NCBI RefSeq assembly: GCF_003697845.1
Contig: NZ_RDQE01000001.1
Span: 310,001 to 374,000, forward strand
Length of the DNA stretch: 64,000 nucleotides
Origin: Halobellus captivus
GTDB lineage: Archaea; Halobacteriota; Halobacteria; Halobacteriales; Haloferacaceae
Reading direction: 5' to 3'
In this document: in pieces, positions 1-64,000 of the stretch
How positions within the stretch are numbered: position 1 is the stretch's first letter
Layout: each line of letters starts with the position of its first letter
Notes under the pieces: model-generated
The model's input: only the letters and a program-made list of their open reading frames with translations
Database searches by the model: none
Told to the model about the DNA's origin: nothing
Made by a program: the position numbers and the translations under genes

Positions 1-1
1 G

Positions 2-1324
2 GGGAACGTCCGGGCGGCCGCCGAGCACACGGTCGCGATGACGTTCGCGGTCGCACGGTCGATCCCGCAGGCGCACGGCCGGCTGAAGGACGGCGAGTGG
101 GCGAAAGGCGAGTTCCTCGGCACGGAACTGAACAACAAGACCCTCGGGATCGTCGGGCTCGGCCGCGTCGGCCAGGAGGTCGCGAAGCGGCTCGACTCGC
201 TCGGGATGGATCTCGTCGTCTACGACCCGTACATCTCCGAGGAGCGCGCCGCGCAGTTCGGCGCGGACCTCGTCGACGACCTTCACGAGACGCTCTCCCG
301 CGCCGACGTGGCGACGGTCCACACCCCCCTCCTCCCCGAGACCGAGGGGATGATCGGCGAGGACGAGCTCGCCCAGCTGGAGGGCGGCTACCTGATCAAC
401 TGCGCCCGCGGCGGCATCGTCGACGAGGACGCGCTCGCGGCCGCCGTCGACGACGGCGTCGTGGCGGGGGCCGCGCTCGACTCGTTCGCCGAGGAGCCGC
501 TGCCCGACGACTCGCCGCTTCTCGACGTCGAGGACGTCGTCGTCACCCCGCACCTCGGGGCGTCGACGGAGGCGGCCCAGGAGAACGTCGCCGTCGACAC
601 CGCGGAGGCGGTGATCGCGGCGTTCAACGGCGAGCCGGTGCTCACCGCGCTCAACGCGCCCTCGGTCGACGAGACGGCGTTCCCGCGGATCGAGCCGTAC
701 ATCGCCGTCGCGGAGACCGCCGGCAAGGTCGCCGCCCAGCTGCTCGACGGCCGGATCACGGGGGTCGAGGTGACCTACGAGGGAGACATCGCCGCCGAGG
801 ACGTCGAGCTCGTCACGGCGTCGGCGCTGAAGGGCGTCTTCGAGCCGCTCGAGTGGCAGGTGAACGCGGTCAACGCCCCGCGGCTCGCCGAGGAGCGCGG
901 CATCGAGGTGACCGAGTCGAAGACCCGCCAGACCGAGGACTTCCAGAGCATCGTGCGGGTCTCCGTCCACAACGGCGACGACTCCATCGCCGTCGAGGGG
1001 ACGCTGTTCGCGGGCGAGGACCCGCGGATCGTCCGTATCGACGGCTTCCGCGTCGACGCCGTCCCGTACGGCCACATGCTCGTCGCGCGCAACACGGACG
1101 AGCCGGGCGTCATCGGGCTCATCGGCACCGTCCTCGGCGACCACGACGTCAACATCGCGGGGATGTTCAACGGTCGCGAGACGCAGGGCGGCCAGGCCCT
1201 GACCGTGTACAACCTCGATCACCCGGTCCCCGAGGCGGCCATCGAGGCACTCCTCGCCGACGACCGTATCGTCGAGGTCACCGAGATCACCCTCGACGGT
1301 GCCGACGAGCGGCAGGCGGAGTAG
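2..1324 (+). CDS. serA: D-3-phosphoglycerate dehydrogenase, 3' part (5' end outside window)
   Basis: First step of serine biosynthesis from 3-phosphoglycerate: NAD-dependent oxidation to 3-phosphohydroxypyruvate, cytoplasmic. The reading frame is open from base 2, where it already encodes NVRAAAEHTVAMTF, an internal SerA stretch, so the ATG at 38 is not the true start. Visible parts are the NAD Rossmann motif GLGRVGQ, the catalytic Arg in NCARGGIVDEDAL, the catalytic His in VVTPHLGAST, an intervening (ASB-like) domain and a C-terminal ACT domain starting near HMLVARNTDEPGV, which in this family binds serine for feedback inhibition. The gene ends 86 bases before topA. Confidence 0.95.
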   Translation, partial: GNVRAAAEHTVAMTFAVARSIPQAHGRLKDGEWAKGEFLGTELNNKTLGIVGLGRVGQEVAKRLDSLGMDLVVYDPYISEERAAQFGADLVDDLHETLSRADVATVHTPLLPETEGMIGEDELAQLEGGYLINCARGGIVDEDALAAAVDDGVVAGAALDSFAEEPLPDDSPLLDVEDVVVTPHLGASTEAAQENVAVDTAEAVIAAFNGEPVLTALNAPSVDETAFPRIEPYIAVAETAGKVAAQLLDGRITGVEVTYEGDIAAEDVELVTASALKGVFEPLEWQVNAVNAPRLAEERGIEVTESKTRQTEDFQSIVRVSVHNGDDSIAVEGTLFAGEDPRIVRIDGFRVDAVPYGHMLVARNTDEPGVIGLIGTVLGDHDVNIAGMFNGRETQGGQALTVYNLDHPVPEAAIEALLADDRIVEVTEITLDGADERQAE

Positions 1325-1377
1325 CCGTTCGGACCCACGCGCCGACGTGCGGGACGTTCTCACGGCGCGTCGCGAAA

Positions 1378-1385
1378 ACTTTAGA
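1378..1385 (+). promoter_or_regulatory. TATA-like element of topA
   Basis: ACTTTAGA lies about 29 bases before the topA ATG. This is the spacing expected of a haloarchaeal leaderless promoter and supports the start at 1411. Confidence 0.5.
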
Positions 1386-1410
1386 CGGGGGAGCGGCCTA
1401 CCTCGGGGCA

Positions 1411-4050
1411 ATGAGTCGCGGCCCCGAACTGATAATCACGGAGAAGGACAACGCCGCCCGGCGGATCGCCGAGATCCTGAGCGGCGGCTCCGCGACGGCG
1501 GAGCGGAAGAACGACGTCAACGTGTACAAGTGGGGCGGCAAGCGGTGCATCGGGCTGTCGGGCCACGTCGTCGGCGTGGACTTCCCGCCGGAGTACAGCG
1601 ACTGGCGCGACGTCGAGCCCGTCGAGCTGATCGACGCGCCGGTCCGGAAGACACCGACCCAGGAGGGGATCGTGAGCGCGCTCCGGACGCTCGCGCGCAA
1701 CGCCTCGCGGGTCACCATCGCCACCGACTACGACCGCGAGGGCGAGCTGATCGGCAAGGAGGCCTACGAGCTGGTTCGTGAAGTGAACGAGGACGCCCCG
1801 ATCGACCGCGTCCGGTTCTCCTCGATCACGGAGAACGAGGTCCGGGAGGCCTTCGCGGACCCCGACGACCTCGACTTCGACCTCGCGGCCGCCGGCGAGG
1901 CCCGCCAGGTGATCGACCTGACGTGGGGGGCGGCGCTCACACGCTTCCTCTCGCTTTCGGCCCGCCAGCTCGGAAACGACTTCATCTCGGTTGGACGGGT
2001 CCAGGGGCCGACGCTCAAGCTGATCGTCGACCGAGAGCGCGAGATCCGCGCGTTCGACCCGGAGGCGTACTGGGAGCTGTTCGGCGACCTCTCGAAGACC
2101 GGCGGCGACCCCTTCGAGGCGCAGTACTTCCTCGAGAACGACAGGGGGAACGAGGCCGAGCGGGTCTGGGACGAGGCCGTCGCGGGGACGCTCACGGAGG
2201 CGCTCGCGGCCGCGGACGACGCGGTCGTCGACGACGTCCGCCGTCGAACGCGAACTGACGAGCCGCCGACCCCGTTCAACACGACCGCGTACATCCGCGC
2301 GGCGGGGTCGCTCGGCTACTCCGCCCAGCGGGCGATGTCGATCGCCGAGGAGCTGTACACCGCCGGCTACGTCACCTATCCCCGGACCGACAACACGGTG
2401 TACCCCGACGACCTCGAGCCCCGAGAGCTGCTCGAGGAGCTGTCGGGCGACGTGGCGTTCGGCGACGATGCGGCGAGCCTCCTCGACCGCGACGACGGGG
2501 AGATCGAGCCGACCGAGGGCGACGAGGAGACCACCGACCACCCGCCGATCCACCCGACCGGCGACCTGCCCGGCGCGTCCGACCTCTCCGACGACGAGCG
2601 GGAGGTGTACGAGCTGATCGTCCGCCGCTTCCTCGCGACCTGCGCGCCGGCCGCCGAGTGGGAGCGGCTGCGCGTCGTCGCGCTCGCGAACGGGGAGGCG
2701 ACCGCGATCGCGAACGAGGCCGACCCGCTCGCCGCCCTCCGGAACCCCGACGACGCGGAGGGAACGCCCGAACTGGCCGCCGACGGCGGGCTCCGGCTGA
2801 AGGCGAACGGGAAGCGCCTGCTCGAGGCCGGCTACCACGAGGTGTACCCGTACCGCTCCAGCGACGAGCGGATCGTGCCCGATGTCGAGGTGGGCGAGAC
2901 GCTCTCGCTCTCGGGTCGGCGGACGGAGGCCAAGGAGACCCAGCCGCCCCGCCGCTACGGGCAGTCGCGGCTGATAGAGGAGATGGAGAAGCGCGGCGTG
3001 GGGACGAAGGCGACCAGACACCGGACCCTCGAGAAGCTGTACGACCGCGGCTACGTCGAGGGCGACCCGCCGCGGCCGACCCGGCTGGCGGAGTCGGTCG
3101 TCGAGGCCGCGGAGGGCTTCGCGGAACACGTCGTGAGCGAGGAGATGACCGCCCAGCTCGAACGCGACATGCAGGCGATCGCCGCGGGCGAGAAGGGGTA
3201 CGACGAGGTGACCGCCGCCTCGCGAGAGCTGCTCGACCGCGTCTTCGAGGACCTCACCGAGTCCCGCGAGGCGATCGGCGACCAGCTCCAGGAGTCGCTG
3301 AAGGCGGACAAGACGCTCGGGCCGTGCCCGGAGTGCGGCTCGGACCTCCTCGTCAGGCAGTCGCGGGCGGGTTCGTACTTCGTCGGCTGTGACGGGTATC
3401 CCGACTGCGAGTACACCCTCCCGCTTCCCTCGACCGGGAAGCCGCTCATCCTCGACGAGGCCTGCGACGACCACGACCTCCACCACGTGAAGATGCTCGC
3501 GGGACGGAAGACGTTCGTCCACGGCTGCCCGCGGTGTAAGGCCGACGAGGCCGACGAGGCCGAAGACGAGGTCATCGGGGCGTGCCCCGATTGTGGTACG
3601 GGCGCGGCTTCGCCGCGAGACGAAGGCGGTGAAACCGCCGACGCCGGCGGAGAGCTCGCCATAAAGCGGCTCCGCTCCGGCTCCCGACTGGTCGGCTGTA
3701 CCCGGTACCCCGACTGCGACTACTCGCTGCCGCTGCCGCGCCGCGGCGAGATCGAGGTGACCGAGGAGACCTGCGAGGAGCACGACCTCCCGCATCTCCG
3801 GGTTCACTCCGGCGACGAGCCGTGGGAGCTCGGCTGTCCGATCTGTAACTACCGGGAGTTCCGCGCGCGAGAGGAGGGCTCCGAGCTCCAGACTGTCGAG
3901 GGGATCGGCGAGCGGACCGCCGAGAAGCTCGAGGGGGCGGGGATAACCGGCGTCGACGAGCTCAAATCGGCGGATCCCGACGACCTCGCGGGCGACGTCG
4001 ACGGCGTGGGGCCGGACACGGTCCGCGACTGGCAGGCGAAGGCGGACTGA
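1411..4050 (+). CDS. topA: DNA topoisomerase I (type IA)
   Basis: Relaxes negatively supercoiled DNA through a transient 5'-phosphotyrosine break. The protein has 879 residues. The TOPRIM domain starts with IITEKDNAARRIAEIL and carries the acidic DYDREGE metal site. The active-site tyrosine is Tyr323 in TYPRTDN. After the four type IA core domains come several C-terminal zinc ribbons (CPECG, CDGYPDC, CPRC, CPDCG, CTRYPDC, CPIC) and a final helix-hairpin-helix near VEGIGERTAEKL. The frame is open far upstream of 1411, but homology begins at MSRGPELIITEKD and a TATA-like element precedes this ATG, so 1411 was chosen. The stop codon lies inside a 28-bp tandem repeat. Confidence 0.95.
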   Translation: MSRGPELIITEKDNAARRIAEILSGGSATAERKNDVNVYKWGGKRCIGLSGHVVGVDFPPEYSDWRDVEPVELIDAPVRKTPTQEGIVSALRTLARNASRVTIATDYDREGELIGKEAYELVREVNEDAPIDRVRFSSITENEVREAFADPDDLDFDLAAAGEARQVIDLTWGAALTRFLSLSARQLGNDFISVGRVQGPTLKLIVDREREIRAFDPEAYWELFGDLSKTGGDPFEAQYFLENDRGNEAERVWDEAVAGTLTEALAAADDAVVDDVRRRTRTDEPPTPFNTTAYIRAAGSLGYSAQRAMSIAEELYTAGYVTYPRTDNTVYPDDLEPRELLEELSGDVAFGDDAASLLDRDDGEIEPTEGDEETTDHPPIHPTGDLPGASDLSDDEREVYELIVRRFLATCAPAAEWERLRVVALANGEATAIANEADPLAALRNPDDAEGTPELAADGGLRLKANGKRLLEAGYHEVYPYRSSDERIVPDVEVGETLSLSGRRTEAKETQPPRRYGQSRLIEEMEKRGVGTKATRHRTLEKLYDRGYVEGDPPRPTRLAESVVEAAEGFAEHVVSEEMTAQLERDMQAIAAGEKGYDEVTAASRELLDRVFEDLTESREAIGDQLQESLKADKTLGPCPECGSDLLVRQSRAGSYFVGCDGYPDCEYTLPLPSTGKPLILDEACDDHDLHHVKMLAGRKTFVHGCPRCKADEADEAEDEVIGACPDCGTGAASPRDEGGETADAGGELAIKRLRSGSRLVGCTRYPDCDYSLPLPRRGEIEVTEETCEEHDLPHLRVHSGDEPWELGCPICNYREFRAREEGSELQTVEGIGERTAEKLEGAGITGVDELKSADPDDLAGDVDGVGPDTVRDWQAKAD

Positions 4051-4110
4051 CCGGGACTGGCAGGCGAAGGCGGACTGACCGGGACTGGCAGGCGAAGGCG
4101 GACTGACCGG
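4027..4110 (+). repeat. Three exact tandem copies of a 28-bp unit across the topA stop
   Basis: Copies are at 4027-4054, 4055-4082 and 4083-4110, each beginning GACTGGCAGGCGAAGGCGGA. The first copy encodes the last residues of TopA and its stop; the other two are non-coding. The period is not a multiple of three. Just downstream (about 4155-4180) is a short run of GGATCGGCC units. Confidence 0.95.
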
Positions 4111-4217
4111 GACGGGAGCGTACCGGATGGCCGGACGGGGCCGATCGACTGGAGCGGCCGGATCGGCCGGATCGGCCGGCCCGCTCGGCGACGGCATCGA
4201 TCGAACGAACACGCACG

Positions 4218-4224
4218 CATATAC
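4218..4224 (+). promoter_or_regulatory. TATA-like element of the histidine kinase gene
   Basis: CATATAC is about 30 bases before the ATG at 4251, a leaderless spacing. Confidence 0.45.
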
Positions 4225-4250
4225 GTCCGGAGCTACTTCGCTCGGTATTC

Positions 4251-5666
4251 ATGGCCCGCGAGGACGGGGACGACGTCGCGCTCGCCCGGTCGCTCGTCGG
4301 AGCGATCCCGGCGGCGGCGCTCGCGTGTGATCCCGGAAGCCTCGCGATACGCGCCGTCAACGACGCGGCGGTGACCCTCCTCTCGCGGGAGGCGTCGTCG
4401 CTGACGCTGTCGGGGCTGCCGGACCTCGCCGCGTCGGGAACGACGGTCGCGGGCGTGCCGGTCGGGGAGGCGTTCTCGACGGTCGCCGCGAGCGAGGGGT
4501 CAGTCACCGCGGAGGTCGACGTCGCGGTGGACGGCGAGACGCGGCGGATCCGTCTCCGAGCGCACGCGACGACGCTCGGCGGACGGGAGTGGCTGATCGC
4601 GGTCGCGACCGACGTCACGGAGCGGGTGCGCGCCGAGCGGGGAAACCGCTCGCGCGCCCGAACGCTCGACGCCGTCGCGTCGACGCTCCCGATGGCGCTG
4701 TTCCGGTGTGACACGCGGGGAACGATCGTCCGATGGAACGAACGGGCGAGCCAGGACACCGGCTACGGCGCGGTCGACCTCGACGGGCGCGCGTTCCCCG
4801 ACCTGTTCGACGACGACGGGTCGGCCGTCTCCGAGGGGTTGACGCGAGTCTACCGGGACGGGACGGTCGACGAGCGCGACGTGACGCTCGTGACGCGCAC
4901 CGGCGAGGAGGTGCCCTACCGGCTGACGATGGGACCGATGACGGACGGGTCGGCGGTGTCCGGAGTCGTCGTGATCGGCGAGGACCGGACGGACGAGTCG
5001 GTTCGCGAGGAACGGCTCGCGGTGTTGACTCGGGTGCTCAGACACAACTTCCGGAACGAGCTCAACGTCGTGACCGGCTTCTCGGAGCAGGCCCGGAACG
5101 CGGTCGAGGACCCCGACGTGGCCGCCCAGTTGGACCGCGTGGTCGACACCGCGGGCCGTCTGCTCCACCTCGGCGAGACGGCCCGAAAGGTCGAGCGTCT
5201 CCTCGCCGAGCGACCGGAGCCGGAACCGCTCCCGCTGTCACGGGTGGTGTCGTCCGCGATCGAGTCGCTCCCCGCGCGACTTCGCGAGTCGGCCGACGTC
5301 GACGTCGACGTCCCACCCGGCATCACCGTCTTCGGGGTCGATCGGCTGTCGGACGCGCTCGCCGAGCTCGTCGACAACGCGATCCGTCACGGGGACGCCG
5401 ATCGACCGAACGTTCGCGTCTCGGCCGCGGAGCTCCCGAGCGAGTCGTGGGTCTCGCTCGTCGTCGCCGACGACGGTCCGGGGATTCCACCCGCCGAACG
5501 CGCCGTGCTTACCGGGAAGGAGACGCAGTTGAAACACACGAGCGGCCTCGGACTGTGGTACGTCCACTGGGTCGTCACGGCGGGCGGCGGCCGCCTCGAC
5601 ATCACGGAGAGCACGGACGGCGGAAGCCGGATCGAGCTCGTCCTCCGGATTCCCGACGACGGGTGA
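4251..5666 (+). CDS. PAS-domain sensor histidine kinase
   Basis: Predicted cytoplasmic sensor kinase of 471 residues with no clear membrane segment. Two PAS-like modules occupy roughly residues 18-125 and 140-260. The dimerisation helix carries the phospho-acceptor His265 in LRHNFRNELN, the typical haloarchaeal H-box. The ATPase domain has the N-box ELVDNAIRHG, the G1 box DDGPGIPP and the G2 box SGLGLWYVHW. Such haloarchaeal kinases often lack a linked response regulator, and none is next to this one. The signal is unknown. The gene runs toward the DUF192 gene with only five bases between their stops. Confidence 0.88.
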   Translation: MAREDGDDVALARSLVGAIPAAALACDPGSLAIRAVNDAAVTLLSREASSLTLSGLPDLAASGTTVAGVPVGEAFSTVAASEGSVTAEVDVAVDGETRRIRLRAHATTLGGREWLIAVATDVTERVRAERGNRSRARTLDAVASTLPMALFRCDTRGTIVRWNERASQDTGYGAVDLDGRAFPDLFDDDGSAVSEGLTRVYRDGTVDERDVTLVTRTGEEVPYRLTMGPMTDGSAVSGVVVIGEDRTDESVREERLAVLTRVLRHNFRNELNVVTGFSEQARNAVEDPDVAAQLDRVVDTAGRLLHLGETARKVERLLAERPEPEPLPLSRVVSSAIESLPARLRESADVDVDVPPGITVFGVDRLSDALAELVDNAIRHGDADRPNVRVSAAELPSESWVSLVVADDGPGIPPAERAVLTGKETQLKHTSGLGLWYVHWVVTAGGGRLDITESTDGGSRIELVLRIPDDG

Positions 5667-5671
5667 ATCCC

Positions 5672-6034
5672 TCACTCCCGAAGCCGGACTTCGTCGCCGA
5701 CCTCGACCTCGTCGGCCGCCCCCGCGGGCAGCTCGACGACGGTGTCCGCCCCCCCGCGGGCGAGTCCGACGAGCGGCGCGAGCCGTTTCACCCTCGTTAC
5801 CTCCCCGTCGACGAGCCAGACGACGTCGAGCGCGAACGGAACGAAGAGCATGTGGATCCACCGCGTCTCCGCCTCCTCGAAGGGGAACACGAGCGCGTAG
5901 TCGTCCGGGATCGACCGGCGGAACATCAGCCCGCGTGCCCGTGCGAGCCACGAGTCCGCGACGTCGACGTCGCTCGCGAGGGTCCGTTCGTCGGTCGCGG
6001 TCGGGTTCCGGGCGGGCCGGTGGACGAGTCGCAC
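5672..6034 (-). CDS. DUF192 family protein
   Basis: 120 residues matching the DUF192 family pattern: the segment LARARGLMFRRSIPDDYALV, then WIHMLFVPFALDVVWL, then a C-terminal VVELPAGAADEVEVGD. The biochemical function of the family is not established. There is no signal peptide at this start. The start is a GTG; a TATA-like GGTAAATA (forward strand, 6057-6064) about 26 bases upstream supports it as a leaderless start. Confidence 0.8.
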   Translation of the reverse strand: MRLVHRPARNPTATDERTLASDVDVADSWLARARGLMFRRSIPDDYALVFPFEEAETRWIHMLFVPFALDVVWLVDGEVTRVKRLAPLVGLARGGADTVVELPAGAADEVEVGDEVRLRE

Positions 6035-6088
6035 GTCGATTTCGTCGTCGTCGGTGGGTAAATAGCCCGGTGAGTCGGGCGGGAACCC

Positions 6089-7141
6089 CTACTCCGACTC
6101 GATCAGGAGCGGGCCGTCGTCCGGGACCGCCATGTCGAGCAGCGCGTCGTTCTCGTAGACCGCGGCGCGCTCGCGACGACTGAGGACGTACCCGTCGCGC
6201 TCGGCGGCGACCTCGGTCTTCACCTCGCCGTGACCGTCGACGATCTCGGCGACGACGTCGCCGGCCTCGACGAACTCCCCCTCCGTCGTTCGATACCGGA
6301 CGATCCCCGCGACGTCGGCGTGCGGGCCGTCGAACCGACGGAGCTGGCCGTCAGGATCGAACTCGAACTCGGGGTGTCGGTCGGCGGGTTCCTCGACCAT
6401 CTCCAGCGCGTGGAGGACGTTCCAGACGCCGTCGACGGCCGCCGCGGCGACGTCGCGTTCGACGACGAGCCGGCCGCCGAGTTCCGGGGTGAACGCCGGG
6501 ATCCCGTCGGCGACGGCCGCCCCGGTGAGCGAGTGCTGGAGGTCGCGGGTCTCGGTCTCCCCCGGCGGGTACTGGTTGACGACCGGCATGCCGAACGCCT
6601 CGGTCAGCTCGACGAGTTCGTCGCGAAGGACCGCCGCGTCTGACACGCTCCGGCCCTCGCCGTAGGGAACTCGGGGCAGTATCGTGTACGGATGCGTCGC
6701 CACCCACGCGGTGTGCAAGGAGAGGATCGCGTCGGCCGTCTCCCGCATGTCCTCGTAGATCCGCTCACAGACGACCTGCTGGGTGCGCGGCGGGGCCTCG
6801 GATCCGGCGTCCTCGCGGCCGAAGTAGCGGTTCGGGTCGTCGCCGTGGTAGTAGGCGGCCCGGGAGTTGGTTCGGAACCCGGCCGGGTTCATCACCGGGA
6901 GACAGACCACCGCCCCCGCCAGCTCGGCGACGTCGACCCGGTCGGCGACCTCGTGGGTCACCGCCATTCCGGTCGGCTCGTCGCCGTGGATCGTTCCCGT
7001 CACCCACACGACCGGCCCGGACTCCGCGCCGTTGAGGACCGTCACCGGAAGGTCCTCGGATCCCCCGACGGGGAGCTCCGTGACCGTCCGGTAGCCGGTC
7101 GCCGTCTCGCCCGGGTCGGCGTCGGCCGTGCCGACCTTCAT
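6089..7141 (-). CDS. AstE/AspA-like zinc deacylase (M14 superfamily)
   Basis: 350 residues of the succinylglutamate desuccinylase/aspartoacylase family, zinc hydrolases that remove acyl groups from amino-acid derivatives. The zinc ligands appear intact: His and Glu in TGTIHGDEPTG near residue 52, and a second His in ILSLHTAW. After the catalytic domain a C-terminal beta-rich segment (EAGDVVAEIVDGHG, then a DGYVLSRR turn) resembles the lipoyl-like domain common in archaeal members. The substrate cannot be told from sequence. A relative with an altered metal site lies at 40450-41406. Confidence 0.82.
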   Translation of the reverse strand: MKVGTADADPGETATGYRTVTELPVGGSEDLPVTVLNGAESGPVVWVTGTIHGDEPTGMAVTHEVADRVDVAELAGAVVCLPVMNPAGFRTNSRAAYYHGDDPNRYFGREDAGSEAPPRTQQVVCERIYEDMRETADAILSLHTAWVATHPYTILPRVPYGEGRSVSDAAVLRDELVELTEAFGMPVVNQYPPGETETRDLQHSLTGAAVADGIPAFTPELGGRLVVERDVAAAAVDGVWNVLHALEMVEEPADRHPEFEFDPDGQLRRFDGPHADVAGIVRYRTTEGEFVEAGDVVAEIVDGHGEVKTEVAAERDGYVLSRRERAAVYENDALLDMAVPDDGPLLIESE

Positions 7142-7235
7142 CCGTTTCCTCCGTCGGTTCGCGATCGTCCGTCGTCGCGGCGTGTCATCACGCCCGATCC
7201 GAGTGGCTCCGGCGACATCAGTCTACGTGCTCCGC

Positions 7236-8630
7236 TCACGAGAGCTCGTCCGCCCAGGGCCACGGGCGGTCCTCGCCCCACGGCCACGAATCGGTCGCCT
7301 TCATGCCGACGTCGTGACCCCCCTCGATCGTCTCCTCTTTGACCGCGTCGGGATCGCGTCCCTCGATCTCACGGTCCGCCTCGGCCAGCTTCGCGACCCC
7401 CGCCGCACACAACACCGTCAGCTCGCGGAGGTCACGGATATCGAGCTTGTCGAGCGTGTCGCCGTGGGTGTGTCCCCAGCCGCGGCCGCTTCCGTCGGCC
7501 GTCGACCGTCCCTGCCCGGCGGCGACGCCGCGCTGGACGAACGGCCAGTGGTCGCTGTGCGGGCGGAGCCCGTCCTCCACGACGACGGGCACGTCGAACT
7601 CCTCGCTCACTTCCTCGAACGCCTCGCCGAGCCCCGACGCGCCGTGAGGATATATCTCGAGGTTCCGCGAGTAGCCCGCGCCGTCGACGTTGAGCACGCA
7701 CTTCACGCGGTCGAGGTCGTGCGTGTGCGACCAGTAGTACGAGCCGTAGAGCCCGGTCTCCTCGGCCCCGAAGACGACGAGCCGAACCCGCGTCTCGAGC
7801 TCGTCCTCGATCGACGCGAGCACCCGGCCGACTCCGACGGCGAGCGCCGATCCGAAGCCGTTGTCGTTCGCGCCGACGCCCACGTCGTGCGCGTCGACGT
7901 GGGCGGTGTACAACACCTCCTCGTCGGTGTCGGGGCCGACGACGGCCTCGACGTTCGCGGACGTGGCCGGCTCGTTGCGCGCCTCGACCGAGAGCGTCGC
8001 CTCGATGCCGCCGTCGCCGTCGACCGCGTCGCAGTGACGCGTGAGCTGACTGCCGAGCTCCTTGCTCAGTCCGACCGCCGGGATCGGCCCCGGCCCGTTC
8101 GTGTGATTGATGGAGCCGGTCGGCGGGAGTGCCCCCTCGATGTGGTTGTAGAACAGGAATCCCTCCGCGCCCGACTCGGACGCGTAGTCGTACTTCTCGC
8201 TGCGGTGAACCCACCGACCGTAGTCGTCGGGGGTGAGACTCGACGCCATCGCGATACAGCCGGAGAGGTCGACGTCCTCGAAGTCCTCGGGGAGGCCGTA
8301 CCCCATGTCGACGATCTCGCCGGTCACCTCGCCGGAGGGCGTTCCCGGGAGCTCGACGAGCTCGTGGCTCCCGTCGAACGTGGTCGTTCGGCCGTCGTGA
8401 TCGACGGTCAGGGAGGCCTCCCCGCGCCACCAGCCGGGGATCGGGAACTCGGTCGTCGAGACCTCGGAGAGGCCCGCCTCCTCGAAGGCGTCGGCCACGA
8501 GCGACGCTCCCGCGGCCTCCCCCTCGTGACCCGGCATCCGGTCGCCGAGGTCCGCGAGGTCGGCGAGCAGCTCCCAGGCGGTCGAATCCGTGTACGCGTC
8601 ACCGACGGTCTCGGACGGCAGGGTCGTCAT
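7236..8630 (-). CDS. M28 family metallopeptidase (aminopeptidase-like)
   Basis: 464 residues counted from the ATG at 8630. A PA-like insert lies near residues 120-220. The M28 di-zinc site is visible: His and Asp in TAHVDAHD, Asp in GANDNGFGSAL, Glu-Glu in FGAEETGLYG, an Asp in NVDGAG and the last His in GWGHTHGDTLD. No signal peptide is apparent, so it is probably a cytoplasmic aminopeptidase, though a carboxypeptidase or glutaminyl-cyclase activity cannot be excluded. An upstream in-frame GTG at 8642 is possible, but a TATA-like GGTATATGA at 8653-8661 sits 27 bases before 8630. Confidence 0.85.
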   Translation of the reverse strand: MTTLPSETVGDAYTDSTAWELLADLADLGDRMPGHEGEAAGASLVADAFEEAGLSEVSTTEFPIPGWWRGEASLTVDHDGRTTTFDGSHELVELPGTPSGEVTGEIVDMGYGLPEDFEDVDLSGCIAMASSLTPDDYGRWVHRSEKYDYASESGAEGFLFYNHIEGALPPTGSINHTNGPGPIPAVGLSKELGSQLTRHCDAVDGDGGIEATLSVEARNEPATSANVEAVVGPDTDEEVLYTAHVDAHDVGVGANDNGFGSALAVGVGRVLASIEDELETRVRLVVFGAEETGLYGSYYWSHTHDLDRVKCVLNVDGAGYSRNLEIYPHGASGLGEAFEEVSEEFDVPVVVEDGLRPHSDHWPFVQRGVAAGQGRSTADGSGRGWGHTHGDTLDKLDIRDLRELTVLCAAGVAKLAEADREIEGRDPDAVKEETIEGGHDVGMKATDSWPWGEDRPWPWADELS

Positions 8631-8652
8631 ACGCTCGCACACAGGCGCTTCC

Positions 8653-8661
8653 GGTATATGA
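8653..8661 (-). promoter_or_regulatory. TATA-like element of the M28 peptidase gene
   Basis: On the minus strand this reads TCATATACC, about 27 bases before the ATG at 8630. It favours the ATG over the GTG four codons upstream. Confidence 0.45.
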
Positions 8662-8765
8662 GTATCCGGGGACGACGGGGGAATTGCCGGGAGATCGCGA
8701 CCGACCCCCGCCCCCGAGCGCCGGATCGACCCGGGAAGTTATGTCGATCGGGTCGAAGCGAGCGT

Positions 8766-9236
8766 ATGGAACCCTTCCTCGCCGTGATCCTGATCGGGCT
8801 CCCGCTCGCGTGGCTCGCCGCCTTCGCGGCGTACGCCTACCTCGACGCGCCGAAACACGGGATGAACCCGCGGAAGTGGGCCGCGATCTCGTTTTTCGTC
8901 CCGCTTTTCGGGTTCTTCGCGTACCTCTTCGAACGCGAGGAGCGCGACTACGACCCGGAGGAGGACCCCTACGCGCAGGGCGCGACCTTCGCCGTCCACG
9001 AGTCCAGACGCGGCGAGGAGCTGCTCGAGCCCGGCGGGACGAAAGCTCGCGACGTCGACGGAAGGGAAACGACTGATGATGACGGAACGGTCGACGGAAG
9101 CGGAAGGACCGACGACGGCGGGAGAACCGACGGAAGCGGAAGGACCGACGGAAGCGGAAGGACCGACGACGGCGGGAGAACCGACGGGATCGACCCGGAC
9201 GACGAGTGGAACGACCCGCCGGGCGTCGACCTCTGA
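8766..9236 (+). CDS. Small membrane protein with repetitive acidic tail
   Basis: 156 residues. The N terminus has two hydrophobic segments (about residues 3-25, and WAAISFFVPLFGFFAYLF near 37-54) separated by YLDAPKHGMNPRKW, followed by a charged EREERDYDPEEDPYA. This resembles the short two-helix haloarchaeal membrane proteins of the phospholipase D-nuclease N-terminal type, but I do not recognise it with certainty. The last third is low-complexity repeats of GSGRTDG/DGGRTDG. A TATA-like AAGTTATG lies near 8733. Function unknown. Confidence 0.7.
   Translation: MEPFLAVILIGLPLAWLAAFAAYAYLDAPKHGMNPRKWAAISFFVPLFGFFAYLFEREERDYDPEEDPYAQGATFAVHESRRGEELLEPGGTKARDVDGRETTDDDGTVDGSGRTDDGGRTDGSGRTDGSGRTDDGGRTDGIDPDDEWNDPPGVDL
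9085..9195 (+). repeat. In-frame 18-bp repeats in the membrane protein's tail
   Basis: Alternating units of about 18 bases (GACGGAAGCGGAAGGACC and GACGACGGCGGGAGAACC types) encode six-residue blocks such as GSGRTD and DGGRTD. The period is a multiple of three, so copy-number change would keep the frame. Confidence 0.8.
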
Positions 9237-9264
9237 GGGCGAGCGGTTCCGGCCGGCCGACGCC

Positions 9265-9654
9265 TCAAAGCAGGTCCAGAAGCGCCGTTCGGCGACGGTC
9301 GAGGTCGAAGGCCGCGTCCGGGGCGTCGAGTCGCTCGAGGAAGGCGAGGACGTCCGCCCCCCCACGTTCGGCGTGCTCGACGAGAGCCTCGATCGACGCG
9401 CGGGACAGCGCGAACGACTCCAGATGACCACACAGAAGCGCGAGCGCGATCCCGGCGTCGCCGTCGGGAAACGCCGGATCGACCGCGGCGAGATCGGGCG
9501 GACCGTCCGGGATCGAGTCGATCCCGGCATCGACCGCGGGAGCGACCCGGAGACACCGCGTACAGATCGCCGCCTCGTCGGCGGGCGCGTGGTCGCGAAG
9601 CTCCGACGGGACGGGAAAGGCGACGACGGACGAGGAACAGTGTGGACAGGCCAT
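9265..9654 (-). CDS. Small protein with N-terminal Zn-ribbon knuckles (DUF6276-like)
   Basis: 129 residues beginning MACPHCSSSVVAFPVP, with a second pair of cysteines in AAICTRCLRV, giving a CxxC...CxxC zinc-binding pattern over the first 35 residues. The rest is predicted helical and acidic. It looks like the haloarchaeal family I know as DUF6276; that assignment is from memory. No function is known. It is transcribed leftward, downstream of atpD but separated from it by about 50 bases. Confidence 0.65.
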   Translation of the reverse strand: MACPHCSSSVVAFPVPSELRDHAPADEAAICTRCLRVAPAVDAGIDSIPDGPPDLAAVDPAFPDGDAGIALALLCGHLESFALSRASIEALVEHAERGGADVLAFLERLDAPDAAFDLDRRRTALLDLL

Positions 9655-9705
9655 CGTTGGTTCGAGATGAGAGAGGAGAGAGCGTGAACCGACGCGGCGC
9701 GCGTT

Positions 9706-10410
9706 TCAGTCGGCCGCTTCGGGCTCCTCGACCGCTGCGGCCGCGGCCGCCGCCTCGGCTTCGGCCTCCTCCGCTTTCGCCTCCTCCTCCTCCTTTTTCG
9801 CTTTGATCTTCTTCAGCCGGAAGATCTCCTCGCGCTCCTGTTCCTCGAGCTTCTGCTCGATGTACTCCTGGTTCTCGTAGAGACGGGGAAGGAGGGTGAA
9901 CTCGAGAGCGTTGACGCGGCGCTTCGTCGTCTCGATCTCCTCCAACATCTTCTTCATCGCCGTCTCGACCTCGGCCGCGAGGATGATCGACTCGAGCAGT
10001 TCCTCGTAGGCGTCGGCCGCCTCGTCGATCCGTGCGGAGGAGCCGAGCAGGCCGTATCCCCGCTCGTCGAGGCTCTTCTTCACCTTCGAGGACTCGATCT
10101 GCGGTACGACCACGCCCATGATGTTCTTCGACTGGGTCGTGATCTCGGGGTGTTCCTTCAGCGCCGCGGCCGCGCCGCGGACCGCGACGTCGCCCTCCAT
10201 CGCGCGGGCCATGTCGATCTTGCGCTGGGCCGTCTCGTAGTCGTCGGCCATGTCCGACCGGACGTCCTGGGCCTGGTCGAGGATGTCCATGAACTCCATG
10301 ATGAGGCCGTCACGCTTCTGTTCGAGCGTGTCGTGACCCCGCTCGGAGAGCTCGATCCGGTCCTCGATCGCCATCAGGTTCTTCCGGGTCGGTTTGACGT
10401 CCTTTGCCAT
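9706..10410 (-). CDS. atpD: A-type ATP synthase subunit D
   Basis: Central-stalk subunit of the A1Ao ATP synthase, 234 residues. The N terminus [20 protein letters not shown] is the family signature, followed by a long antiparallel coiled coil (about residues 15-80 and 125-205). The C-terminal tail is glutamate/alanine rich and typical of haloarchaea. The gene is separated from atpB by bat, bop and crtY, all on the same strand. A 120-base gap before it contains an A/T-rich GTAAAAGGTTAAC (minus strand, near 10440-10452), so it may have its own promoter. Confidence 0.95.
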
Positions 10411-10530
10411 CTTGTGGGAAGGTAGTGAACCGAGCCTGTTAACCTTTTACTGTTCATCGAAGCGGGAGCGCGAGGAGCCCGCCGTCAGGTCGTCCGGGCG
10501 GGCGTGAACGACGGGCGTTCGTCCGGGGCC

Positions 10531-11382
10531 TTATCCGTCCGGTGCCCGGTCCGAGGTGTCGGGTACCCGGTCGGCGATCTCGGACGACCGGTCGGGAACG
10601 TCGGGCGTCCCGACCGCCTCCCGCACGGCGTCACCCATCCGGACCGTCACCAGTCGGTAGAGGACGAGCCCCTGGACGACGAACAGGTTGGTCACGAGGA
10701 AGAACACGGCCTCCTCGAGCGGGAGACCCGCCACCGTGATCCCGGTCGTGTGCTGGTCCGAGATCACCCAGATCCCGTACTCGATGGCGACCCGGTCGAC
10801 CGTACAGAGGTATAGCGTCGGAACCAGCGTTCCGAGCGCGACGGTGCGCCGTCGCGCCCAGAGCTGCGGCGATCCGACGACCCACTGTATGGCCAAAACC
10901 GGCGCGGCCCACGCCAGAACGGCACCGAGGTAGAACCCCTCCCCGGAACCGAGCAGCCACCAGCCGAGGACGCCGATACCGCCCGCGAGCCCGAACGTTC
11001 CGACCCGCCATGTGACCGGATGCGCCGTTCGGGGCCACTCGGCCCGAGCGTGGAAGTGCGAGAGCCACAGCGCCGTGATCCACGGCTGGACGAGGATGAA
11101 CAGGTACTCCTCGATCGGCGCATGCCAGAGCCGAAAGAGCGTTCGCCCGTCGCCGTACCACCACACCCCTCTGGCGATGAGGTAGTTGTCCCACGGGGTC
11201 GTGTACGCGAGCGCGACGACCGTGATCACGACCACTCCCGCCCAGTAGTGGCGCCAGCCGTGGAGCCGTTGGTCCGGGGTCCCGACGACCGATGACCGGC
11301 TCACGAAGCCGGTCGCGATCAGGAACAGCACCGCCGGGACGAGGAACGCGAGGTGGAACTGGAGATAGGTGAACGGGATCAT
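10531..11382 (-). CDS. crtY: Lycopene beta-cyclase, membrane type
   Basis: 283 residues with about seven hydrophobic segments and the duplicated heterodimeric-type lycopene cyclase domain. The first repeat has TPWDNYLIARGVWWY and the catalytically important APIEEYLFILVQPW; the second has YGIWVISDQHT and LPLEEAVFFLVTN. It converts lycopene to beta-carotene, the precursor of retinal, so it supplies the chromophore pathway of the neighbouring bacteriorhodopsin. It lies 172 bases downstream of bop on the same strand. No Bat-type upstream activating site was found in that gap, so co-transcription with bop is possible. Confidence 0.93.
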   Translation of the reverse strand: MIPFTYLQFHLAFLVPAVLFLIATGFVSRSSVVGTPDQRLHGWRHYWAGVVVITVVALAYTTPWDNYLIARGVWWYGDGRTLFRLWHAPIEEYLFILVQPWITALWLSHFHARAEWPRTAHPVTWRVGTFGLAGGIGVLGWWLLGSGEGFYLGAVLAWAAPVLAIQWVVGSPQLWARRRTVALGTLVPTLYLCTVDRVAIEYGIWVISDQHTTGITVAGLPLEEAVFFLVTNLFVVQGLVLYRLVTVRMGDAVREAVGTPDVPDRSSEIADRVPDTSDRAPDG

Positions 11383-11554
11383 TGTGGATCGTCGTTGCGG
11401 TGGACGTGGCGTTGCGGGAGTCGTGGCGGTCCGTCGTCGATCCGTCTCGGGACAGCGTTCGTGGAGCGGGCGTGAGCGATCCGGACGCGTCCCGAACGAT
11501 GGTCCGCGTGTCGGCGACTCCGACGCGGTCAGTCGGCCGGAATCGCCGACGCGA

Positions 11555-12298
11555 TCAGTCCGCGGGGGTCGTGGACGCCGATCCCGCGGCGTCGAGCACC
11601 TCGCGGCTCGACAACAGAATGATCCCGAACCCGACCTTCGCGACCAGGTCCAGTACCATGAATCCGGCCGTCTCGATGTTCAGCGAGACGATCCCGAGGC
11701 CCTCGGTCCCGAGGATCCACCAGACCGGATAGACCAACCAGATGACCACGATCAGCGTCCGCAGGGTGCTGAACGTCGAGGCCGCCCCACCGGACAGCCG
11801 GCTCGCCTTCTCGTCGAGCGAGCCGTACAACATGTACAACAACACGAGCAGGAAGCCGGTCGAGACGCCCCACCACACCAGCCGCGTTCCGCCGGCGGAG
11901 AGCACGGCGGCGCTGGTCGACAGCGTCGCGACCGCGCCGGTGCCGATCATGAGCACGTCGAGCCCGACCAGCGAGGCGAGTTGGTTTCGGTTCGCCCCGA
12001 CGAGGAGGCCGAGATCGACGAGCAACAGCGGCGTCGTGAACAGCCAGTCGGTGTACCGCGCCCAGTAGATGGGCACCTCCTCGCCGCCGAGTTGTATCGT
12101 GGTCAGCCCGAAGCCGAGCGCCATCGCGAGGTAGTTGACGAACGCGATGGCGGTGATGAATATCGTGACGATGTAGAACTCCTGACGACGTCTGTCAGTC
12201 TCGCCCCAGCCCCTGGCGATGAAGTACAGCATCCCCAGGAACATTCCGAGCGTACCGATCCAGAGCCATACGCCTTCGGTGCCGGGTTGTGCTGTCAT
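11555..12298 (-). CDS. bop: Bacteriorhodopsin (light-driven proton pump)
   Basis: 247 residues, seven transmembrane helices. Key residues match bacteriorhodopsin: [10 protein letters not shown] carries the proton acceptor Asp84 and Thr88, Asp95 is the proton donor, Asp217 is the second counter-ion, and Lys221 in [10 protein letters not shown] is the retinal Schiff-base lysine. Release-group glutamates correspond to Glu199 and Glu209. The D-T-D pattern marks an outward proton pump, not a halorhodopsin or sensory type. Leu92 at the usual tuning position suggests green absorption. The ATG at 12298 fits the TATA-like element at 12327; an ATG five codons upstream is less likely. Confidence 0.96.
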
Positions 12299-12326
12299 AC
12301 GACGATCGATCATACGAGTTCGTCGC

Positions 12327-12355
12327 TAGTAAACGAAGTACACAACTGGTTAGGT
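12327..12355 (-). promoter_or_regulatory. bop promoter: Bat-type upstream activating sequence and TATA box
   Basis: On the minus strand ACCTAACCAGTTGTG (12341-12355) matches the Halobacterium bop UAS consensus ACCnnACTAGTTnGG at most defined positions. About ten bases further on is the TATA-like TTTACTA (12327-12333), about 30 bases before the bop ATG, leaving almost no leader, as in Halobacterium. The presumed activator gene bat lies directly upstream. Confidence 0.75.
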
Positions 12356-12422
12356 ATCACCCGATCCGCGGCAACCAGCCTCCTTCCCGGCGGCCAACCA
12401 CCCTCCGGACAGCCGGTCCCGC

Positions 12423-14114
12423 CTATCGATCGAACAGCGCCGTCGCGAGCTTTCGCTGTGCCGCGCGGAGATGCTGGTGGAACGTCGACCGGGAGACGCC
12501 CATCGACTCGGCGAGCTCGTCGCCGCTCGTTCCGTGAGGCCACTCGAAGTACCCGGCCGTGTGCGCGCGAACGAGTGCGGCTCGCTGTCGCTCCGTCAGT
12601 CGCGACTCGATCTCGGCGACGAACTCGTGGCGGGTCTCGTGCCGCCGCTCGTGGCGACGATACTCGACGAGGTCCGCCGTCTCGAACCGATCCATCGCGT
12701 CGTTTGCGAGCGATCGTGCGAGCTCTTCCCGGCCGACTTCCACGGTCGTGGTGGCGATCCCCTTCTCGAGTTCCCAGCCACACAGCTCGCCGCTGTACTC
12801 CCGGAGCAGGTCGCGGAGCGACGCGTCACCGACCGACAGCTCGATGACGGGTACGTCGGTCGCCTCGGCGAGCACCGCGTGGACCACGATCCCCGTCTCC
12901 TCGGCAGCCGCGTGGATCGTCTCGACGTCGACGTCCCCCGCGTCCGCGAGTTCGAACAGCAACGACCGCTCCTCACGGTCGCCGACCCGCCCGACGTACT
13001 GGAGCCCACGGGACAGCGCCCCGGCGAAGGCGGCGAGTGGATGGCCATCGATCGCGAGCCGAAACTGGACAACTTCGTCACCGTGGAGCGTTCGCTGGCT
13101 CTCGAGGGCATTGAGACCGATCGCGACGATCCGGCCCACCGTCGTCAACACGTCGCGTTCGTGCTCCCGGAACTCCGCGGTCCGAACGTACACGGCGATG
13201 GCGCCGTACGTCGCCGTTCCGAAATACAGCGGCACGCCGGCGACCGCGGCGGCCGCAGTCGACTCCGCCGACTCGATCGGTTCGAGGTGGACGGAGCGAT
13301 CGTCGAACGCCGCCGTGATCGCGGCCTCGACTCCCCGATCGCCGGGGCCGTCGATCGCCACCTGAAGCGTCTCGGCGTCCGAGCAGGTCGATCCCGCGGC
13401 GACTCTCGAGGCGATCGTCTCCGAGGCGGGATCGTACGTGCCGATCCACGCGCCGGCATAGGTGTTCGAGAGGCTCCGGACGACCGCCCGTTCGAGCTCC
13501 GTTCGCGAGGAGGCGCGAGCGACGGCCTCGCTGACGTCGGCGACCACACCGTCGAGGCGTTCCAGCAAGCGTCGCTGGACGTTCCGTTCGTGTTCGATCC
13601 GAGACGCCCGGTCCGCCGCCGCCTGCTCGGCGCGCTTTCGACGCGTGACGTCCTGTTGGAAGCCGACGTAGTAGACGATCTCGTCGGCGTCGTTCCGTAA
13701 CGGAGCGATCGTCACCTCGTTCCAGAACAGTTCCCCGCTTCGCCGATAGTTGCGGAGTTCGACGGTCGTGGCCGTCCCGTCCTCGATGGCGGTACGCATC
13801 CGCATGACGGGCTTCTCGCGGGTCGCCTCACCCTGGAGGAACCGACAGTTCCGCCCGACCGCGTACGACGGAGGAAAGCCGGTGATACGCTCGAAGGCGG
13901 CGTTCGCGTAGATCAACGGCATGTCCGGCCGCGTCGCGTCCGCGACGGTGATCCCCACCGGAGCTTCGTCCATCGTGCGGGTCTTCAGCGACTCGTCGAC
14001 CGCGTCGGTGCTCGCCGACGTCGCCGGATCTCCCTCAGGTGAACCTCGATCGAGCGTCGGCTCCGGCCCGAGGTTCGGCTCCGAATCGACGTCCGGATCG
14101 CTCGACCGTGTCAT
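12423..14114 (-). CDS. bat: Bat-like bacterio-opsin activator with LOV/PAS, GAF and HTH domains
   Basis: 563 residues from the ATG at 14114; the frame is open upstream, but that part does not look coding. Order: an acidic N terminus; a PAS domain (about 45-160) of LOV type with GRNCRFLQG (Cys90), NYRRSGELFWN (Asn122, Asn132) and GFQQD (Gln153), all flavin-binding positions of LOV photoreceptors; a coiled linker; a GAF-like region (about 195-345); a bacterio-opsin-activator-specific domain; and a C-terminal HTH_10 helix-turn-helix (TSGDELAESMGVSRSTFHQH). The inferred role is light- or redox-dependent activation of bop through the upstream site at 12341-12355. The gene is 124 bases upstream of bop. 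Confidence 0.88.
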   Translation of the reverse strand: MTRSSDPDVDSEPNLGPEPTLDRGSPEGDPATSASTDAVDESLKTRTMDEAPVGITVADATRPDMPLIYANAAFERITGFPPSYAVGRNCRFLQGEATREKPVMRMRTAIEDGTATTVELRNYRRSGELFWNEVTIAPLRNDADEIVYYVGFQQDVTRRKRAEQAAADRASRIEHERNVQRRLLERLDGVVADVSEAVARASSRTELERAVVRSLSNTYAGAWIGTYDPASETIASRVAAGSTCSDAETLQVAIDGPGDRGVEAAITAAFDDRSVHLEPIESAESTAAAAVAGVPLYFGTATYGAIAVYVRTAEFREHERDVLTTVGRIVAIGLNALESQRTLHGDEVVQFRLAIDGHPLAAFAGALSRGLQYVGRVGDREERSLLFELADAGDVDVETIHAAAEETGIVVHAVLAEATDVPVIELSVGDASLRDLLREYSGELCGWELEKGIATTTVEVGREELARSLANDAMDRFETADLVEYRRHERRHETRHEFVAEIESRLTERQRAALVRAHTAGYFEWPHGTSGDELAESMGVSRSTFHQHLRAAQRKLATALFDR

Positions 14115-14233
14115 GTATGGAGACGGTGCCGAAGCCACAAAACGTGTGCGGCGAATACGGAGGAGACGCGTCGCTCGCGGGCGTACGGCGTCCTCGATCC
14201 GAAGTCGTGCCGATGAAAAGTGGATCCGGAGCG

Positions 14234-15655
14234 TCAGTCCGCGGCTTCGACGACTTCGCGCTCGGAGTCGTCCTCGCGGTAGTACTCCTCGATGTACTCC
14301 TCGTCGACGCGGTTGAGCTCCTCCTTCGGCAGCATCGAGAGGAGGTCCCAACCGATCTCGAGCGTCTCCTCGAGGTCGCGGTTCGTCTCGAAGCCCTGGT
14401 CGACGAACTCCGTCTCGAACGCGTCCGCGAAGTCGAGGTACTTGTTGTCACGCTCGGAGAGCGCCTCGCGACCGACGATGTTCACGAGGTCGCGGAGGTC
14501 CTCGCCCTCCGCGTACGCCGCGTACATCTGGTCGGAGACGCCGCCGTGGTCCGCACGGGTCAGCCCCTCGCCGATCCCGTCGTCCATCAGCCGTGAGAGG
14601 CTGGGGAGGACGTTCACCGGCGGTTGGAGCCCCTGACTGTTGAGGTCGGGGTCGACGTAGATCTGCCCCTCCGTGATGTACCCGGTCAGGTCCGGGATCG
14701 GGTGGGTGTCGTCGTCGCCGGGCATGGTGAGGATCGGGATCTGCGTGACCGAGCCCTCGCGACCCTGGATCCGGCCCGCGCGCTCGTACAGCTGGGCCAG
14801 GTCGGTGTACATGTACCCGGGGTAGCCACGCCGGCCCGGAACCTCCTCGCGCGCCGCGCCGATCTCACGGAGCGCCTCGCAGTAGTTCGTCATGTCCGTG
14901 AGGATGACGAGCACGTGGTAGTCCTTCTCAAAGGCGAGGTACTCGGCCGTCGTCAGGACCATCCGCGGGGTGACCGTCCGCTCGACCGCGGGGTCGTCCG
15001 CGAGGTTCATGAAGACGACGGAGCGCTCGAGCGCGCCGGTGCGCTCGAAGTCCTCCATGAACTCGTTGGCCTCCTCGGCGGTGATCCCCATCGCGCCGAA
15101 GATGACGGCGAACTCGGAGCCCTCCTCGTCGCCGCTCTCCTCCTCCTCGGGCACGCTCGCCTGCCGGGCGATCTGCATCGCCAGTTCGCTGTGCGGCTGG
15201 CCCGAACTCGAGAAGATCGGGAGCTTCTGTCCCCGAACGAGGGTGTTCATGCCGTCGATGGCGGAGACGCCCGTCTCGATGAACTCCTCGGGATACTCCC
15301 TCGAGTACGGGTTGATCGCCGCGCCGACGATGTCCTGTCGCTCCTCCGGGACGATCTCCGGGCCGTCGTCGATCGGGCGGCCCGAGCCGTCGAGCACCCG
15401 CCCGAGGAGGTCCTCGGTGACGGGCATCTTCATCGTCTCGCCCAGGAACCGGACGGACGCGTTCTGGTCGATACCGGAGGTGCCCTCGAAGACCTGGATG
15501 GCGACGACGCCCTCCGAGGACTCGAGCACCTGACCGCGCAGCGTCTCCCCCTGTGCCGTCTCGATCTCGACGATCTCGTCGTAGCCGATGGCCTCGTCGA
15601 CCTCGGCGTACACGAGGGGGCCGCTGATCTCGGTGATGGTTTGATACTCTTTCAT
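14234..15655 (-). CDS. atpB: A-type ATP synthase subunit B
   Basis: Non-catalytic nucleotide-binding subunit of the A1 head, 473 residues. The family hallmarks are [15 protein letters not shown] at the N terminus, [15 protein letters not shown] in place of a working Walker A motif, and the conserved [13 protein letters not shown] and [17 protein letters not shown] segments. There is no intein. The start lies three bases after the atpA stop. It is the last gene of the contiguous ATP synthase run before the bat-bop-crtY insertion. Confidence 0.97.
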
Positions 15656-15658
15656 GGT

Positions 15659-17431
15659 TCAGTAGAGGCTCCGAAGCTCCTCCGTGATGTCCGCTTTCAG
15701 CTCCTCGACGTACTCCTCGTAGTCCTCCTGGACGCCGATCCGGTTGATCCGCGGGACGGACTCGACGTCGATGATCTCCTCGACGGGGACGCCGGCCTCC
15801 AGCGCGTCGAACGCCTCGTCGTTGAACGTCTCGATCGTCGTCAGCATGAGGTACGTCTTCTCCGGCGGACAGTAGGTGTCCACCGGGTGGAACGCGTTCT
15901 GCTGGAGGTACGCCTCACGCAGGTAGCGGGCGACCTCGAGGGTGAGCTGCTGGTCGTCCGGCAGCGCGTCCTTGCCGACCAGCTGGACGATCTCCTGGAG
16001 CTCCGTCTCCTCGTCGAGCACGTCGACGGCCCACTGGCGCTTCTCGGGCCAGTCCTCCTCGACGTTCTCCTGGAACCAGGGGTCGAGCTGGTTCTTGTAC
16101 AGCGAGTACGACTCGTTCCAGTTGATCGACGGGAAGTGCCGCCGTTCGGCAAGGTCCGCGTCGAGCGCCCAGAACGTCTTCACGATCCGCAGCGTGTTCT
16201 GCGTGACCGGCTCCGAGAAGTCGCCGCCGGGCGGGCTCACCGCGCCGATCGCCGAGACGGACCCCTCCGTCCCGTTGACGTTCTCGAAGTAGCCGGCCCG
16301 CTCGTAGAACTGCGCCAGGCGGGCGGCGAGGTACGCGGGGTACCCCTCCTCGCCGGGCATCTCCTCCAGCCGCGAGGAGATCTCGCGCATCGCCTCCGCC
16401 CACCGCGAGGTGGAGTCGGCCATGAGCGCCACGTCGTATCCCATGTCGCGGTAGTACTCCGCGATCGTGATCCCCGTGTAGATACAGGACTCACGCGCCG
16501 CGACGGGCATGTTCGACGTGTTCGCGATGAGCGAGGTCCGGGCCATGAGCGGGTTGCCGTTGGCCGGGTCCTCGAGCTCGGGGAAGTCCTCGATGACCTC
16601 CGTCATCTCGTTGCCGCGCTCGCCGCAGCCGACGTAGACGATGATGTCGGCGTCGGCGTACTTCGCGAGCTGGTGCTGGGTGACCGTCTTCCCCGAGCCG
16701 AACGGCCCCGGGATGGCGGCCGTCCCGCCCTTCGCGATGGGGAACAGCCCGTCGAGGATGCGCTGGCCGGACACCAGCGGCGTCCGGGGCGTCTTCTTGT
16801 TCGCGGAGGGACGGGGCTCGCGCACCGGCCACTCCTGATGCATCGTGACCTCCGTCCCGTCGGAGAGTTCCGCCACCGTCTCGGTGACGTCGAAGGAGCC
16901 GGCCTCGATGGCGGCGATCTCCGCGGTCTCGTCCTCCTCGAGGGCGTCCGGGGGCACCATCACCTTGTGGTCGATGGTGACCGTCTCCTCGACGACGCCG
17001 ACCACGTCGCCGCGGCCGACCTCGTCGCCGACCTCGACGAGCGGCTCGAACTCCCACTCCTTCTCGAGGTCGATGCCTGGCGCGTCGACCCCACGGTCGA
17101 GGTAGGGACTTCCCATCTTGCCCTCCAGCACGTCCAGGGGACGCTGAACGCCGTCGTAGATGGCGTCCAGCATTCCCGGACCCAGGTCGACCGACAGCGG
17201 CTCGCCCGTGTTCTCGACGGGTTCGCCGGGGCCGACCCCGGAGGTCTCCTCGTACACCTGAACCGTCGTGATGTTGCCCTCGATCTCGATCACTTCCCCC
17301 ATGAGGCCTTCGTCGCCGACGTAGACGACGTCGTTCATGCGGGCGTCGAGGTCGCGGGCGCTCACGACCGGACCGCTCACGCTCTGGATGACACCGTCAC
17401 CGGTGGTCTCCGTGGATTCTGCTTTGCTCAT
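15659..17431 (-). CDS. atpA: A-type ATP synthase subunit A (catalytic)
   Basis: Catalytic subunit of the A1 head, 590 residues, coupling proton flow to ATP synthesis on the cytoplasmic face. The Walker A motif GPFGSGKT spans residues 242-249. The non-homologous region characteristic of A/V-type A subunits precedes it (about 115-190). Further on are [11 protein letters not shown] and [14 protein letters not shown], the latter beginning with the Walker B aspartate region. There is no intein. The start codon is one base from the atpF stop, showing tight coupling in the operon. Confidence 0.97.
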
Positions 17432-17432
17432 G

Positions 17433-17762
17433 TTAGTCGTCCTCCTCCATCAGGTCGATGCCGATGGCTCGTTTGATCTGGTCGCGGAGCCCGCCGCTTC
17501 CGGCGCCGCCTGCGCCGAGCGTCACGAGCACGGGCTCGATGCTCCCCTCGACCCGCTCGCGGGTCCCCCGCGAGAGGTGGTCGAGGTCCGCGTCGTGCAT
17601 CACGATGATGCCCGTCTTCTCGTCCTCGAGCGTCCGTTCGACGGCGTCGTCGAGCCGCTCGTCCTTCTCGTCGTCCGGCACGTTCTCGAACCTGCGGACG
17701 CCGGCGAGCCGGAATCCCGTCGTGAACTCCGGACTGCCGACGACGGCGATCTCCTGGCTCAT
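17433..17762 (-). CDS. atpF: A-type ATP synthase subunit F
   Basis: Small central-stalk subunit, 109 residues, beginning [20 protein letters not shown], the family's conserved N-terminal strand. A C-terminal segment holds [13 protein letters not shown], the helix that in related enzymes can move into the catalytic head and regulate it. The ATG overlaps the atpC stop by four bases (17759-17762), which implies translational coupling. The frame is open upstream inside atpC, but only this start fits the family length. Confidence 0.94.
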
Positions 17763-18805
17763 GTTATCACCAGCTCCGATTCGATGTCGTCGGCTGACAG
17801 ACCGGCCTCCTTCCCGCGGGCGATGGCACGGATGTTCTCCACCTCGCGCTCCTTCGCGAGGATGTACGAGATGACCGGCGTCACCGACACCGGGTGGACC
17901 GTGCCGAGCCTGTCGCCGTACGCCAACAGCGCGGCGTCGGTCGCGTGCTCGAACGCGATCAGGCTGTTCGCCTCCTCGAGTTCGCGCAGCGCCGGACCGA
18001 GCTGGTCGGCGTACCCGCTCTCCGCGATGTACTCGACGAGCTCGTCGACGTTCCGGGCGAGCCGCGCGAGCGTGTCGCGGGTGAACAGCTCGCCGCCCTC
18101 GATGAAGTACTCCGCGGGGTCGATCTCCGCGCCCGAGCGGGCGAGCCGGAGCGCGTTCGTCGCGTTCCGGAAGTCGACTTCCGCCTTGAGGAACGCCTCG
18201 TACTGCCGGATCGGCTCGCCGCCGGGCAGGTTCTCGAGGAGGCGCTCGTAGAAGACGCGGTCGACCGCGTTCTCGAGGGGGACGAGCACGTCCGATTCCT
18301 CGTACTCCGCGTACGCTTCGCGGAGCGGGTCGCCGTAGATCGTGTCCTCGAGGGTCTCGACGACGGCGTCGATCGAGTCGGCCTCGAGCAGCCGTCGGAT
18401 CCGGCGGTCGTCGAACTCGCCGGCCCGGATGAGGTCGGATTCGATCTCCTCCTGGCTCGCGCCGGTGTAGACGCCGCGGATCACGGTCTTCACGTTCCAC
18501 GCGTCGAACTTCCGGAGGTACCGGGCGATCAGGTCGTACAGCGCACCCTCGCTCCAGTCGAGGATCCCCTCGAACTGCTTCGCGAGGTTCGCGTTCAGCG
18601 CGTACTCGATCAGGTCGACGCCGCCGTGGCGGCTCCCCAGGGCGTTGATCTCCGTCTCGTAGCTCGATTCCTCCATGAACCGGGCGATCTCGGCGGGCGT
18701 CATCCGGACCAACTTGCGGTACTCCTCGTCCCCGTAGAGCTGGCCGCGGCGGGCGCGAACCCGCGCGACGACGAACTCCGGGTTCGAGCTGCCGGCGGCG
18801 CTCAT
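17759..18805 (-). CDS. atpC: A-type ATP synthase subunit C
   Basis: 348 residues of the V-type ATPase d/C subunit family, which seats the central stalk on the membrane rotor ring. It is largely helical and built of related helical bundles, with LYGDEEYRKLVRMTPAEIARF near the N terminus and FDAWNVKTVIRGVYTG in the first third. It overlaps atpE by four bases upstream (18802-18805) and atpF by four bases downstream. Confidence 0.94.
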   Translation of the reverse strand: MSAAGSSNPEFVVARVRARRGQLYGDEEYRKLVRMTPAEIARFMEESSYETEINALGSRHGGVDLIEYALNANLAKQFEGILDWSEGALYDLIARYLRKFDAWNVKTVIRGVYTGASQEEIESDLIRAGEFDDRRIRRLLEADSIDAVVETLEDTIYGDPLREAYAEYEESDVLVPLENAVDRVFYERLLENLPGGEPIRQYEAFLKAEVDFRNATNALRLARSGAEIDPAEYFIEGGELFTRDTLARLARNVDELVEYIAESGYADQLGPALRELEEANSLIAFEHATDAALLAYGDRLGTVHPVSVTPVISYILAKEREVENIRAIARGKEAGLSADDIESELVIT

Positions 18806-19380
18806 TGGTCGAACAGTCGCTCCGAGACGTGTTTCAACTCGTCGTCCCAGACCGTCTCCAGGACCGAGTCGAACGTGTTGTTCACGCGGACGCGGGAGGT
18901 GTCGCTCTCGGCGATAACGCCGCCGAGACAGTCGACCTCGCCGTCGACCTGCGCGTTCCGATCCGCGACGAGCTCCTCGAGGAGGTCGACGTCCTCCGCG
19001 CGGGTGTAGACGGCGACGTCCGCGTCGCCGTCGAACTCCGCGAGGCTGGCGTCGAGAGCGGCCTCGGTCAGCTCGCGCCGACGGTCCTCCTCGAGGTCGG
19101 CGATCGCCTCCTCGACGCCGTCGTACACGTCCTGGAGGACGTCACGACGTGCGCCGAGCCGCTCCTGTTTGGCCTCGAGCTTGGCCGACGAGAGCGTCTG
19201 CTCGCGCTCCTGGTCGATCTGCCGGTCGACCTCGGCGAGCCGCTCCTCGCGGATGCGCTCGGCGTCGGCCTCCGCCTCGGCGACGATCTCCTCCGCCTCG
19301 GCCTCGGCTTCCTCGCGGATCTCCTCCGCACGCGCGCGGGCTTCGTCTCGAACGTCCTCAACGACGGTTTCCAAACTCAT
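18802..19380 (-). CDS. atpE: A-type ATP synthase subunit E
   Basis: Peripheral-stalk subunit, 192 residues. The first 90 residues are a charged coiled coil (VRDEARARAEEIREEAEAEA and following) that pairs with subunit H; the C-terminal half is the globular head that contacts the A1 crown. It is the partner of the atpH product encoded at the start of the operon. Confidence 0.94.
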   Translation of the reverse strand: MSLETVVEDVRDEARARAEEIREEAEAEAEEIVAEAEADAERIREERLAEVDRQIDQEREQTLSSAKLEAKQERLGARRDVLQDVYDGVEEAIADLEEDRRRELTEAALDASLAEFDGDADVAVYTRAEDVDLLEELVADRNAQVDGEVDCLGGVIAESDTSRVRVNNTFDSVLETVWDDELKHVSERLFDQ

Positions 19381-19401
19381 TGGTGTGAAAGGGAGTGCCG
19401 C

Positions 19402-19653
19402 TTAGACGATGAAGACGACGACGAGCGCGAGAATGACGATCGTCTCGGGAAGGACCGTCAGGATGAGCCCGTTGACGAAGAGGTCGTCGTCCTCGGCCAT
19501 CGCGCCGACGGCAGCCGAACCGATGCCTCGCTCCGCGTATCCCGCACCGAGAGCGGCGAGCCCGACGGCGAGCGCGGCCGCGGCGCTGGGGTCAGTGAGC
19601 GTTCCTCCGGTGGACAGTACGGCGTTCCCGAGTGCGTTGGTAGCTTCAAGCAT
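19402..19653 (-). CDS. atpK: A-type ATP synthase subunit K (proteolipid c)
   Basis: 83-residue proteolipid with two transmembrane helices (about residues 23-52 and 60-83) joined by a short polar loop AMAEDDDLF. The ion-carrying carboxylate is Glu70 in VLPETIVILAL, facing the lipid in the rotor ring. Several copies form the ring that turns as protons pass subunit I. A 190-base gap separates it from atpI, and a TATA-like element in that gap suggests extra transcription of this high-copy subunit. Confidence 0.94.
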   Translation of the reverse strand: MLEATNALGNAVLSTGGTLTDPSAAAALAVGLAALGAGYAERGIGSAAVGAMAEDDDLFVNGLILTVLPETIVILALVVVFIV

Positions 19654-19709
19654 TGGTAGTAGTTGCGGTTGCTCGTCTCCGAACAGTAGCTAGTTGCCGC
19701 CACAGTGGA

Positions 19710-19716
19710 CATAAAG
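19710..19716 (-). promoter_or_regulatory. Possible internal promoter before atpK
   Basis: Minus-strand CTTTATG lies about 60 bases before the atpK ATG, in the only large gap of the atpH-to-atpB run (19654-19843). Transcription starting there would leave a leader of roughly 30 bases. This is an inference from position and sequence only. Confidence 0.35.
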
Positions 19717-19843
19717 CTTCCCAAAACGACCGACGAGAACCACCGCGAGGGGACTCAGAAGGGCGATAGAACACGCTCTAGGGAACCGAACGAACGGGAA
19801 GATACGCCCCGAAACGGCGGACGACTCGACGTCGCCGAACCGG

Positions 19844-22090
19844 CTACTCCTCGGTGTGTTTCCGGTCGTAGCCGAACGGCGTGTACGCGTCGCCGCCGCC
19901 CTCGTAGAAGTTCCCGAAGAACTCCACGTACTCGAGACGTACGGCCTGAATGCCGGCGGACGTGATCCCGAGCGCGAGGACGACGAGGTGGCCGACGACC
20001 GCCACGACGATCCCGCCGACTAGCGCGAGGACGCCGACGGCTCCGATCGAGGCCGGATCGAACGCGGTCGTCATCCCCGCGAAGACGAGCTCGTAGTCCG
20101 CCGTGTTCTGCACCTCGGCGAGGTAGTCGGCGGAGAAGATGAAGTGGAAGCTCCCGTCCCCACCGTCGTCGATGTACGCGCCGAACGCGAGCAGGTTCAC
20201 GGCGAGCGCCATCCCGCCCTTCGCGAGCAGCACCGCCATGATCCGAGCGTACGAGATGGCGTTGACGATCGGCGCGAGCACCTCAGCGAGCTCCGGTGGC
20301 TCGCCGATCGCGAGCAGGACGACCCCGAGCACGACGGCCGCGATGGCGGCGTACCCGACCGCGACGGGGAACCCGGCGAACGACACCGCCCCGAAGGTGA
20401 GGATCGAGAACGACTCGAAGAGGAAGTCCGGCTTCGGACCGGGGACGTGCTGGCTGAAGATCCAGATCCACGCGCCGTTGAGGATCAACAGCCACGAGCC
20501 GCCCTCGTACAGCGCGTGTTTCAGGTCGTGTCGCTGGTAGGTGCTCACGAACGAGAGGACGTGTCCCACGTTCAGGTGAACGAGCCCGAACACCACGCTG
20601 GCGACGAGGAACGACAGCGCCCAGTCGATGTCCGCGGGCGAGAGGCCCTTCCCGTCGACCGGCCAGTGAACGTCGCCGGGCAGCAGCTGGTAGGCGTGGT
20701 AGCCGAAGACGTCGATGCCGAAGTAGATCCCGAACAGGACCGTGAAGCCGCCGGCCCACAGCGCGACGGCGCCGAGTTCGCGGAACGTTCCCTCGTAGTT
20801 GCTGTACAGGAAGTAGCCGATCGCGGCGTACAACACCCCGTATCCCACGTCGCCGATCATGAACCCGAACATGAGCGGGAACGTGAGGAAGACCAGAAGC
20901 GTCGGGTCGAACTCCGAGTACTTCGGGCGACCGAAGCCCCGGACGAGCACCTCGAACGGACCGGCCGCGCTGCCGTTGTCCTGGACGACCGGCGGGTCGT
21001 CGCTCCCGTGGGTCGCGTGGCCGCCGTCGGTGGCCGCCTCGCGGTCGGCGTCGTCAGCGGTGGTCGCCGAGGACGAAGCCGACGTTTCGCCCGCTACGCC
21101 GCCCGAGGAGCCGCCGTCGGCGACCGCCTCGACGTGGTGGTCGCCGTCGGGGGTAAAGGAGGCCCGCTCCAGCTCCTCGACCTCGGCGTGGTCGCCGACG
21201 GCGTCGGCGATGACCGCCTCGAAGTCCGCGACCGTCGCGGTCGGGATCCATCCCTCCGCGATGAACGCGTTCTCGGTGGTCGCAAAGGAGAGCGGCGCCT
21301 GCTTCTTCTGTGCCTCGATGGTGAGCTGCTCCTCGGCACGTAACAGGAACCCCGCGGCCTCCGTTTTCACCTCCTCGAGCTCGGCGTCGACCGCGTCGAG
21401 CTCCTCTCCGAGGTCCGCCCGCTCGCCCTCGAGCTCGGCGACGTAGTCGGCCGGGCTCGCGTCCGCGTCGGGCACCTCGAGGAACGCGACGTCGACGCCG
21501 ACGAGCGCGTCCTGGAGGACGCCCGCCTCGGCGTCGTCAGCGGGAGCGGCGAACGCGGCCGCGACGTTCCCGCCGGAGAAGACCTCGAAGGCGTCGATCC
21601 CGTCGGCCGCCTCGAGGGCGTCCTCGATCGCGTCGGGTTTCGCCTCGCCGACGACGACCTCGAGCGAGTCGTACCCGCCGAGGAGGTCGAGCTCGATGCC
21701 GAGCTCGGCGAACGGCTCCATCCGATCGATCTCCTCCTGACGGTCGCGTATCTCCCCCCGGAGTTCGTCGCGCCGGTCGTTGAGTTCGTTGACGCGTTCG
21801 CGGGTCTCCTCGAGCTCGGCCGTGAGGGCGTCGTCGGCGAGCTTCCCCGGACCGTCGGCGTCCTCGGCGCTGACGTCGAGGATGCTCTCGAGCGAGCGGA
21901 CCGTGACGAGCCGCTCGTTGACGTCCTCGGCACCCGCCAGCGACGTGCCGGGTTCGAAGCCCTCGTAGCGGTCGTCGTAGTCGGTGACGTGAAGCGAGTG
22001 GTGGTCGTACGCCGCCTCGATCACGTCGTCGATGACGCGCTTCGAGCCCGTCACCGACACCTTGCTCATTCGCTCCGGTCTAAGCGCCAT
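19844..22090 (-). CDS. atpI: A-type ATP synthase subunit I (a-type stator)
   Basis: 748 residues. The N-terminal half (about 1-370) is cytoplasmic, with long coiled coils near residues 85-125 and 205-250 that meet the peripheral stalks. The C-terminal half has about seven to eight transmembrane helices, starting near FDPTLLVFLTFPLMFGFMIG, and contains the proton half-channels. A low-complexity linker rich in Ser, Ala, Thr and Asp (about 315-370) lies between the halves. The N terminus MALRPERMSKVSVTGSKRV fits archaeal homologues. It directly follows atpH, with no gap. Confidence 0.95.
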   Translation of the reverse strand: MALRPERMSKVSVTGSKRVIDDVIEAAYDHHSLHVTDYDDRYEGFEPGTSLAGAEDVNERLVTVRSLESILDVSAEDADGPGKLADDALTAELEETRERVNELNDRRDELRGEIRDRQEEIDRMEPFAELGIELDLLGGYDSLEVVVGEAKPDAIEDALEAADGIDAFEVFSGGNVAAAFAAPADDAEAGVLQDALVGVDVAFLEVPDADASPADYVAELEGERADLGEELDAVDAELEEVKTEAAGFLLRAEEQLTIEAQKKQAPLSFATTENAFIAEGWIPTATVADFEAVIADAVGDHAEVEELERASFTPDGDHHVEAVADGGSSGGVAGETSASSSATTADDADREAATDGGHATHGSDDPPVVQDNGSAAGPFEVLVRGFGRPKYSEFDPTLLVFLTFPLMFGFMIGDVGYGVLYAAIGYFLYSNYEGTFRELGAVALWAGGFTVLFGIYFGIDVFGYHAYQLLPGDVHWPVDGKGLSPADIDWALSFLVASVVFGLVHLNVGHVLSFVSTYQRHDLKHALYEGGSWLLILNGAWIWIFSQHVPGPKPDFLFESFSILTFGAVSFAGFPVAVGYAAIAAVVLGVVLLAIGEPPELAEVLAPIVNAISYARIMAVLLAKGGMALAVNLLAFGAYIDDGGDGSFHFIFSADYLAEVQNTADYELVFAGMTTAFDPASIGAVGVLALVGGIVVAVVGHLVVLALGITSAGIQAVRLEYVEFFGNFYEGGGDAYTPFGYDRKHTEE

Positions 22091-22432
22091 TCATTCCCCC
22101 GTCGCCTGCCCTTTCACCGCCTCCTCGAACCGTTCGACCGCGTAGTCGACGGCGTCGTCGACCCGCTCGCGGGCGGTCGATTCGAGCGCTTCGCGGTCCT
22201 CGCGTCCCTCGGCGAGGATCTCCTCGCGGCGTTCCTCGAGCTCCTCGCGGGCGGACTCCAGCCGAGCCTCGGCCTCGGCCGCCGCCTCCTCCTCGGCCTC
22301 GGCGCGGATCTCGTCCGCGCGCGATCTGGCCTCGGCGAGGCGCTCGTCGGCGTCCGATTCCGCCTCCGCGATGATCTCGTCCGCCTCCGTTTCAGCCTCC
22401 TTGATCCGGTCGAGCACCTCTGGTCTCGCCAT
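22091..22432 (-). CDS. atpH: A-type ATP synthase subunit H
   Basis: 113 residues, almost entirely a charged alanine/glutamate coiled coil (IKEAETEADEIIAEAESDAD and on), as in the peripheral-stalk subunit H that pairs with subunit E. It is the first gene of the operon. The start MARPEVLDRI was chosen because it follows a TATA-like element at 22464-22471 by about 35 bases and matches the family length. Confidence 0.9.
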   Translation of the reverse strand: MARPEVLDRIKEAETEADEIIAEAESDADERLAEARSRADEIRAEAEEEAAAEAEARLESAREELEERREEILAEGREDREALESTARERVDDAVDYAVERFEEAVKGQATGE

Positions 22433-22463
22433 TCTACTGATCGCGTGAACGTCCACGAGCGAC

Positions 22464-22471
22464 GTATAAGG
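22464..22471 (-). promoter_or_regulatory. TATA-like element of the ATP synthase operon
   Basis: Minus-strand CCTTATAC, about 35 bases before the atpH ATG, in the 148-base divergent region shared with the MinD-like gene. Confidence 0.5.
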
Positions 22472-22548
22472 TGTTTGCGGAACCGCTCGGCGAGCCGGCG
22501 GAGAACGGCGAGCGCGGTGGAACGGGCGGTCCCGCCTCTCGCCGCCTA

Positions 22549-22556
22549 CATTTAAG
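22549..22556 (+). promoter_or_regulatory. TATA-like element of the MinD-like gene
   Basis: CATTTAAG, centred about 28 bases before the ATG at 22581; leaderless spacing. Confidence 0.5.
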
Positions 22557-22580
22557 TACCAGTCGCCGGACCCTGACGGT

Positions 22581-23927
22581 ATGGCAACGGTGTATGCGGT
22601 CGCGTCGGCGAAGGGTGGCGTCGGGAAGACCACCACGACCGCGGCGATAGCGACGGTCCTCGCGGAGTCGGGCGCCGACGTCGTCGCGATCGACGCCGAC
22701 GTGGGGATGGCGAACCTCGCCGACGCGCTGGGGATGGTCCCCGGCGAGACGACGATCCACGACGTGCTCGCCGGGCGCGCGGAGCCGACCGAGGCCGTCC
22801 ACGACGGTCCCGCCGGGCTGCGCGTCGTTCCGGGTGACCCCGATCTCGACGCGTACGCGGCCGCCGATCCGACCGAGCTCGCCGGGGTCATCGAGGCGTT
22901 CGCGGACGCCGAGTACGTGTTCCTCGACTCGGGGGCGGGGCTCTCACACGACTCGACGCTTCCCGTCGGGCTGGCCGACGAGACGCTTCTCGTCTCCACG
23001 CCGGACCGAAGCGCGCTCGGCGACACGGAGAAGACCCGACAGCTCGCCGAACGGATCGGCGGCCACGTCGCCGGCGCGGCGATCACCCGCGTCGGCGGCG
23101 ACGAGGACGAACCCGAGGGTCTCGCCGAGGGCGACGGAACGGCGGACTCGGAGGACCCGACCGTCGACATCGTCGACGAGATCCTCGCGACGGAAGTGCT
23201 CGCGCGGATCCCCGAGGACCCGACGGTCGCCCGCGCGAGCGCGGCCGGAGCGCCCCTGACGACCTTCGACCCGAGTGCGCCGGCGAGTCGCGCGTACCGC
23301 GAACTGACTCGAGCACTGACGGGATTCGACGTCGCGGAGCCGGAATCCGATGCGGACTCGGAAACCGATCCGGAGACCGGAGCCGATTCGGATCCGCAGT
23401 CGGCGTCGGAGACGGACCCGGTGGAGACGACCGAAGCGGACGAGACGGAGACGGACGAGACGGAGACGGACGAGATTGAGACGACCGAGGAGACCGGAAC
23501 GAGGGAAGACGCCGACCACGACGCCCCGGACGACGACGTCACCGAGACGGAGACGGTCACCGAGGAATCAGCGGAGGACGACGACGGAAACGAGGACTCG
23601 ACCGAGCTCATCGGGGAGGCGGAGCCGGATCCCGATGAGGGAATCGGAGGAGATGCGGACGGTGCGGAAGACGACGGGAAGAACGTCGATGCGGAAGACG
23701 GAGGAGACGCCGAGGAAGACGTCGACGAGGACCTCGCGGGAAGCGTCCCGTTCCGCGACGACGACACCGGAACGATGGACACCGCGCTCACGGGCGCGAG
23801 CGACGACGACCGTGACACGGACGACGACGACGAGCGGGGCGACGACCACGGGGGTGGCGACGAGGACGAAGGAGACGGGAAAGACGACGGAAAGCGCGGG
23901 TTCTTCAGCCGACTGCTCGGCCGGTGA
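22581..23927 (+). CDS. MinD/ParA-type ATPase with long acidic tail
   Basis: 448 residues. Residues 1-245 are a MinD-family P-loop ATPase: deviant Walker A KGGVGKT at 11-17, IDADVGMANLA, and the switch segment YVFLDSGAGL. Such proteins position or activate cellular machinery at membranes; several paralogues usually exist in haloarchaea. About 180 residues of Asp/Glu/Thr-rich low complexity follow, and the protein ends KRGFFSRLLGR, a short basic amphipathic helix that looks like a membrane-targeting tail, as MinD has directly after its core. No MinC or MinE is nearby. The target is unknown. Confidence 0.85.
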   Translation: MATVYAVASAKGGVGKTTTTAAIATVLAESGADVVAIDADVGMANLADALGMVPGETTIHDVLAGRAEPTEAVHDGPAGLRVVPGDPDLDAYAAADPTELAGVIEAFADAEYVFLDSGAGLSHDSTLPVGLADETLLVSTPDRSALGDTEKTRQLAERIGGHVAGAAITRVGGDEDEPEGLAEGDGTADSEDPTVDIVDEILATEVLARIPEDPTVARASAAGAPLTTFDPSAPASRAYRELTRALTGFDVAEPESDADSETDPETGADSDPQSASETDPVETTEADETETDETETDEIETTEETGTREDADHDAPDDDVTETETVTEESAEDDDGNEDSTELIGEAEPDPDEGIGGDADGAEDDGKNVDAEDGGDAEEDVDEDLAGSVPFRDDDTGTMDTALTGASDDDRDTDDDDERGDDHGGGDEDEGDGKDDGKRGFFSRLLGR

Positions 23928-23954
23928 CGGTCGGTCGAGCGTCCCGGGCTCCGG

Positions 23955-24926
23955 CTACGCTTCCGACGGGGCTTCCGCGCGGTCGCGGATCAGTTCGCGG
24001 ATCGTCTCGGGGTCGCTGACGTCCTCGATCTCCGCACAGGAGACGATCGCGGTGCCGTCGACGGACTCCCGGTCCTCGGACTCCTCGGTGAAGTACACCG
24101 ACCGGGTGTGAGCGACCTCGCCGATGGAGGACATGATCCGCGCGCGCTTCTTCGCGGCCGGCGTGAACGCCGAGTGGCCGGTGAGCAGCCGCATCACGGG
24201 GTCGTCGTCGTCCTCGGAGACGGCCTTGAACGGCGCACGGGCGGTCGGATGGACCGTGAAGCCCGCGGTGGTGAGCACGTGGACGACGTGTTCGTCGTCC
24301 GGGTCGGCGTCGGGTGCGGAGGGGGTCGGGTCCGCGTCGCGGACGTCGTCGGCCCCCTCCAGTACGTCCACCGGACTGGAGAACGGCTCGTCGAACAGCT
24401 CCTCGAGCTGGATCGCCACTTCGATGGAGGCGTTCATCCCGTCCTCGTACTTCGAGACGGTCCGCCGGGAGACGCCGAGTTCGGTCGCGAGTCGGCCGAG
24501 TGACCAGCCGCGCTCCTCGCGCTCGTCGGCCAGCAGGTCGCCGTCGAGACTGACGTAGAGGCCGCCTGGGGCCGCGTAGATCAGCGGCGGCATCCCCTCG
24601 ATGAACAGCTCGTAGGCGGTGTCCGGGTTGATAACCGGAACGCCGTGTCTGAAGTAGACGACGCCGGGCTTCAGCTCCTCGTCGCGGGTCCGGATCCCGA
24701 TCACCATCGGGGTCGCCTCGAGGTACTCGCCGAGCCGTCGCATCTCCGCGCCGGTCGCCGCGTCGAGCGCGTCGACGTTGCCGAGGATCTTGAGGAGCAA
24801 CAGGTCCTCGTCGCGCCGGACGGCCACGTCGAAGCTCTTGGGCCGGACCGCACACCGGTCGCTGACGAGGAACCCCGCGTCCTCCAGCATCGCGGTGACG
24901 TTCTCGATCAGCGCAGTCCGGGACAT
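23955..24926 (-). CDS. HTH-type transcriptional regulator (archaeal XRE-like, conserved long form)
   Basis: 323 residues. An N-terminal domain (about 1-130) resembles a nuclease-like or regulatory fold found in the conserved archaeal 'putative HTH-type transcriptional regulatory protein' family. A Cro/C1 helix-turn-helix follows, [20 protein letters not shown], near residues 133-155. The C-terminal domain starts after an acidic linker at about 205 and contains [20 protein letters not shown]. It is divergently transcribed from tiaS. Its regulon is unknown. A TATA-like element 27 bases upstream supports the start. Confidence 0.85.
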
Positions 24927-24949
24927 ACCCGAGACAAGCGGCTCGGAAC

Positions 24950-24957
24950 ATATATAC
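24950..24957 (-). promoter_or_regulatory. TATA-like element of the HTH regulator gene
   Basis: Minus-strand GTATATAT, about 27 bases before the ATG at 24926. Confidence 0.5.
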
Positions 24958-25025
24958 GTTGTGTCGGCAGGTTTCGTCGATACCCGCGCCACCTTGCGTT
25001 TTTGCGAACCACGGCGGACGATACG

Positions 25026-25035
25026 GTTATATAGG
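25026..25035 (+). promoter_or_regulatory. TATA-like element upstream of tiaS, far from its start
   Basis: GTTATATAGG lies about 150 bases before the tiaS ATG. Transcription starting 25 bases downstream would give an unusually long leader (about 125 bases) containing the direct repeats at 25083-25181. Confidence 0.45.
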
Positions 25036-25082
25036 TGTTCTCGTCGTGCCGGGCGTCGACGATCCGGGGTCGACGTCGGCTC

Positions 25083-25181
25083 GTCCGCCGGGTTGGAATC
25101 GGTCCGTCCACCGAAGGGCGGAAGCCGATCCGTCCGCCGAAGGGTCGAAACCGGCTTGTCCGCCGGCACGAAACCCCGACC
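25083..25181 (+). repeat. Four imperfect direct repeats of about 26 bp in the tiaS leader
   Basis: Units start with GTCCGCCG or GTCCACCG at 25083, 25106, 25132 and 25158 (spacings 23, 26 and 26). The middle two are the most alike, sharing CCGAAGGG and GAA-CCG segments. The last unit ends immediately before the tiaS ATG. The period is not a multiple of three, so the repeats are not a protein feature. Confidence 0.75.
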
Positions 25182-26591
25182 ATGCCGATCGTCGCCGTCG
25201 ACGACACCGACTCGCGGGACCGCGGCATGTGCACGACGTACGTCGGAGTCCGGCTCGGAGAGCGGCTCGAGGCGGCCGGCGGGCGGGTGTCTCGACGGCT
25301 GCTCGTGCGGCTCAACCCCGCGGTGAAACACAAGACCCGGGGGAACGCCGCGGTGGCGCTCCACGTCGCGGACGTCGACGCCGACGCGGCGCTCCGGATC
25401 GCCGGGGAGACGGTTCGGGAGTTCGCGGCCGCCGAGGACCCACGAACCTCGCCGGGCGTCGTGGTGGCGAACACGGGGATCGCCGGCCGCGACGCCGACG
25501 CGGGGCTCGCCGACGGCGTGGAGGACCTCGCGAAGCGGATCCCGGACGACGTCGCGACGTTCGCCCGCCGGGCGCTTCGCGAACGGCTGGACCTCGCGGA
25601 GGCCGTCGCCCTCGCGGACCGCCACGGCTTCCGCCACGCCGGGTTCGGAGCCGGCGGCGCGGACGGCGACGAGACGCCGGGACGCGGACGGATCGGCGCG
25701 CTCGCCGCGGTCGGCGCGTCCGCCGCCCACGACGAGTGGACGTTCGAGCGGATCTCCTACCGGGAGCTGGACCGCTGCGGAACGCCCCGCGACGTCGACG
25801 CCGACAGCGTCTTCGAAGCCGCGGACGAGGGATATCCGACCGTCTGGGACACCGTCGACCGCGGAACCGGCGAGGTCGTCTGCGTCCCGAACGCCCCGGG
25901 CCCGATCCTCCACGGGATCCGCGGCGACGACGCGGCCGCCTGCCGGCGGGTGGCGGGCGCGATCGACTCCGAGCCGGTCGAGCGCGCCGCAACGTTCGTG
26001 ACCAATCAGGGGACGGACGCCCACCTCGCCGACGGCTCCCTCGGCGACCTCCGCGACGGGACGGGCTACCGCGTGACCGGCGTCGTCGCGGACGAGCCGG
26101 AGACGAAGCGAGGGGGTCACGTCCACCTCGCGGTCGCCGGCGTGGACGACGACGGCGACGAAGACGACGGGGCGGAGGTCGGTCCGGCCCTCCGGGCGGT
26201 CGCGTTCGCGCCGACCGGGCGGTTCCGTGATCGCGTGCGCGCGCTCCGCCCGGGCGACCGCGTGACGCTGTGTGGCGAACACGAGGTCCGCGAGGGGACG
26301 TCGGGCCCGGAAGCGACCCTGAAACTCGAGAAGTTCGCCGCCCGCGAGCTGGTCCGGACGGAGCCGACCACGCCGACCTGTCCGGAGTGCGACCGGCGGA
26401 TGTCGTCGGCGGGGAAGGGGCAGGGGTATCGCTGTCGCGACTGCGGAACGACGGCCCCCGGGAAGGTCGAGGAGCCGATCGACCGGGATCTCGAGCCGGG
26501 CTGGTACGAGGTCCCCCCGAGCGCCCGGAGACACGTCGCGAAGCCGCTCGTCCGCGGCGGGTTCGACGCGCCGACCCACCCGGAGCGGTAG
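25182..26591 (+). CDS. tiaS: tRNA(Ile2) 2-agmatinylcytidine synthetase TiaS
   Basis: 469 residues. It modifies C34 of the CAU-anticodon tRNA-Ile with agmatine, using ATP, so that the tRNA reads AUA instead of AUG; essential in archaea. Visible are the N-terminal nucleotide-binding [16 protein letters not shown], the central catalytic region with [10 protein letters not shown], an OB-fold tRNA-binding domain (about residues 340-385, [12 protein letters not shown]) and a C-terminal zinc ribbon ([19 protein letters not shown], then CG). The start at [10 protein letters not shown] matches the family; the open frame upstream runs through the leader repeats and is rejected. Confidence 0.93.
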
Positions 26592-26607
26592 GGAGTCGAG
26601 CGCGACC

Positions 26608-26831
26608 CGGTCCGCCGTCGGCGCGCCCGGGAGCGGGCCTTCGGCCCGCGACCGGACCGCGAGGGAGTCGACCGCCTCCGGGCGGCCGACGAGGCTGGGG
26701 AGGCGTGAGGTGCGGGGCCGTGCGGTGCCACGATCGTGAGAGGGCGGAAGCGGGGAAGTCGCAGCCCGCGCAGCGAAGCGATCGGGAGCGACTTCCGGCA
26801 GTACGGCTCGGGGTGGGACTTTGGAGGTGTT
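26608..26831 (+). ncRNA. Candidate structured RNA element, copy A
   Basis: Two conserved boxes and several hairpins. P1 pairs 26608-26614 with 26653-26659; P2 pairs 26633-26639 with 26643-26649 (loop TTC); P3 pairs 26667-26670/26672-26676 with 26681-26685/26687-26690. Box 1 (26691-26715, starting GAGGCTGGGGAGGCG) is identical over 25 bases to the copy at 32423-32447. P4 pairs 26754-26762 with 26788-26796. Box 2 (26811-26831, core GGGACTTTGGAGGTGTT) matches copy B with few changes. The hairpins differ in sequence from copy B but keep their positions. Strand is assigned from the box orientation. It lies just downstream of tiaS. Confidence 0.6.
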
Positions 26832-27034
26832 TCACGCAGTCATGCCCCCGAACGGGAGGGTTCAGTGAGTACGTTCGCTCACTCCGTCGTGGTCCTCGAT
26901 CGCTTCTGGTTCATCGAGGCCCTGAACGGAGCGCGCACGTCCGGCACGACCGGTCGTTCGAGCACGCCTCACGCCGACCGTTCGATACGAAACGGACCGG
27001 AGAGCACGTCAAGTCGTCCCCTCGAGGACCCCTC
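26832..27034. other. Intergenic remainder after copy A
   Basis: No gene is supported. It has a possible hairpin GTGAG...CTCAC near 26866-26884 and a small palindrome around CCCCTC...CAGGGG close to 27024-27040, near the end of the convergent small membrane gene. Confidence 0.4.
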
Positions 27035-27280
27035 TCAGGGGAGTATCACACGGCTCCCGAACGCCATGAGGAGGGCAACGGCCGCGACGAAGACGCCCAT
27101 GAGACGCGTCACGAGAGGACGCATCCGGCTCGGTTCGATCCGCGTCGTGCCGTCGGGCCCACGCGTCCGCCATCGGGTCATCCGGCGAGGAAACGCGGCC
27201 ATCGCGAGCGCGAAGACTACGATGAAGAGGGCGATCAGCTGGAAGACCAACTGAAACAGCCGAAATCCTGGAGGGACCAT
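27035..27280 (-). CDS. Small two-helix membrane protein
   Basis: 81 residues with two hydrophobic segments (about 8-29 and 59-77) separated by a basic, tryptophan-containing loop FPRRMTRWRTRGPDGTTR. This layout resembles short haloarchaeal proteins of the DUF6199 type (N-terminal helix ending AxFPRRM), but the assignment is from memory. No catalytic motif is present. It converges on the region downstream of the RNA-like element. Confidence 0.6.
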   Translation of the reverse strand: MVPPGFRLFQLVFQLIALFIVVFALAMAAFPRRMTRWRTRGPDGTTRIEPSRMRPLVTRLMGVFVAAVALLMAFGSRVILP

Positions 27281-27379
27281 GTCGGGAGATGCGCCACGCG
27301 GATCAGGAAAGCGTTATGATGCGATCCATCGATCGCTTCGTTCCGATCGAGTCCTCGAACCCGTGCGACTCGGCGGAGC

Positions 27380-27387
27380 GATTAAGT
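27380..27387 (+). promoter_or_regulatory. TATA-like element of the VOC gene
   Basis: GATTAAGT, about 28 bases before the ATG at 27411. Confidence 0.4.
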
Positions 27388-27410
27388 CACTCCGCCGTAC
27401 CCACGGTACC

Positions 27411-27764
27411 ATGTCAGGGATCGTCTTCTACGCGACGGAGGACCACGACGCGGTCGTCGGTTTCTACCGCGAGCGACTGGGAATGGACGTCTGGCTCGAC
27501 CAGCCGGACTGCACGATACTTCGCCACGGGAACCTCCTCGTCGGGTTCTGTGACCGGGATCGAACCGACGACTGCGGGATCGTGACGTTCGTCTACTCGG
27601 ACCGTGCGGGAGTCGACGCCGCCCACGACCGCCTCGGCGAGGCCGCGGACGAGGAGCCACACGAGAACGAGAGATACGACATCTACCAGTTCTTCGCGAC
27701 TGACCCCGACGGCCGGACCGTGGAGTGTCAGGCGTTCCTGAACGAGGACGTGGAGCTGCCCTGA
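27411..27764 (+). CDS. VOC (glyoxalase/dioxygenase-fold) family protein
   Basis: 117 residues forming a single vicinal-oxygen-chelate module: the opening FYATEDHDAVVGFYRERLGM is the typical first beta-alpha-beta unit, and FFATDPDGRTVECQAF is the last strand with its metal-binding Glu region. Members include glyoxalase I, fosfomycin-resistance proteins and dioxygenases. No substrate can be assigned. The longer frame upstream does not look coding, and a TATA-like element precedes this ATG. Confidence 0.82.
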   Translation: MSGIVFYATEDHDAVVGFYRERLGMDVWLDQPDCTILRHGNLLVGFCDRDRTDDCGIVTFVYSDRAGVDAAHDRLGEAADEEPHENERYDIYQFFATDPDGRTVECQAFLNEDVELP

Positions 27765-27802
27765 TCCGTCCGATTCAGGCGACTTCTCCGCATAACGACC
27801 CG

Positions 27803-28033
27803 TTAATCGTCGAGGTCGCGTTCCTCACGCCACGCCGCCGCGCGCTCCTCGGCCGCGGCGCGCTCGTCGAGGACGACCCGGTCGTACGCGCGGTCGTCGA
27901 CGGCCTGCTCCATCACGTCGAGGCGCGCGACGAACCGGCCGTCGCCGCGCTCGCGGAGCCGGACCGTGGCGTACCCGTCCGACCGTTCCCACTCCGTGAT
28001 CGTCGCGTCCTCCCGCTTCAGAGACCAGGCCAT
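27803..28033 (-). CDS. Conserved-looking small hypothetical protein
   Basis: 76 residues starting MAWSLKREDATITEWERSDG, a strongly charged soluble protein with predicted beta strands in the first half and a helical arginine/glutamate-rich end (AAAEERAAAWREERDLDD). I recognise no functional family. The composition matches its neighbours and the start lies in the right place for an independent gene. Confidence 0.6.
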   Translation of the reverse strand: MAWSLKREDATITEWERSDGYATVRLRERGDGRFVARLDVMEQAVDDRAYDRVVLDERAAAEERAAAWREERDLDD

Positions 28034-28094
28034 ACGGGAACTGGGGGTGTCGCGGGGCTAAAACGACGCGATCCCGTCCCGGCGAGCCGGAGAT

Positions 28095-28274
28095 TCAGGC
28101 GTCGACGACGCCTTCGGGACCGGCCGAGTACGAGCAGGCGGGACAGACGGCGTACCCGAGGGCGTCGTACGGCACGGACGTCGACGGAACGGTCTCGCCA
28201 CAGTCGGGACAGCGGAACGTCGAGGGGTCGGTGCCACCGCCGAAGTCGAACGACGTGAAGTGATCGGTCGCCAT
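28095..28274 (-). CDS. Small zinc-ribbon protein
   Basis: 59 residues: MATDHFTSFDFGGG, then CPDCGETVPSTSVPYDALGY, then CPACSYSAGPEG, giving a CxxC-(x)n-CxxC zinc ribbon. Haloarchaea have many such short zinc-finger proteins, some with effects on growth, motility or biofilm, but no role can be given here. A TATA-like element at 28298-28305 is about 27 bases upstream of the ATG. Confidence 0.7.
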   Translation of the reverse strand: MATDHFTSFDFGGGTDPSTFRCPDCGETVPSTSVPYDALGYAVCPACSYSAGPEGVVDA

Positions 28275-28297
28275 GGCTCGGATTAGGGGAGAGATCC

Positions 28298-28305
28298 CTA
28301 TAGTT
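28298..28305 (-). promoter_or_regulatory. TATA-like element of the zinc-ribbon gene
   Basis: Minus-strand AACTATAG, about 27 bases before the start at 28274. Confidence 0.45.
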
Positions 28306-28340
28306 ACGACCCGCTTGATGGGACGGTAGTCACACCCTGA

Positions 28341-28349
28341 TTTATATGC
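28341..28349 (+). promoter_or_regulatory. TATA-like element of the M24 peptidase gene
   Basis: TTTATATGC, about 28 bases before the ATG at 28372. Twenty bases further upstream (28321-28330) is GGACGGTAGT, identical to one half of the palindrome at the CHAT promoter. Confidence 0.5.
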
Positions 28350-28371
28350 TCCCGCCGGGCGGAGGGCGTGT

Positions 28372-29481
28372 ATGACCGACGACGCGTACGCGGCCCGCCG
28401 CGACCGGGCGGGAGAGCGGCTCCGGGCGATCGGGGCCGAGGCGCTGATCTGCTTCCCGAGCCGGAACCTCCAGTATCTCACCGGGTTCGCGACGGAGCCG
28501 GGCGAACGCCACTTCCTGCTCGTCGTCCCCGCCGAGGGCGACCCGAGCCTGCTCGTTCCGGCACTGTACGGGACCCAACTCCGCGAGGAGACGAGCGTCG
28601 AGGACGTGCGGACCTGGGCGGACGGCGACGACCCGCGATCCGCGACTCGGGACCTCCTCGAGGCACACGACCTCCGCGACGGGCGACTCCTCGTCGACGA
28701 CACGATGTGGGCGCGGTTCACTCACGACCTCCGGGCGATCGCGCCGGACGCGGAGTGGGGACTCGCCAGCGAGGCGCTCGCCGACCTCCGGGTCCGCAAG
28801 GACGGGACGGAGTTGGCCGCGTTGCGGGCGGCGGCCGCGGCCGCCGACGCGACCGTCGAGGACCTCCGGGAATTCGGCTCCGACGCGGTCGGCATGACCG
28901 AGCACGAACTCGCGGACCGGATCGCCGACCGACTGGCGGCCCACGGCGGCGAGGGAACCTCCTTCGAGACGATCGTGGGCGCGGGCGCGAACGGGGCGAA
29001 GCCGCACCACGGCCACGGGGACAGGGAGATCCGCGCCGGCGACCCCGTCGTCCTCGACTTCGGGACGCGCGTCGACGGGTATCCCTCCGACCAGACGCGG
29101 ACGCTCGTGTTCGCGGACGACCCGCCCGAGGAGTATCGGACGGTTCACGCGGTCGTTCGGGAGGCACAGGCCGCCGCGGTCGACGCCGTCGAGCCCGGAG
29201 TCACCGCGGCGGCCGTCGATCGAGCCGCCCGGTCGGTCATCGAGGAGGCGGGATACGGCGACCGCTTCGTCCACCGGACCGGCCACGGGGTCGGCCTCGA
29301 CGTCCACGAGGAGCCGTACGTCGTGGCGGGCAACGACCGCGAGCTGGAGACCGGGATGGTGTTCTCGGTCGAGCCCGGAATATACCTCGAGGGACGGTTC
29401 GGCTGTCGGATCGAGGACCTGGTCGTCGTCACGGACGACGGCGTGGAGCGACTGAACGCGACCGATCGGGGGTGGCGGTGA
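28372..29481 (+). CDS. pepQ: M24 family Xaa-Pro peptidase
   Basis: 369 residues: an N-terminal creatinase-like domain (about 1-130) and the C-terminal pita-bread catalytic domain. The five metal ligands are visible: two Asp in LDFGTRVDGYPSDQTRT, His in HRTGHGVGLDVHEEPY, Glu in FSVEPGIYLEG and Glu in GCRIEDLVVV. It is predicted to cleave peptides with proline at the second position (dipeptidase or aminopeptidase), in the cytoplasm. The gene symbol is a family-level label. Confidence 0.9.
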   Translation: MTDDAYAARRDRAGERLRAIGAEALICFPSRNLQYLTGFATEPGERHFLLVVPAEGDPSLLVPALYGTQLREETSVEDVRTWADGDDPRSATRDLLEAHDLRDGRLLVDDTMWARFTHDLRAIAPDAEWGLASEALADLRVRKDGTELAALRAAAAAADATVEDLREFGSDAVGMTEHELADRIADRLAAHGGEGTSFETIVGAGANGAKPHHGHGDREIRAGDPVVLDFGTRVDGYPSDQTRTLVFADDPPEEYRTVHAVVREAQAAAVDAVEPGVTAAAVDRAARSVIEEAGYGDRFVHRTGHGVGLDVHEEPYVVAGNDRELETGMVFSVEPGIYLEGRFGCRIEDLVVVTDDGVERLNATDRGWR

Positions 29482-29536
29482 GGAGGAAGGGGGCCGTACC
29501 GAAACCGTTACCATCGACCGACCGGAATCGCGAGCC

Positions 29537-29842
29537 ATGAGCGAAAGCGACGAGGAGGCCGACGCGGAGGCCGAAGAGGACGCCGAGCCCGCCGTCGAAC
29601 TCGGCGACGGCCCCGACGTCGCGGGCGAGCCGGTCGCCCGCGTCGCCTCCCGGCTCACGTGGCCCGCGACCCGAAGCGACGTGCGCGCCCAGGAGGGCGA
29701 CGCGACCGTCCGGACTCCCGACGGACCGACGAGCCTGGACGCCGTCCTCGAGGAATCGGAGGTCCCGCTCTTCGAGAGCCGCGGCGAGTTCCACGAGGCG
29801 GTCGAGGACGTGGTGGGAAGCGGCCCGGTCGCCACGGAATAG
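29537..29842 (+). CDS. DUF5789-like small acidic protein
   Basis: 101 residues. After a very acidic N terminus comes ASRLTWPATRSDVRAQEGD and a C-terminal segment SLDAVLEESEVPLFESRGEF...VVGSGPVATE, matching my memory of the haloarchaeal DUF5789 family (disordered acidic start, then a small alpha/beta domain ending in a helix). Function unknown. It begins 56 bases after the M24 peptidase gene on the same strand and may be co-transcribed. Confidence 0.65.
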   Translation: MSESDEEADAEAEEDAEPAVELGDGPDVAGEPVARVASRLTWPATRSDVRAQEGDATVRTPDGPTSLDAVLEESEVPLFESRGEFHEAVEDVVGSGPVATE

Positions 29843-29939
29843 GCGGTCCCGAACGTCCCGGCCGGATCGAGCCCCCGGACGCGCCCGCGACGAGCCGACA
29901 CGCACACCCTTTTTGTCCGTACCGGTCCGACGGTCGCAC

Positions 29940-30386
29940 ATGACGCTCCCGTTCGATCCCGACGACCTGGACGGCGACGACTTCGGCGAGAAACGCGCGA
30001 CCCTCGAGATGGACCACGAGGCGGCTATCGAGCACGTCCGCGAGGTCTGTGCAGATGTGGGGTTCGGCTTCCCCGTCGAGTTCTCCCCCTCGGAGATGCT
30101 GAACGAGAAGGTCGACGCCGACCGCGATCCCTACTACGTTCTCGGCGCGTGTAACCCCGCCGTGGCCGACCGCGCGCTCGACGCCACCGACGGCCGGATC
30201 GGCTCGCTGTTCCCGTGTAACATGGTGATAGAACAGGTCGAACCCGGGAGACAGGTCGTCCACCACGTCTCGATCATGAAGATCGCGCGGCTGCTCGGCC
30301 TCCCGAGCGACGACGAGGGGATGGACGCGATAGTCGAGGACACCGGCGAGATGGTCGGCGAGGTCTTCGAACGCCTCGAGGACTGA
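29940..30386 (+). CDS. DUF302 family protein
   Basis: 148 residues with the DUF302 core: AIEHVREVCADVGFGFPVEF, YYVLGACNPAVADRALDA, GSLFPCNMVIEQVEPG. The family is widespread in bacteria and archaea and has a fold of unclear role, possibly binding heme or small ligands. A T-rich stretch at about 29908-29916 lies at TATA distance from the ATG, which is the start that matches the family. Confidence 0.85.
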   Translation: MTLPFDPDDLDGDDFGEKRATLEMDHEAAIEHVREVCADVGFGFPVEFSPSEMLNEKVDADRDPYYVLGACNPAVADRALDATDGRIGSLFPCNMVIEQVEPGRQVVHHVSIMKIARLLGLPSDDEGMDAIVEDTGEMVGEVFERLED

Positions 30387-30583
30387 GCGGCCCGCGACGT
30401 CGACGTCCCCGACTCGGTTCCCGTTCGTCTCCGGACCTTCCTTCTCGTTCGTCTTCGACCCGTCCGCCGCCGACGGGCCCGCCTCCGTGACCGCGAGGAG
30501 CCATCCCAACCGGGCGGGTTTCCCGGTTCGCAGGTCCGATCGAAGGTAATCCCGACCGACTCGGATCACCTCACGTTCGGGTA

Positions 30584-30796
30584 TTACCGTCCGTTCTCGA
30601 CGCGCTCGCGGAGCCGGTCCATTTCGGACTCCAGCTCCGCGATCCGTTCCTCGAGCGCCGACCGACGGCGGAGGAGGAGGAACACGGCCACGGCACCGAG
30701 CGCGACGGGAGCGACGAGCAGCAACAGCACCAGCGCGACGATCACGAGTTCCGGACCGCCCGGGACGCCGAACTGCGCGAGGAGGGCAACGAGCAT
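30584..30796 (-). CDS. Small membrane-anchored coiled-coil protein, TatA-like N terminus
   Basis: 70 residues. The opening FGVPGGPELVIVALVLLLL is like the N terminus of haloarchaeal TatA (twin-arginine translocase), but the hydrophobic region continues to about residue 45, long enough for two helices, and the amphipathic helix with FG hinge is not clear. It ends in a charged coiled coil, RSALEERIAELESEMDRLRE. It could be a divergent TatA relative or an unrelated anchor. Confidence 0.6.
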   Translation of the reverse strand: MLVALLAQFGVPGGPELVIVALVLLLLVAPVALGAVAVFLLLRRRSALEERIAELESEMDRLRERVENGR

Positions 30797-30931
30797 GTCT
30801 GACGCTCGTCATGACGGGACAAAAACCCTCGGTCCGGACCGCCGGATCGACGGTGGCGAGCGTCCGAGCCACGGCCACTCCCGACGTGAGCATCCTCCCC
30901 GCGGACGTCCCCGCCGCGCTCTCCCGGACGC

Positions 30932-32257
30932 TCAGTCGTCTCGGCCGGTGAAGTCGGCGAGGTTCGCCTGGAGTCCCGCCGCCATCGTCGACTTCCGCCG
31001 GAGTCGCCCGAGCGAGATCGGCAGCCGCTCCGTGACGCCGCGAACCGCCTCGCCGAACGTCTCCGCGGTGCCGTGCTCGCCCTCGAAGGCGTTCCGGACG
31101 GCCTCGCGCACCTGCCAGACGCCGACCGGTCCCCAGTAGTCGTCGGAGACGTGCCGGCAGACGAGGACCTTCGCCTGCCGGCCGCGGTCGTGGAGGTGTT
31201 CGAGGACGCCGAGGCGAGCCGCGTAGTACGCGCCCGCGGTCTCCTCGACGTACCCCGTCCGCCCCTCGCGGCCCTCGCTCGCGGCCGCGAGGTAGACGCC
31301 GGCGTCGGGGTCGGGGTTCCAGATCGAGCCGGGCGCCTTCATCTCGACCAGCTCGTACTCCCAGTCCCCGGGTGCGAGAACGACCCAGAACGCGTTGCCG
31401 AGGTACTCGTTGCGGTGGACCTCGATCCGGTCGATCGACGGGTCGTCCCGGATCGACCCGCGGAGGAACTGTCCGATCGTGTCGTCGACGGCGGTGATCG
31501 ACCAGCGGGTCGGCACGAGCCGCCGGTCCCGCCCGCGCCCGAGCGCGCCCGCGGAGAGGATCGTGTTGATGTCGTACACGTCGAACCCTCGACGGTAGAG
31601 GTACGTCATCGCCCCCTCCGCGCGCCAGTCGTCGTCCTCGAGGGTCTTCTTCACCGGCCGCGGCACGTGCGGGTTCTCCCCGAGCGACGCGTCCCGTGCC
31701 GCCGCCCGCGGCCCGGTCGGCGTCTTCACGTCCTCGAGGCCGACCTCGAAGTCGAGGTCGGGGGTACCGTCGAGGCCGATCTCGACGTCGACGGGGCGGT
31801 CCGCGATCGCGACCTCGCGTTGGACGCCGAGCCAGCCGTCCCACGCGTCGTGGACGCTCGCCACGTCGCTTCCGGTTGCTCCGACCCCGGAACTGCCGAT
31901 CCCGGCGTCGGTCACGTCGACGCCGCGGTTGGCGTTGAGCAGGCTGGTCCGGCGCTCGAAGACGTCCGCGATCGAGACGTCCTCGTCGTACCACGCGCCG
32001 GAGGTCCGGAAGTTGGCGGCGCGCTCCTCGCGACCGACCGGCGAGAGCAGCCCCGTCGAGACGTTCGGATAGTCCGATCGGCCGACGAAGATCGACGGGG
32101 AGACGCTGCCGACGACCGCGTCGTCCGAGACCTCCGCGTCGAACCGCCGCTCGAAGGAGTCGAGGTGCTCTACGATCCCGTAGTCCTTCTCGCGGGCGAG
32201 CCGCCGGCGCTCGGCCCGCTCGTTCTCCTCGAACTCGAGGTACTCGTCGAGCCGCAT
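30932..32257 (-). CDS. nreA: NreA-type DNA repair protein
   Basis: 441 residues of the archaeal Nre family, linked to repair of DNA damage through interaction with PCNA. The conserved core SVSPSIFVGRSDYPNVSTG is near residues 50-70. The protein ends LQANLADFTGRDD, where QANLADF is a PCNA-interacting (PIP-like) motif. No N-terminal cysteine cluster is present, although many archaeal NreA proteins have a zinc finger there. The region upstream (32258-32656) holds the second RNA-like element. Confidence 0.87.
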   Translation of the reverse strand: MRLDEYLEFEENERAERRRLAREKDYGIVEHLDSFERRFDAEVSDDAVVGSVSPSIFVGRSDYPNVSTGLLSPVGREERAANFRTSGAWYDEDVSIADVFERRTSLLNANRGVDVTDAGIGSSGVGATGSDVASVHDAWDGWLGVQREVAIADRPVDVEIGLDGTPDLDFEVGLEDVKTPTGPRAAARDASLGENPHVPRPVKKTLEDDDWRAEGAMTYLYRRGFDVYDINTILSAGALGRGRDRRLVPTRWSITAVDDTIGQFLRGSIRDDPSIDRIEVHRNEYLGNAFWVVLAPGDWEYELVEMKAPGSIWNPDPDAGVYLAAASEGREGRTGYVEETAGAYYAARLGVLEHLHDRGRQAKVLVCRHVSDDYWGPVGVWQVREAVRNAFEGEHGTAETFGEAVRGVTERLPISLGRLRRKSTMAAGLQANLADFTGRDD

Positions 32258-32346
32258 TCGTCGATCGTTGGCGGCGGGCCGGCTTGAACGTTGCTTCGAT
32301 CGCTGAGTCCCAGTTCAGTCGGATCGTACTACGTCATGCGGTCGGC

Positions 32347-32588
32347 GCGATCCGGTGAGCGGGTCGCGGACCCGCGAACCGATCGCGAGGGACGCGGTGA
32401 GCGCTCGAAGAGCGCGAACCGCGAGGCTGGGGAGGCGTGAGGTGCGGGATCGTGAGGTCGGGTGGGATACAAAGGGGCAGCCGGGAAGCGGGCGCAGACG
32501 ACGTAAGCACCGCAGGAACGACCAACGCGAGTGACGAGGAGCACAGCGAGTGTGCGCCCGCTTCCCGGCTGGGGCTTTGGCGGTGTTC
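32347..32588 (+). ncRNA. Candidate structured RNA element, copy B
   Basis: Same architecture as the element at 26608-26831. P1 pairs 32347-32351 with 32382-32386 and 32353-32356 with 32378-32381. P2 pairs 32359-32365 with 32369-32375 (loop GCG). P3 pairs 32393-32398 with 32418-32423 and 32401-32406 with 32410-32415 (loop GAA). Box 1 is 32423-32447, identical over 25 bases to copy A. P4 is a perfect 17-bp stem, 32480-32496 with 32553-32569. Box 2 is 32568-32588, core TGGGGCTTTGGCGGTGTTC. It sits between nreA and tfb, both on the minus strand, so it is transcribed, if at all, opposite to them. Confidence 0.6.
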
Positions 32589-32656
32589 GTAGTCACCCTG
32601 ACGACCGAATAGCCGACCGGCTGGAATCGCAAACGGTTCACCGCGCCAACAACGAT

Positions 32657-33658
32657 CTACGCGTGGATCCCCATCGCCTCGATCTGTTCCTGATACCGGT
32701 TGCGGATGGTGACTTCGGTGACCTGGGCGACGTCGGCGACCTCGCGTTGGGTCTTCTTCTCGTTACACAGAAGCGACGCGGCGTAGATGGCGGCGGCGGC
32801 GTAGCCGGTGGGGGACTTCCCCGACAACAACCCCTGTTCGGCGGTGGTCTCGATGATCTCGTTGGCCTTCGACTGGACCTCCTCGCTGAGGCCGAGCTCG
32901 GAGGAGAACCGTGGGACGTACTTCTGGGGGTCGACGGGCCGCATCTCCAGTCCGAGCTCCTGGGAGATGTAGCGATACGTCCGGCCGATCTCCTTGCGAT
33001 CGACCCGCGAGACGTCGGAGATCTCCTCGAGCGATCGGGGGATCCCCTCCTTGCGACAGGCGGCGTAGAGGGCGGCGGTGGAGACGCCCTCGATCGAGCG
33101 GCCGCGGATGAGGTCCTCCGAGAGCGCGCGTCGATAGATGACCGAGGCGACCTCCCGAACCGACCGGGGGACGCCCAGCGCGCTCGCCATGCGGTCGATC
33201 TCCGAGAGCGCGAACTGGAGGTTGCGCTCGCCCGCGTCCTTCGTCCGGATCCGCTCCTGCCACTTGCGGAGCCGATGCATCTGCGAGCGCTTCTTCGAGG
33301 AGATGGAGCGCCCGTACGCGTCCTTGTCCTTCCAGTCGATCGTCGTCGTCAGCCCCTTGTCGTGCATCGTCTTCGTCGTCGGCGCGCCGACGCGGGACTT
33401 CGACTGCCGCTCGGAGTGGTTGAACGCCCGCCACTCCGGGCCGGGGTCGATCTGCTCCTCCTCGACGATGAGCCCGGTCGCCTCGTGTATCAGTTCGCCG
33501 TCGGCCGTCCGGGTGAGCTCCGCAGGGTCGAGGTCGTCGGGGTCCAGCTCGTCGGGATCGACTTCTTCGACGTCCACCTCGTCGGTTTTCGATCCCTCCG
33601 CGTCCTCGTCCCGCACGCGCTGCCGGTCGTGATCCCGTTGCCGGGTGGGCCGTGTCAT
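32657..33658 (-). CDS. tfb: Transcription initiation factor B without zinc-ribbon cysteines
   Basis: 333 residues. TFB bridges TBP-TATA and RNA polymerase. The C-terminal core has two cyclin repeats (about 130-215 and 225-320), including [20 protein letters not shown] and the final helix-turn-helix [20 protein letters not shown]. The B-reader/linker region [20 protein letters not shown] is intact. The N-terminal zinc ribbon, however, has no cysteine: its place is taken by [19 protein letters not shown] and a remnant [11 protein letters not shown]. Haloarchaea usually have several TFBs; this is a cysteine-free version. Two TATA-like elements lie just upstream. Confidence 0.92.
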
Positions 33659-33662
33659 CGCA

Positions 33663-33695
33663 TTTATATACTACGTTTACCGACTGACTTAAAAG
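33663..33695 (-). promoter_or_regulatory. Two TATA-like elements before tfb
   Basis: Minus-strand CTTTTAAGT (about 33687-33695) is at the usual distance from the ATG. A second, AGTATATAAAT, ends about five bases from the ATG (about 33663-33673). Binding of TBP/TFB to the nearer one would cover the start region and could limit the gene's own expression. Confidence 0.4.
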
Positions 33696-33782
33696 TTCGT
33701 GAGCGATCGGATCGAGCGGCCGCGGAGGTACCGCACCGACCGACGGACAACGCTTTGGGTCGCCGACACCGACTCCCGAGAG

Positions 33783-34379
33783 ATGCCGACGATCGACTGC
33801 GATCCGGCCGACGCGCGGGCTCGTCTGGAGGACGCCGGCGTCCGGATCGACGCCGGAAACACCGCCCACGAGCGGTGGCGCGCCGAGCGCGACGGGGCGG
33901 TCGCCGTCGCCTACGACGACAAGGTGGTCGTCCAGGGAAGCGATCCCGCTCGACTGACGAACCTTCTCGCGGACGGAGGCGGACGCGCGCACGTCTACTT
34001 CGACGGCGCGTCCAGGGGGAACCCCGGACCCGGCGCGGTCGGCTGGTGTCTCGTCACCGCCGACGGCGTCGTCGCCGAGGGAAGCGAGCGGATCGGCCGC
34101 GTCACCAACAACCAGGCGGAGTACGCCGCGCTGATCCGCGCGCTGGAGGCGGCGGACGAGTACGGCTTCGACGAGATCGACGTCCGGGGGGACTCCGAAC
34201 TGATCGTGAAACAGGTGCGCGGCGAGTGGAACGCGAACGATCCGACGTTACGCGAGAGGCGCGTCCGGGCCCGCGAGCTGTTGGACCGGTTCGACCGCTG
34301 GTCGATCGCGCACGTTCCGCGGGAGATAAACGCGCGCGCCGACGACCTGGCGAACGAGGCACTCGATGACGCGAACTGA
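33783..34379 (+). CDS. rnhA: Ribonuclease HI
   Basis: 198 residues. It removes RNA from RNA-DNA hybrids. After about 65 extra N-terminal residues comes the RNase H fold with four acidic catalytic positions: Asp in VYFDGASRGNPGPGA, Glu in NNQAEYAAL, Asp in RGDSELIVKQ and Asp in REINARADDLANEAL. This resembles the archaeal/bacterial type lacking the basic protrusion. It overlaps the next gene by 14 bases, so the two are surely co-expressed. Confidence 0.93.
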   Translation: MPTIDCDPADARARLEDAGVRIDAGNTAHERWRAERDGAVAVAYDDKVVVQGSDPARLTNLLADGGGRAHVYFDGASRGNPGPGAVGWCLVTADGVVAEGSERIGRVTNNQAEYAALIRALEAADEYGFDEIDVRGDSELIVKQVRGEWNANDPTLRERRVRARELLDRFDRWSIAHVPREINARADDLANEALDDAN

Positions 34380-35073
34380 CGACGAGCCACCGGAGTGGGC
34401 GAAAGAACGGGCACGAGAGCTGATGGCGACCGAGGACGACGAGGGGGTCGACGACTCGGACGAGGGCCACGAGGACGGCGAAAGCGGGGCTGACACGCCG
34501 AGTGAGGACGGGTCCGAACGGGTTCCCGACGTACCGGTTGAGGTCGTCGACGAGGCCGAACGCCTCACCCGACTCGCGCGGGAGGCGGTCGACCCCGCGG
34601 CCGCGGAGGGATACCGCGACCGCCGGGACGATCTGGTGACCGACCACGAGTACACGCCGCGACTCCGCGAGGAGGACGACACGCTCGTGTTGTACCCCGA
34701 GGAGTGGATGGAGTCGGGGACCGTCCAACTCGACCGCATCGAGGACACGGATCGGGCGGTGGAGGTGTCGCTTTCCGGGCCGGGCGATGCCGACCGCTAC
34801 CGCGAGGTCGCCGGCTACAACGACGCGGTCGCCGACGCGGTCGCCGAGCGGGCCGACGAGGTCCACGCCGAGACCGCCCGGAGCTTCGCGGCGTTCATGA
34901 GCAACCACTACGTGCGCGCGGTCGACGACGCGACCCCCGAGATGCGCGCGGAGTTCCGCGAGGAGTTCTTCCCGCGGAACGCCTGGCCGACCGACGAGCA
35001 ACGGGCGGCCCTCGAGGAGTCGCTCGAGACGATCGAGCGCGTCGCGGCCGCGCTCGACGAGCCGGCGCCGTAG
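34366..35073 (+). CDS. rnhA operon protein, function unknown
   Basis: 235 residues. It starts inside the 3' end of rnhA (14-base overlap) and matches the protein commonly called 'rnhA operon protein' in haloarchaea. After EWAKERARELMATEDDE and an acidic stretch come a helix-rich region with LTRLAREAVDPAAAEGYRDR and a beta-strand segment HEYTPRLREEDDTLVLYPEE. No catalytic motif is recognised. The conserved coupling suggests a role near RNase HI activity, but that is an inference from context only. Confidence 0.8.
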   Translation: MTRTDDEPPEWAKERARELMATEDDEGVDDSDEGHEDGESGADTPSEDGSERVPDVPVEVVDEAERLTRLAREAVDPAAAEGYRDRRDDLVTDHEYTPRLREEDDTLVLYPEEWMESGTVQLDRIEDTDRAVEVSLSGPGDADRYREVAGYNDAVADAVAERADEVHAETARSFAAFMSNHYVRAVDDATPEMRAEFREEFFPRNAWPTDEQRAALEESLETIERVAAALDEPAP

Positions 35074-35209
35074 CGGACCGCAGTCACGCTCGCAGTCGGC
35101 CACGTTCAGTTACACTCGGAACCGTCCACCCGCGAGCACGAGCTGTGCCGACGGAGCCAGGGCTCCGGGGGTCGAAAGGACGGACTGCAACGTTCCGCGA
35201 CGGAGCGGG

Positions 35210-35563
35210 CTACTCCTCGATGAGCGCCCGCACCTCGGCCGCACGGCCTTCGTCGGTTACGAAACGGTCGAGTACCCACTCCAACTGCCCGAGGACGACG
35301 TCGTGGCCGGCGTCGGTGAGCGCGTACTGGTTCGTGCGCTTGTCGAGTTCGCTCTTCTCGATGAAGCCGTCATCGACGAGGTCGTCGAGGTTGGGGTAGA
35401 GCCGACCGTGGTTCACCTCGGAGCCGTAGTACGCCTCGAGTTCACGTTTGACCGCGAGCCCGTACATGGGTTCCTCCGCGAGGATCGTCAGGATGTTCTG
35501 TTGGAACGCGGTCAAGTCGTGTGCGGTCGTCGATGCTTCAGGAACCGATCGTGCCTCTGACAT
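35210..35563 (-). CDS. PadR family transcriptional regulator
   Basis: 117 residues from the ATG at 35563. The winged helix shows the PadR pattern: LTAFQQNILTILAEEPMYGL, RELEAYYGSEVNHGRLYPNL, DDGFIEKSELDKRTNQYALT. Haloarchaeal PadR-like proteins often repress a neighbouring operon or themselves. The upstream A/T-rich stretch near 35585-35600 (minus-strand AAAGGTTATAAGTC) is a likely promoter about 30 bases before the start. Confidence 0.88.
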   Translation of the reverse strand: MSEARSVPEASTTAHDLTAFQQNILTILAEEPMYGLAVKRELEAYYGSEVNHGRLYPNLDDLVDDGFIEKSELDKRTNQYALTDAGHDVVLGQLEWVLDRFVTDEGRAAEVRALIEE

Positions 35564-35589
35564 GCCGGATAGAAAAGTTCCCTGACTTA

Positions 35590-35995
35590 TAACCTTTCTC
35601 AACGTTCATCGAATTTACGACCTCTCAACGGGATCGAGACCGACGAATGGGCGTTTCGAGCGATCGATCCGGCGTTTCCGCGTGATGGCCCGATGAGGGG
35701 TGAAAAACGATCCGTCGGTTTCAAACGAGTATACACTTACCGTAGACAACGAAACCGGCAAAACGGTGACGGATCCACGATCGAGGACCGTCCGAACGGG
35801 GCCGAATCGGTCCCGATCGGTTGGAATCATCCTATGGGAATACTCGAAACGTCTCAGGGGAATATTTCTGGGACACCGGGACGACTACTCGGGAGCACGC
35901 GCGGAAGGAGGGCCCGACGTGCATCGAGGCGGCCGCGTGGTCGGTCCGGGGCGTCCCGAAAGGATTTTCCACGCGTTCGTCGCAGTACCCGATAC
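35590..35995. other. Long intergenic region between padR and ppa
   Basis: About 400 bases, clearly less G+C-rich than the surroundings between 35600 and 35880. It includes a TTATAA promoter for padR at the left end. I find no convincing gene; a 100-codon open frame at 35700-36002 has no recognisable features and ends inside ppa. A leader or promoter for ppa must lie here. Confidence 0.5.
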
Positions 35996-36532
35996 ATGGT
36001 AAACCTCTGGGAGGACCTCGAAACGGGGCCGGACGCCCCCGACGAGATCTACGCGATCGTGGAGTGTCTCAAGGGCGAGCGCAACAAGTACGAGTACGAC
36101 AAGGACGTTCCCGGCGTCGTCCTCGATCGGGTGCTCCACTCGAACGTCCACTACCCGTACGACTACGGATTCATCCCGCAGTCGTACTACGACGACGAGG
36201 ACCCCTTCGACGTGATGGTGCTCGTCGAGGACCAGACGTTCCCCGGCTGCGTGATCGAGGCCCGACCCGTCGCGCTGATGAAGATGGACGACGACGGCGA
36301 GCAGGACGACAAGGTGATCGCGGTGCCGACGGAGGACCCGCGGTTCGATCACGTCGAGGACCTCGAGGACATCCCCCAGCAGATCCGCGACGAGATAGAC
36401 GAGTTCTTCTCGACGTACAAGAACCTGGAGGAGGGGAAGGAAGTCGAGACGTTGGGCTGGGAGGACGCGGCGACCGCGAAGGAGGCGATCGAGCACGCCC
36501 AGGACCTCTACGACGAGGAGTTCGGAGCCTAA
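35996..36532 (+). CDS. ppa: Inorganic pyrophosphatase (family I)
   Basis: 178 residues. It hydrolyses pyrophosphate to phosphate with magnesium, pulling biosynthetic reactions forward. The signature DYGFIPQSYYDDEDPFDVMV contains the metal-binding aspartates; another Asp set is in MKMDDDGEQDDKVIAVP. The length matches archaeal/bacterial family I enzymes, which are usually hexamers. The frame is open upstream, but MVNLWEDLETGPD is the expected N terminus. Confidence 0.95.
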   Translation: MVNLWEDLETGPDAPDEIYAIVECLKGERNKYEYDKDVPGVVLDRVLHSNVHYPYDYGFIPQSYYDDEDPFDVMVLVEDQTFPGCVIEARPVALMKMDDDGEQDDKVIAVPTEDPRFDHVEDLEDIPQQIRDEIDEFFSTYKNLEEGKEVETLGWEDAATAKEAIEHAQDLYDEEFGA

Positions 36533-36667
36533 CGAGGGCGGTCGGGACGCGAACGGGAGCGGTCGCGCCCGCCGATGGATAACCGACGCGTATGGTGACC
36601 CTCGCATCGATGTTTTATGCGTATGAGTAATTTTTAGAGGGTGGAACCGGTAGTATCGGGTAGGACC

Positions 36668-36805
36668 ATGACGACCTCCGCCCCGTCGTTCGGCATGGAT
36701 CACCCGACGGTCGTGCCGGTCAACTTCGACCCGGAGCGACGCGAGGGGACCGATGATCGCGAGTCGGGCGATAGCGGGTCAGTCGGCGGAGCCGACGAAC
36801 GATGA
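36668..36805 (+). CDS. Possible 45-residue protein
   Basis: A small reading frame starting MTTSAPSFGMDHPTVVPVNF and ending in an acidic, glycine-rich tail. An A/T-rich AATTTTTAGA lies about 35-40 bases upstream, at the edge of promoter distance. It ends 29 bases before the end of the convergent HTH gene. The N-terminal half has the look of a conserved short haloarchaeal peptide, but I cannot name a family. Confidence 0.45.
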   Translation: MTTSAPSFGMDHPTVVPVNFDPERREGTDDRESGDSGSVGGADER

Positions 36806-36834
36806 CCTCCGTCGGGATGTCGAGCGACTCCCGG

Positions 36835-37647
36835 TCACTCCTGAGTCACTGACGACTCCCGTATCACCGTCGAGAGCGGCGTGGCCGCGCCCACGAGCGA
36901 CTCGAACCGCTCGTCCGCCCACTCGACGACCGTCTCGTCCGTGGTCTCGAAGGCGCAGCGTGGGTTGTTTCGCTCGTCGTAGGCGACCACGCAGGCGACG
37001 TCGTCGTACCGGAACAGCCCGTACTCGATGGGTTCGGCGGAGACGTACACCGTCGCACCCTCGTCGGACAGGGCCCGGTCGGTCGCGGGCCCGAACTCCG
37101 CGATCGACGTCTCCAACACCTCCCGGTCGATGATCAACTCGATCTCCGCGCCCGCGTCGAGTGCGGCCCCGGCCGCCTCGTTGTACTGGGTCGTGACGAT
37201 CGGCGAGACGGCCCTGACGTCCGATCCGCACGTGTCGCGGATCAGCTCCACGACGCGGTCGAGCGCGGCCAGCGGGTCGCGGTCGGTCGCCGCGGTGAGA
37301 TCGCCCGTCTCGAGCCCGGCCGCGGGAAACGCCGCGCCTGCCCGCTGTAAGTCGGCGGCGAACCGCCCGTACCGGTCGCCGCGGTCGATCTCCGAGAGCA
37401 GGTCCTCGTAGGCGGCGTGAACGCGCTCGCCCGTCGGCGTCACGTGGTAGGCACCGTCGCGTTTGACGACCCACCGACGCTCGCGGAATCCGGCCAGGAT
37501 CCGCTGGACGGTGGTCCGCGTCGCGTCGACCGCGTCGGTCAGGGACGCCGGCCGTCGCGGGTTCCGGTCGAGCGCCCGGAGTATCGCGATCCGTACCGGC
37601 GATCCGGCGAGGTATCGTGCGTCGTCGTGTCCGCTGTCGGACGCCAT
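36835..37647 (-). CDS. Winged-helix regulator with FilR1-like C-terminal domain
   Basis: 270 residues. The N-terminal winged helix (SPVRIAILRALDRNPRRPAS...ATRTTVQRILAGFRERRWV) is MarR/ArsR-like. The C-terminal domain (about 115-265, with VSPIVTTQYNEAAGAALDAG and the repeated VYVSAEPIEYGLFRYDD) resembles the DUF1724/FilR1 ligand-binding domain of archaeal regulators. The target is unknown; the nearest upstream genes are the small peptide gene and the CHAT gene. Confidence 0.82.
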   Translation of the reverse strand: MASDSGHDDARYLAGSPVRIAILRALDRNPRRPASLTDAVDATRTTVQRILAGFRERRWVVKRDGAYHVTPTGERVHAAYEDLLSEIDRGDRYGRFAADLQRAGAAFPAAGLETGDLTAATDRDPLAALDRVVELIRDTCGSDVRAVSPIVTTQYNEAAGAALDAGAEIELIIDREVLETSIAEFGPATDRALSDEGATVYVSAEPIEYGLFRYDDVACVVAYDERNNPRCAFETTDETVVEWADERFESLVGAATPLSTVIRESSVTQE

Positions 37648-37794
37648 CGTCTCTCACTGAGATACGGACACCCGCGTGATAATCGTGTCGTCGGAGCGGA
37701 CGCCGCCGCGAAGGCAACGCGGACGGAGTACCCGATCCGACGAGAAACGTGTCTTTGCGACGGGGAGAAGCGAGTTTCGCGACGACGTGAATCG

Positions 37795-37848
37795 CGGTCC
37801 CGTGTCGGATCGCGGTCCCGTGTCGGATCGCGGTCCCGTGTCGGATCG
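37795..37848. repeat. Three exact tandem 18-bp units
   Basis: CGGTCCCGTGTCGGATCG is repeated at 37795-37812, 37813-37830 and 37831-37848 in the non-coding space between the regulator and the small peptide gene. Confidence 0.95.
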
Positions 37849-37983
37849 CCGCCTCCGCATCGTCGTCGTGGAACCGCGTGAGCGGTCGAGTAAATTTCTT
37901 TCGCAATATATGAAGTTCAAACATCCGAGACGTGCCACTTCGCATAAGACTAGAACTTAATCTCACGCGCATTTTGGTGTAAT
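37849..37983. other. A/T-richer promoter region of the small peptide gene
   Basis: The region 37885-37983 is clearly A/T-enriched, including CAATATATGAAG and the element ACTTAATC (37955-37962) about 26 bases before the peptide ATG. The left part of the gap (37648-37794) also holds the promoter of the leftward regulator gene. Confidence 0.5.
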
Positions 37984-38115
37984 ATGCCCGAAAGCATTGC
38001 GGCATACCTGGCAGAGCACCCGAAGATGACCGGCGTCCTGTTCACCGCCCTGCTGCTGTTGACGCAGGCGGCCCCCGCATCGGCGAACGCTGTTCAGGCT
38101 ACTCCTGGTCCCTGA
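37984..38115 (+). CDS. 43-residue hydrophobic peptide with signal-peptide look
   Basis: MPESIAAYLAEHPKMTG, then VLFTALLLLTQAAPASA, then NAVQATPGP. The LAE(H/N)P-K/R-MTGVLF core resembles short haloarchaeal proteins I remember from several genomes (possibly DUF7503), usually without function. The hydrophobic stretch is long enough for one membrane helix and ends in an AxA-like cleavage site; cleavage would release a peptide of about ten residues. It has its own TATA-like element and its last 17 bases overlap the 3' end of the convergent CHAT gene. Confidence 0.7.
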   Translation: MPESIAAYLAEHPKMTGVLFTALLLLTQAAPASANAVQATPGP

Positions 38116-40252
38116 GCGGGAATAGTTCGTCACTCCAGTAGAGCTCTTCTTGGCGGAATATCGGAAGCGTCTCCAGCTGAAGCCATTCTTCGAGCTCTTC
38201 TTCGGAAATGTCTCCGACGTGAGCCACCGACGGCACGGTGTAGTTAGCCTCGGATTTCGTCGTTACCGGTCGATAAAGAGTGCCGATACCATACGGTCCA
38301 TTTGGATATGCCTCTACTGTGAGATCCCAAATCGAGGATTCTGTCGAAGTGATCTCACCGACGACCGCTACCCCGCTCCGACTCTGACATATCGTGGTCG
38401 CGCCGTCGCCGACGACGATGTACTGGTGGCCGGTGAGCAGTTCCCGTTTCGCGACGTGGAGCGCGGTCCGGAGGTTGAACCCGCTGTTCATCAGTCGGGC
38501 GACGATCCGGCCGAGCGTCGTCGCCGGCGAGTTCGCGACGTCGCTGAGCGTGACGATCCCGCCGCGGCTCCCGCGGTGGATCAGGGCCTCCCCCTGCTCG
38601 TAGGACTGACACGCGTTGAGGAGGAACGCGCTGACGCTGACCCGGAGGTCCTCGCGTGTGAGATCGAGGTAGTCGTCGGTACACTGCATCCCTCGATCGT
38701 CGACGTGGCCGACGTAGTGGAGGAAGTCCACGTCCGAGGCGAGTACGTCGCGCATCTCCGCGCAGGTGAGGTCGTGGCGAACCTCGATGTCGAACTGGAC
38801 CATGTCCCGGAGCCCGTAGAGCTCCGACACCTTCCCCTCCTCGCGCATCTGCTCGTCGTTACAGACGACGAGCACCGAGATGCGCGACTGCTCGACGGCC
38901 CCCGTCTCCAGCCGGCGGCGGTAGGCGTCGAGCGTGGCCTTGTTCGCGTCGAGGGGAACCCCGTCGCCGACCCAGGCGTGCTCTACCGTCTCGACCGGGT
39001 CGGGACGGACGAACTCGGCGGACCCGAGCGCAGCTCCGTGGTCGCCCGGGGCGTCGGCCCCGCGCGGTCCGGCCCCGCGGCGAGCGGGCTCGGCGCCGGC
39101 GTCGGGACCCTCCTCGACGCCCGTTCCGCCGCGGACGAACTCCGCGGGGCCCGGCTCGGGCGCTCGGAGGAACCCGATCCCGCCGCCCGGACCGGTCTCG
39201 GCCGGCGTGGCCGTCTCCGGCGACCGAACGATGGAGAGCTCTCCGGCCACGAACGGGAGCGCTTCGACGTTGTCGGGATCGGGACGGATATCGGTCGTGA
39301 GCGTCCATTTCGGGAGCTCCGACTCGATCCGCTCGAACGGCACCTCGAGGTACGCTCCGAGCCGCTCGGCGAGCGGAGCCTCGTACAGCGTGGCCCAGTC
39401 GAGGTCGGCGACGGTCGCCTCCCGCTCGTGGAGGTCGACCGGGTAGAACCCCTCCGTCCGGGCGATACAGTCGAAGTGGAACGACTGCCGGAGGGCCTCG
39501 GCGGCCCGCCGCTCGACGTCCGGTTCGAGCGAGTGTATCCAGCCGTCGCCCTCGATCCGCGTCTCGGAGCCCGGAACCACCTCGGCCGCGAAGTAGTACG
39601 CGAGCGGGACGACGGGGTAGACGTCCCGGTAGGAGGGGGGGACCACGATCCGCACGCCGCTTTCGGGTCGCTCGATCCGGTCGGGCACGTGGAACGCCGT
39701 TCCCGGCTCGATGAGGGGCGGGTGTCCGCGGAGCGTCGGGAAGGAGCGCTCCGGGCTCGTCGTCTGGAGGGCCGATCCGAGGTGCGAGATCGCGTCCATC
39801 AGCGACTCCGGGTCCGTCGGCGTCGTGATCGTCCCCGCCGGCCGCTGATGGAGCGACCGGAATCCGAGGGTCACCTCGGTGGCCGTCTCGAGGTCGATCC
39901 GGGTGGTTCGATCCGTCGTCGTGACGGAGAACCCGGACTCGAAGTGCGAGTAGAGCTTCGTGGGCGCGGGGTCGATACCGAGGTGGTACTCCCCCGCGGG
40001 CATCGTGAGGTCGTCGTCGCGCGCGAGCAGGGCTCCGTCGCTGGATCGGACCTCGACGACCGCGATCCGCGGGATCTCGATGGAGCCGGTCTCGACGGTC
40101 ACGCTCGCGTCGACCGGAAAGTAGTGGTCCTCGACCGGGGAGGGCCGCGGGGTGACCGGCCGGTCGGTGTAGAGTTCGAACTGCGTGTTCTCGATGTGGT
40201 CCGTGACCGTGAGACCGGGCGCGTCACACAGCGGGTCGATGTCGATGCTCAT
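38099..40252 (-). CDS. CHAT-domain (caspase-like) protein
   Basis: 717 residues. The C-terminal third is a CHAT protease-like domain: catalytic His516 in FLHYVGH and Cys548 in LLNACQSYEQG, followed by SRGGIVTLSDVANSPATT and ALHVAKRELLTGHQYIVVGD, all in family order. The N-terminal 330 residues are beta-rich, with no named domain. A low-complexity Gly/Pro/Ala/Glu linker spans about 345-405. CHAT proteins act as peptidases in bacterial and archaeal stress, death or defence pathways (for example TPR-CHAT with CRISPR); the target here is unknown. A palindrome covers the promoter. Confidence 0.85.
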   Translation of the reverse strand: MSIDIDPLCDAPGLTVTDHIENTQFELYTDRPVTPRPSPVEDHYFPVDASVTVETGSIEIPRIAVVEVRSSDGALLARDDDLTMPAGEYHLGIDPAPTKLYSHFESGFSVTTTDRTTRIDLETATEVTLGFRSLHQRPAGTITTPTDPESLMDAISHLGSALQTTSPERSFPTLRGHPPLIEPGTAFHVPDRIERPESGVRIVVPPSYRDVYPVVPLAYYFAAEVVPGSETRIEGDGWIHSLEPDVERRAAEALRQSFHFDCIARTEGFYPVDLHEREATVADLDWATLYEAPLAERLGAYLEVPFERIESELPKWTLTTDIRPDPDNVEALPFVAGELSIVRSPETATPAETGPGGGIGFLRAPEPGPAEFVRGGTGVEEGPDAGAEPARRGAGPRGADAPGDHGAALGSAEFVRPDPVETVEHAWVGDGVPLDANKATLDAYRRRLETGAVEQSRISVLVVCNDEQMREEGKVSELYGLRDMVQFDIEVRHDLTCAEMRDVLASDVDFLHYVGHVDDRGMQCTDDYLDLTREDLRVSVSAFLLNACQSYEQGEALIHRGSRGGIVTLSDVANSPATTLGRIVARLMNSGFNLRTALHVAKRELLTGHQYIVVGDGATTICQSRSGVAVVGEITSTESSIWDLTVEAYPNGPYGIGTLYRPVTTKSEANYTVPSVAHVGDISEEELEEWLQLETLPIFRQEELYWSDELFPLRDQE

Positions 40253-40278
40253 GTGCGGTTGGCCGCGATCGGCCGTCG

Positions 40279-40299
40279 GGACGGCAGTAACTACCGTCC
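40279..40299. promoter_or_regulatory. 21-bp palindrome at the CHAT promoter
   Basis: GGACGG and CCGTCC arms plus inner AGT/ACT pairs give nine matched positions per arm around a single central base. Its centre is about 37 bases before the CHAT ATG, where the TATA/BRE would be, so a bound repressor would block initiation. The half-site GGACGGTAGT also occurs at 28321-28330. Confidence 0.55.
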
Positions 40300-40417
40300 G
40301 TTCGGCGGAGGCGAGTGTAAACCTTGTGTCGCGGATCGCCGCACGTCGATCGGGCTCGTCGCCCCGGATCGCTCCCCATCGGCCGACCCGAGGGGCGGAA
40401 ACCGCCGCCGACCGAAC

Positions 40418-40426
40418 GGATAAAGG
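40418..40426 (+). promoter_or_regulatory. TATA-like element of the AstE-like gene
   Basis: GGATAAAGG, about 28 bases before the ATG at 40450. Confidence 0.45.
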
Positions 40427-40449
40427 GGCCGCCGACCCACGTCCGCGTA

Positions 40450-41406
40450 ATGATCACGCTGGGTACGGCGCGAGCGTCCCCGGGCGAGACGGACACCGGC
40501 CGTCTCGAGGTGGGCGAGACGCGGGACGGGAGCCCGGTCCGGCTCCCCGTCGCCGTCATCAACGGGTCCGAGGAGGGGAAGACCCTCTACGTACAGGCGG
40601 TCAGCGACGGCGACGAACTCAACGGGTTGGGCGTCGTGAACCGGTTCGTTCCCCGCGTCGATCCGACGGAGCTGTCCGGCGTCGTCCTCGTCGTCGGGAT
40701 CGTCAACTACTTCGCGTTCCAGGTGGCCGAGCATCGGAACCCGATCGACGACCGCAAGATGAACCGCGGCTACCCCGGCGACACGGACGGCACGACGAGC
40801 GAGCGGATCGCCCACGCGACCTTCGAGGAGGCGAAGCGCGCCGACCTGATAGTCGACCTCCACCAGGGGTCGACGAGCCGCATGATAAACGAGACGCGGG
40901 TCCGCTGCGGGATCAGACACCACCTCCACGGGGACTGTCTCGAGCTGGCGAAGGTGTTCGGCTGCGGGCACGTGCTCGACATCAAGGGGCCAGACGGTCA
41001 GCTCGCGCGGGCCGGCCCCGACCAGGGGATCCCGACGATCGATCCCGAACTCGGCGGCTGCGTCGGCTGGAACGAGGAGTCGATCCGATACGGCGTCGAG
41101 GGGCTGTTCAACGTGCTCCGCCACTACGGCTTCCTCGACGGGAGCGTCGGGGTCGAGGAACAGGTCCGGGCCCGCGGGTTCGACCAGTACGGGTCGCCGG
41201 CGGGCGGGCTCGTCCGGTTCGAGGCCGACCTCGGCGACCGCGTGTCCGCGGGCGAGACGCTCTTCGAGGTGACGGACACCTTCGGCGAGCGAAAGGGTCG
41301 GGTGACCGCCGACGCGGACGGGGTGTTCTGGCGGACCCGCCGGCTTCCCCAGGTCGCCGCGGGCGAGTACGTCTGCTCCGTCGGGACCAACGTCGACCGA
41401 TACTGA
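40450..41406 (+). CDS. AstE-like deacylase with altered zinc site
   Basis: 318 residues of the succinylglutamate desuccinylase/aspartoacylase group. Where the family has HGDE, this protein has SDGDELNG, so the usual first zinc-binding His is Asp. The third ligand His in VDLHQGST and the segment ERIAHATFEEAKRADLIVDL are intact. A C-terminal beta domain (GGLVRFEADLGDRVSAGETL) is of the lipoyl-like type. The stop overlaps the threonine synthase ATG by one base, so the two genes form an operon. The substrate is unknown; the metal-site change may alter specificity or activity. Confidence 0.82.
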   Translation: MITLGTARASPGETDTGRLEVGETRDGSPVRLPVAVINGSEEGKTLYVQAVSDGDELNGLGVVNRFVPRVDPTELSGVVLVVGIVNYFAFQVAEHRNPIDDRKMNRGYPGDTDGTTSERIAHATFEEAKRADLIVDLHQGSTSRMINETRVRCGIRHHLHGDCLELAKVFGCGHVLDIKGPDGQLARAGPDQGIPTIDPELGGCVGWNEESIRYGVEGLFNVLRHYGFLDGSVGVEEQVRARGFDQYGSPAGGLVRFEADLGDRVSAGETLFEVTDTFGERKGRVTADADGVFWRTRRLPQVAAGEYVCSVGTNVDRY

Positions 41407-42638
41407 TGACGGGATCCGACCGCGACGACGACACGCCGAGACCCCTGACGTGTCCCGACTGTGGGACCGCGTTTCCCGATCGCTGGCGCTGTACGTGCGG
41501 CTCCCCGCTCGAGTTCGCGGACCGGGCGATCCCGCCGGGCGGGCCGCCCGATCCCGGCGCGTTCGACGCGCGACCCGGCCTGTGGGCCTTCGAGGACTTC
41601 ATCGCCGTCGGCGACGACCCGGCGGATCGGGTGACCCTCGGCGAGGGCTCGACGCCGCTCGTCGACGCGGACGGGGCTGCGAGCGACGCGGATGGAGCCG
41701 CGGGCGACGCCCTCGACGACCCGTGGAACGCCGAGTTCAAGCTCGAGTACGTCTTCCCGACGGGCTCGTTCAAGGACCGCGGCGCGACGACGACGCTCAC
41801 GCGCGCTCGCGAGTTGGGCGTCGACCGCGTCGTCGAGGACTCGTCTGGCAACGCCGGGGCCGCGATCGCGACCTACGCCGCTCGCGCGGGGATCGACGCC
41901 GAGGTGTACGTCCCCGCCGACGTGAAGGAGGCGAAGCTCCGGGCGATCCGCCGGGCCGGAGCGACGCCGGTACGGGTGGAGGGGTCGCGCGCGGACGTGA
42001 CCGACGCGTGCGTGGCCGCGCTCGATCCGGACGGGGACGGGTCCGGGGGCGCGAGCGAGGAGGACCTCAACGGCTCCGGAGCCGGCCCCGCCTGGTACGC
42101 GAGCCACGCCTGGAACCCGGCCTTCTTCGAGGGGACCGCCACCGTCGCCTACGAGATCGCACGCCAGCGCGACTGGGAGGCGCCCGACGCGGTCGTGACT
42201 CCGCTCGGACACGGTACCCTCTTTCTCGGCGCGTACTGGGGGTTCGAGCGGCTCCGCGAGGCCGGCTGGACCGATTCGGTTCCGCGGCTCTACGGCGCAC
42301 AGGCGGCCGGAACCGCGCCGATCGTCCGGGAGCTTCACGGCCCCGAGGCGGCCGACCCCGACGGGAAACGCAACGAGTCGGCCGACGGGATCCGGATCGC
42401 CGAGCCGGTTCGACGGGAGGAGGTCCTCGAGGCGATACGCGGGACCGGCGGCGACGCGGTCGCGGTCACCGAGGCCGCCGGCAAGCGGGAGCTCGACCGG
42501 CTCCACGCCGCGGGCTTCTACACCGAACCGACGTGCGCGGTCGCGCCGGCCGCCCTCCGCGAGTTCCGCGCTCGCGGGGCCATCGACGCCGACGAGGACG
42601 TCGTCGTCCCGCTGACCGGGAGCGGGCTGAAAGGCTGA
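41406..42638 (+). CDS. thrC: Threonine synthase-like PLP enzyme
   Basis: 410 residues of fold-type II PLP enzymes. An N-terminal zinc ribbon (Cys16, Cys19, Cys29, Cys31) precedes the catalytic core. The PLP lysine is Lys123 in PTGSFKDRGA; SSGNAGAAIATYA is the phosphate/substrate loop, and VPLTGSGLKG forms the C terminus. It converts O-phosphohomoserine to threonine, or a related reaction. A second paralogue is at 56999-58234. The insert DADGAASDADGAAGDALDD (about 87-105) is unusual. Confidence 0.85.
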   Translation: MTGSDRDDDTPRPLTCPDCGTAFPDRWRCTCGSPLEFADRAIPPGGPPDPGAFDARPGLWAFEDFIAVGDDPADRVTLGEGSTPLVDADGAASDADGAAGDALDDPWNAEFKLEYVFPTGSFKDRGATTTLTRARELGVDRVVEDSSGNAGAAIATYAARAGIDAEVYVPADVKEAKLRAIRRAGATPVRVEGSRADVTDACVAALDPDGDGSGGASEEDLNGSGAGPAWYASHAWNPAFFEGTATVAYEIARQRDWEAPDAVVTPLGHGTLFLGAYWGFERLREAGWTDSVPRLYGAQAAGTAPIVRELHGPEAADPDGKRNESADGIRIAEPVRREEVLEAIRGTGGDAVAVTEAAGKRELDRLHAAGFYTEPTCAVAPAALREFRARGAIDADEDVVVPLTGSGLKG

Positions 42639-42702
42639 CGGCCCGGGACGGGGAGCTCCCGCCACCGACACCGCTTTTCGACGGCGGGTCGTTCGGTCGC
42701 GC

Positions 42703-43605
42703 ATGGAGGTCCTCGTGTACGGCGCCGGCGCGCTGGGCAGCCTCGTCGGCGGGCTGCTCGCACGTGCCCACGACGTGACGCTCGTCGGCCGGGACCCGCA
42801 CATGCGGCGGGTCCGCGAGGAGGGGTTACGGATCGACGGACGGATCGACGCGTGCGTCCGCCCGCGAGCGCTGACGGTCGGCCGGGATCTGTCGGCGGAC
42901 CTCGCGCTGGTGACGACGAAGGCGTACGACACGGACGCGGCGGCGCGGGCGCTCGCGACCGGCGAGTACGGCGCGGTCTGTTCGCTCCAGAACGGGCTCA
43001 CCGAGGAGCGCCTCGTCGCGGCGCTCGAGCCCCCCGTCCTCGCGGGGACGGCGAGCTACGGCGCACGACTCCTCGAGCCCGGACGCGTGCGGTGTACCGG
43101 GGTCGGCGAGGTCGTCGTCGGCTCGCTCGAGGGACGAGAAAGCGCGCTCGCGGAGCGGGTCTCCCGGGCGTTCACCGACGCCGGGATCGAGGCGGCCGCC
43201 GCCGGCGACATGCCCCGGCGGCGGTACGAGAAGCTCGCAGTCAACGCGGGGATCAACGGCCCCTCGGCGCTCGCACGGGTCACGAACGGCGAGACGCTGG
43301 AGGGGCCCGCGGGCGGCGTCGCCCGCGGGGCGGCACGCGAGGTCGCCCGCGTCGCGAAGGCGGAGGGAGCCGACCTGTCGGAGTCGGCGGCGGTCGACGC
43401 GCTCGAGCGCGTCGCTCGCGACACGGCGGCGAACCGCTCGTCGATGTGCGAGGACGTCGCCGCCGGCCGACGGACCGAGGTCGACGCGATCTACGGAGTC
43501 GTCCTCGAGCGCGCCGCTCGGCTGGAGGTTCCGGTGCCGACGTGCCGGACGCTAGCGTCCGTGATACGGGCGTGGGAGGCGGGGCGGGAGCTCCGAAGGA
43601 ACTGA
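42703..43605 (+). CDS. panE: 2-dehydropantoate 2-reductase
   Basis: 300 residues. It reduces ketopantoate to pantoate with NAD(P)H for coenzyme A synthesis. The N-terminal Rossmann fold begins EVLVYGAGALGSLVGG; the catalytic lysine lies in YEKLAVNAGINGPSAL, and a glutamate/aspartate helix (NRSSMCEDVAAGRRTEVDAI) binds the substrate, as in PanE/ApbA enzymes. It is on the same strand as the threonine synthase gene, 64 bases downstream of it. Confidence 0.9.
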   Translation: MEVLVYGAGALGSLVGGLLARAHDVTLVGRDPHMRRVREEGLRIDGRIDACVRPRALTVGRDLSADLALVTTKAYDTDAAARALATGEYGAVCSLQNGLTEERLVAALEPPVLAGTASYGARLLEPGRVRCTGVGEVVVGSLEGRESALAERVSRAFTDAGIEAAAAGDMPRRRYEKLAVNAGINGPSALARVTNGETLEGPAGGVARGAAREVARVAKAEGADLSESAAVDALERVARDTAANRSSMCEDVAAGRRTEVDAIYGVVLERAARLEVPVPTCRTLASVIRAWEAGRELRRN

Positions 43606-43648
43606 TCGGGCCACCGCCGATCGGCGGGGAGTTGGCGGGTCGTCGCCG

Positions 43649-43870
43649 TCAGCACCACTCCTCGAGGACGGTCGCGTTCCGCTCGTCGACGGAGAGCCAC
43701 GCGTTCTCGCGGGAGACGTCGGCGATCACGAGTTCCGGTCGCGACGAGGAGGAGTCGATCGACGCCATCACGTCGGTCGAGGAAGGGTCCGTCGGCTCCG
43801 CGTCCGTCGGCAGCGCCGTCCGCCGACGGTCGGGGTCCGGGTCGTCCCATGGAGTGGAACTCCGTGACAT
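43649..43870 (-). CDS. Small conserved haloarchaeal protein
   Basis: 73 residues starting MSRSSTPWDDPDPDRRR. After a disordered start comes DVMASIDSSSSRPELVIADV and SRENAWLSVDERNATVLEEWC. The last half (IADVSRENAWLS...LEEWC) looks like a short haloarchaeal family with a C-terminal cysteine that I remember but cannot name with certainty. Minus-strand CTTTTGAAGG at 43891-43900 is at leaderless TATA distance from the ATG. Function unknown. Confidence 0.65.
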   Translation of the reverse strand: MSRSSTPWDDPDPDRRRTALPTDAEPTDPSSTDVMASIDSSSSRPELVIADVSRENAWLSVDERNATVLEEWC

Positions 43871-44195
43871 GATTGTGATTAGTTCACAGTCCTTCAAAAG
43901 GGTTGCGAACCGCGAACCGGGATCCGTCGGAAGACGCGGCGGTTCGTGCCGGAATCGACGACGGAGCCGAGCGATCGCCATCGATCCGACGGTTTCCGCC
44001 GATCCGACGACGATCGATCCGATGGTCGCCGGGACGGTAGCGAGTGACCGAAGAACGGGAGTGGGACGGCGGGACGGGGGGAACCGAGAGACGCCGGGAG
44101 GCCGCGATGACGACGCGACGACCGCGTGCCGACGTCGATCCGGACCGTGATCGCCCTTCGGGGGATACAAGAGGAGCGACGCTGAAAGACGGGGC
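43871..44195. other. Divergent intergenic region between the small protein gene and the CBS gene
   Basis: About 325 bases without a supported gene. It has the leftward promoter near 43891, several copies of GATCCGACG/GATCCGATGG around 43980-44025, GGACGGTAG at 44033-44041 (similar to the palindrome half-site) and GATACAAG at 44164-44171, about 28 bases before the CBS gene ATG. Confidence 0.5.
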
Positions 44196-45044
44196 ATGAA
44201 CGTAGTAGACGCCATGACGCCGCGGGCCGACCTCGTCGTCGTCGAGATCCCCGGCAGCCGGAACGACGTGTTGGAGTACCTCCAGGAGTACGGCTTCTCC
44301 TCCGTCCCCGTCGTCAAGGACGTCGACGGCGAGGAGGTGTACCGCGGGCTCGTCTCCCGGGACGACCTCATCGACCAGCCGGACGAGGACCAGCTCGCGC
44401 TGTTGATGCGCGAGGTACCGGCGACGACCGCGGACGCGACGATCGAGGAGGCGGCCGCGACGATGGTCTCGGAGCGCTCCCGCCGGCTCCCGGTCGTCGA
44501 CGGCGACGAGCTCGTCGGGATCGTGACCGTCACCGACGTGGTTCGGGCGATCGCTCGCGGCGAGGTCGACGGCGACGAGCCGGTCGAGGGACTCGCGACC
44601 CGAGAGATCAACGCCACGCACGTGGAGACGCCGCTGCCGGTCGCGGAACGCGAGATCGGCCTCGCCGGCGTCCCGTACGCGGTCGTGCTCGACGACGACG
44701 CGGACATGGCGGGGATCCTCACCGAGGTCGACGTGCTCGAGGTCGCCCGCGTCGTCGAGGGCGAGGCGAGCACGGGCGACTCGATCGCGGAGCAGGACTC
44801 CGAGTGGTCCTGGGAGGGGATCAAGGCGACGGGCGCGCGCTACCTCCCGACCCGCAACGTCGAGATCCCGGCGGGCGCGACGCGCCACTTCATGACCGAC
44901 GAGATCGTCACCGTCGGCGGCACGCGGACCGCGAAGGAGGTCGCCCAGGAGCTGATCTCCAACGACATCGAGCAGGTCCCGCTCGTGAACGGGACGGAGC
45001 TTTCGGGGGTCGTCCGGGACATCGACCTCCTGGAGGGGATCTGA
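44196..45044 (+). CDS. CBS-domain protein
   Basis: 282 residues made of four CBS motifs: VDAMTPRADLVVVEI, REVPATTADATIEEAA with GIVTVTDVVRAI, REINATHVETPLPVAE with GILTEVDVLEVA, and FMTDEIVTVGGTRTAKEVAQ with GVVRDIDLLEG. CBS pairs bind adenine nucleotides or similar ligands and act as sensors. It overlaps the glyS start by one base, and this pairing with glycyl-tRNA synthetase suggests a common transcript, possibly linking energy charge to it. Confidence 0.88.
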   Translation: MNVVDAMTPRADLVVVEIPGSRNDVLEYLQEYGFSSVPVVKDVDGEEVYRGLVSRDDLIDQPDEDQLALLMREVPATTADATIEEAAATMVSERSRRLPVVDGDELVGIVTVTDVVRAIARGEVDGDEPVEGLATREINATHVETPLPVAEREIGLAGVPYAVVLDDDADMAGILTEVDVLEVARVVEGEASTGDSIAEQDSEWSWEGIKATGARYLPTRNVEIPAGATRHFMTDEIVTVGGTRTAKEVAQELISNDIEQVPLVNGTELSGVVRDIDLLEGI

Positions 45045-46846
45045 TGGCCGGTGCGGAGCTCGTCGAGCTCGCGAAGCGGCGCGGGTTCTTCTTCGGCGCG
45101 AACGGCGCGTACGGCGGCACCGCGGGCTTCTACACCTTCGGCCCGCAGGGCGCGGCGCTCAAACGCAACCTCGAGGACGCCTGGCGCGACCGGTTCACGC
45201 TCCGGGAGGGGAACCGCGAGATCGAGGCCCCGACCGTGATGCCCGAGGCGGTCTTCGAGGCGTCGGGCCACCTGGAGGGGTTCGACGACATGCTCGTCGA
45301 GTGCGGCGAGTGCGGCGAGTCCCACCGCGCGGACCACCTCGTCGAGGACGCGACCGGGATCGAGGACGCCGAGGCGCTGCCGGGCGAGGAGGTCGAGGAG
45401 CTGATCCGCGACCACGACGTCGCCTGTCCCTCCTGCGGCTCGCCGCTCGCGGGCCGGGACGTCGAGGACTTCAACCTCATGTTCGCGACCGACATCGGCC
45501 CCGGCGACGGCCAGCCCGGCTACCTCCGCCCGGAGACCGCCCAGGGGATCTTCGTCGAGTTCCCGCGGCTGAAGGAGTACGCCCGCGGGAGCCTCCCGTT
45601 CGGGATCACCCAGATCGGCCCCGCCTACCGCAACGAGATCTCGCCGCGGGGCGGACTCCTCCGGCTCCGCGAGTTCACCCAGGCGGAGCTCGAGCAGTTC
45701 ATCGACCCAGAGGCGGACGAGCCGCCGCTCGACCGCGTCGAGGACGTCGAGGTCCGGCTCTACCCGGCGACCGCACAGGACGAGGAGGACGGCGAGTACC
45801 TCGACACCACGGTCGGCGAGGCGGTCGCGGAGGGGATCATCGGCTCGCCGTGGGTCGGGTACTACCTCGGCGTCGCCCAGGAGTGGTACGAGCGGGTCGG
45901 CGTCGACACCGACCGGTTCCGGTTCCGCCAGCACCTCGCGGGCGAGCGCGCCCACTACGCCGCCGACTGCTGGGACGCGGAGAGCGAGGTCGACGGCGAC
46001 TGGATCGAGATCGCCGGCTTCGCGTACCGCGGGGACTACGACCTCTCGAAACACGACGCGTACGGCGACGACTCCTTCACCGTCTTCAAGCGGTACGACG
46101 AGCCCAAGACGGTGGAGCGCGCGACCGTCGACCCCGACATGTCGGTGCTCGGTCCCGAGTTCGGCGGCGACGCCGCCGCGGTCGCCGAGGCGCTGGAGAC
46201 GCTCGCCGGACGCGACCCCGACGCCTTCGAGGGCGAGACCGTGACCGTCGAGGTCGGCGAGGGCGACGAGCGCGAGACCCACGAGGTCGACGCGGACGTG
46301 GCGAGCTTCTCGATCGAGACGGTCACCGAGAGCGGCGAGCACATCACGCCCCACGTGGTCGAGCCGTCCTTCGGCGTCGGCCGGACCGTCCAGACGCTTC
46401 TGGCCCACGCCTACGAGACCGACGAGGTCGACGGCGAGGAGCGGACGTACCTCTCTCTGGCCCCCGAGATCGCGCCGCGGGACGCCGCGGTCTTCCCGCT
46501 CGTGACGAACGACGAACCGCTCACCGACCTCGCCGACCGCGTCGCGAGCGACCTCCGTGCGGCGGGACTGGCGGTCGCGTACGACGACTCGGGGTCCATC
46601 GGGCGGCGGTATCGCCGACAGGACGAGGTCGGCACCCCCTTCTGTGTGACCGTCGACCGCGACGGGGTAGAGGGCGACGGTCCGGAGACCGTCACCGTCC
46701 GCGAGCGCGACTCGGCGGCACAGGTCCGGGTTCCCGTCGCGGACCTCGCGGACGAACTGGCCGCGCTCCGGACCGGCGGGACCTTCGACGACCTGATCGA
46801 CCGGTACGGCTCCGTCGACACGGACGTCGAGACGACAGAGAACTGA
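45044..46846 (+). CDS. glyS: Glycyl-tRNA synthetase (archaeal/eukaryotic alpha2 type)
   Basis: 600 residues, class II. The N terminus FFFGANGAYGGTAGFYTFGP and GYLRPETAQGIFVEFPRL are characteristic. Motif 2 is AYRNEISPRGGLLRLREFT; motif 3 is in EPSFGVGRTVQTLL. A zinc-binding insertion has CGECGES and CPSCGS. The anticodon-binding domain (about 470-600) starts near APRDAAVFPLVTN. It attaches glycine to tRNA-Gly and may also make Ap4A as in eukaryotic homologues. Confidence 0.96.
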   Translation: MAGAELVELAKRRGFFFGANGAYGGTAGFYTFGPQGAALKRNLEDAWRDRFTLREGNREIEAPTVMPEAVFEASGHLEGFDDMLVECGECGESHRADHLVEDATGIEDAEALPGEEVEELIRDHDVACPSCGSPLAGRDVEDFNLMFATDIGPGDGQPGYLRPETAQGIFVEFPRLKEYARGSLPFGITQIGPAYRNEISPRGGLLRLREFTQAELEQFIDPEADEPPLDRVEDVEVRLYPATAQDEEDGEYLDTTVGEAVAEGIIGSPWVGYYLGVAQEWYERVGVDTDRFRFRQHLAGERAHYAADCWDAESEVDGDWIEIAGFAYRGDYDLSKHDAYGDDSFTVFKRYDEPKTVERATVDPDMSVLGPEFGGDAAAVAEALETLAGRDPDAFEGETVTVEVGEGDERETHEVDADVASFSIETVTESGEHITPHVVEPSFGVGRTVQTLLAHAYETDEVDGEERTYLSLAPEIAPRDAAVFPLVTNDEPLTDLADRVASDLRAAGLAVAYDDSGSIGRRYRRQDEVGTPFCVTVDRDGVEGDGPETVTVRERDSAAQVRVPVADLADELAALRTGGTFDDLIDRYGSVDTDVETTEN

Positions 46847-46848
46847 CC

Positions 46849-47481
46849 GTGGCGCTCCCGGCGGCGGCCTGGCGCGAGCGCGTGGAGTTCGAGCGGCGGC
46901 TCGTCCACGCGAGCGGCACCCTCTACCCCGTCCCGTACCTGCTCGGCTGGCTCTCGTGGAGGGAGACCGCGGCGCTGCTCGTCGCCAGCGTCGTCCTCGT
47001 CGGCACTCTGGAGTTCCTCCGCCTCGTCGTCGGGCTCGATCACGCGGTGTACCGGACGCTGACCCGCGAGTACGAGTCCGACTCGGTCGGGGGGTACGCG
47101 CTCTATCAGGTCAGCATGGCCGGCGTCGCGCTGCTCGCGAGCACGTCGATCGCGAGCCCGACGCTCGCGGTCCCGGCGATGTGGATGCTCTCCGTCGGCG
47201 ACCCGGTGAGCGGCGCGCTCGGCTCGAACGGTCCGCGGGAACCGAAACGCCGGCTCGTGTGGGTCGTGATGTTCGTCGTCTGTGTCGCGGTCGCCGTCCC
47301 GTTCCTCGTCCCCGCGTTCGGAACGGCCGCGGGCGTCGCCGTCGCGGTCGCCGGCGCGGCGGCGGCGACGATCGCGGACGGGATCCCCACGATCGTCCGC
47401 GGGATCGCCGTCGACGACAACCTCACGATCCCGCCGGCCGCGATCGGCGGGATGATCGCCGCCGTCGCGATCGTCGGGTGA
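46849..47481 (+). CDS. Polyprenol/dolichol kinase-like membrane protein
   Basis: 210 residues, about six hydrophobic segments. The conserved pieces FERRLVHASGTLYPVPY and MLSVGDPVSGALGSNGPREP match the SEC59/dolichol-kinase and phosphatidate-cytidylyltransferase-like superfamily, CTP-dependent lipid kinases in membranes. Archaeal members may phosphorylate polyprenol or a related isoprenoid alcohol. The start is a GTG two bases after the glyS stop; no ATG fits upstream, and the first internal ATG would remove the first helices. Confidence 0.78.
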   Translation: MALPAAAWRERVEFERRLVHASGTLYPVPYLLGWLSWRETAALLVASVVLVGTLEFLRLVVGLDHAVYRTLTREYESDSVGGYALYQVSMAGVALLASTSIASPTLAVPAMWMLSVGDPVSGALGSNGPREPKRRLVWVVMFVVCVAVAVPFLVPAFGTAAGVAVAVAGAAAATIADGIPTIVRGIAVDDNLTIPPAAIGGMIAAVAIVG

Positions 47482-47580
47482 ACCCCGAGCGGGGAGCGAG
47501 AACCGCTTCGGGGATCGAACGGCCGCGAGGTGCGACTTTATCCGTCCTGCCCGTCTTTGAGCGAGCCGAGCGACCACACC

Positions 47581-48999
47581 ATGAGCACGCGATCAGTGTA
47601 CGAGACGGTCGAATCGGAACGGGAGCTGCTGTACGACCTCGCGGAACGGCTCTGGGAGACGCCGGAGCTGGGACTTCACGAACACGAGTCGGCGGAGGCG
47701 CTCGCGACCACCCTCCGCGAGGAGGGGTTCGACGTGGAGACGGACGTCGCCGGGATGCCGACCGCGTTCGTCGCGACCTACGGCGAGGGCGACCCGACGA
47801 TCGGGATACTGGGCGAGTACGACGCGCTTCCGGGCCTCTCACAGGAGGTGAAAGCCGAGCGGTCGCCGATCGAGCGGGGCGGCCCGGGGCACGGCTGCGG
47901 ACACAACCTCTTCGGGACCGCGACGCTCGGGGCCGCGGTCGCGGTGAAGCGGGCGATCGAGGCAGGGGAACTCGAGGGGACGGTCCGCTACTACGGCTGT
48001 CCGGCCGAGGAGACGCTCGTCGGGAAGACGTACATGGCCCGCGCGGGCGTCTTCGACGACCTCGACGCCGCGTTGACGTGGCATCCCGGCGACCTGAACA
48101 CGCCGCGGGTCGGCAGCTCGAACGCGCTCAACTCGCTCCTCTTCGAGTTCGAGGGCGAGGCCGCACACGCCGGCGGATCGCCGGACTCCGGACGGAGCGC
48201 GCTCGACGCCGTCGAGCTCACCAACGTCGGCGTCGAGTTCATGCGGGAACATATCTCCGACGACGCGCGGCTCCACTACTCGATCCCGAACGGCGGCGAC
48301 GCCCCGAACGTCGTCCCCGCGGAGGCGTCGGTGTGGTACTTCGTGCGCGCACCGACCCGCGAGGAGGTCGAACGCAACACCGACTGGCTCCGCGACATCG
48401 CGCAGGGGGCGGCGACGATGACGCAGACCGAGGTCAGCGAACGCTTCCTCTCGGGCTGTCACGACTACCTCGCGAACGGCCCCGTCACGGACGCCATCTG
48501 GGAGAACATGGAGGCGGTGGGGCCGATCGACTACGACGAATCGGACCACGAGTTCGCCCGCGACCTCCTCGAGACGGTCTCGGAGAGCAACCGGGAGTCC
48601 CGACTCGAGGACCTTCCCGAGGACGTCCGGGAGACCGTCGAGCCGCACGCGTTGTACCCGGAACCCGTCCCGCCGTTCAACGAGGACGTGACCTCCGGCG
48701 GGTCGACCGAGGTCGGCGACGTGAGCTACATCGCGCCCACCGGCCAGTTCAACGCGGCGACGTGGCCGGTCGGCGCGCCGGGGCACTCCTGGCAGGTCGT
48801 CGCCGCCAACGGCGACTTCGCGCGGAAGGGGATGATGTTCGCCGCGAAGGTGCTCGCCGGGGCGGCTCACGACCTCATGACCGATCCCGAGCGGCTCGAA
48901 GCGGCCCGCGCGGAGTTCGAGGAGGCGACCGGCGGCGAGCCGTACGAGACGCCGCTGCCGCCGGAGGCGGAGCCGCCGTTCGACATGACCGCCGAGTGA
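47581..48999 (+). CDS. M20 amidohydrolase (AbgB/IAA-amino-acid hydrolase type)
   Basis: 472 residues. The M20 metal site begins GPGHGCGHNLFGTATLGAA and continues with a Glu pair in YGCPAEETLVGKTYMARAG; a dimerisation lid lies around 180-300. This subgroup includes p-aminobenzoyl-glutamate hydrolase subunit B and indole-acetyl-amino-acid hydrolases, which split amides of amino acids. The real substrate is open. The gene is alone, with convergent neighbours downstream. Confidence 0.87.
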   Translation: MSTRSVYETVESERELLYDLAERLWETPELGLHEHESAEALATTLREEGFDVETDVAGMPTAFVATYGEGDPTIGILGEYDALPGLSQEVKAERSPIERGGPGHGCGHNLFGTATLGAAVAVKRAIEAGELEGTVRYYGCPAEETLVGKTYMARAGVFDDLDAALTWHPGDLNTPRVGSSNALNSLLFEFEGEAAHAGGSPDSGRSALDAVELTNVGVEFMREHISDDARLHYSIPNGGDAPNVVPAEASVWYFVRAPTREEVERNTDWLRDIAQGAATMTQTEVSERFLSGCHDYLANGPVTDAIWENMEAVGPIDYDESDHEFARDLLETVSESNRESRLEDLPEDVRETVEPHALYPEPVPPFNEDVTSGGSTEVGDVSYIAPTGQFNAATWPVGAPGHSWQVVAANGDFARKGMMFAAKVLAGAAHDLMTDPERLEAARAEFEEATGGEPYETPLPPEAEPPFDMTAE

Positions 49000-49027
49000 C
49001 TCGGGGAGGGCAGTCCGCTCGGTCGCC

Positions 49028-50278
49028 TCAGTCGCCCGGGTCCGGATCGGGGGCCGCCGGGTCGTCGCCATCGAGCCACGAGACCGCGAAGCTCTCGAAC
49101 GGCCCGGAATAGCCCATCAGCGTGGTCCCGAGGATCGCCATCACGAGCACGTAGCCGACGGCGAAGGCGTTGATCGTCGCCGCGAGTTCCGGGTCGAACG
49201 TCCCGGCGTTCGCGCCGCTTATTGCGATCGTCGCGATGATGAGCGAGAACTCCCCGCGGGTCGTCATTCCGAGGCCGACGCGCGCCGATCGTCGGGTGTC
49301 GAGCCCGAACGCCCGGCCCCCCAGATAGCCGCTGACGAGTTTCGTCGGCGTCGTGACGACCACCGCGAGCAGGATCAGACCGAGCACGCCGCCGAAGAGC
49401 AGCGGGTTGGTCACGAGCCCGATCCAGAAGAAGAAGACGCCGGCGAACGTGTCGCGGAGCGGTTCGAGAAGCTCCTCCAACTGGTGGGCGTGGTCGGTCG
49501 AGGAGAACGCCATCCCGACGAAGAAGGCCGCGACGGCCTCGCTGACGCCGAGTGCGAGCGCCGCACCGGCGATGGAGACGAGCACGCCGAGCGTCCGGAG
49601 CACGACGGACTCGTGGTCGTCCGTCTCGACGAGCCGGGAGAAGAGGCCGGTCCCGGCGGCCACCAGAAGCAACAACGCGAGGATGAATCCGACCGCGATC
49701 CCCACGTCCGTGACCGCCTCCGCGACGCCGCCGCTCCCGAGGACGACCGCCGAGACGACCGCGAGGTACACCGCGATGAAGAGGTCCTCGTAGACGAGGG
49801 TACCCAGCATCGGCTCGGCCTCGTCGTTGGCGATCCAGCCGAGGTCGATGAGCGACTTCGTGATCACCGCCGACGAGGAGATGTAGACGATCCCGGCAAG
49901 GAGGACCGCCGGGAGGAGCGCCCCGAAGACGAGCCACCCGAGGACCAGCCCAGCCCCGAAGTTGATCCCGAGGTCGATCGTCCCCGAGGCGGTTATCTCC
50001 TGGCGTCGCGCGAGCAGTCGATCGAGGTTGAACTCCAACCCGAGAAAGAAGAGCAGGAAGACTATCCCGAGCTCCGCGCCGAGCGCGACGAACTCCGACT
50101 CGGCGACGTACACTTCACCGAGGACGGGGAGCCCGACGCGACCGAGGACGAACTCCCCGAGTAGCATCCCGGACACGATGTAGAAGGGGATCACCGACTG
50201 GCCGAGCCGGTTCGCGATCGCTCCGGAGGCGGCGATCGCCGCGAACATGACGCCGACCTCCAGGAGGAGGTCAGCCAC
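49028..50278 (-). CDS. CPA2 family cation:proton antiporter (KhtU/KefB-like)
   Basis: 416 residues, about twelve transmembrane helices from residue 5 to about 390. The core has LGIVFLLFFLGLEFNLDRLL (helix 3 region) and AVITKSLIDLGWIANDEA, as in CPA2 exchangers of K+ or Na+ for H+. No nucleotide-binding RCK domain is fused to it. Its regulator is very likely the RCK_C protein encoded directly upstream on the same strand (50336-50815), the same arrangement as the KhtTU K+/H+ antiporter of Bacillus. Confidence 0.9.
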   Translation of the reverse strand: MADLLLEVGVMFAAIAASGAIANRLGQSVIPFYIVSGMLLGEFVLGRVGLPVLGEVYVAESEFVALGAELGIVFLLFFLGLEFNLDRLLARRQEITASGTIDLGINFGAGLVLGWLVFGALLPAVLLAGIVYISSSAVITKSLIDLGWIANDEAEPMLGTLVYEDLFIAVYLAVVSAVVLGSGGVAEAVTDVGIAVGFILALLLLVAAGTGLFSRLVETDDHESVVLRTLGVLVSIAGAALALGVSEAVAAFFVGMAFSSTDHAHQLEELLEPLRDTFAGVFFFWIGLVTNPLLFGGVLGLILLAVVVTTPTKLVSGYLGGRAFGLDTRRSARVGLGMTTRGEFSLIIATIAISGANAGTFDPELAATINAFAVGYVLVMAILGTTLMGYSGPFESFAVSWLDGDDPAAPDPDPGD

Positions 50279-50335
50279 GGAGGATCACCGACGAGGGGGA
50301 CTCGAAAGGGATCCCAGAGAGCGGGGAGCGCGCCG

Positions 50336-50815
50336 TCATTCGGTGAGGAGTTCCTCGAAGGCCTCGCAGTTCTCGCGGGTGCCGACGCCGATCACCGTGT
50401 CGCCCTCCTTCAGCGTCGTGCTCGCCGGCGGACTGTCGATGGTCTCGTCGTCGCGCTGGATCGCCACGATCGTGAGTCCGGTCCGGTTGCCGATCTCCGC
50501 GCTCTCGAGCGTCTCCCCGATCAGCCCGGACCCGGGGTGGAGCTCGTACCACTCGAGGAGGATCCCGCCCGGAAGGGTGGTCTCCTGGGTCGCCGGCTCG
50601 AGCGGCTGGAAGTGGGCTCCCTCGATGATCGACCCGATCGTCCGGGCCAGGTCGTCGCCGAACTCGAACACCTTCTGGCTGTCGGCGCTCGGTTCGGGAC
50701 GGTAGAACAGCTCGCGTTTGCCCGTGTTGTGGATGACGACGATCATTTCGCCGTCGTGGAGTTCGATCTCGAACTTCTTGCCGACCCCCGGGAGGTCGGA
50801 TTCGGTGATCGTCAT
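50336..50815 (-). CDS. RCK_C (TrkA-C) antiporter regulatory subunit, KhtT-like
   Basis: 159 residues from MTITESDLPGVGKKFEIELH. The first half matches the KhtT N-terminal domain (VIHNTGKRELFY, DDLARTIGSIIEG); the second is an RCK_C ligand domain (EWYELHPGSGLIGETLESAE, TTLKEGDTVIGVGTRENCEA). In KhtT it senses c-di-AMP or other ligands and gates the antiporter; haloarchaea do make c-di-AMP. The 57-base distance to the antiporter gene and shared strand support a two-gene operon. Confidence 0.87.
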   Translation of the reverse strand: MTITESDLPGVGKKFEIELHDGEMIVVIHNTGKRELFYRPEPSADSQKVFEFGDDLARTIGSIIEGAHFQPLEPATQETTLPGGILLEWYELHPGSGLIGETLESAEIGNRTGLTIVAIQRDDETIDSPPASTTLKEGDTVIGVGTRENCEAFEELLTE

Positions 50816-50962
50816 ACGGAGTGTACGATCGGCCCCGGTAATAGTCCTGTATACCGATCCCGGATCGAGTTCGACGCCGGAGGCGCTCGCCGGGAGCACC
50901 CGTCGGACGGACGTCAGCCGGCGGCACCAAACGCTAAGTGGACCGGGTTCGAGGTGTCACCT

Positions 50963-51259
50963 ATGTGGCGCTCCCCGAGGAGTCGGGACCGTCGGACCGT
51001 GGTCTGTATCGCGTGCGGGGAGTCGGTGTTGCGCGAGGACGCGCGCGAGTACGACAAGGAGGGAAACCGCTGGGACCGGCGGGACAAGGAGTTCGAGTAC
51101 CTCTGTGTCGACTGCGACGACGAACTCTGTCACCAGCCCCGCGACGGCCTCGAGTCGCTCGTCCTCTCCATCGAGTCCGACGGCCTCTCACAGGAGGAGT
51201 TCCTCGATCGGTACACGGACGCCGTCGCCGACTCCGCGAAGCGACGCGACGACGGCTGA
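50963..51259 (+). CDS. Small zinc-binding protein with cysteine knuckles
   Basis: 98 residues starting MWRSPRSRDRRTVVCIACGE. Two knuckles CIACG and CVDCDDELC frame REYDKEGNRWDRRDKEFEYL, and a helical acidic tail follows. Similar short proteins are common in haloarchaea, and the conserved EYDKEGxRWDR segment suggests a real family; no function is known. It is followed 67 bases later by the RNB gene on the same strand. Confidence 0.72.
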   Translation: MWRSPRSRDRRTVVCIACGESVLREDAREYDKEGNRWDRRDKEFEYLCVDCDDELCHQPRDGLESLVLSIESDGLSQEEFLDRYTDAVADSAKRRDDG

Positions 51260-51326
51260 TCCGAGGACCGTCCCGACCGCGACCGTCCCCGACAGGCCTT
51301 TCTAACGCACCCCCGTTGGGGTCGGT

Positions 51327-52628
51327 ATGTCAGACGACGAGCCGAAACAGGGCTCCGCCGAGGACCAGGGTCCCGTGACGGTCACGCCGGAGCTGGCCGA
51401 CCGCCTCGCCGACAAGCGCGAGGACCTGTTCGAGGAGTTCGAGATCCGCGACGAGTTCCCTCCCGAGGTCCTCCGCGAGGCCGAAGCCCGGACCGAGGGC
51501 GTCTACGACGAGATCGAAGCCGAGATCGACGAGCGGCGGGACCTCCGCGATCTGACGACGTGGACCACGGACCCGATCGACGCCCAGGACTTCGACGACG
51601 CCATCTCGATCGAGCGCGAGGAGGACGCCTACCGGCTGTGGGTCCACATCGCCGACGTGACCCACTACGTCACGCCCGACACGTCGATGTGGGAGGAGGC
51701 GGTCGAGCGCTCGAACACCGTCTACCTGCCCGCCTACACGATCCACATGCTCCCGCCGGTGCTCGCCGAGACCGTCTGCTCGCTCGTTCCGGACGAGGAC
51801 CGGCTCGCACACACGGTGGAGATGGAGATCGACGACGAGACGCTCTCGTTCGAGGACATCGAGATCTACAAGTCGGTGATCAACTCCGACGAGCGGCTCA
51901 CCTACAACGAATGCGAGGAGCGGCTGGAGGACCCCTCCTTACCCCTCGGCGAGGAGAACGCGCTCGCGTACGAACTGGCCGACCGGATGCACGAACAGCG
52001 CAAGGAGGACGGCTCGCTCGTGTTGAACCCCAGCCGCGACCGAGCACACACCATCATCGAGGAGTCGATGCTGAAGGCGAACAAGGCGGTGACACACACC
52101 CTGATGTGGGACCGTGGCGTCGAGGCGATGTACCGCGTCCACCCGCAGCCGACGCCCGACCAGTGGAACGAGGCGCTCAAGGAGATCCAGGAGCTCGACG
52201 GCGTCTCCATCCCCGGCTCGGCGTGGGGGGACGACCCGCGCAAGGCGGTCAACGCCGCCTTAGAGGAGTCGCCCGACCGCCAGCTCAACAAGATCCAGCG
52301 GGCCGTGCTCAAGGTGATGCCGCGCGCGAAGTACATGAACGACCCGTTCGGCGGCCACCACGCGCTCAACTTCGACATCTACGGCCACTTCACCTCGCCC
52401 ATCCGCCGGCTCTCGGACACCATCAACCACTGGATCGTCCACGAGAACGACGTGCCCGAGAACCTGATCGAGCTGTGCGACCGCGCCAGCGACAAACAGA
52501 AGGACGGCGAGACCGCGGAGCGGCTGTACAAGCAGTTCCTCCAGGAACAGGGGCTCGACCCCTACGCCGTGAACAACCGCGGGCTGGAGGTCGTCGAGGA
52601 CGCCGAGGAGGCGAAACACACGATCTGA
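51327..52628 (+). CDS. rnr: RNB-domain ribonuclease (RNase R/II family, core only)
   Basis: 433 residues. The catalytic RNB domain carries TDPIDAQDFDDAISIE, whose aspartates bind magnesium, plus LWVHIADVTHYV and YGHFTSPIRRLSDTINHWIV near residue 350. Unlike bacterial RNase R there is no obvious N-terminal cold-shock domain and no S1 domain at the end (YAVNNRGLEVVEDAEEAKHTI), so the protein is the stripped form seen in haloarchaea. It is a presumed 3'-5' exoribonuclease; haloarchaea generally lack an exosome, so it may be a major decay enzyme. Confidence 0.9.
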   Translation: MSDDEPKQGSAEDQGPVTVTPELADRLADKREDLFEEFEIRDEFPPEVLREAEARTEGVYDEIEAEIDERRDLRDLTTWTTDPIDAQDFDDAISIEREEDAYRLWVHIADVTHYVTPDTSMWEEAVERSNTVYLPAYTIHMLPPVLAETVCSLVPDEDRLAHTVEMEIDDETLSFEDIEIYKSVINSDERLTYNECEERLEDPSLPLGEENALAYELADRMHEQRKEDGSLVLNPSRDRAHTIIEESMLKANKAVTHTLMWDRGVEAMYRVHPQPTPDQWNEALKEIQELDGVSIPGSAWGDDPRKAVNAALEESPDRQLNKIQRAVLKVMPRAKYMNDPFGGHHALNFDIYGHFTSPIRRLSDTINHWIVHENDVPENLIELCDRASDKQKDGETAERLYKQFLQEQGLDPYAVNNRGLEVVEDAEEAKHTI

Positions 52629-52924
52629 GGGCTGGCTCAGAGGTCGATCGGGGAGACGGACGTGGGCGTCCCCCGTCTCGAGACCCGTTCCGGATCCGTT
52701 CGTGCGAACCGATCGTCCGCACGGCGGTGCTCGTCGACCGGCGAACGTTCCATCGATTCGAAGACGGCTCGCAGTGCCGTGTCGAATACAATACGCGTAT
52801 TTCACACGAGAATTCCACAGAAGACCGACTATCTGGATCGGTCAACCCAGGGGATCTACCGCTCACTCTGCTACGACCCCTATCGAAATAATTACGTGTC
52901 AAACCACGGGTGCGATATTTATAC
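52629..52924. other. A/T-enriched gap before the GNAT gene
   Basis: About 296 bases, progressively less G+C-rich toward the GNAT gene. AAATAATTA (52886-52894) and GATATTTATA (about 52914-52923) are TATA-like; the first fits the ATG at 52925 with a leader of a few bases. No coding sequence, tRNA or other RNA is supported. Confidence 0.5.
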
Positions 52925-53644
52925 ATGGGTCTTAGTTCACGTACTCTGTGGACACTCCGCCGCTATTGGGCTGACCGCCTTGGTGTCCCTCCCAACGCAT
53001 TCGAGAAATCAGGGGGAACTGCCGGCAGCGCCGAAGAGGGAGGTATCCAACTTTTTTCTCACGGCGACTCACTGGTCGTCGGTGTACCGGACCCACTCTT
53101 AGACGCAGCCGAAGACCGGAGTGAGACCGTTGTATCACTCGATACTGAGGACGAGGACGCGGTCCACGGGTGGCTCACTCGCTTCGATGGTATTGAGCAG
53201 GCCATCGGCCCGACATTCTACGGATACGTTGATCGAGAAACGTTCACGCCTGTCGAATCGGATGCCCGGGTCCTCACAGCCGCCGATACCGCTGCCTATC
53301 AGGCGTTTCAACGGAGTATCCCGGATAGTGAGTGGGACCAAGGCGGAACACAGTTCACTCCCGGCGAGACGGTGGGACTTTTCGTTGATGGAGAGTTGGT
53401 AGCGGTCGCCGGCTTCGACGTCTGGGAAGGGTTGCTTGCCCATCTGGCAGTCGTGACACACCCGAACTACCGCGGGCATGGATACGGCCAGATCGTTGTT
53501 TCTCAAGCCACAGAGAGGGCATTCGCTGACGGACTTCTCCCGCAGTACCGAACCTCAGATGCATGGCCCTGGTCTGTCGCACTTGCTCAGGACCTCGGGT
53601 TTCATCGGTTTGCCACCGCTTATTTCGGCGTCTATCAGCAGTAA
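52925..53644 (+). CDS. GNAT family N-acetyltransferase, atypical composition
   Basis: 239 residues. The C-terminal half is a GNAT domain: GLLAHLAVVTHPNYRGHGYG contains the acetyl-CoA pyrophosphate loop (R/Q-x-x-G-x-G/A type, here RGHGYG), followed by ALAQDLGFHRFATAY. The N-terminal 120 residues are a less conserved second lobe. The substrate is unknown. Codon third positions are much less G/C-biased than in adjacent genes, which points to recent transfer. The start is the ATG at 52925; an in-frame GTG at 52910 is possible. Confidence 0.82.
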   Translation: MGLSSRTLWTLRRYWADRLGVPPNAFEKSGGTAGSAEEGGIQLFSHGDSLVVGVPDPLLDAAEDRSETVVSLDTEDEDAVHGWLTRFDGIEQAIGPTFYGYVDRETFTPVESDARVLTAADTAAYQAFQRSIPDSEWDQGGTQFTPGETVGLFVDGELVAVAGFDVWEGLLAHLAVVTHPNYRGHGYGQIVVSQATERAFADGLLPQYRTSDAWPWSVALAQDLGFHRFATAYFGVYQQ

Positions 53645-53739
53645 CACCCTTCATCGCTGGTCGATTCACAGTTCTCACCGACCAGCTGTTTCAGAATGTT
53701 TTATGTCTGAATAAGGGAGTTCAACAGAGCTTTAAAAAC

Positions 53740-53747
53740 CTATATCC
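53740..53747 (+). promoter_or_regulatory. TATA-like element of the RPA12/TFS-like gene
   Basis: CTATATCC at about 28 bases before the ATG at 53771, with TTTAAAAA eight bases upstream of it. Confidence 0.45.
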
Positions 53748-53770
53748 ATCACGTTCGTAGATCATTGAGA

Positions 53771-54088
53771 ATGCAATTCTGCGACGAGTGTGGTTCGATC
53801 ATGCACACGGAGGGCGACGCGTGGGTGTGCCGCTCCTGTGAGAACGAGGAGCCGCGGGATTCGCAAGCGGAAGCGGCGATGGCGACCCGGGAGGGGCAGC
53901 GGGACGACGGGGCACCCGCCGTGGCCGATACGACCCGAGGTTCCACAGAGACGGTGCGGGAGCCCTGTCCGGCGGACGACTGCGACGGCGAGCGGGCCTC
54001 CTCCGAGATGATGCCGAAGCCGGGCGGTTCCTACGAGGTTCGGCTGTTCACCTGCGTCGAGTGCGGCCACAAGTGGCGCGAGTCCTGA
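53771..54088 (+). CDS. RPA12/TFS-like zinc-ribbon protein lacking the acidic tip
   Basis: 105 residues. An N-terminal zinc ribbon (MQFCDECGSIMHTEGDAWVC, then RSC) and a C-terminal one (CPADDCDGE...CVECGHKW) match the RPA12/RPB9/TFS family of RNA-polymerase-associated proteins. In cleavage-active TFS the C-terminal ribbon has an Asp-Glu hairpin tip (in ...RSADE...); here the tip reads MMPKPGGSYEV, so the catalytic acids are missing. It may bind RNA polymerase without stimulating RNA cleavage, as an inhibitor or assembly factor. Confidence 0.82.
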   Translation: MQFCDECGSIMHTEGDAWVCRSCENEEPRDSQAEAAMATREGQRDDGAPAVADTTRGSTETVREPCPADDCDGERASSEMMPKPGGSYEVRLFTCVECGHKWRES

Positions 54089-54160
54089 CGGCGCATCTCG
54101 CGGACCTCTCCGCTTAAATACGGACGAAATCCCCTCCTCGTTCCCCCCAGGGATGGACGC

Positions 54161-56851
54161 CTACTCCACGATGTCGATCGCGGGGCGACCGGGTTCGGCG
54201 TGGCGGGCCGTCTCCGGATCGGCGTCCGCGGCGCGCTCGACGACGACGGGGGCGTCGAACTCGCGTTCGACCAGCCAGGCGGCCGCGCGCAGCGCGGCGT
54301 ACTCCTCGTCGCCCGAGAGCGTCTCGGAGAGCGCCTCCCGCTCCGCCTGGAGATCCTGTCCGTAAGAGGCGGCCTCGTCGCCCTGCTCGCGGATGTGGTC
54401 TTCGGCCATCAGCTCGCCGATCAGGTTGTCGGCGTCGCTGTCGATCGCGATCTCGAGCGCGTCGTACTTCCAGTCGGGCGCGACGACGACGTCGATCCGC
54501 TCGGGGTCCTCGATCCCGGCGACCTCGACGATGTCGCGCACGTCCTCGCGGGTGTTCGCCACCAGCCGCCGGCGACGCTCGACCGTCCCGCGGTCGGCGG
54601 TCGCGCTCGGCCAGTCGGCCTCGACGACGAACCCGTCGCGGCCGAGCGTCTCCCACAGCTCCTCGGCGAGGTGCGGGGCGACCGGGGCGAGCAGGCGGAT
54701 CGCGGCGTCCAGCCCGCGCTCGTAGACCGTCGGATTCGGCTCCGCATGCTCTCGATATCCACGGAGCGTCCGAACGAGGTCCTGCGTCTCGCGTAACGCG
54801 ACGTTGAACGTGAGGTCGTCGTACTCGTCGCCGGCGATGACGACGGCGGCGTCGACCTCGTCGGCGACGTACTCGTCGACGGTGTCGCGGTCGGCGTCCG
54901 CGCCAGTGGTCGCCACGTCGCCGGCGGCGTAGCCCTCGACGAGGTCGGCGAGCCGGGCCAGGAACCGGTGGGTCGACTTGACGCCCTCCTCGGACCAGTC
55001 GAAGTCGCGCTCGGGCTGGGCGGCCTGCATCATGAACAGTCGGGCCGTGTCCGCGCCGTACTCGTCGACGATCCGCTGGGGCGAGACGACGTTGCCCTTG
55101 GATTTGGACATCTTCTCGCCCTCGAGTTGGACCATCCCCTGTGCGAGCAGGTTCGTGAACGGCTCGCGGTGTTCGAGCCCCTCCTCGTCCGCGAGCACCT
55201 TGGTGAAGAAGCGCGAGTACAGCAGATGCATCACGGCGTGTTCGATGCCGCCGACGTACTGGTCGACCGGCATCCAGTCGTTGGCCCGCTCCAGATCGAA
55301 GGGGGCGTCCTCGAGGTCCGGCGAGACGTATCGCAGGAAGTACCACGAGGAGTCGACGAACGTGTCCATCGTGTCGGTCTCGCGGATCGCGTCCGCGCCG
55401 CACTCCGGACACGTCGTCGCCTTCCACTCCTCGGCGGCGTCGAGCGGGTTGCCGGTCGTGTTGATGAACTCGGGCAGTTCGACGGGGAGGTCCTCGTCGG
55501 GCACCAGGGTCGGCCCGCAGTCCTCACAGTGGATCACCGGGATCGGCGTCCCCCAGTAGCGCTGTCTCGAGATCCCCCAGTCGCGGAGCTGGTACTGCGT
55601 GCTCGCCTCGGCGCTCTCGATCTCCGCGGTCAGCCGTTCGCGGGCGGTCTCGCTGTCGAGCCCGTCGTACTCGCCGGAGTTCACGAGGACGCCGTCCGCC
55701 GTGAACGCCTCCTCGCTCACGTCGGGGACCGTCGGCTCGACGTCGCCGCCCGCCGCGTCGCCGACTTCGTCCTCTCCGGGTTCGGGCGCGATCACCGGAC
55801 GGATCTCGATGCCCTTCTTCGTCGCGAACGCGTGGTCGCGCTCGTCGTGGGCCGGGACGGCCATCAGCGCGCCCGTCCCCACGTCCGAGAGGACGAAGTC
55901 GGCGACGAAGACCGGGATCTCCTCGCCGGTGACCGGGTTCGTGGCGGTCGATCCGGTGTCGACGCCGTTCGGCTCGTCGCCGTCGGGGTCGGCCTCGTGG
56001 TGGACGAACTCGTGGACCGCGTCGTCCTCCTCGGCCAGCCGCTCGCTTATCGGGTGGTCGGGCGCGAGCGCGAAGAACGTCGCGCCGTGGATCGTGTCGA
56101 GGCGGGTCGTGAACGCCGTGACGGGACCGTGACCTTCCACGACGAAATCCACCTCACTGCCGTGCTGGCGGCCGATCCAGTTGCGCTGCATCTGGCGGAC
56201 CGAGTTGGGCCATCCCTCCAGGTCGTCGATGGCGTCGAGCAGCTCGTCCGCGTACTCGGTGATCTCCAGGAACCACTGGTCCAGGTCGCGGGTCTCGACC
56301 GGCGTGTCACACCGCCAGCACAGCTCCGCCTCGCCCTCGACCTGCTCGTCGGCGAGCACCGTCTCACAGGAGGGACACCAGTTCACCTCGGCCTCGCGGC
56401 GCTCGACGAGTCCGGCGTCGGAGAACCGCGAGAAGAGCCACTGGTTCCACTCGTAGTACTCCGGAGTACAGGTGGTGACCTCCCGGTCCCAGTCGTAGCC
56501 GAACCCCATCGACTTCATCTGGCCGCGCATCGTGTCGATGCAGTCGAACGTCCAGTCGCGGGGGTTGGTGTCGCGCTCCTTCGCGGCGTTTTCGGCCGGG
56601 AGGCCGAAGGCGTCCCACCCCATCGGGTGAAGCACGTCGTCGCCGCACATTCGGCGGTAGCGGGCGTACGCGTCCGTGATCGTGTAGTTTCGGACGTGGC
56701 CCATGTGGAGCTTCCCGGACGGATACGGGTACATCCCGAGGACGTACGTCGGGTCGTCGACGTCGTCCGGCGTGCGGTACACGGAGGCGTCCGTCCACGC
56801 CTCCTGCCACCGACTCTCGACCGCGGTGTGGTCGTAGGGCTCCTGAGACAT
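54161..56851 (-). CDS. leuS: Leucyl-tRNA synthetase, bacterial type
   Basis: 896 residues, class Ia. HMGH (residues 49-52) is the HIGH motif, and KMSKSKGNV completes the ATP site. The sequence VRNYTITDAYARYRRMCGDD and HPMGWDAFGLPAENAAKERD is of the bacterial LeuRS type, a known haloarchaeal replacement of the archaeal enzyme. An editing (CP1) domain with the conserved AVPAHDERDHAFA lies around 225-420. A zinc-like knuckle CPSCETVLADEQVE and CWRCDTP is present. The start MSQEPYDHTAVESRW matches homologues; a TATATAAG lies only four bases before it, too close to serve it in the usual way. Confidence 0.95.
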   Translation of the reverse strand: MSQEPYDHTAVESRWQEAWTDASVYRTPDDVDDPTYVLGMYPYPSGKLHMGHVRNYTITDAYARYRRMCGDDVLHPMGWDAFGLPAENAAKERDTNPRDWTFDCIDTMRGQMKSMGFGYDWDREVTTCTPEYYEWNQWLFSRFSDAGLVERREAEVNWCPSCETVLADEQVEGEAELCWRCDTPVETRDLDQWFLEITEYADELLDAIDDLEGWPNSVRQMQRNWIGRQHGSEVDFVVEGHGPVTAFTTRLDTIHGATFFALAPDHPISERLAEEDDAVHEFVHHEADPDGDEPNGVDTGSTATNPVTGEEIPVFVADFVLSDVGTGALMAVPAHDERDHAFATKKGIEIRPVIAPEPGEDEVGDAAGGDVEPTVPDVSEEAFTADGVLVNSGEYDGLDSETARERLTAEIESAEASTQYQLRDWGISRQRYWGTPIPVIHCEDCGPTLVPDEDLPVELPEFINTTGNPLDAAEEWKATTCPECGADAIRETDTMDTFVDSSWYFLRYVSPDLEDAPFDLERANDWMPVDQYVGGIEHAVMHLLYSRFFTKVLADEEGLEHREPFTNLLAQGMVQLEGEKMSKSKGNVVSPQRIVDEYGADTARLFMMQAAQPERDFDWSEEGVKSTHRFLARLADLVEGYAAGDVATTGADADRDTVDEYVADEVDAAVVIAGDEYDDLTFNVALRETQDLVRTLRGYREHAEPNPTVYERGLDAAIRLLAPVAPHLAEELWETLGRDGFVVEADWPSATADRGTVERRRRLVANTREDVRDIVEVAGIEDPERIDVVVAPDWKYDALEIAIDSDADNLIGELMAEDHIREQGDEAASYGQDLQAEREALSETLSGDEEYAALRAAAWLVEREFDAPVVVERAADADPETARHAEPGRPAIDIVE

Positions 56852-56998
56852 CTGCTTATATACTCGTGATGCGGTCGGCGTCGTATAGCTTTCCATCCGC
56901 AGGGAAGCCGACGAACCGCGACGGGGCGTCGACGTCGCGGTCACCGAGGGTCGATCGTGGTCTGCGGCCGATGGATTCTCGTCCCCGCCCACGGACGC

Positions 56999-58234
56999 AT
57001 GGATATGGACCACGTCGAAACGCTAGAGTGTACGCTCTGTGGTGCCGAGTACGACCCCGACCAGGTGATCTACACCTGTCCCGAACACCCGGGCGTGAAG
57101 GGTATCCTCGAGGTGAAATACGACTACGAACGGGTGCTCGATCGGTTCGACGAACCCCTCGACGGGAGGATCGGCTCGCAGTGGAAGTACCGGGCGTTCC
57201 TCCCCGTCGCCGACGATGTCGAACCCGTGACGCTCGGCGAGGGCGGCACTCCCCTCCTCGACGCCCCCCGACTCGGCGACGAACTCGGCGTCGACCTGCG
57301 TGTGAAGGACGACGGCCGGAATCCAACCGGCGTGTTGAAGGACCGCGCGACCGGCGTCTCGACCACCAAGGCGAGGGAGTTCGGGATCGACGTCGTCACC
57401 TGCGCCTCCACCGGAAACGCCGCCGCGTCGCTCGCCGGCTTCGCCGCCCGCGGCGGCTTCGACTGTCGCCTGTTCGTTCCCGGCGACGCTCCCGAGGGGA
57501 AGCTGGCACAGCCGCTCGTCTACGGCGCGGACGTCCTCGGCGTCCGCGGCAGCTACGACGAGGCGTACGACCTCAGCATGGAGGTCACCGAGGAGTTCGG
57601 CTGGTACAACCGCAACGCCGCGGTCAACCCCTTCCAGGTCGAGGGGAAACGGACCGTGGGCCACGAGCTGGCCGAACAAACCCGTGGAGAGGTCCCCGAC
57701 TGGCTCGTCTTCTCGATGGGCGACGGCTGTACCATCGCCGGCGGCTGGAAGGGCTTTCGCGAGTTCGCCGACCTCGACCTCGTCGAGGAGGCTCCACGGA
57801 TGCTCGGCGTCCAGGCCGAGGGCGCGAGCGCGATCCACGACGCCTTCCACGAACACGACGACGTCGACGAGGTCGCCGACACCGTCGCCGACAGCATCTC
57901 GGTCGGTCGCCCCCGAAACACGGTGAAGGCGTGTTCGGCGCTCGAGGAGAGCGACGGGGAGTCGCTGCTCGTGAGCGACGAGGAGATCCTCGCGGCGGAG
58001 TCGCTTCTGGGGCGAACCGAGGGGATCTACGCCGAACCCGCCGCGGCCACCCCGGTCGCCGGTCTCCGAAAGGCGCGCGAGGCGGGGATCGTCGAGGCGG
58101 GCGAGTCGGTCGCCGTCGTCGTCACCGGAACCGGACTGAAGGACACGCAGAGCGCGATGCGAGCCGGCGGCGAGGTCGCTGCCGTCGATCCCGACGTCCG
58201 GGAGGTGATCGAGCGATACGGCGAGGGAAGCTGA
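56999..58234 (+). CDS. thrC: Threonine synthase (second copy in window)
   Basis: 411 residues. An N-terminal zinc-binding pair CTLCGAEYDPDQVIYTCPEH is followed by the PLP core: Lys114 in NPTGVLKDRA, CASTGNAAASLAGFAARGGF as the phosphate loop and VVTGTGLKDTQSA at the end. It closely resembles haloarchaeal threonine synthase that makes threonine from O-phosphohomoserine. It is divergent from leuS. It starts at MDMDHVETLE; either ATG (56999 or 57005) is possible. Confidence 0.93.
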   Translation: MDMDHVETLECTLCGAEYDPDQVIYTCPEHPGVKGILEVKYDYERVLDRFDEPLDGRIGSQWKYRAFLPVADDVEPVTLGEGGTPLLDAPRLGDELGVDLRVKDDGRNPTGVLKDRATGVSTTKAREFGIDVVTCASTGNAAASLAGFAARGGFDCRLFVPGDAPEGKLAQPLVYGADVLGVRGSYDEAYDLSMEVTEEFGWYNRNAAVNPFQVEGKRTVGHELAEQTRGEVPDWLVFSMGDGCTIAGGWKGFREFADLDLVEEAPRMLGVQAEGASAIHDAFHEHDDVDEVADTVADSISVGRPRNTVKACSALEESDGESLLVSDEEILAAESLLGRTEGIYAEPAAATPVAGLRKAREAGIVEAGESVAVVVTGTGLKDTQSAMRAGGEVAAVDPDVREVIERYGEGS

Positions 58235-58244
58235 TCCGACGGCC

Positions 58245-60563
58245 CTACAGCTTTTCCGCGTCCCGAGCCTGCTCGGCGCGCCGGTCGGCCTGTTCCAGCC
58301 GGTTTCCGGCCGCGTTCGAGAGTCCGGGCGGAAGCCCGCTTCGAGCCGCCTCCAGCCGCTCGGAGACGCGCTGGAGCCGCTCGGCGACGACCTCGAGCTG
58401 TCGGTCCGTGTTCCCCCGGTCGCCCTCGCGAGCCCGCTCCTCGGCCCGCTCTGCGGCGTCGACGACGGCCGCGAGCGCGCGCTCGAGCCCCTGAACCGCG
58501 TTTTCGGGACCGCCACCGGAGCCGCTCGAGCCGCCCGAGTCGTCGGTTCCGGAGGACCCGCCGCTTCCGCCGTTACCGTCGTCGTCATCGTCGCCGTCAT
58601 CGCTGTCGTCGCCATCATCGCCGTCGTCGTCATCTCCGTCGTCGCCGTCCTCCGCGTCGGCCGCCGCCGCGACCGCCGCGCGCGTCTCCTCCGCGATGTC
58701 GGCTAAAAAGCCTGCGAGCGGCGCCTTCCCGGTCTCGGGGCGGTCGATCCGGACGCCGCCCTCGGCTGCCGGGTCGGGATTGACCCGGTACGCGCCGACC
58801 TCGTCGTCGGCGTCGCGCACCTCTGTCGTGTAGGCACCCCCGGAATGGACGTACACCGCGTCCGATCCCTCCGTCGACGACTCGTATATCCGGCCCGCGA
58901 AGTCGTCCTCGAGGGCCGTCCCGACCACGTCGGTCTCCGATCCGTCGTCCGTGATCTCCAGTTTCGTCGCGTCCTCGCGCGCGACGAGCGGGATCTCCCC
59001 GTCGACGCCGGCGACCGTCACCGGGTCGGTCTCGTCCTCGGCCGGATCGACGGCAAGCCGCTCGCTGTGCGGGGCCCGTCCCGCGCCGTTGACAGTGAGC
59101 CGGTGGTCGCCGCTCTCGACGTCGCGAACGACCGCGACGCCGCCGAACGTCGGCACGGCCTCCGGGTCGCTCTCCAGGAGGGCGACCGACTCGACGCCGG
59201 ATTCCGTGGTCGTCAGCCCCTCGTTCTCGGGGGCGTCGTCGCTCGTGACGGCGTCCGTGACGCGCGCCACGACGGTGTTGACCGGCGTGGGGTCGCCGAT
59301 CGCGTCGTACCGGTCGGCCAGCTCCGCGCGGTGGTTCGGCGCGGTGATGTCGGCGGCCGGGTTGTCGTACCGCGGCTGCTCCCACGGCACCCCGGTCGTC
59401 GTGAGGTGACCCGCGACCGCGTCCTCGACCGCCCGTGGAACCGCGAACTCGAAGCTCAGCTGCGGGCCGACGAACGCGTCGATGTCCTCGAGTTCCGCGC
59501 TGGCGACGAGGTCGTACGGGACGGTCGCGCTTCGTCCGTCGCTCCCTCCACCGTCGGCGTCGCCGTCGCCAGCCTCGCCTCCTTCGACGCGTTCGGCGTG
59601 CTCGAAGGCGATCCCCGTCTCACGCAGCGGGAGGTCGGTCGGCGGCGACGTCAGCGCGTCGAGCGAGCGCACGGTGAGCGCGGCGTCGATCAGCGACTCG
59701 GGATCGACCGCGGGGAGTCGGTCGTGGTCATAGACGGGCGCGCCCTCGTACTCCGGGACGACGAACGGGAGCCGCGCGCCCTCGTCGCGGGGGAGCCCGT
59801 AGGCGAGCGGCACCTCCGCGAGGTCCGCGATCCCCTCGATCGCGGAGTTCGTGACGTCCGCGAGCAGCCCGTCGGCGCTCACGCGCTGGAACCGGTCGGG
59901 CACCTCGTTGACCGACAGCGTCGAGGAGTGCGAGCCGAGCTCCGGGAGGATCCGCGGGACCCGGTCGGGGTCCGGATCGAGGAACTCGTTGTTGGGAACC
60001 CGCCGGGAGTGCGAGCTGGCGACGTACAGCTGCGGCTCGTCGGTGTCGCGATCGACGAAGACGTGGAGCACCTCCCAGTCGTGCCAGTGGAAGTTGGCGG
60101 TGAACTGGTCGAACGCGGAGTAGAACCAGAACTGAACGACGTCGAGCGGGGAGTCCTCGTACTCGACGCCGTGGTAGAAGACGGTCGGGTCCGGCGGGGC
60201 CGGCGTCTCGTCCGGATCGCCCGCGGTCCCCTCGAACCGCTCGTGATAGCCGTTCAGCGCGTCGAAGCCGTCGACGACCGTCTCGCCGTCGCGCTCGCTC
60301 GTGTAGGGTTGCGGGTCCGTCGGGAACCACGGCTCGTGGACGTCGAAGTACAGCGCCGGGGCGAACCGCGTCGCGAGCTCGCGGACGCGGTCGTCGTCCA
60401 TCCCGGCCGTCCCGGCGTCGGTCCCCCGTTCGAGGGCCGAACAGCCCGCGAGCGAGGTCGCACCCGCGCCGCCGACCGCGGCGAGGAACGCCCGGCGGCC
60501 GAGAACTGCCCGCCGATCGAGGGTCGTTCGATCGGCCGTCGTTCGGGAGCCTTCCGATGTCAT
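58245..60563 (-). CDS. Tat-exported lipoprotein-like protein, Vps62-like core
   Basis: 772 residues. The N terminus has a twin-arginine signal (GRRAFLAAVGG) and lipobox-like LAGC at about residues 32-42, so it should be exported folded and lipid-anchored. Residues 60-300 contain ALYFDVHEPWFPTDPQPYTS and FQFTANFHWHDWEVLHVFVD-like segments, resembling the DUF946/Vps62 family (actual motif NFHWHDWEVLHVFVD). The middle is beta-rich; residues 630-700 are an Asp/Gly/Ser low-complexity stretch; the end is a helical coiled coil. Function unknown. Confidence 0.78.
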   Translation of the reverse strand: MTSEGSRTTADRTTLDRRAVLGRRAFLAAVGGAGATSLAGCSALERGTDAGTAGMDDDRVRELATRFAPALYFDVHEPWFPTDPQPYTSERDGETVVDGFDALNGYHERFEGTAGDPDETPAPPDPTVFYHGVEYEDSPLDVVQFWFYSAFDQFTANFHWHDWEVLHVFVDRDTDEPQLYVASSHSRRVPNNEFLDPDPDRVPRILPELGSHSSTLSVNEVPDRFQRVSADGLLADVTNSAIEGIADLAEVPLAYGLPRDEGARLPFVVPEYEGAPVYDHDRLPAVDPESLIDAALTVRSLDALTSPPTDLPLRETGIAFEHAERVEGGEAGDGDADGGGSDGRSATVPYDLVASAELEDIDAFVGPQLSFEFAVPRAVEDAVAGHLTTTGVPWEQPRYDNPAADITAPNHRAELADRYDAIGDPTPVNTVVARVTDAVTSDDAPENEGLTTTESGVESVALLESDPEAVPTFGGVAVVRDVESGDHRLTVNGAGRAPHSERLAVDPAEDETDPVTVAGVDGEIPLVAREDATKLEITDDGSETDVVGTALEDDFAGRIYESSTEGSDAVYVHSGGAYTTEVRDADDEVGAYRVNPDPAAEGGVRIDRPETGKAPLAGFLADIAEETRAAVAAAADAEDGDDGDDDDGDDGDDSDDGDDDDDGNGGSGGSSGTDDSGGSSGSGGGPENAVQGLERALAAVVDAAERAEERAREGDRGNTDRQLEVVAERLQRVSERLEAARSGLPPGLSNAAGNRLEQADRRAEQARDAEKL

Positions 60564-60589
60564 TCCGTTCGGAGACGAATACAGAGGGG

Positions 60590-60598
60590 AATAAGCCT
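60590..60598 (-). promoter_or_regulatory. TATA-like element of the Tat-exported protein gene
   Basis: Minus-strand GGCTTATTC, about 31 bases before the start at 60563. The divergent SHOCT gene has GGTATTTGC near 60615-60623 at a similar distance from its own ATG. Confidence 0.4.
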
Positions 60599-60646
60599 TC
60601 TGACGCCGGGGGAAGGTATTTGCGCGCGGGACCGCCACTCCCGGAC

Positions 60647-61048
60647 ATGGACTCGAAGCGAGCCCTCTACTACGCCGCGATCGCGATCGGCGCGCTGATC
60701 GCGGTCAGCGTCCTCGTCTCCGTCGTCTCGGCGATCCTGAGCCTCGCGTGGGCGGTCGTCTCCGGGATCGTCTCGATCGCCGTCCTCGCCGGGATCGTCT
60801 ACGTCGCCTACAAGGCCGGTTCGTGGCTGTCGGGCGGTAGCGGCGATGCCTCGACTTCGATCGACTCGATCGATGGATCGCGGTCCACATCGACCGGGAC
60901 GCAGTCCTCCACGGACCGGCAGGACAGGCTCCGTCGGCAGTACGTCGAGGGCGAGATCGACGAGGCGGAGTTCGAGCGTCGGATCACCCGGGAACTGGAG
61001 AGCGAGGACCTCGACGATATCGAGCGGGAACTCGAACGGGAGCGGTGA
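60647..61048 (+). CDS. Two-helix membrane protein with SHOCT domain
   Basis: 133 residues. Hydrophobic segments at about 7-30 and 33-55 form a membrane hairpin; a Ser/Thr-rich linker leads to a C-terminal SHOCT domain, DRLRRQYVEGEIDEAEFERR, a short helical module found at the ends of many membrane proteins and thought to aid oligomerisation. The end is a charged helix ERELERER. Function unknown; it is divergent from the Tat-lipoprotein gene. Confidence 0.8.
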   Translation: MDSKRALYYAAIAIGALIAVSVLVSVVSAILSLAWAVVSGIVSIAVLAGIVYVAYKAGSWLSGGSGDASTSIDSIDGSRSTSTGTQSSTDRQDRLRRQYVEGEIDEAEFERRITRELESEDLDDIERELERER

Positions 61049-61162
61049 GCGGGAGCTCGAGGACTCGCGTGCAGTCGAAATCGCACGAGAGATGAAACGG
61101 AAGTAGACAAAACGGAAGGGGACACTTCGATCGGTATCGAGGTGTACGCGATTCGCAGGATA

Positions 61163-61170
61163 GTTTTATT
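61163..61170 (+). promoter_or_regulatory. TATA-like element of the beta-propeller gene
   Basis: GTTTTATT, about 28 bases before the ATG at 61195, supporting that start over the in-frame GTG at 61192. Confidence 0.45.
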
Positions 61171-61194
61171 GGGATTCCAACACGTGAAGGAGTG

Positions 61195-62607
61195 ATGGGT
61201 ACGGACAAAACGGGGAATACTAACCCAGGAAACGGGCTACGCCGTCGGAGGCTACTGCAAACGACAGCAGCGGTAGGATTCAGCGCAGTTGCCACGACTG
61301 GCGAAGCGGTTACTGCACAGACTTCCGGCGGCATCGACTGGGAGTTCGAAACGGGCAACAACGTCAGAGCGGGGCCGACGGTGGTCAACGACACGGTGTA
61401 TGGCGGCAGCTGGAACGGAACGGTCTACGCGGTTGACTCCGAGAGCGGCGAGGAGGTTTGGAGCTATCGTACGGACGGATCGATCCGCGGGTCTCCATCA
61501 GTCGTTAACGGTACGCTCTACGTCGGCAGTAGCGATAACAGGCTGTACGCTCTCGATGCGACCGAAGGAACCGAACAGTGGCAATACGAGACCGGCCCAG
61601 TACTGGACTTCGAAGGCGTTCCTTCCTCCCCGACAGTTAAGGAGGGAACCGTCTACGTGGGCAACCGGTTCGAAGGCGATCGCGGCGTGGGCGTTTACGC
61701 GCTGGCGGCCGAATCCGGTGATCCCAGGTGGACGTTCGAGACTGAAGGTTCGGTACAGTCGTCTCCGACGGTGGTCGACGGAACGGTATACGTAGGCTCC
61801 GACGACGAGAAACTCTATGCGTTGGCGGCTGACACTGGGGAGGAAGAATGGACGGTGGATACTGACACCGGAATCAGATCGTCGCCGACCGTAGTCGACG
61901 GAACGATCGTCGTCGCCGGCCGAAAACTGTATGCCGTCGACGCGAACAGCGGAAACGTTTCGTGGACGGTCGAGACGGGCGTCACCCAGTCGTCTCCGAC
62001 GGTGCGCGGCGGGACGGTATACGTCGGCGGTTCCGATAGCCTCCTGTACGCGGTGGAGATGGATTCGGGAGAGATCCGTTGGACCGAGAACGTCGGTAGT
62101 GCTACCCGCCGGTCTTCGCCGACGGTGGCTGACGGGATGGTCTTCATCGGCTCCGAGAGTGGGAACCTATCCGCCGTCGAGGCCGAAAACGGAAACGTCG
62201 ACTGGCAGGTGGACACCGGAGCACCGATCCGGTCATCGCCGACGGTGGTCGACGGGACGGTATACGTCGGCAACGATGGCGGAAGGTTGTTGGCCATCAA
62301 CGGGAACGTGTCCGGCTCTAGTGAGGATTCACGAGTGATGCTGGGGACACTCGGCCATCATCACGAATGGGCCGAGACCGATCCGGACGGTGACGTCGAG
62401 ACTGATAGTATGAGTCAGTCAACTACCGGAGGAGCAGAAGCAGTGGTAGACGAAGGCACAGAGACGAACGCTGAACCACCAGTATCGGAGGAAAGTAACG
62501 AAACCGAACCAGCCACACGAGACACAACCGAGGACGTAGACGGATTTACCGCACTGACCGCGATCATCGCAGTCCTCGCTTTGAAATTAACGTCATATCG
62601 ACGTTGA
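61195..62607 (+). CDS. Tat-exported PQQ-like beta-propeller with C-terminal anchor
   Basis: 470 residues. A twin-arginine signal RRRRLLQTTAAVGFSAVATT leads to repeated blades with the pattern SSPTVVDGTVYVGS...LYALAADTGEEEW (about nine copies, residues 45-375), typical of PQQ/BamB-like propellers. An acidic Thr/Ser-rich linker and a hydrophobic tail DGFTALTAIIAVLALKLTSYRR-type follow, like haloarchaeal CTERM anchors with trailing arginines. No tryptophan-docked PQQ site is evident; a scaffold or binding role at the cell surface is plausible. G+C is lower than in neighbours. Confidence 0.85.
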   Translation: MGTDKTGNTNPGNGLRRRRLLQTTAAVGFSAVATTGEAVTAQTSGGIDWEFETGNNVRAGPTVVNDTVYGGSWNGTVYAVDSESGEEVWSYRTDGSIRGSPSVVNGTLYVGSSDNRLYALDATEGTEQWQYETGPVLDFEGVPSSPTVKEGTVYVGNRFEGDRGVGVYALAAESGDPRWTFETEGSVQSSPTVVDGTVYVGSDDEKLYALAADTGEEEWTVDTDTGIRSSPTVVDGTIVVAGRKLYAVDANSGNVSWTVETGVTQSSPTVRGGTVYVGGSDSLLYAVEMDSGEIRWTENVGSATRRSSPTVADGMVFIGSESGNLSAVEAENGNVDWQVDTGAPIRSSPTVVDGTVYVGNDGGRLLAINGNVSGSSEDSRVMLGTLGHHHEWAETDPDGDVETDSMSQSTTGGAEAVVDEGTETNAEPPVSEESNETEPATRDTTEDVDGFTALTAIIAVLALKLTSYRR

Positions 62608-62699
62608 GGACAGAAGCGGACGACGAGCATATTCGAAACACGACGAGACTAAATCGGTTCTCCGATCGAACCACGACCGGTGAACGTCGATGGATCCAC

Positions 62700-63041
62700 C
62701 TAGAACCGGTCGCGAAGCTCCCCGCGGAGGTCCTCGAGGTCGAGGTCCTTCATCGAGAGCAACACCAGCAGGTGGTAGACGAGGTCCGCGCTCTCGTAGG
62801 TGAGCTCCTCGAGATCGTCGTCCTTCGCCGCCAGGATCGCCTCCGTCGACTCCTCGCCGATCTTCTCCAACACCGCGTTCTCGCCCTTCTCATGGGTGAA
62901 GAGCGAGGCGGTGTACGACCCCTCCGGCAGCTCCCGCTTGCGCGACTCGATCGTCGCGAACAGCTCGTCGAGGACCGCGTCGTCGGGGGCTGTCGGGTCT
63001 TCGACGACCCCACGTTCCCCGTTCGCCCCGTCGTCCGTCAC
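62700..63041 (-). CDS. hisE: Phosphoribosyl-ATP pyrophosphatase
   Basis: 113 residues. Second step of histidine biosynthesis: PR-ATP to PR-AMP plus pyrophosphate. The helical MazG-like core is VLEKIGEESTEAILAAKDDD with EExxE metal ligands and YESADLVYHLLVLLS with ExxD. It overlaps the pdxT stop by four bases (63038-63041), so the two are translated together, although they serve different pathways. Confidence 0.93.
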   Translation of the reverse strand: MTDDGANGERGVVEDPTAPDDAVLDELFATIESRKRELPEGSYTASLFTHEKGENAVLEKIGEESTEAILAAKDDDLEELTYESADLVYHLLVLLSMKDLDLEDLRGELRDRF

Positions 63042-63631
63042 GCCTCCACCTCGCTTTCGGGGAAGAACGCGAGGTCGTGGACCCGCGAATCGTCGGTGAG
63101 TTCGGGGTGGAACGAAGTGGCCAGAACGGGGCCGTCCCGCACCGCGACCGGTCGGCCGTCAACCGTCGCGAGCGTCTCGACGCCCTCGCCGACCTCGTCG
63201 ATGAGCGGCGCGCGGATGAACACCGCGTGGAAGGGCTCCGAGAGCCCGTCGACGGGTATCTTCGCCTCGAACGAGTCCTTCTGCCTGCCGAACGCGTTGC
63301 GGTCGACGGAGACGTCGACGAGCCCGAGCGCGTCGACTCGATCGTCCTTCGCGTCCCGAGAGAGGACGATGAGCCCGGCACACGTCGCGAGGACGGGTTT
63401 ACCGGCCTCGACGTGGTCGCGGATCTCGTCCGCGATCCCCTCGCGGTGGATCAGCCGCGAGATCGTCGTCGACTCCCCGCCCGGCATGAGCAACGCGTCG
63501 CAATCGGGGACGATCCCCGAGTCCCGCACCTCGACGACCTCCGCGGACTCGCCGTGTGCGGTCGCGGCGCGGCGGACTGCCTCGGCGTGTTCGGCCACGT
63601 CGCCCTGGACGGCGATGACGCCAGCTTTCAT
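63038..63631 (-). CDS. pdxT: Pyridoxal 5'-phosphate synthase glutaminase subunit
   Basis: 197 residues. It hydrolyses glutamine and passes ammonia to PdxS for vitamin B6 synthesis. The class I glutaminase triad is visible: Cys in VLATCAGLIVLS, His and Glu in ATSFHPELTDD; the substrate loop is LLMPGGESTTISRL. The start MKAGVIAVQGDVAEH matches the family. No pdxS lies nearby. Overlap with hisE implies a small operon. Confidence 0.95.
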   Translation of the reverse strand: MKAGVIAVQGDVAEHAEAVRRAATAHGESAEVVEVRDSGIVPDCDALLMPGGESTTISRLIHREGIADEIRDHVEAGKPVLATCAGLIVLSRDAKDDRVDALGLVDVSVDRNAFGRQKDSFEAKIPVDGLSEPFHAVFIRAPLIDEVGEGVETLATVDGRPVAVRDGPVLATSFHPELTDDSRVHDLAFFPESEVEA

Positions 63632-63723
63632 ACCACCGCTCGGCGGGGCACGTGCAAAAAGGGCGCGCTACCGGGACGAGTGACGGCCACGGTCCCGACT
63701 CCGCTCCCGGGTGGAGAACCGAC

Positions 63724-63999
63724 TCAGTACACGACGAGCGCGAGGTACAGCTGTCCGATCCCCGCGAGCACCATCACCGCGCCGGCGAGCCGTTTCAGCG
63801 TCCCCGAGTGGGTCATGATCCGTCCGGCGTTCGTGAGCAGGCCCATCCCGGTCGCGACCGTCGTCGCGACCATCAGCGCGGCGACGACACCCGCGTAGGT
63901 GCCGAGGAGGAGCACCGCCGCGTCGGTCGGGAGCGCGATCGCTCGGGCGATCACGGCGAGGAAGATCGGCGCGACACAGCCCGCGCCCGCCAGCGCGTA
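63724..63999 (-). CDS. CcdA-like cytochrome c biogenesis membrane protein, 3' part (start outside window)
   Basis: The window holds the last 91 residues; the frame is open at the window end. It begins YALAGAGCVAPIFLAVIARA, matching the CcdA/DsbD membrane pattern of a cysteine and proline after a glycine-rich turn in a transmembrane helix. Two to three further helices (AVLLLGTYAGVVAALMVATT, LAGAVMVLAGIGQLYLALVV) follow. CcdA passes electrons from the cytoplasm to thioredoxin-like proteins outside for heme or thiol chemistry. The rest of the gene cannot be judged. Confidence 0.75.
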   Translation of the reverse strand, partial: YALAGAGCVAPIFLAVIARAIALPTDAAVLLLGTYAGVVAALMVATTVATGMGLLTNAGRIMTHSGTLKRLAGAVMVLAGIGQLYLALVVY

Positions 64000-64000
64000 C

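Follow-up and report, generated by a model that had tools for sequence, protein, structure and literature searches.

A DUF7503 small protein and a CHAT-like clan-CD protease are encoded tail to tail as a conserved gene pair in haloarchaea

In a stretch of 64,000 nucleotides from Halobellus captivus (contig NZ_RDQE01000001.1), called the window throughout, the gene of a small signal-peptide-like protein runs tail to tail into the gene of a much larger protease-like protein. This locus raises the question of whether such a pair constitutes a functional unit and, if so, what a protein of 43 residues could do for a protease. A preliminary description had given the positions of both genes and their 17-base convergent overlap exactly, and had proposed an undescribed two-gene module flanked by a regulator gene and an operator-like palindrome. 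The locus is laid out as follows.

36835-37647: regulator gene with the Pfam domains HVO_A0261_N and FilR1_middle
37890-37983, + strand: AT-rich stretch upstream of the peptide gene, with the TATA-like AGAACTTAAT about 30 bases before the ATG
37984-38115, + strand: DUF7503 small protein, 43 residues, signal-peptide-like, partner of the protease (Pfam PF24335, E 5.3e-19)
38099-38115: tail-to-tail overlap of the peptide and protease genes, 17 bases (window coordinates)
38099-40252, - strand: CHAT-like protease of predicted clan CD (caspase/gingipain/separase fold), 717 residues (AlphaFold2 model and structure matches)

The small reading frame (37984-38115, + strand) encodes MPESIAAYLAEHPKMTGVLFTALLLLTQAAPASANAVQATPGP, a clear member of the Pfam family DUF7503, to which no function is assigned; it scores 68 bits against a gathering cut-off of 27 and is the sole copy in its genome. 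Conservation at the codon level, on which the proposal of a module had been made to depend, is indeed found: Halorubrum sequences give a pN/pS of 0.17 over the signal-like part of the peptide and of 0.46 over its variable tail. A promoter-like AT-rich box was found ahead of 93/107 peptide genes and, over a longer stretch, ahead of 28/107 protease genes; random 73-base stretches gave a background of 4%. Judged from the family match, the pN/pS values and the promoter-like box, the 43-residue frame is to be regarded as a real gene. Four parts of the peptide can be distinguished by aligning 140 distinct peptides.

38005-38028, + strand: conserved motif Y-L-x-x-H-P-K-M, residues 8-15, predicted to lie on the cytosolic side (140-peptide alignment)
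38032-38061, + strand: hydrophobic core GVLFTALLLL, residues 17-26 (conserved columns)
38077-38085, + strand: A-x-A signal-peptidase-like site, residues 32-34 (alignment; putative cleavage)
38086-38112, + strand: variable 9-residue tail NAVQATPGP with a Gly-Pro end (alignment)

The family core follows the consensus YLxx[HN]P[RK]MxGVLFTxxLLL[ST]QAG, and is succeeded by the A/V-x-A site and by about nine variable, uncharged residues. Pro13 is invariant (140/140), K or R at position 14 and the H or N of the motif are each kept in 137/140 peptides, and G17, L19, F20 and Q28 are present in 131, 126, 130 and 125 of the 140, respectively. At the predicted cut site, position -3 is A or V in 135/140 and position -1 is A or G in 138/140, which is the pattern of Sec signal peptides; the n-region and the core are far more conserved than signal peptides require. 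The preliminary description had expected cleavage at an AxA site to release about ten residues. The site stands, and a cut between PASA and N would give nine residues. The tail is mostly 9 residues long (7-10 in 131 of the 139 measured), rich in A, G, N, S and T, and almost free of charge. It ends in Gly-Pro in 124/145 peptides, however far away the protease gene lies. This ending was considered as a by-product of gene overlap and the idea rejected, the GP end being equally common across gap classes (39/43, 43/50, 22/27, 18/21). A SecM-like secretion-arrest reading was dropped as well, because the adjacent conserved gene is convergent and thus out of reach of cis control by a stalled ribosome.

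The co-occurrence survey that had been set as a test of the module drew on about 110 haloarchaeal genomes, namely the DUF7503 loci of 80 genomes (about 70 genera) and 29 same-genus protease loci. Both genes were located by profile, and a pair was defined as convergent genes within 300 bases. In this sample, 141 of 145 DUF7503 genes are paired with a protease relative. The converse count in named genomes gave a convergent peptide at 76/80 protease loci, these being the best-scoring 80 and leaning towards Halorubrum. The proposed module is thus supported, and the linkage is far more general than the window alone would tell, extending to nearly all haloarchaea examined. That the peptide and protease genes are functionally linked is almost certain.

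The exceptions are few. Two of the four unpaired peptides (L115, L163) are displaced and lie 0.8-1.4 kb from a protease, a third (L174) stands beside a C-terminal protease remnant, and the last (L172) is a weak match with no protease nearby. Furthermore, in two genomes of genus g76 lacking DUF7503 at the Pfam level, a diverged convergent peptide (MSLI..RRW.QNNPQ...TTPGP or TSGP) occupies the same place, 1 and 11 bases from the protease gene. The retention of position, orientation and GP end argues strongly in favor of the pair as a unit. These peptides, missed by the Pfam DUF7503 model, are encoded at L183 5129-5299 and L189 3555-3728, both on the - strand, and share an NNPQ motif and the GP end.

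Two explanations that dispense with any contact between the proteins can be weighed on these data. Inheritance alone might keep the genes together, and within Halorubrum the entire locus is syntenic. Across genera, however, a comparison of 107 paired loci gave a single other widely kept neighbour, DUF7504 (PF24336), which lies on the protease strand directly upstream at 43/107 (~40%; for example L064 6355-7107), no further widely recurring family being found among them. The diverged g76 pair moreover retains both layout and GP end, and neighbourhood by inheritance only, already contradicted by the 141/145 linkage across genera, is extremely improbable. Alternatively, the overlapping 3' ends could act at the RNA level only, as antisense control. 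The coding sequences do overlap in 43/141 pairs, but 98/141 do not, and the unit persists even where 60-260 bases separate the genes. The overlap itself is not conserved, the gap ranging from -88 to +260 in the 141 pairs (median +3, mode -4). An exclusively antisense link was rejected since most pairs do not overlap, and is considered very unlikely.

Over the whole class, DUF7503 is present in 296/341 genomes and protease relatives in 317/341, and none of the 20 listed protease-less genomes contains an above-cut-off DUF7503. The peptide gene occurs once in most genomes and up to six times in some, the protease gives up to 18 alignment matches within one genome, and such pairs are found repeatedly in genomes with several copies, and also on plasmids. 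A peptide that depends on the protease would be expected to leave few orphan peptides and many orphan proteases, as is seen here. In a broader sample of 295 genomes from the phylum, the profile matched beyond the class only in four genomes of one family (G348, G357, G366, G375), whose remote protease relatives (L299-L302) have no convergent peptide. Within the class, four genomes of genus g13 (G080, G135, G173, G240; loci L185-L188 and L201-L204) carry an intact paired-type protease at which no recognisable peptide was found; two other g13 genomes (G290, G335) have DUF7503. At L201, the downstream stretch codes for a GPEMPEPLPSAVM-type repeat in place of the peptide.

What kind of protease is the larger partner? 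Its predicted parts are the following.

39311-40252, - strand: N-terminal region, residues 1-314, modelled as a beta-sandwich (1-136) and an alpha/beta part (148-312) (pLDDT 95.7)
38384-38902, - strand: catalytic domain, residues 451-623 (predicted structure)
38705-38707, - strand: codon of catalytic His516, invariant in 136/136 paired proteases
38609-38611, - strand: codon of catalytic Cys548, invariant in 136/136 paired proteases

The His516/Cys548 dyad recognized in the preliminary description is present, both residues forming invariant columns in an alignment of 98 protease sequences. Its placement in a full CHAT context was too strong: the Pfam CHAT model (PF12770) gives 13.5 bits (E 0.051), below the cut-off of 24, so that the protein is termed CHAT-like here and not a Pfam CHAT member. 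No NCBIfam or PADLOC model matched the 717-residue protein. Its AlphaFold2 model, computed with the 98 own-locus sequences as alignment, reached a pLDDT of 90.1 and a pTM of 0.90, and residues 315-659 match gingipain R (4ief) with a Z of 19.8 (rmsd 2.9 over 244 residues), followed by separase (Z 17.1), SAVED-CHAT (16.1) and Csx29 (13.9). By its modelled fold and the order of His and Cys, the protein is assigned to the clan-CD cysteine proteases, an assignment made on the fold and not on a Pfam model. The model combines a pseudo-caspase and a caspase domain, the arrangement described for Csx29 (PMC10028731). A PDB profile search with the protease returned SAVED-CHAT only, at a marginal E of 0.72.

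The N-terminal region contains the near-invariant motif SPERxxPTLRGHPP and the invariant residues R169, P179, P205 and R265. In the structure search made, residues 1-136 showed a weak likeness to beta-sandwich domains (best Z 8.1) and residues 148-312 no match; none of the searches run matched the region as a whole confidently to a known fold. In the catalytic domain, M469 and E472, just after its first strand, are invariant. Basic-specific clan-CD enzymes have an acidic S1 residue at this place, and the correspondence may offer a lead.

The closest named relatives, at 68-86% identity, are almost all from Halorubrum. The dyad is also kept in 31/33 unpaired proteins, both losses belonging to one Halorubrum paralogue (L002 1420-3594 in G000:C32, and L195). 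In this paralogue the N-terminal region is retained (40% identity over residues 13-411), but neither catalytic residue is, and no DUF7503 gene adjoins it; it is therefore a pseudo-enzyme. A second haloarchaeal subfamily (L190-L199), mostly with an NACGS motif, has an intact dyad and no peptide partner, and largely forms its own clade.

The best explanation of the pair, put forward tentatively, is that the two genes constitute one haloarchaea-wide unit, in which a caspase-fold protease of the cytosol is joined by a small client of its own, membrane-bound or exported, as either substrate or pseudosubstrate. The signal-like segment would carry the peptide into the membrane and leave YLxx[HN]P[RK]M facing the cytosol, while the 9-residue tail may be trimmed off on the outside by a signal peptidase. 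The catalytic domain would recognise the conserved core of the peptide. In the simplest form, the protease would cut at or near the HP-R/K-M step; alternatively, the peptide might sit at the catalytic domain as a pseudosubstrate brake. Either way, the membrane or export state would be coupled to protease activity, and so perhaps to a stress response or cell death; the signal would enter through the N-terminal region and, in genomes that have it, through the DUF7504 protein encoded upstream.

A client role is supported by the linkage (141/145 and 76/80), the dyad in 136/136 paired proteases and the fold; the conserved part of the peptide is also its core and not its tail. A comparison of identity distances, expressed as partial rho with bootstrap 95% ranges, points in the same direction. 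Distances between peptide cores track those between catalytic domains, with a rho of 0.22 (0.12-0.32) given residues 1-136 and of 0.28 (0.20-0.36) given residues 137-314, and core divergence does not track the N-terminal region. Tail distances track no protease region clearly, the best value being 0.08 with residues 137-314. This difference favours recognition of the core by the catalytic domain. The top column couplings, G42-G521 and F20-F510, exceed shuffles and lie near the active site in sequence; both are single-clade changes. G521, beside the active His, is altered in one clade of 7, and all 7 tails are without GP. Too few pairs were available for an independent-pairs test of co-variation.

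Several points nevertheless weigh against a client. The co-variation consists of single-clade events and of distance correlations that unequal saturation can produce. The four g13 genomes keep an intact paired-type protease without a recognisable peptide. In addition, diverged peptides carry Q where the others have R/K, which means that the P1 residue need not be strictly basic.

A pheromone comes close behind as an explanation, and is on balance somewhat unlikely. The exported precursor would be cut after AxA, and the 9-residue, Gly-Pro-ended peptide would re-enter or act on the producing cell and switch the protease via its N-terminal region, the protease taking the place of a transcription factor. 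The -3/-1 rule, kept in 96-99% of the peptides, and a tail of fixed length, fixed end and variable middle are consistent with such a message, as is the abundance of orphan receptors. Mapped on the protease tree, the presence or absence of the GP end changes 7 times against 16.8 by shuffling, which indicates that pairs are inherited together, and position 174, in the N-terminal motif, is other than L or M in 9/18 non-GP partners and in no GP partner. A precedent exists in the streptococcal Rgg/SHP group III, where a small signal-peptide-like gene lies downstream of, and convergent with, the receptor gene, in a single copy in most genomes and in several in some (PMC3679016). The Rgg receptor is a transcription regulator whereas the partner here is a protease, and no homology was seen; the likeness is one of layout and copy number. 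RRNPP receptors are defined by TPRs with a DNA-binding domain, and the present candidate has a caspase fold and no Pfam TPR or HTH match. A pheromone is disfavoured by the signal-like part, far more conserved than the supposed message, by the variation of the tail even among close species, and by tail distances that are uncorrelated with the N-terminal beta domain and only marginally correlated with residues 137-314.

The small size and membrane-like character of the partner, the invariant Pro at the membrane edge and the co-conservation of both genes would also suit an uncut peptide that serves as a membrane anchor of the protease, or that keeps it blocked until damage to the cell occurs. A tether would have no need of the conserved cleavable-type site, however, and some genomes keep the protease and miss the peptide, which makes a tether or inhibitor clearly unlikely. 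The peptide also resembles small membrane toxins in size and hydrophobicity, and caspase-fold proteases arm death effectors in other systems; the pair could accordingly be read as an abortive infection or cell death unit in which the protease checks or arms a membrane-active toxin. The distribution over 296/341 genomes is that of a core gene rather than the patchy one of defence islands, and no PADLOC model of known anti-phage systems matches the protease, so a toxin is quite improbable.

Known CHAT proteases offer the nearest parallels to a protease with its own client. The window protease shares with SAVED-CHAT and with Csx29 of Craspase the predicted pseudo-caspase and caspase fold and the His-Cys dyad of the clan-CD CHAT/separase/gingipain group. 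It differs from them by an N-terminal region of its own, apparently in place of TPR or SAVED, and by a 43-residue peptide as partner. Where type III-E Csx29 (TPR-CHAT) has a TPR domain, the window protein gave no Pfam TPR match, and its N-terminal model is beta-rich and then alpha/beta. In Csx29-Csx30 and in gasdermin-CHAT systems, a CHAT protease is likewise found beside a dedicated client gene. Unlike Csx30, a large soluble protein, or the gasdermins, which form large pore proteins, the partner here is a membrane-like peptide of 43 residues, encoded convergently and not in an operon. The conserved neighbour is this peptide, and not a gasdermin pore protein.

A very strong activity of the caspase-like type was reported in 2012 from Haloferax volcanii, whose authors knew of no homologous gene; it was tied to salt stress and death and prefers Asp substrates (PMC3615174). 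DUF7503 is present in H. volcanii, where it served as a control, and in Haloferax elongans, larsenii and mucosum a single locus contains DUF7504, protease and peptide. The pair is thus a candidate source of this gene-less activity, which is haloarchaeal and of caspase type, its origin in a window-type protease being conjectural. In the same study, trypsin-type (Arg) substrates were not cut by H. volcanii extracts (PMC3615174), which argues against a simple Arg-specific enzyme, or against the protease being active there. The unit may involve the long-sought archaeal 'caspase', in a role that is conjectural; the peptide would be a first handle on the possible control of such a protease in archaea, and DUF7503 thereby gains a partner. 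A bolder and rather unlikely proposal is a haloarchaea-wide signalling system in which an exported 9-residue GP-ended peptide, or its membrane-held precursor, directly switches the caspase-fold protease behind the caspase-like activity and stress-linked cell fate. The parts of the pair are of known kinds, and neither the pairing nor a constant partner of DUF7503 was found described in the literature searched. That search returned no mention of DUF7503 or DUF7504, nor of 'CHAT domain' with haloarchaea or H. volcanii; subscription papers lay mostly outside its scope, which makes such absence weak evidence.

The surroundings of the pair are more variable. The DUF7504 profile gave marginal KaiC matches only against the PDB (E ~0.3). 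The window also contains an AstE-like gene, which is present in 31/31 Halorubrum-group loci, as its FilR1-type regulator is in about 25/31, and neither recurs across genera. The flanking regulator of the preliminary description is accordingly a real gene that accompanies the pair in most Halorubrum only; regulator and operator were rejected as members of the unit, reflecting Halorubrum synteny only. The palindrome is not conserved, none being evident in the Halorubrum consensus of the peptide promoter. Nor was a shared operator found upstream of both genes, CCATTGG-type palindromes being restricted to a subset of the peptide promoters in other families. An operator-like palindrome of the CTAATGG-N6-CCATTAG type lies between the TATA box and the peptide start at L079, L075, L076, L070 and L139, which belong to other families. 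At L127 (4837-5129, G012), the peptide gene is present in two tandem copies encoding an identical protein before one protease. In the window itself, an 18-base unit (ATCGCGGTCCCGTGTCGG) stands three times in perfect tandem repetition at 37791-37849, between the regulator and the peptide promoter.
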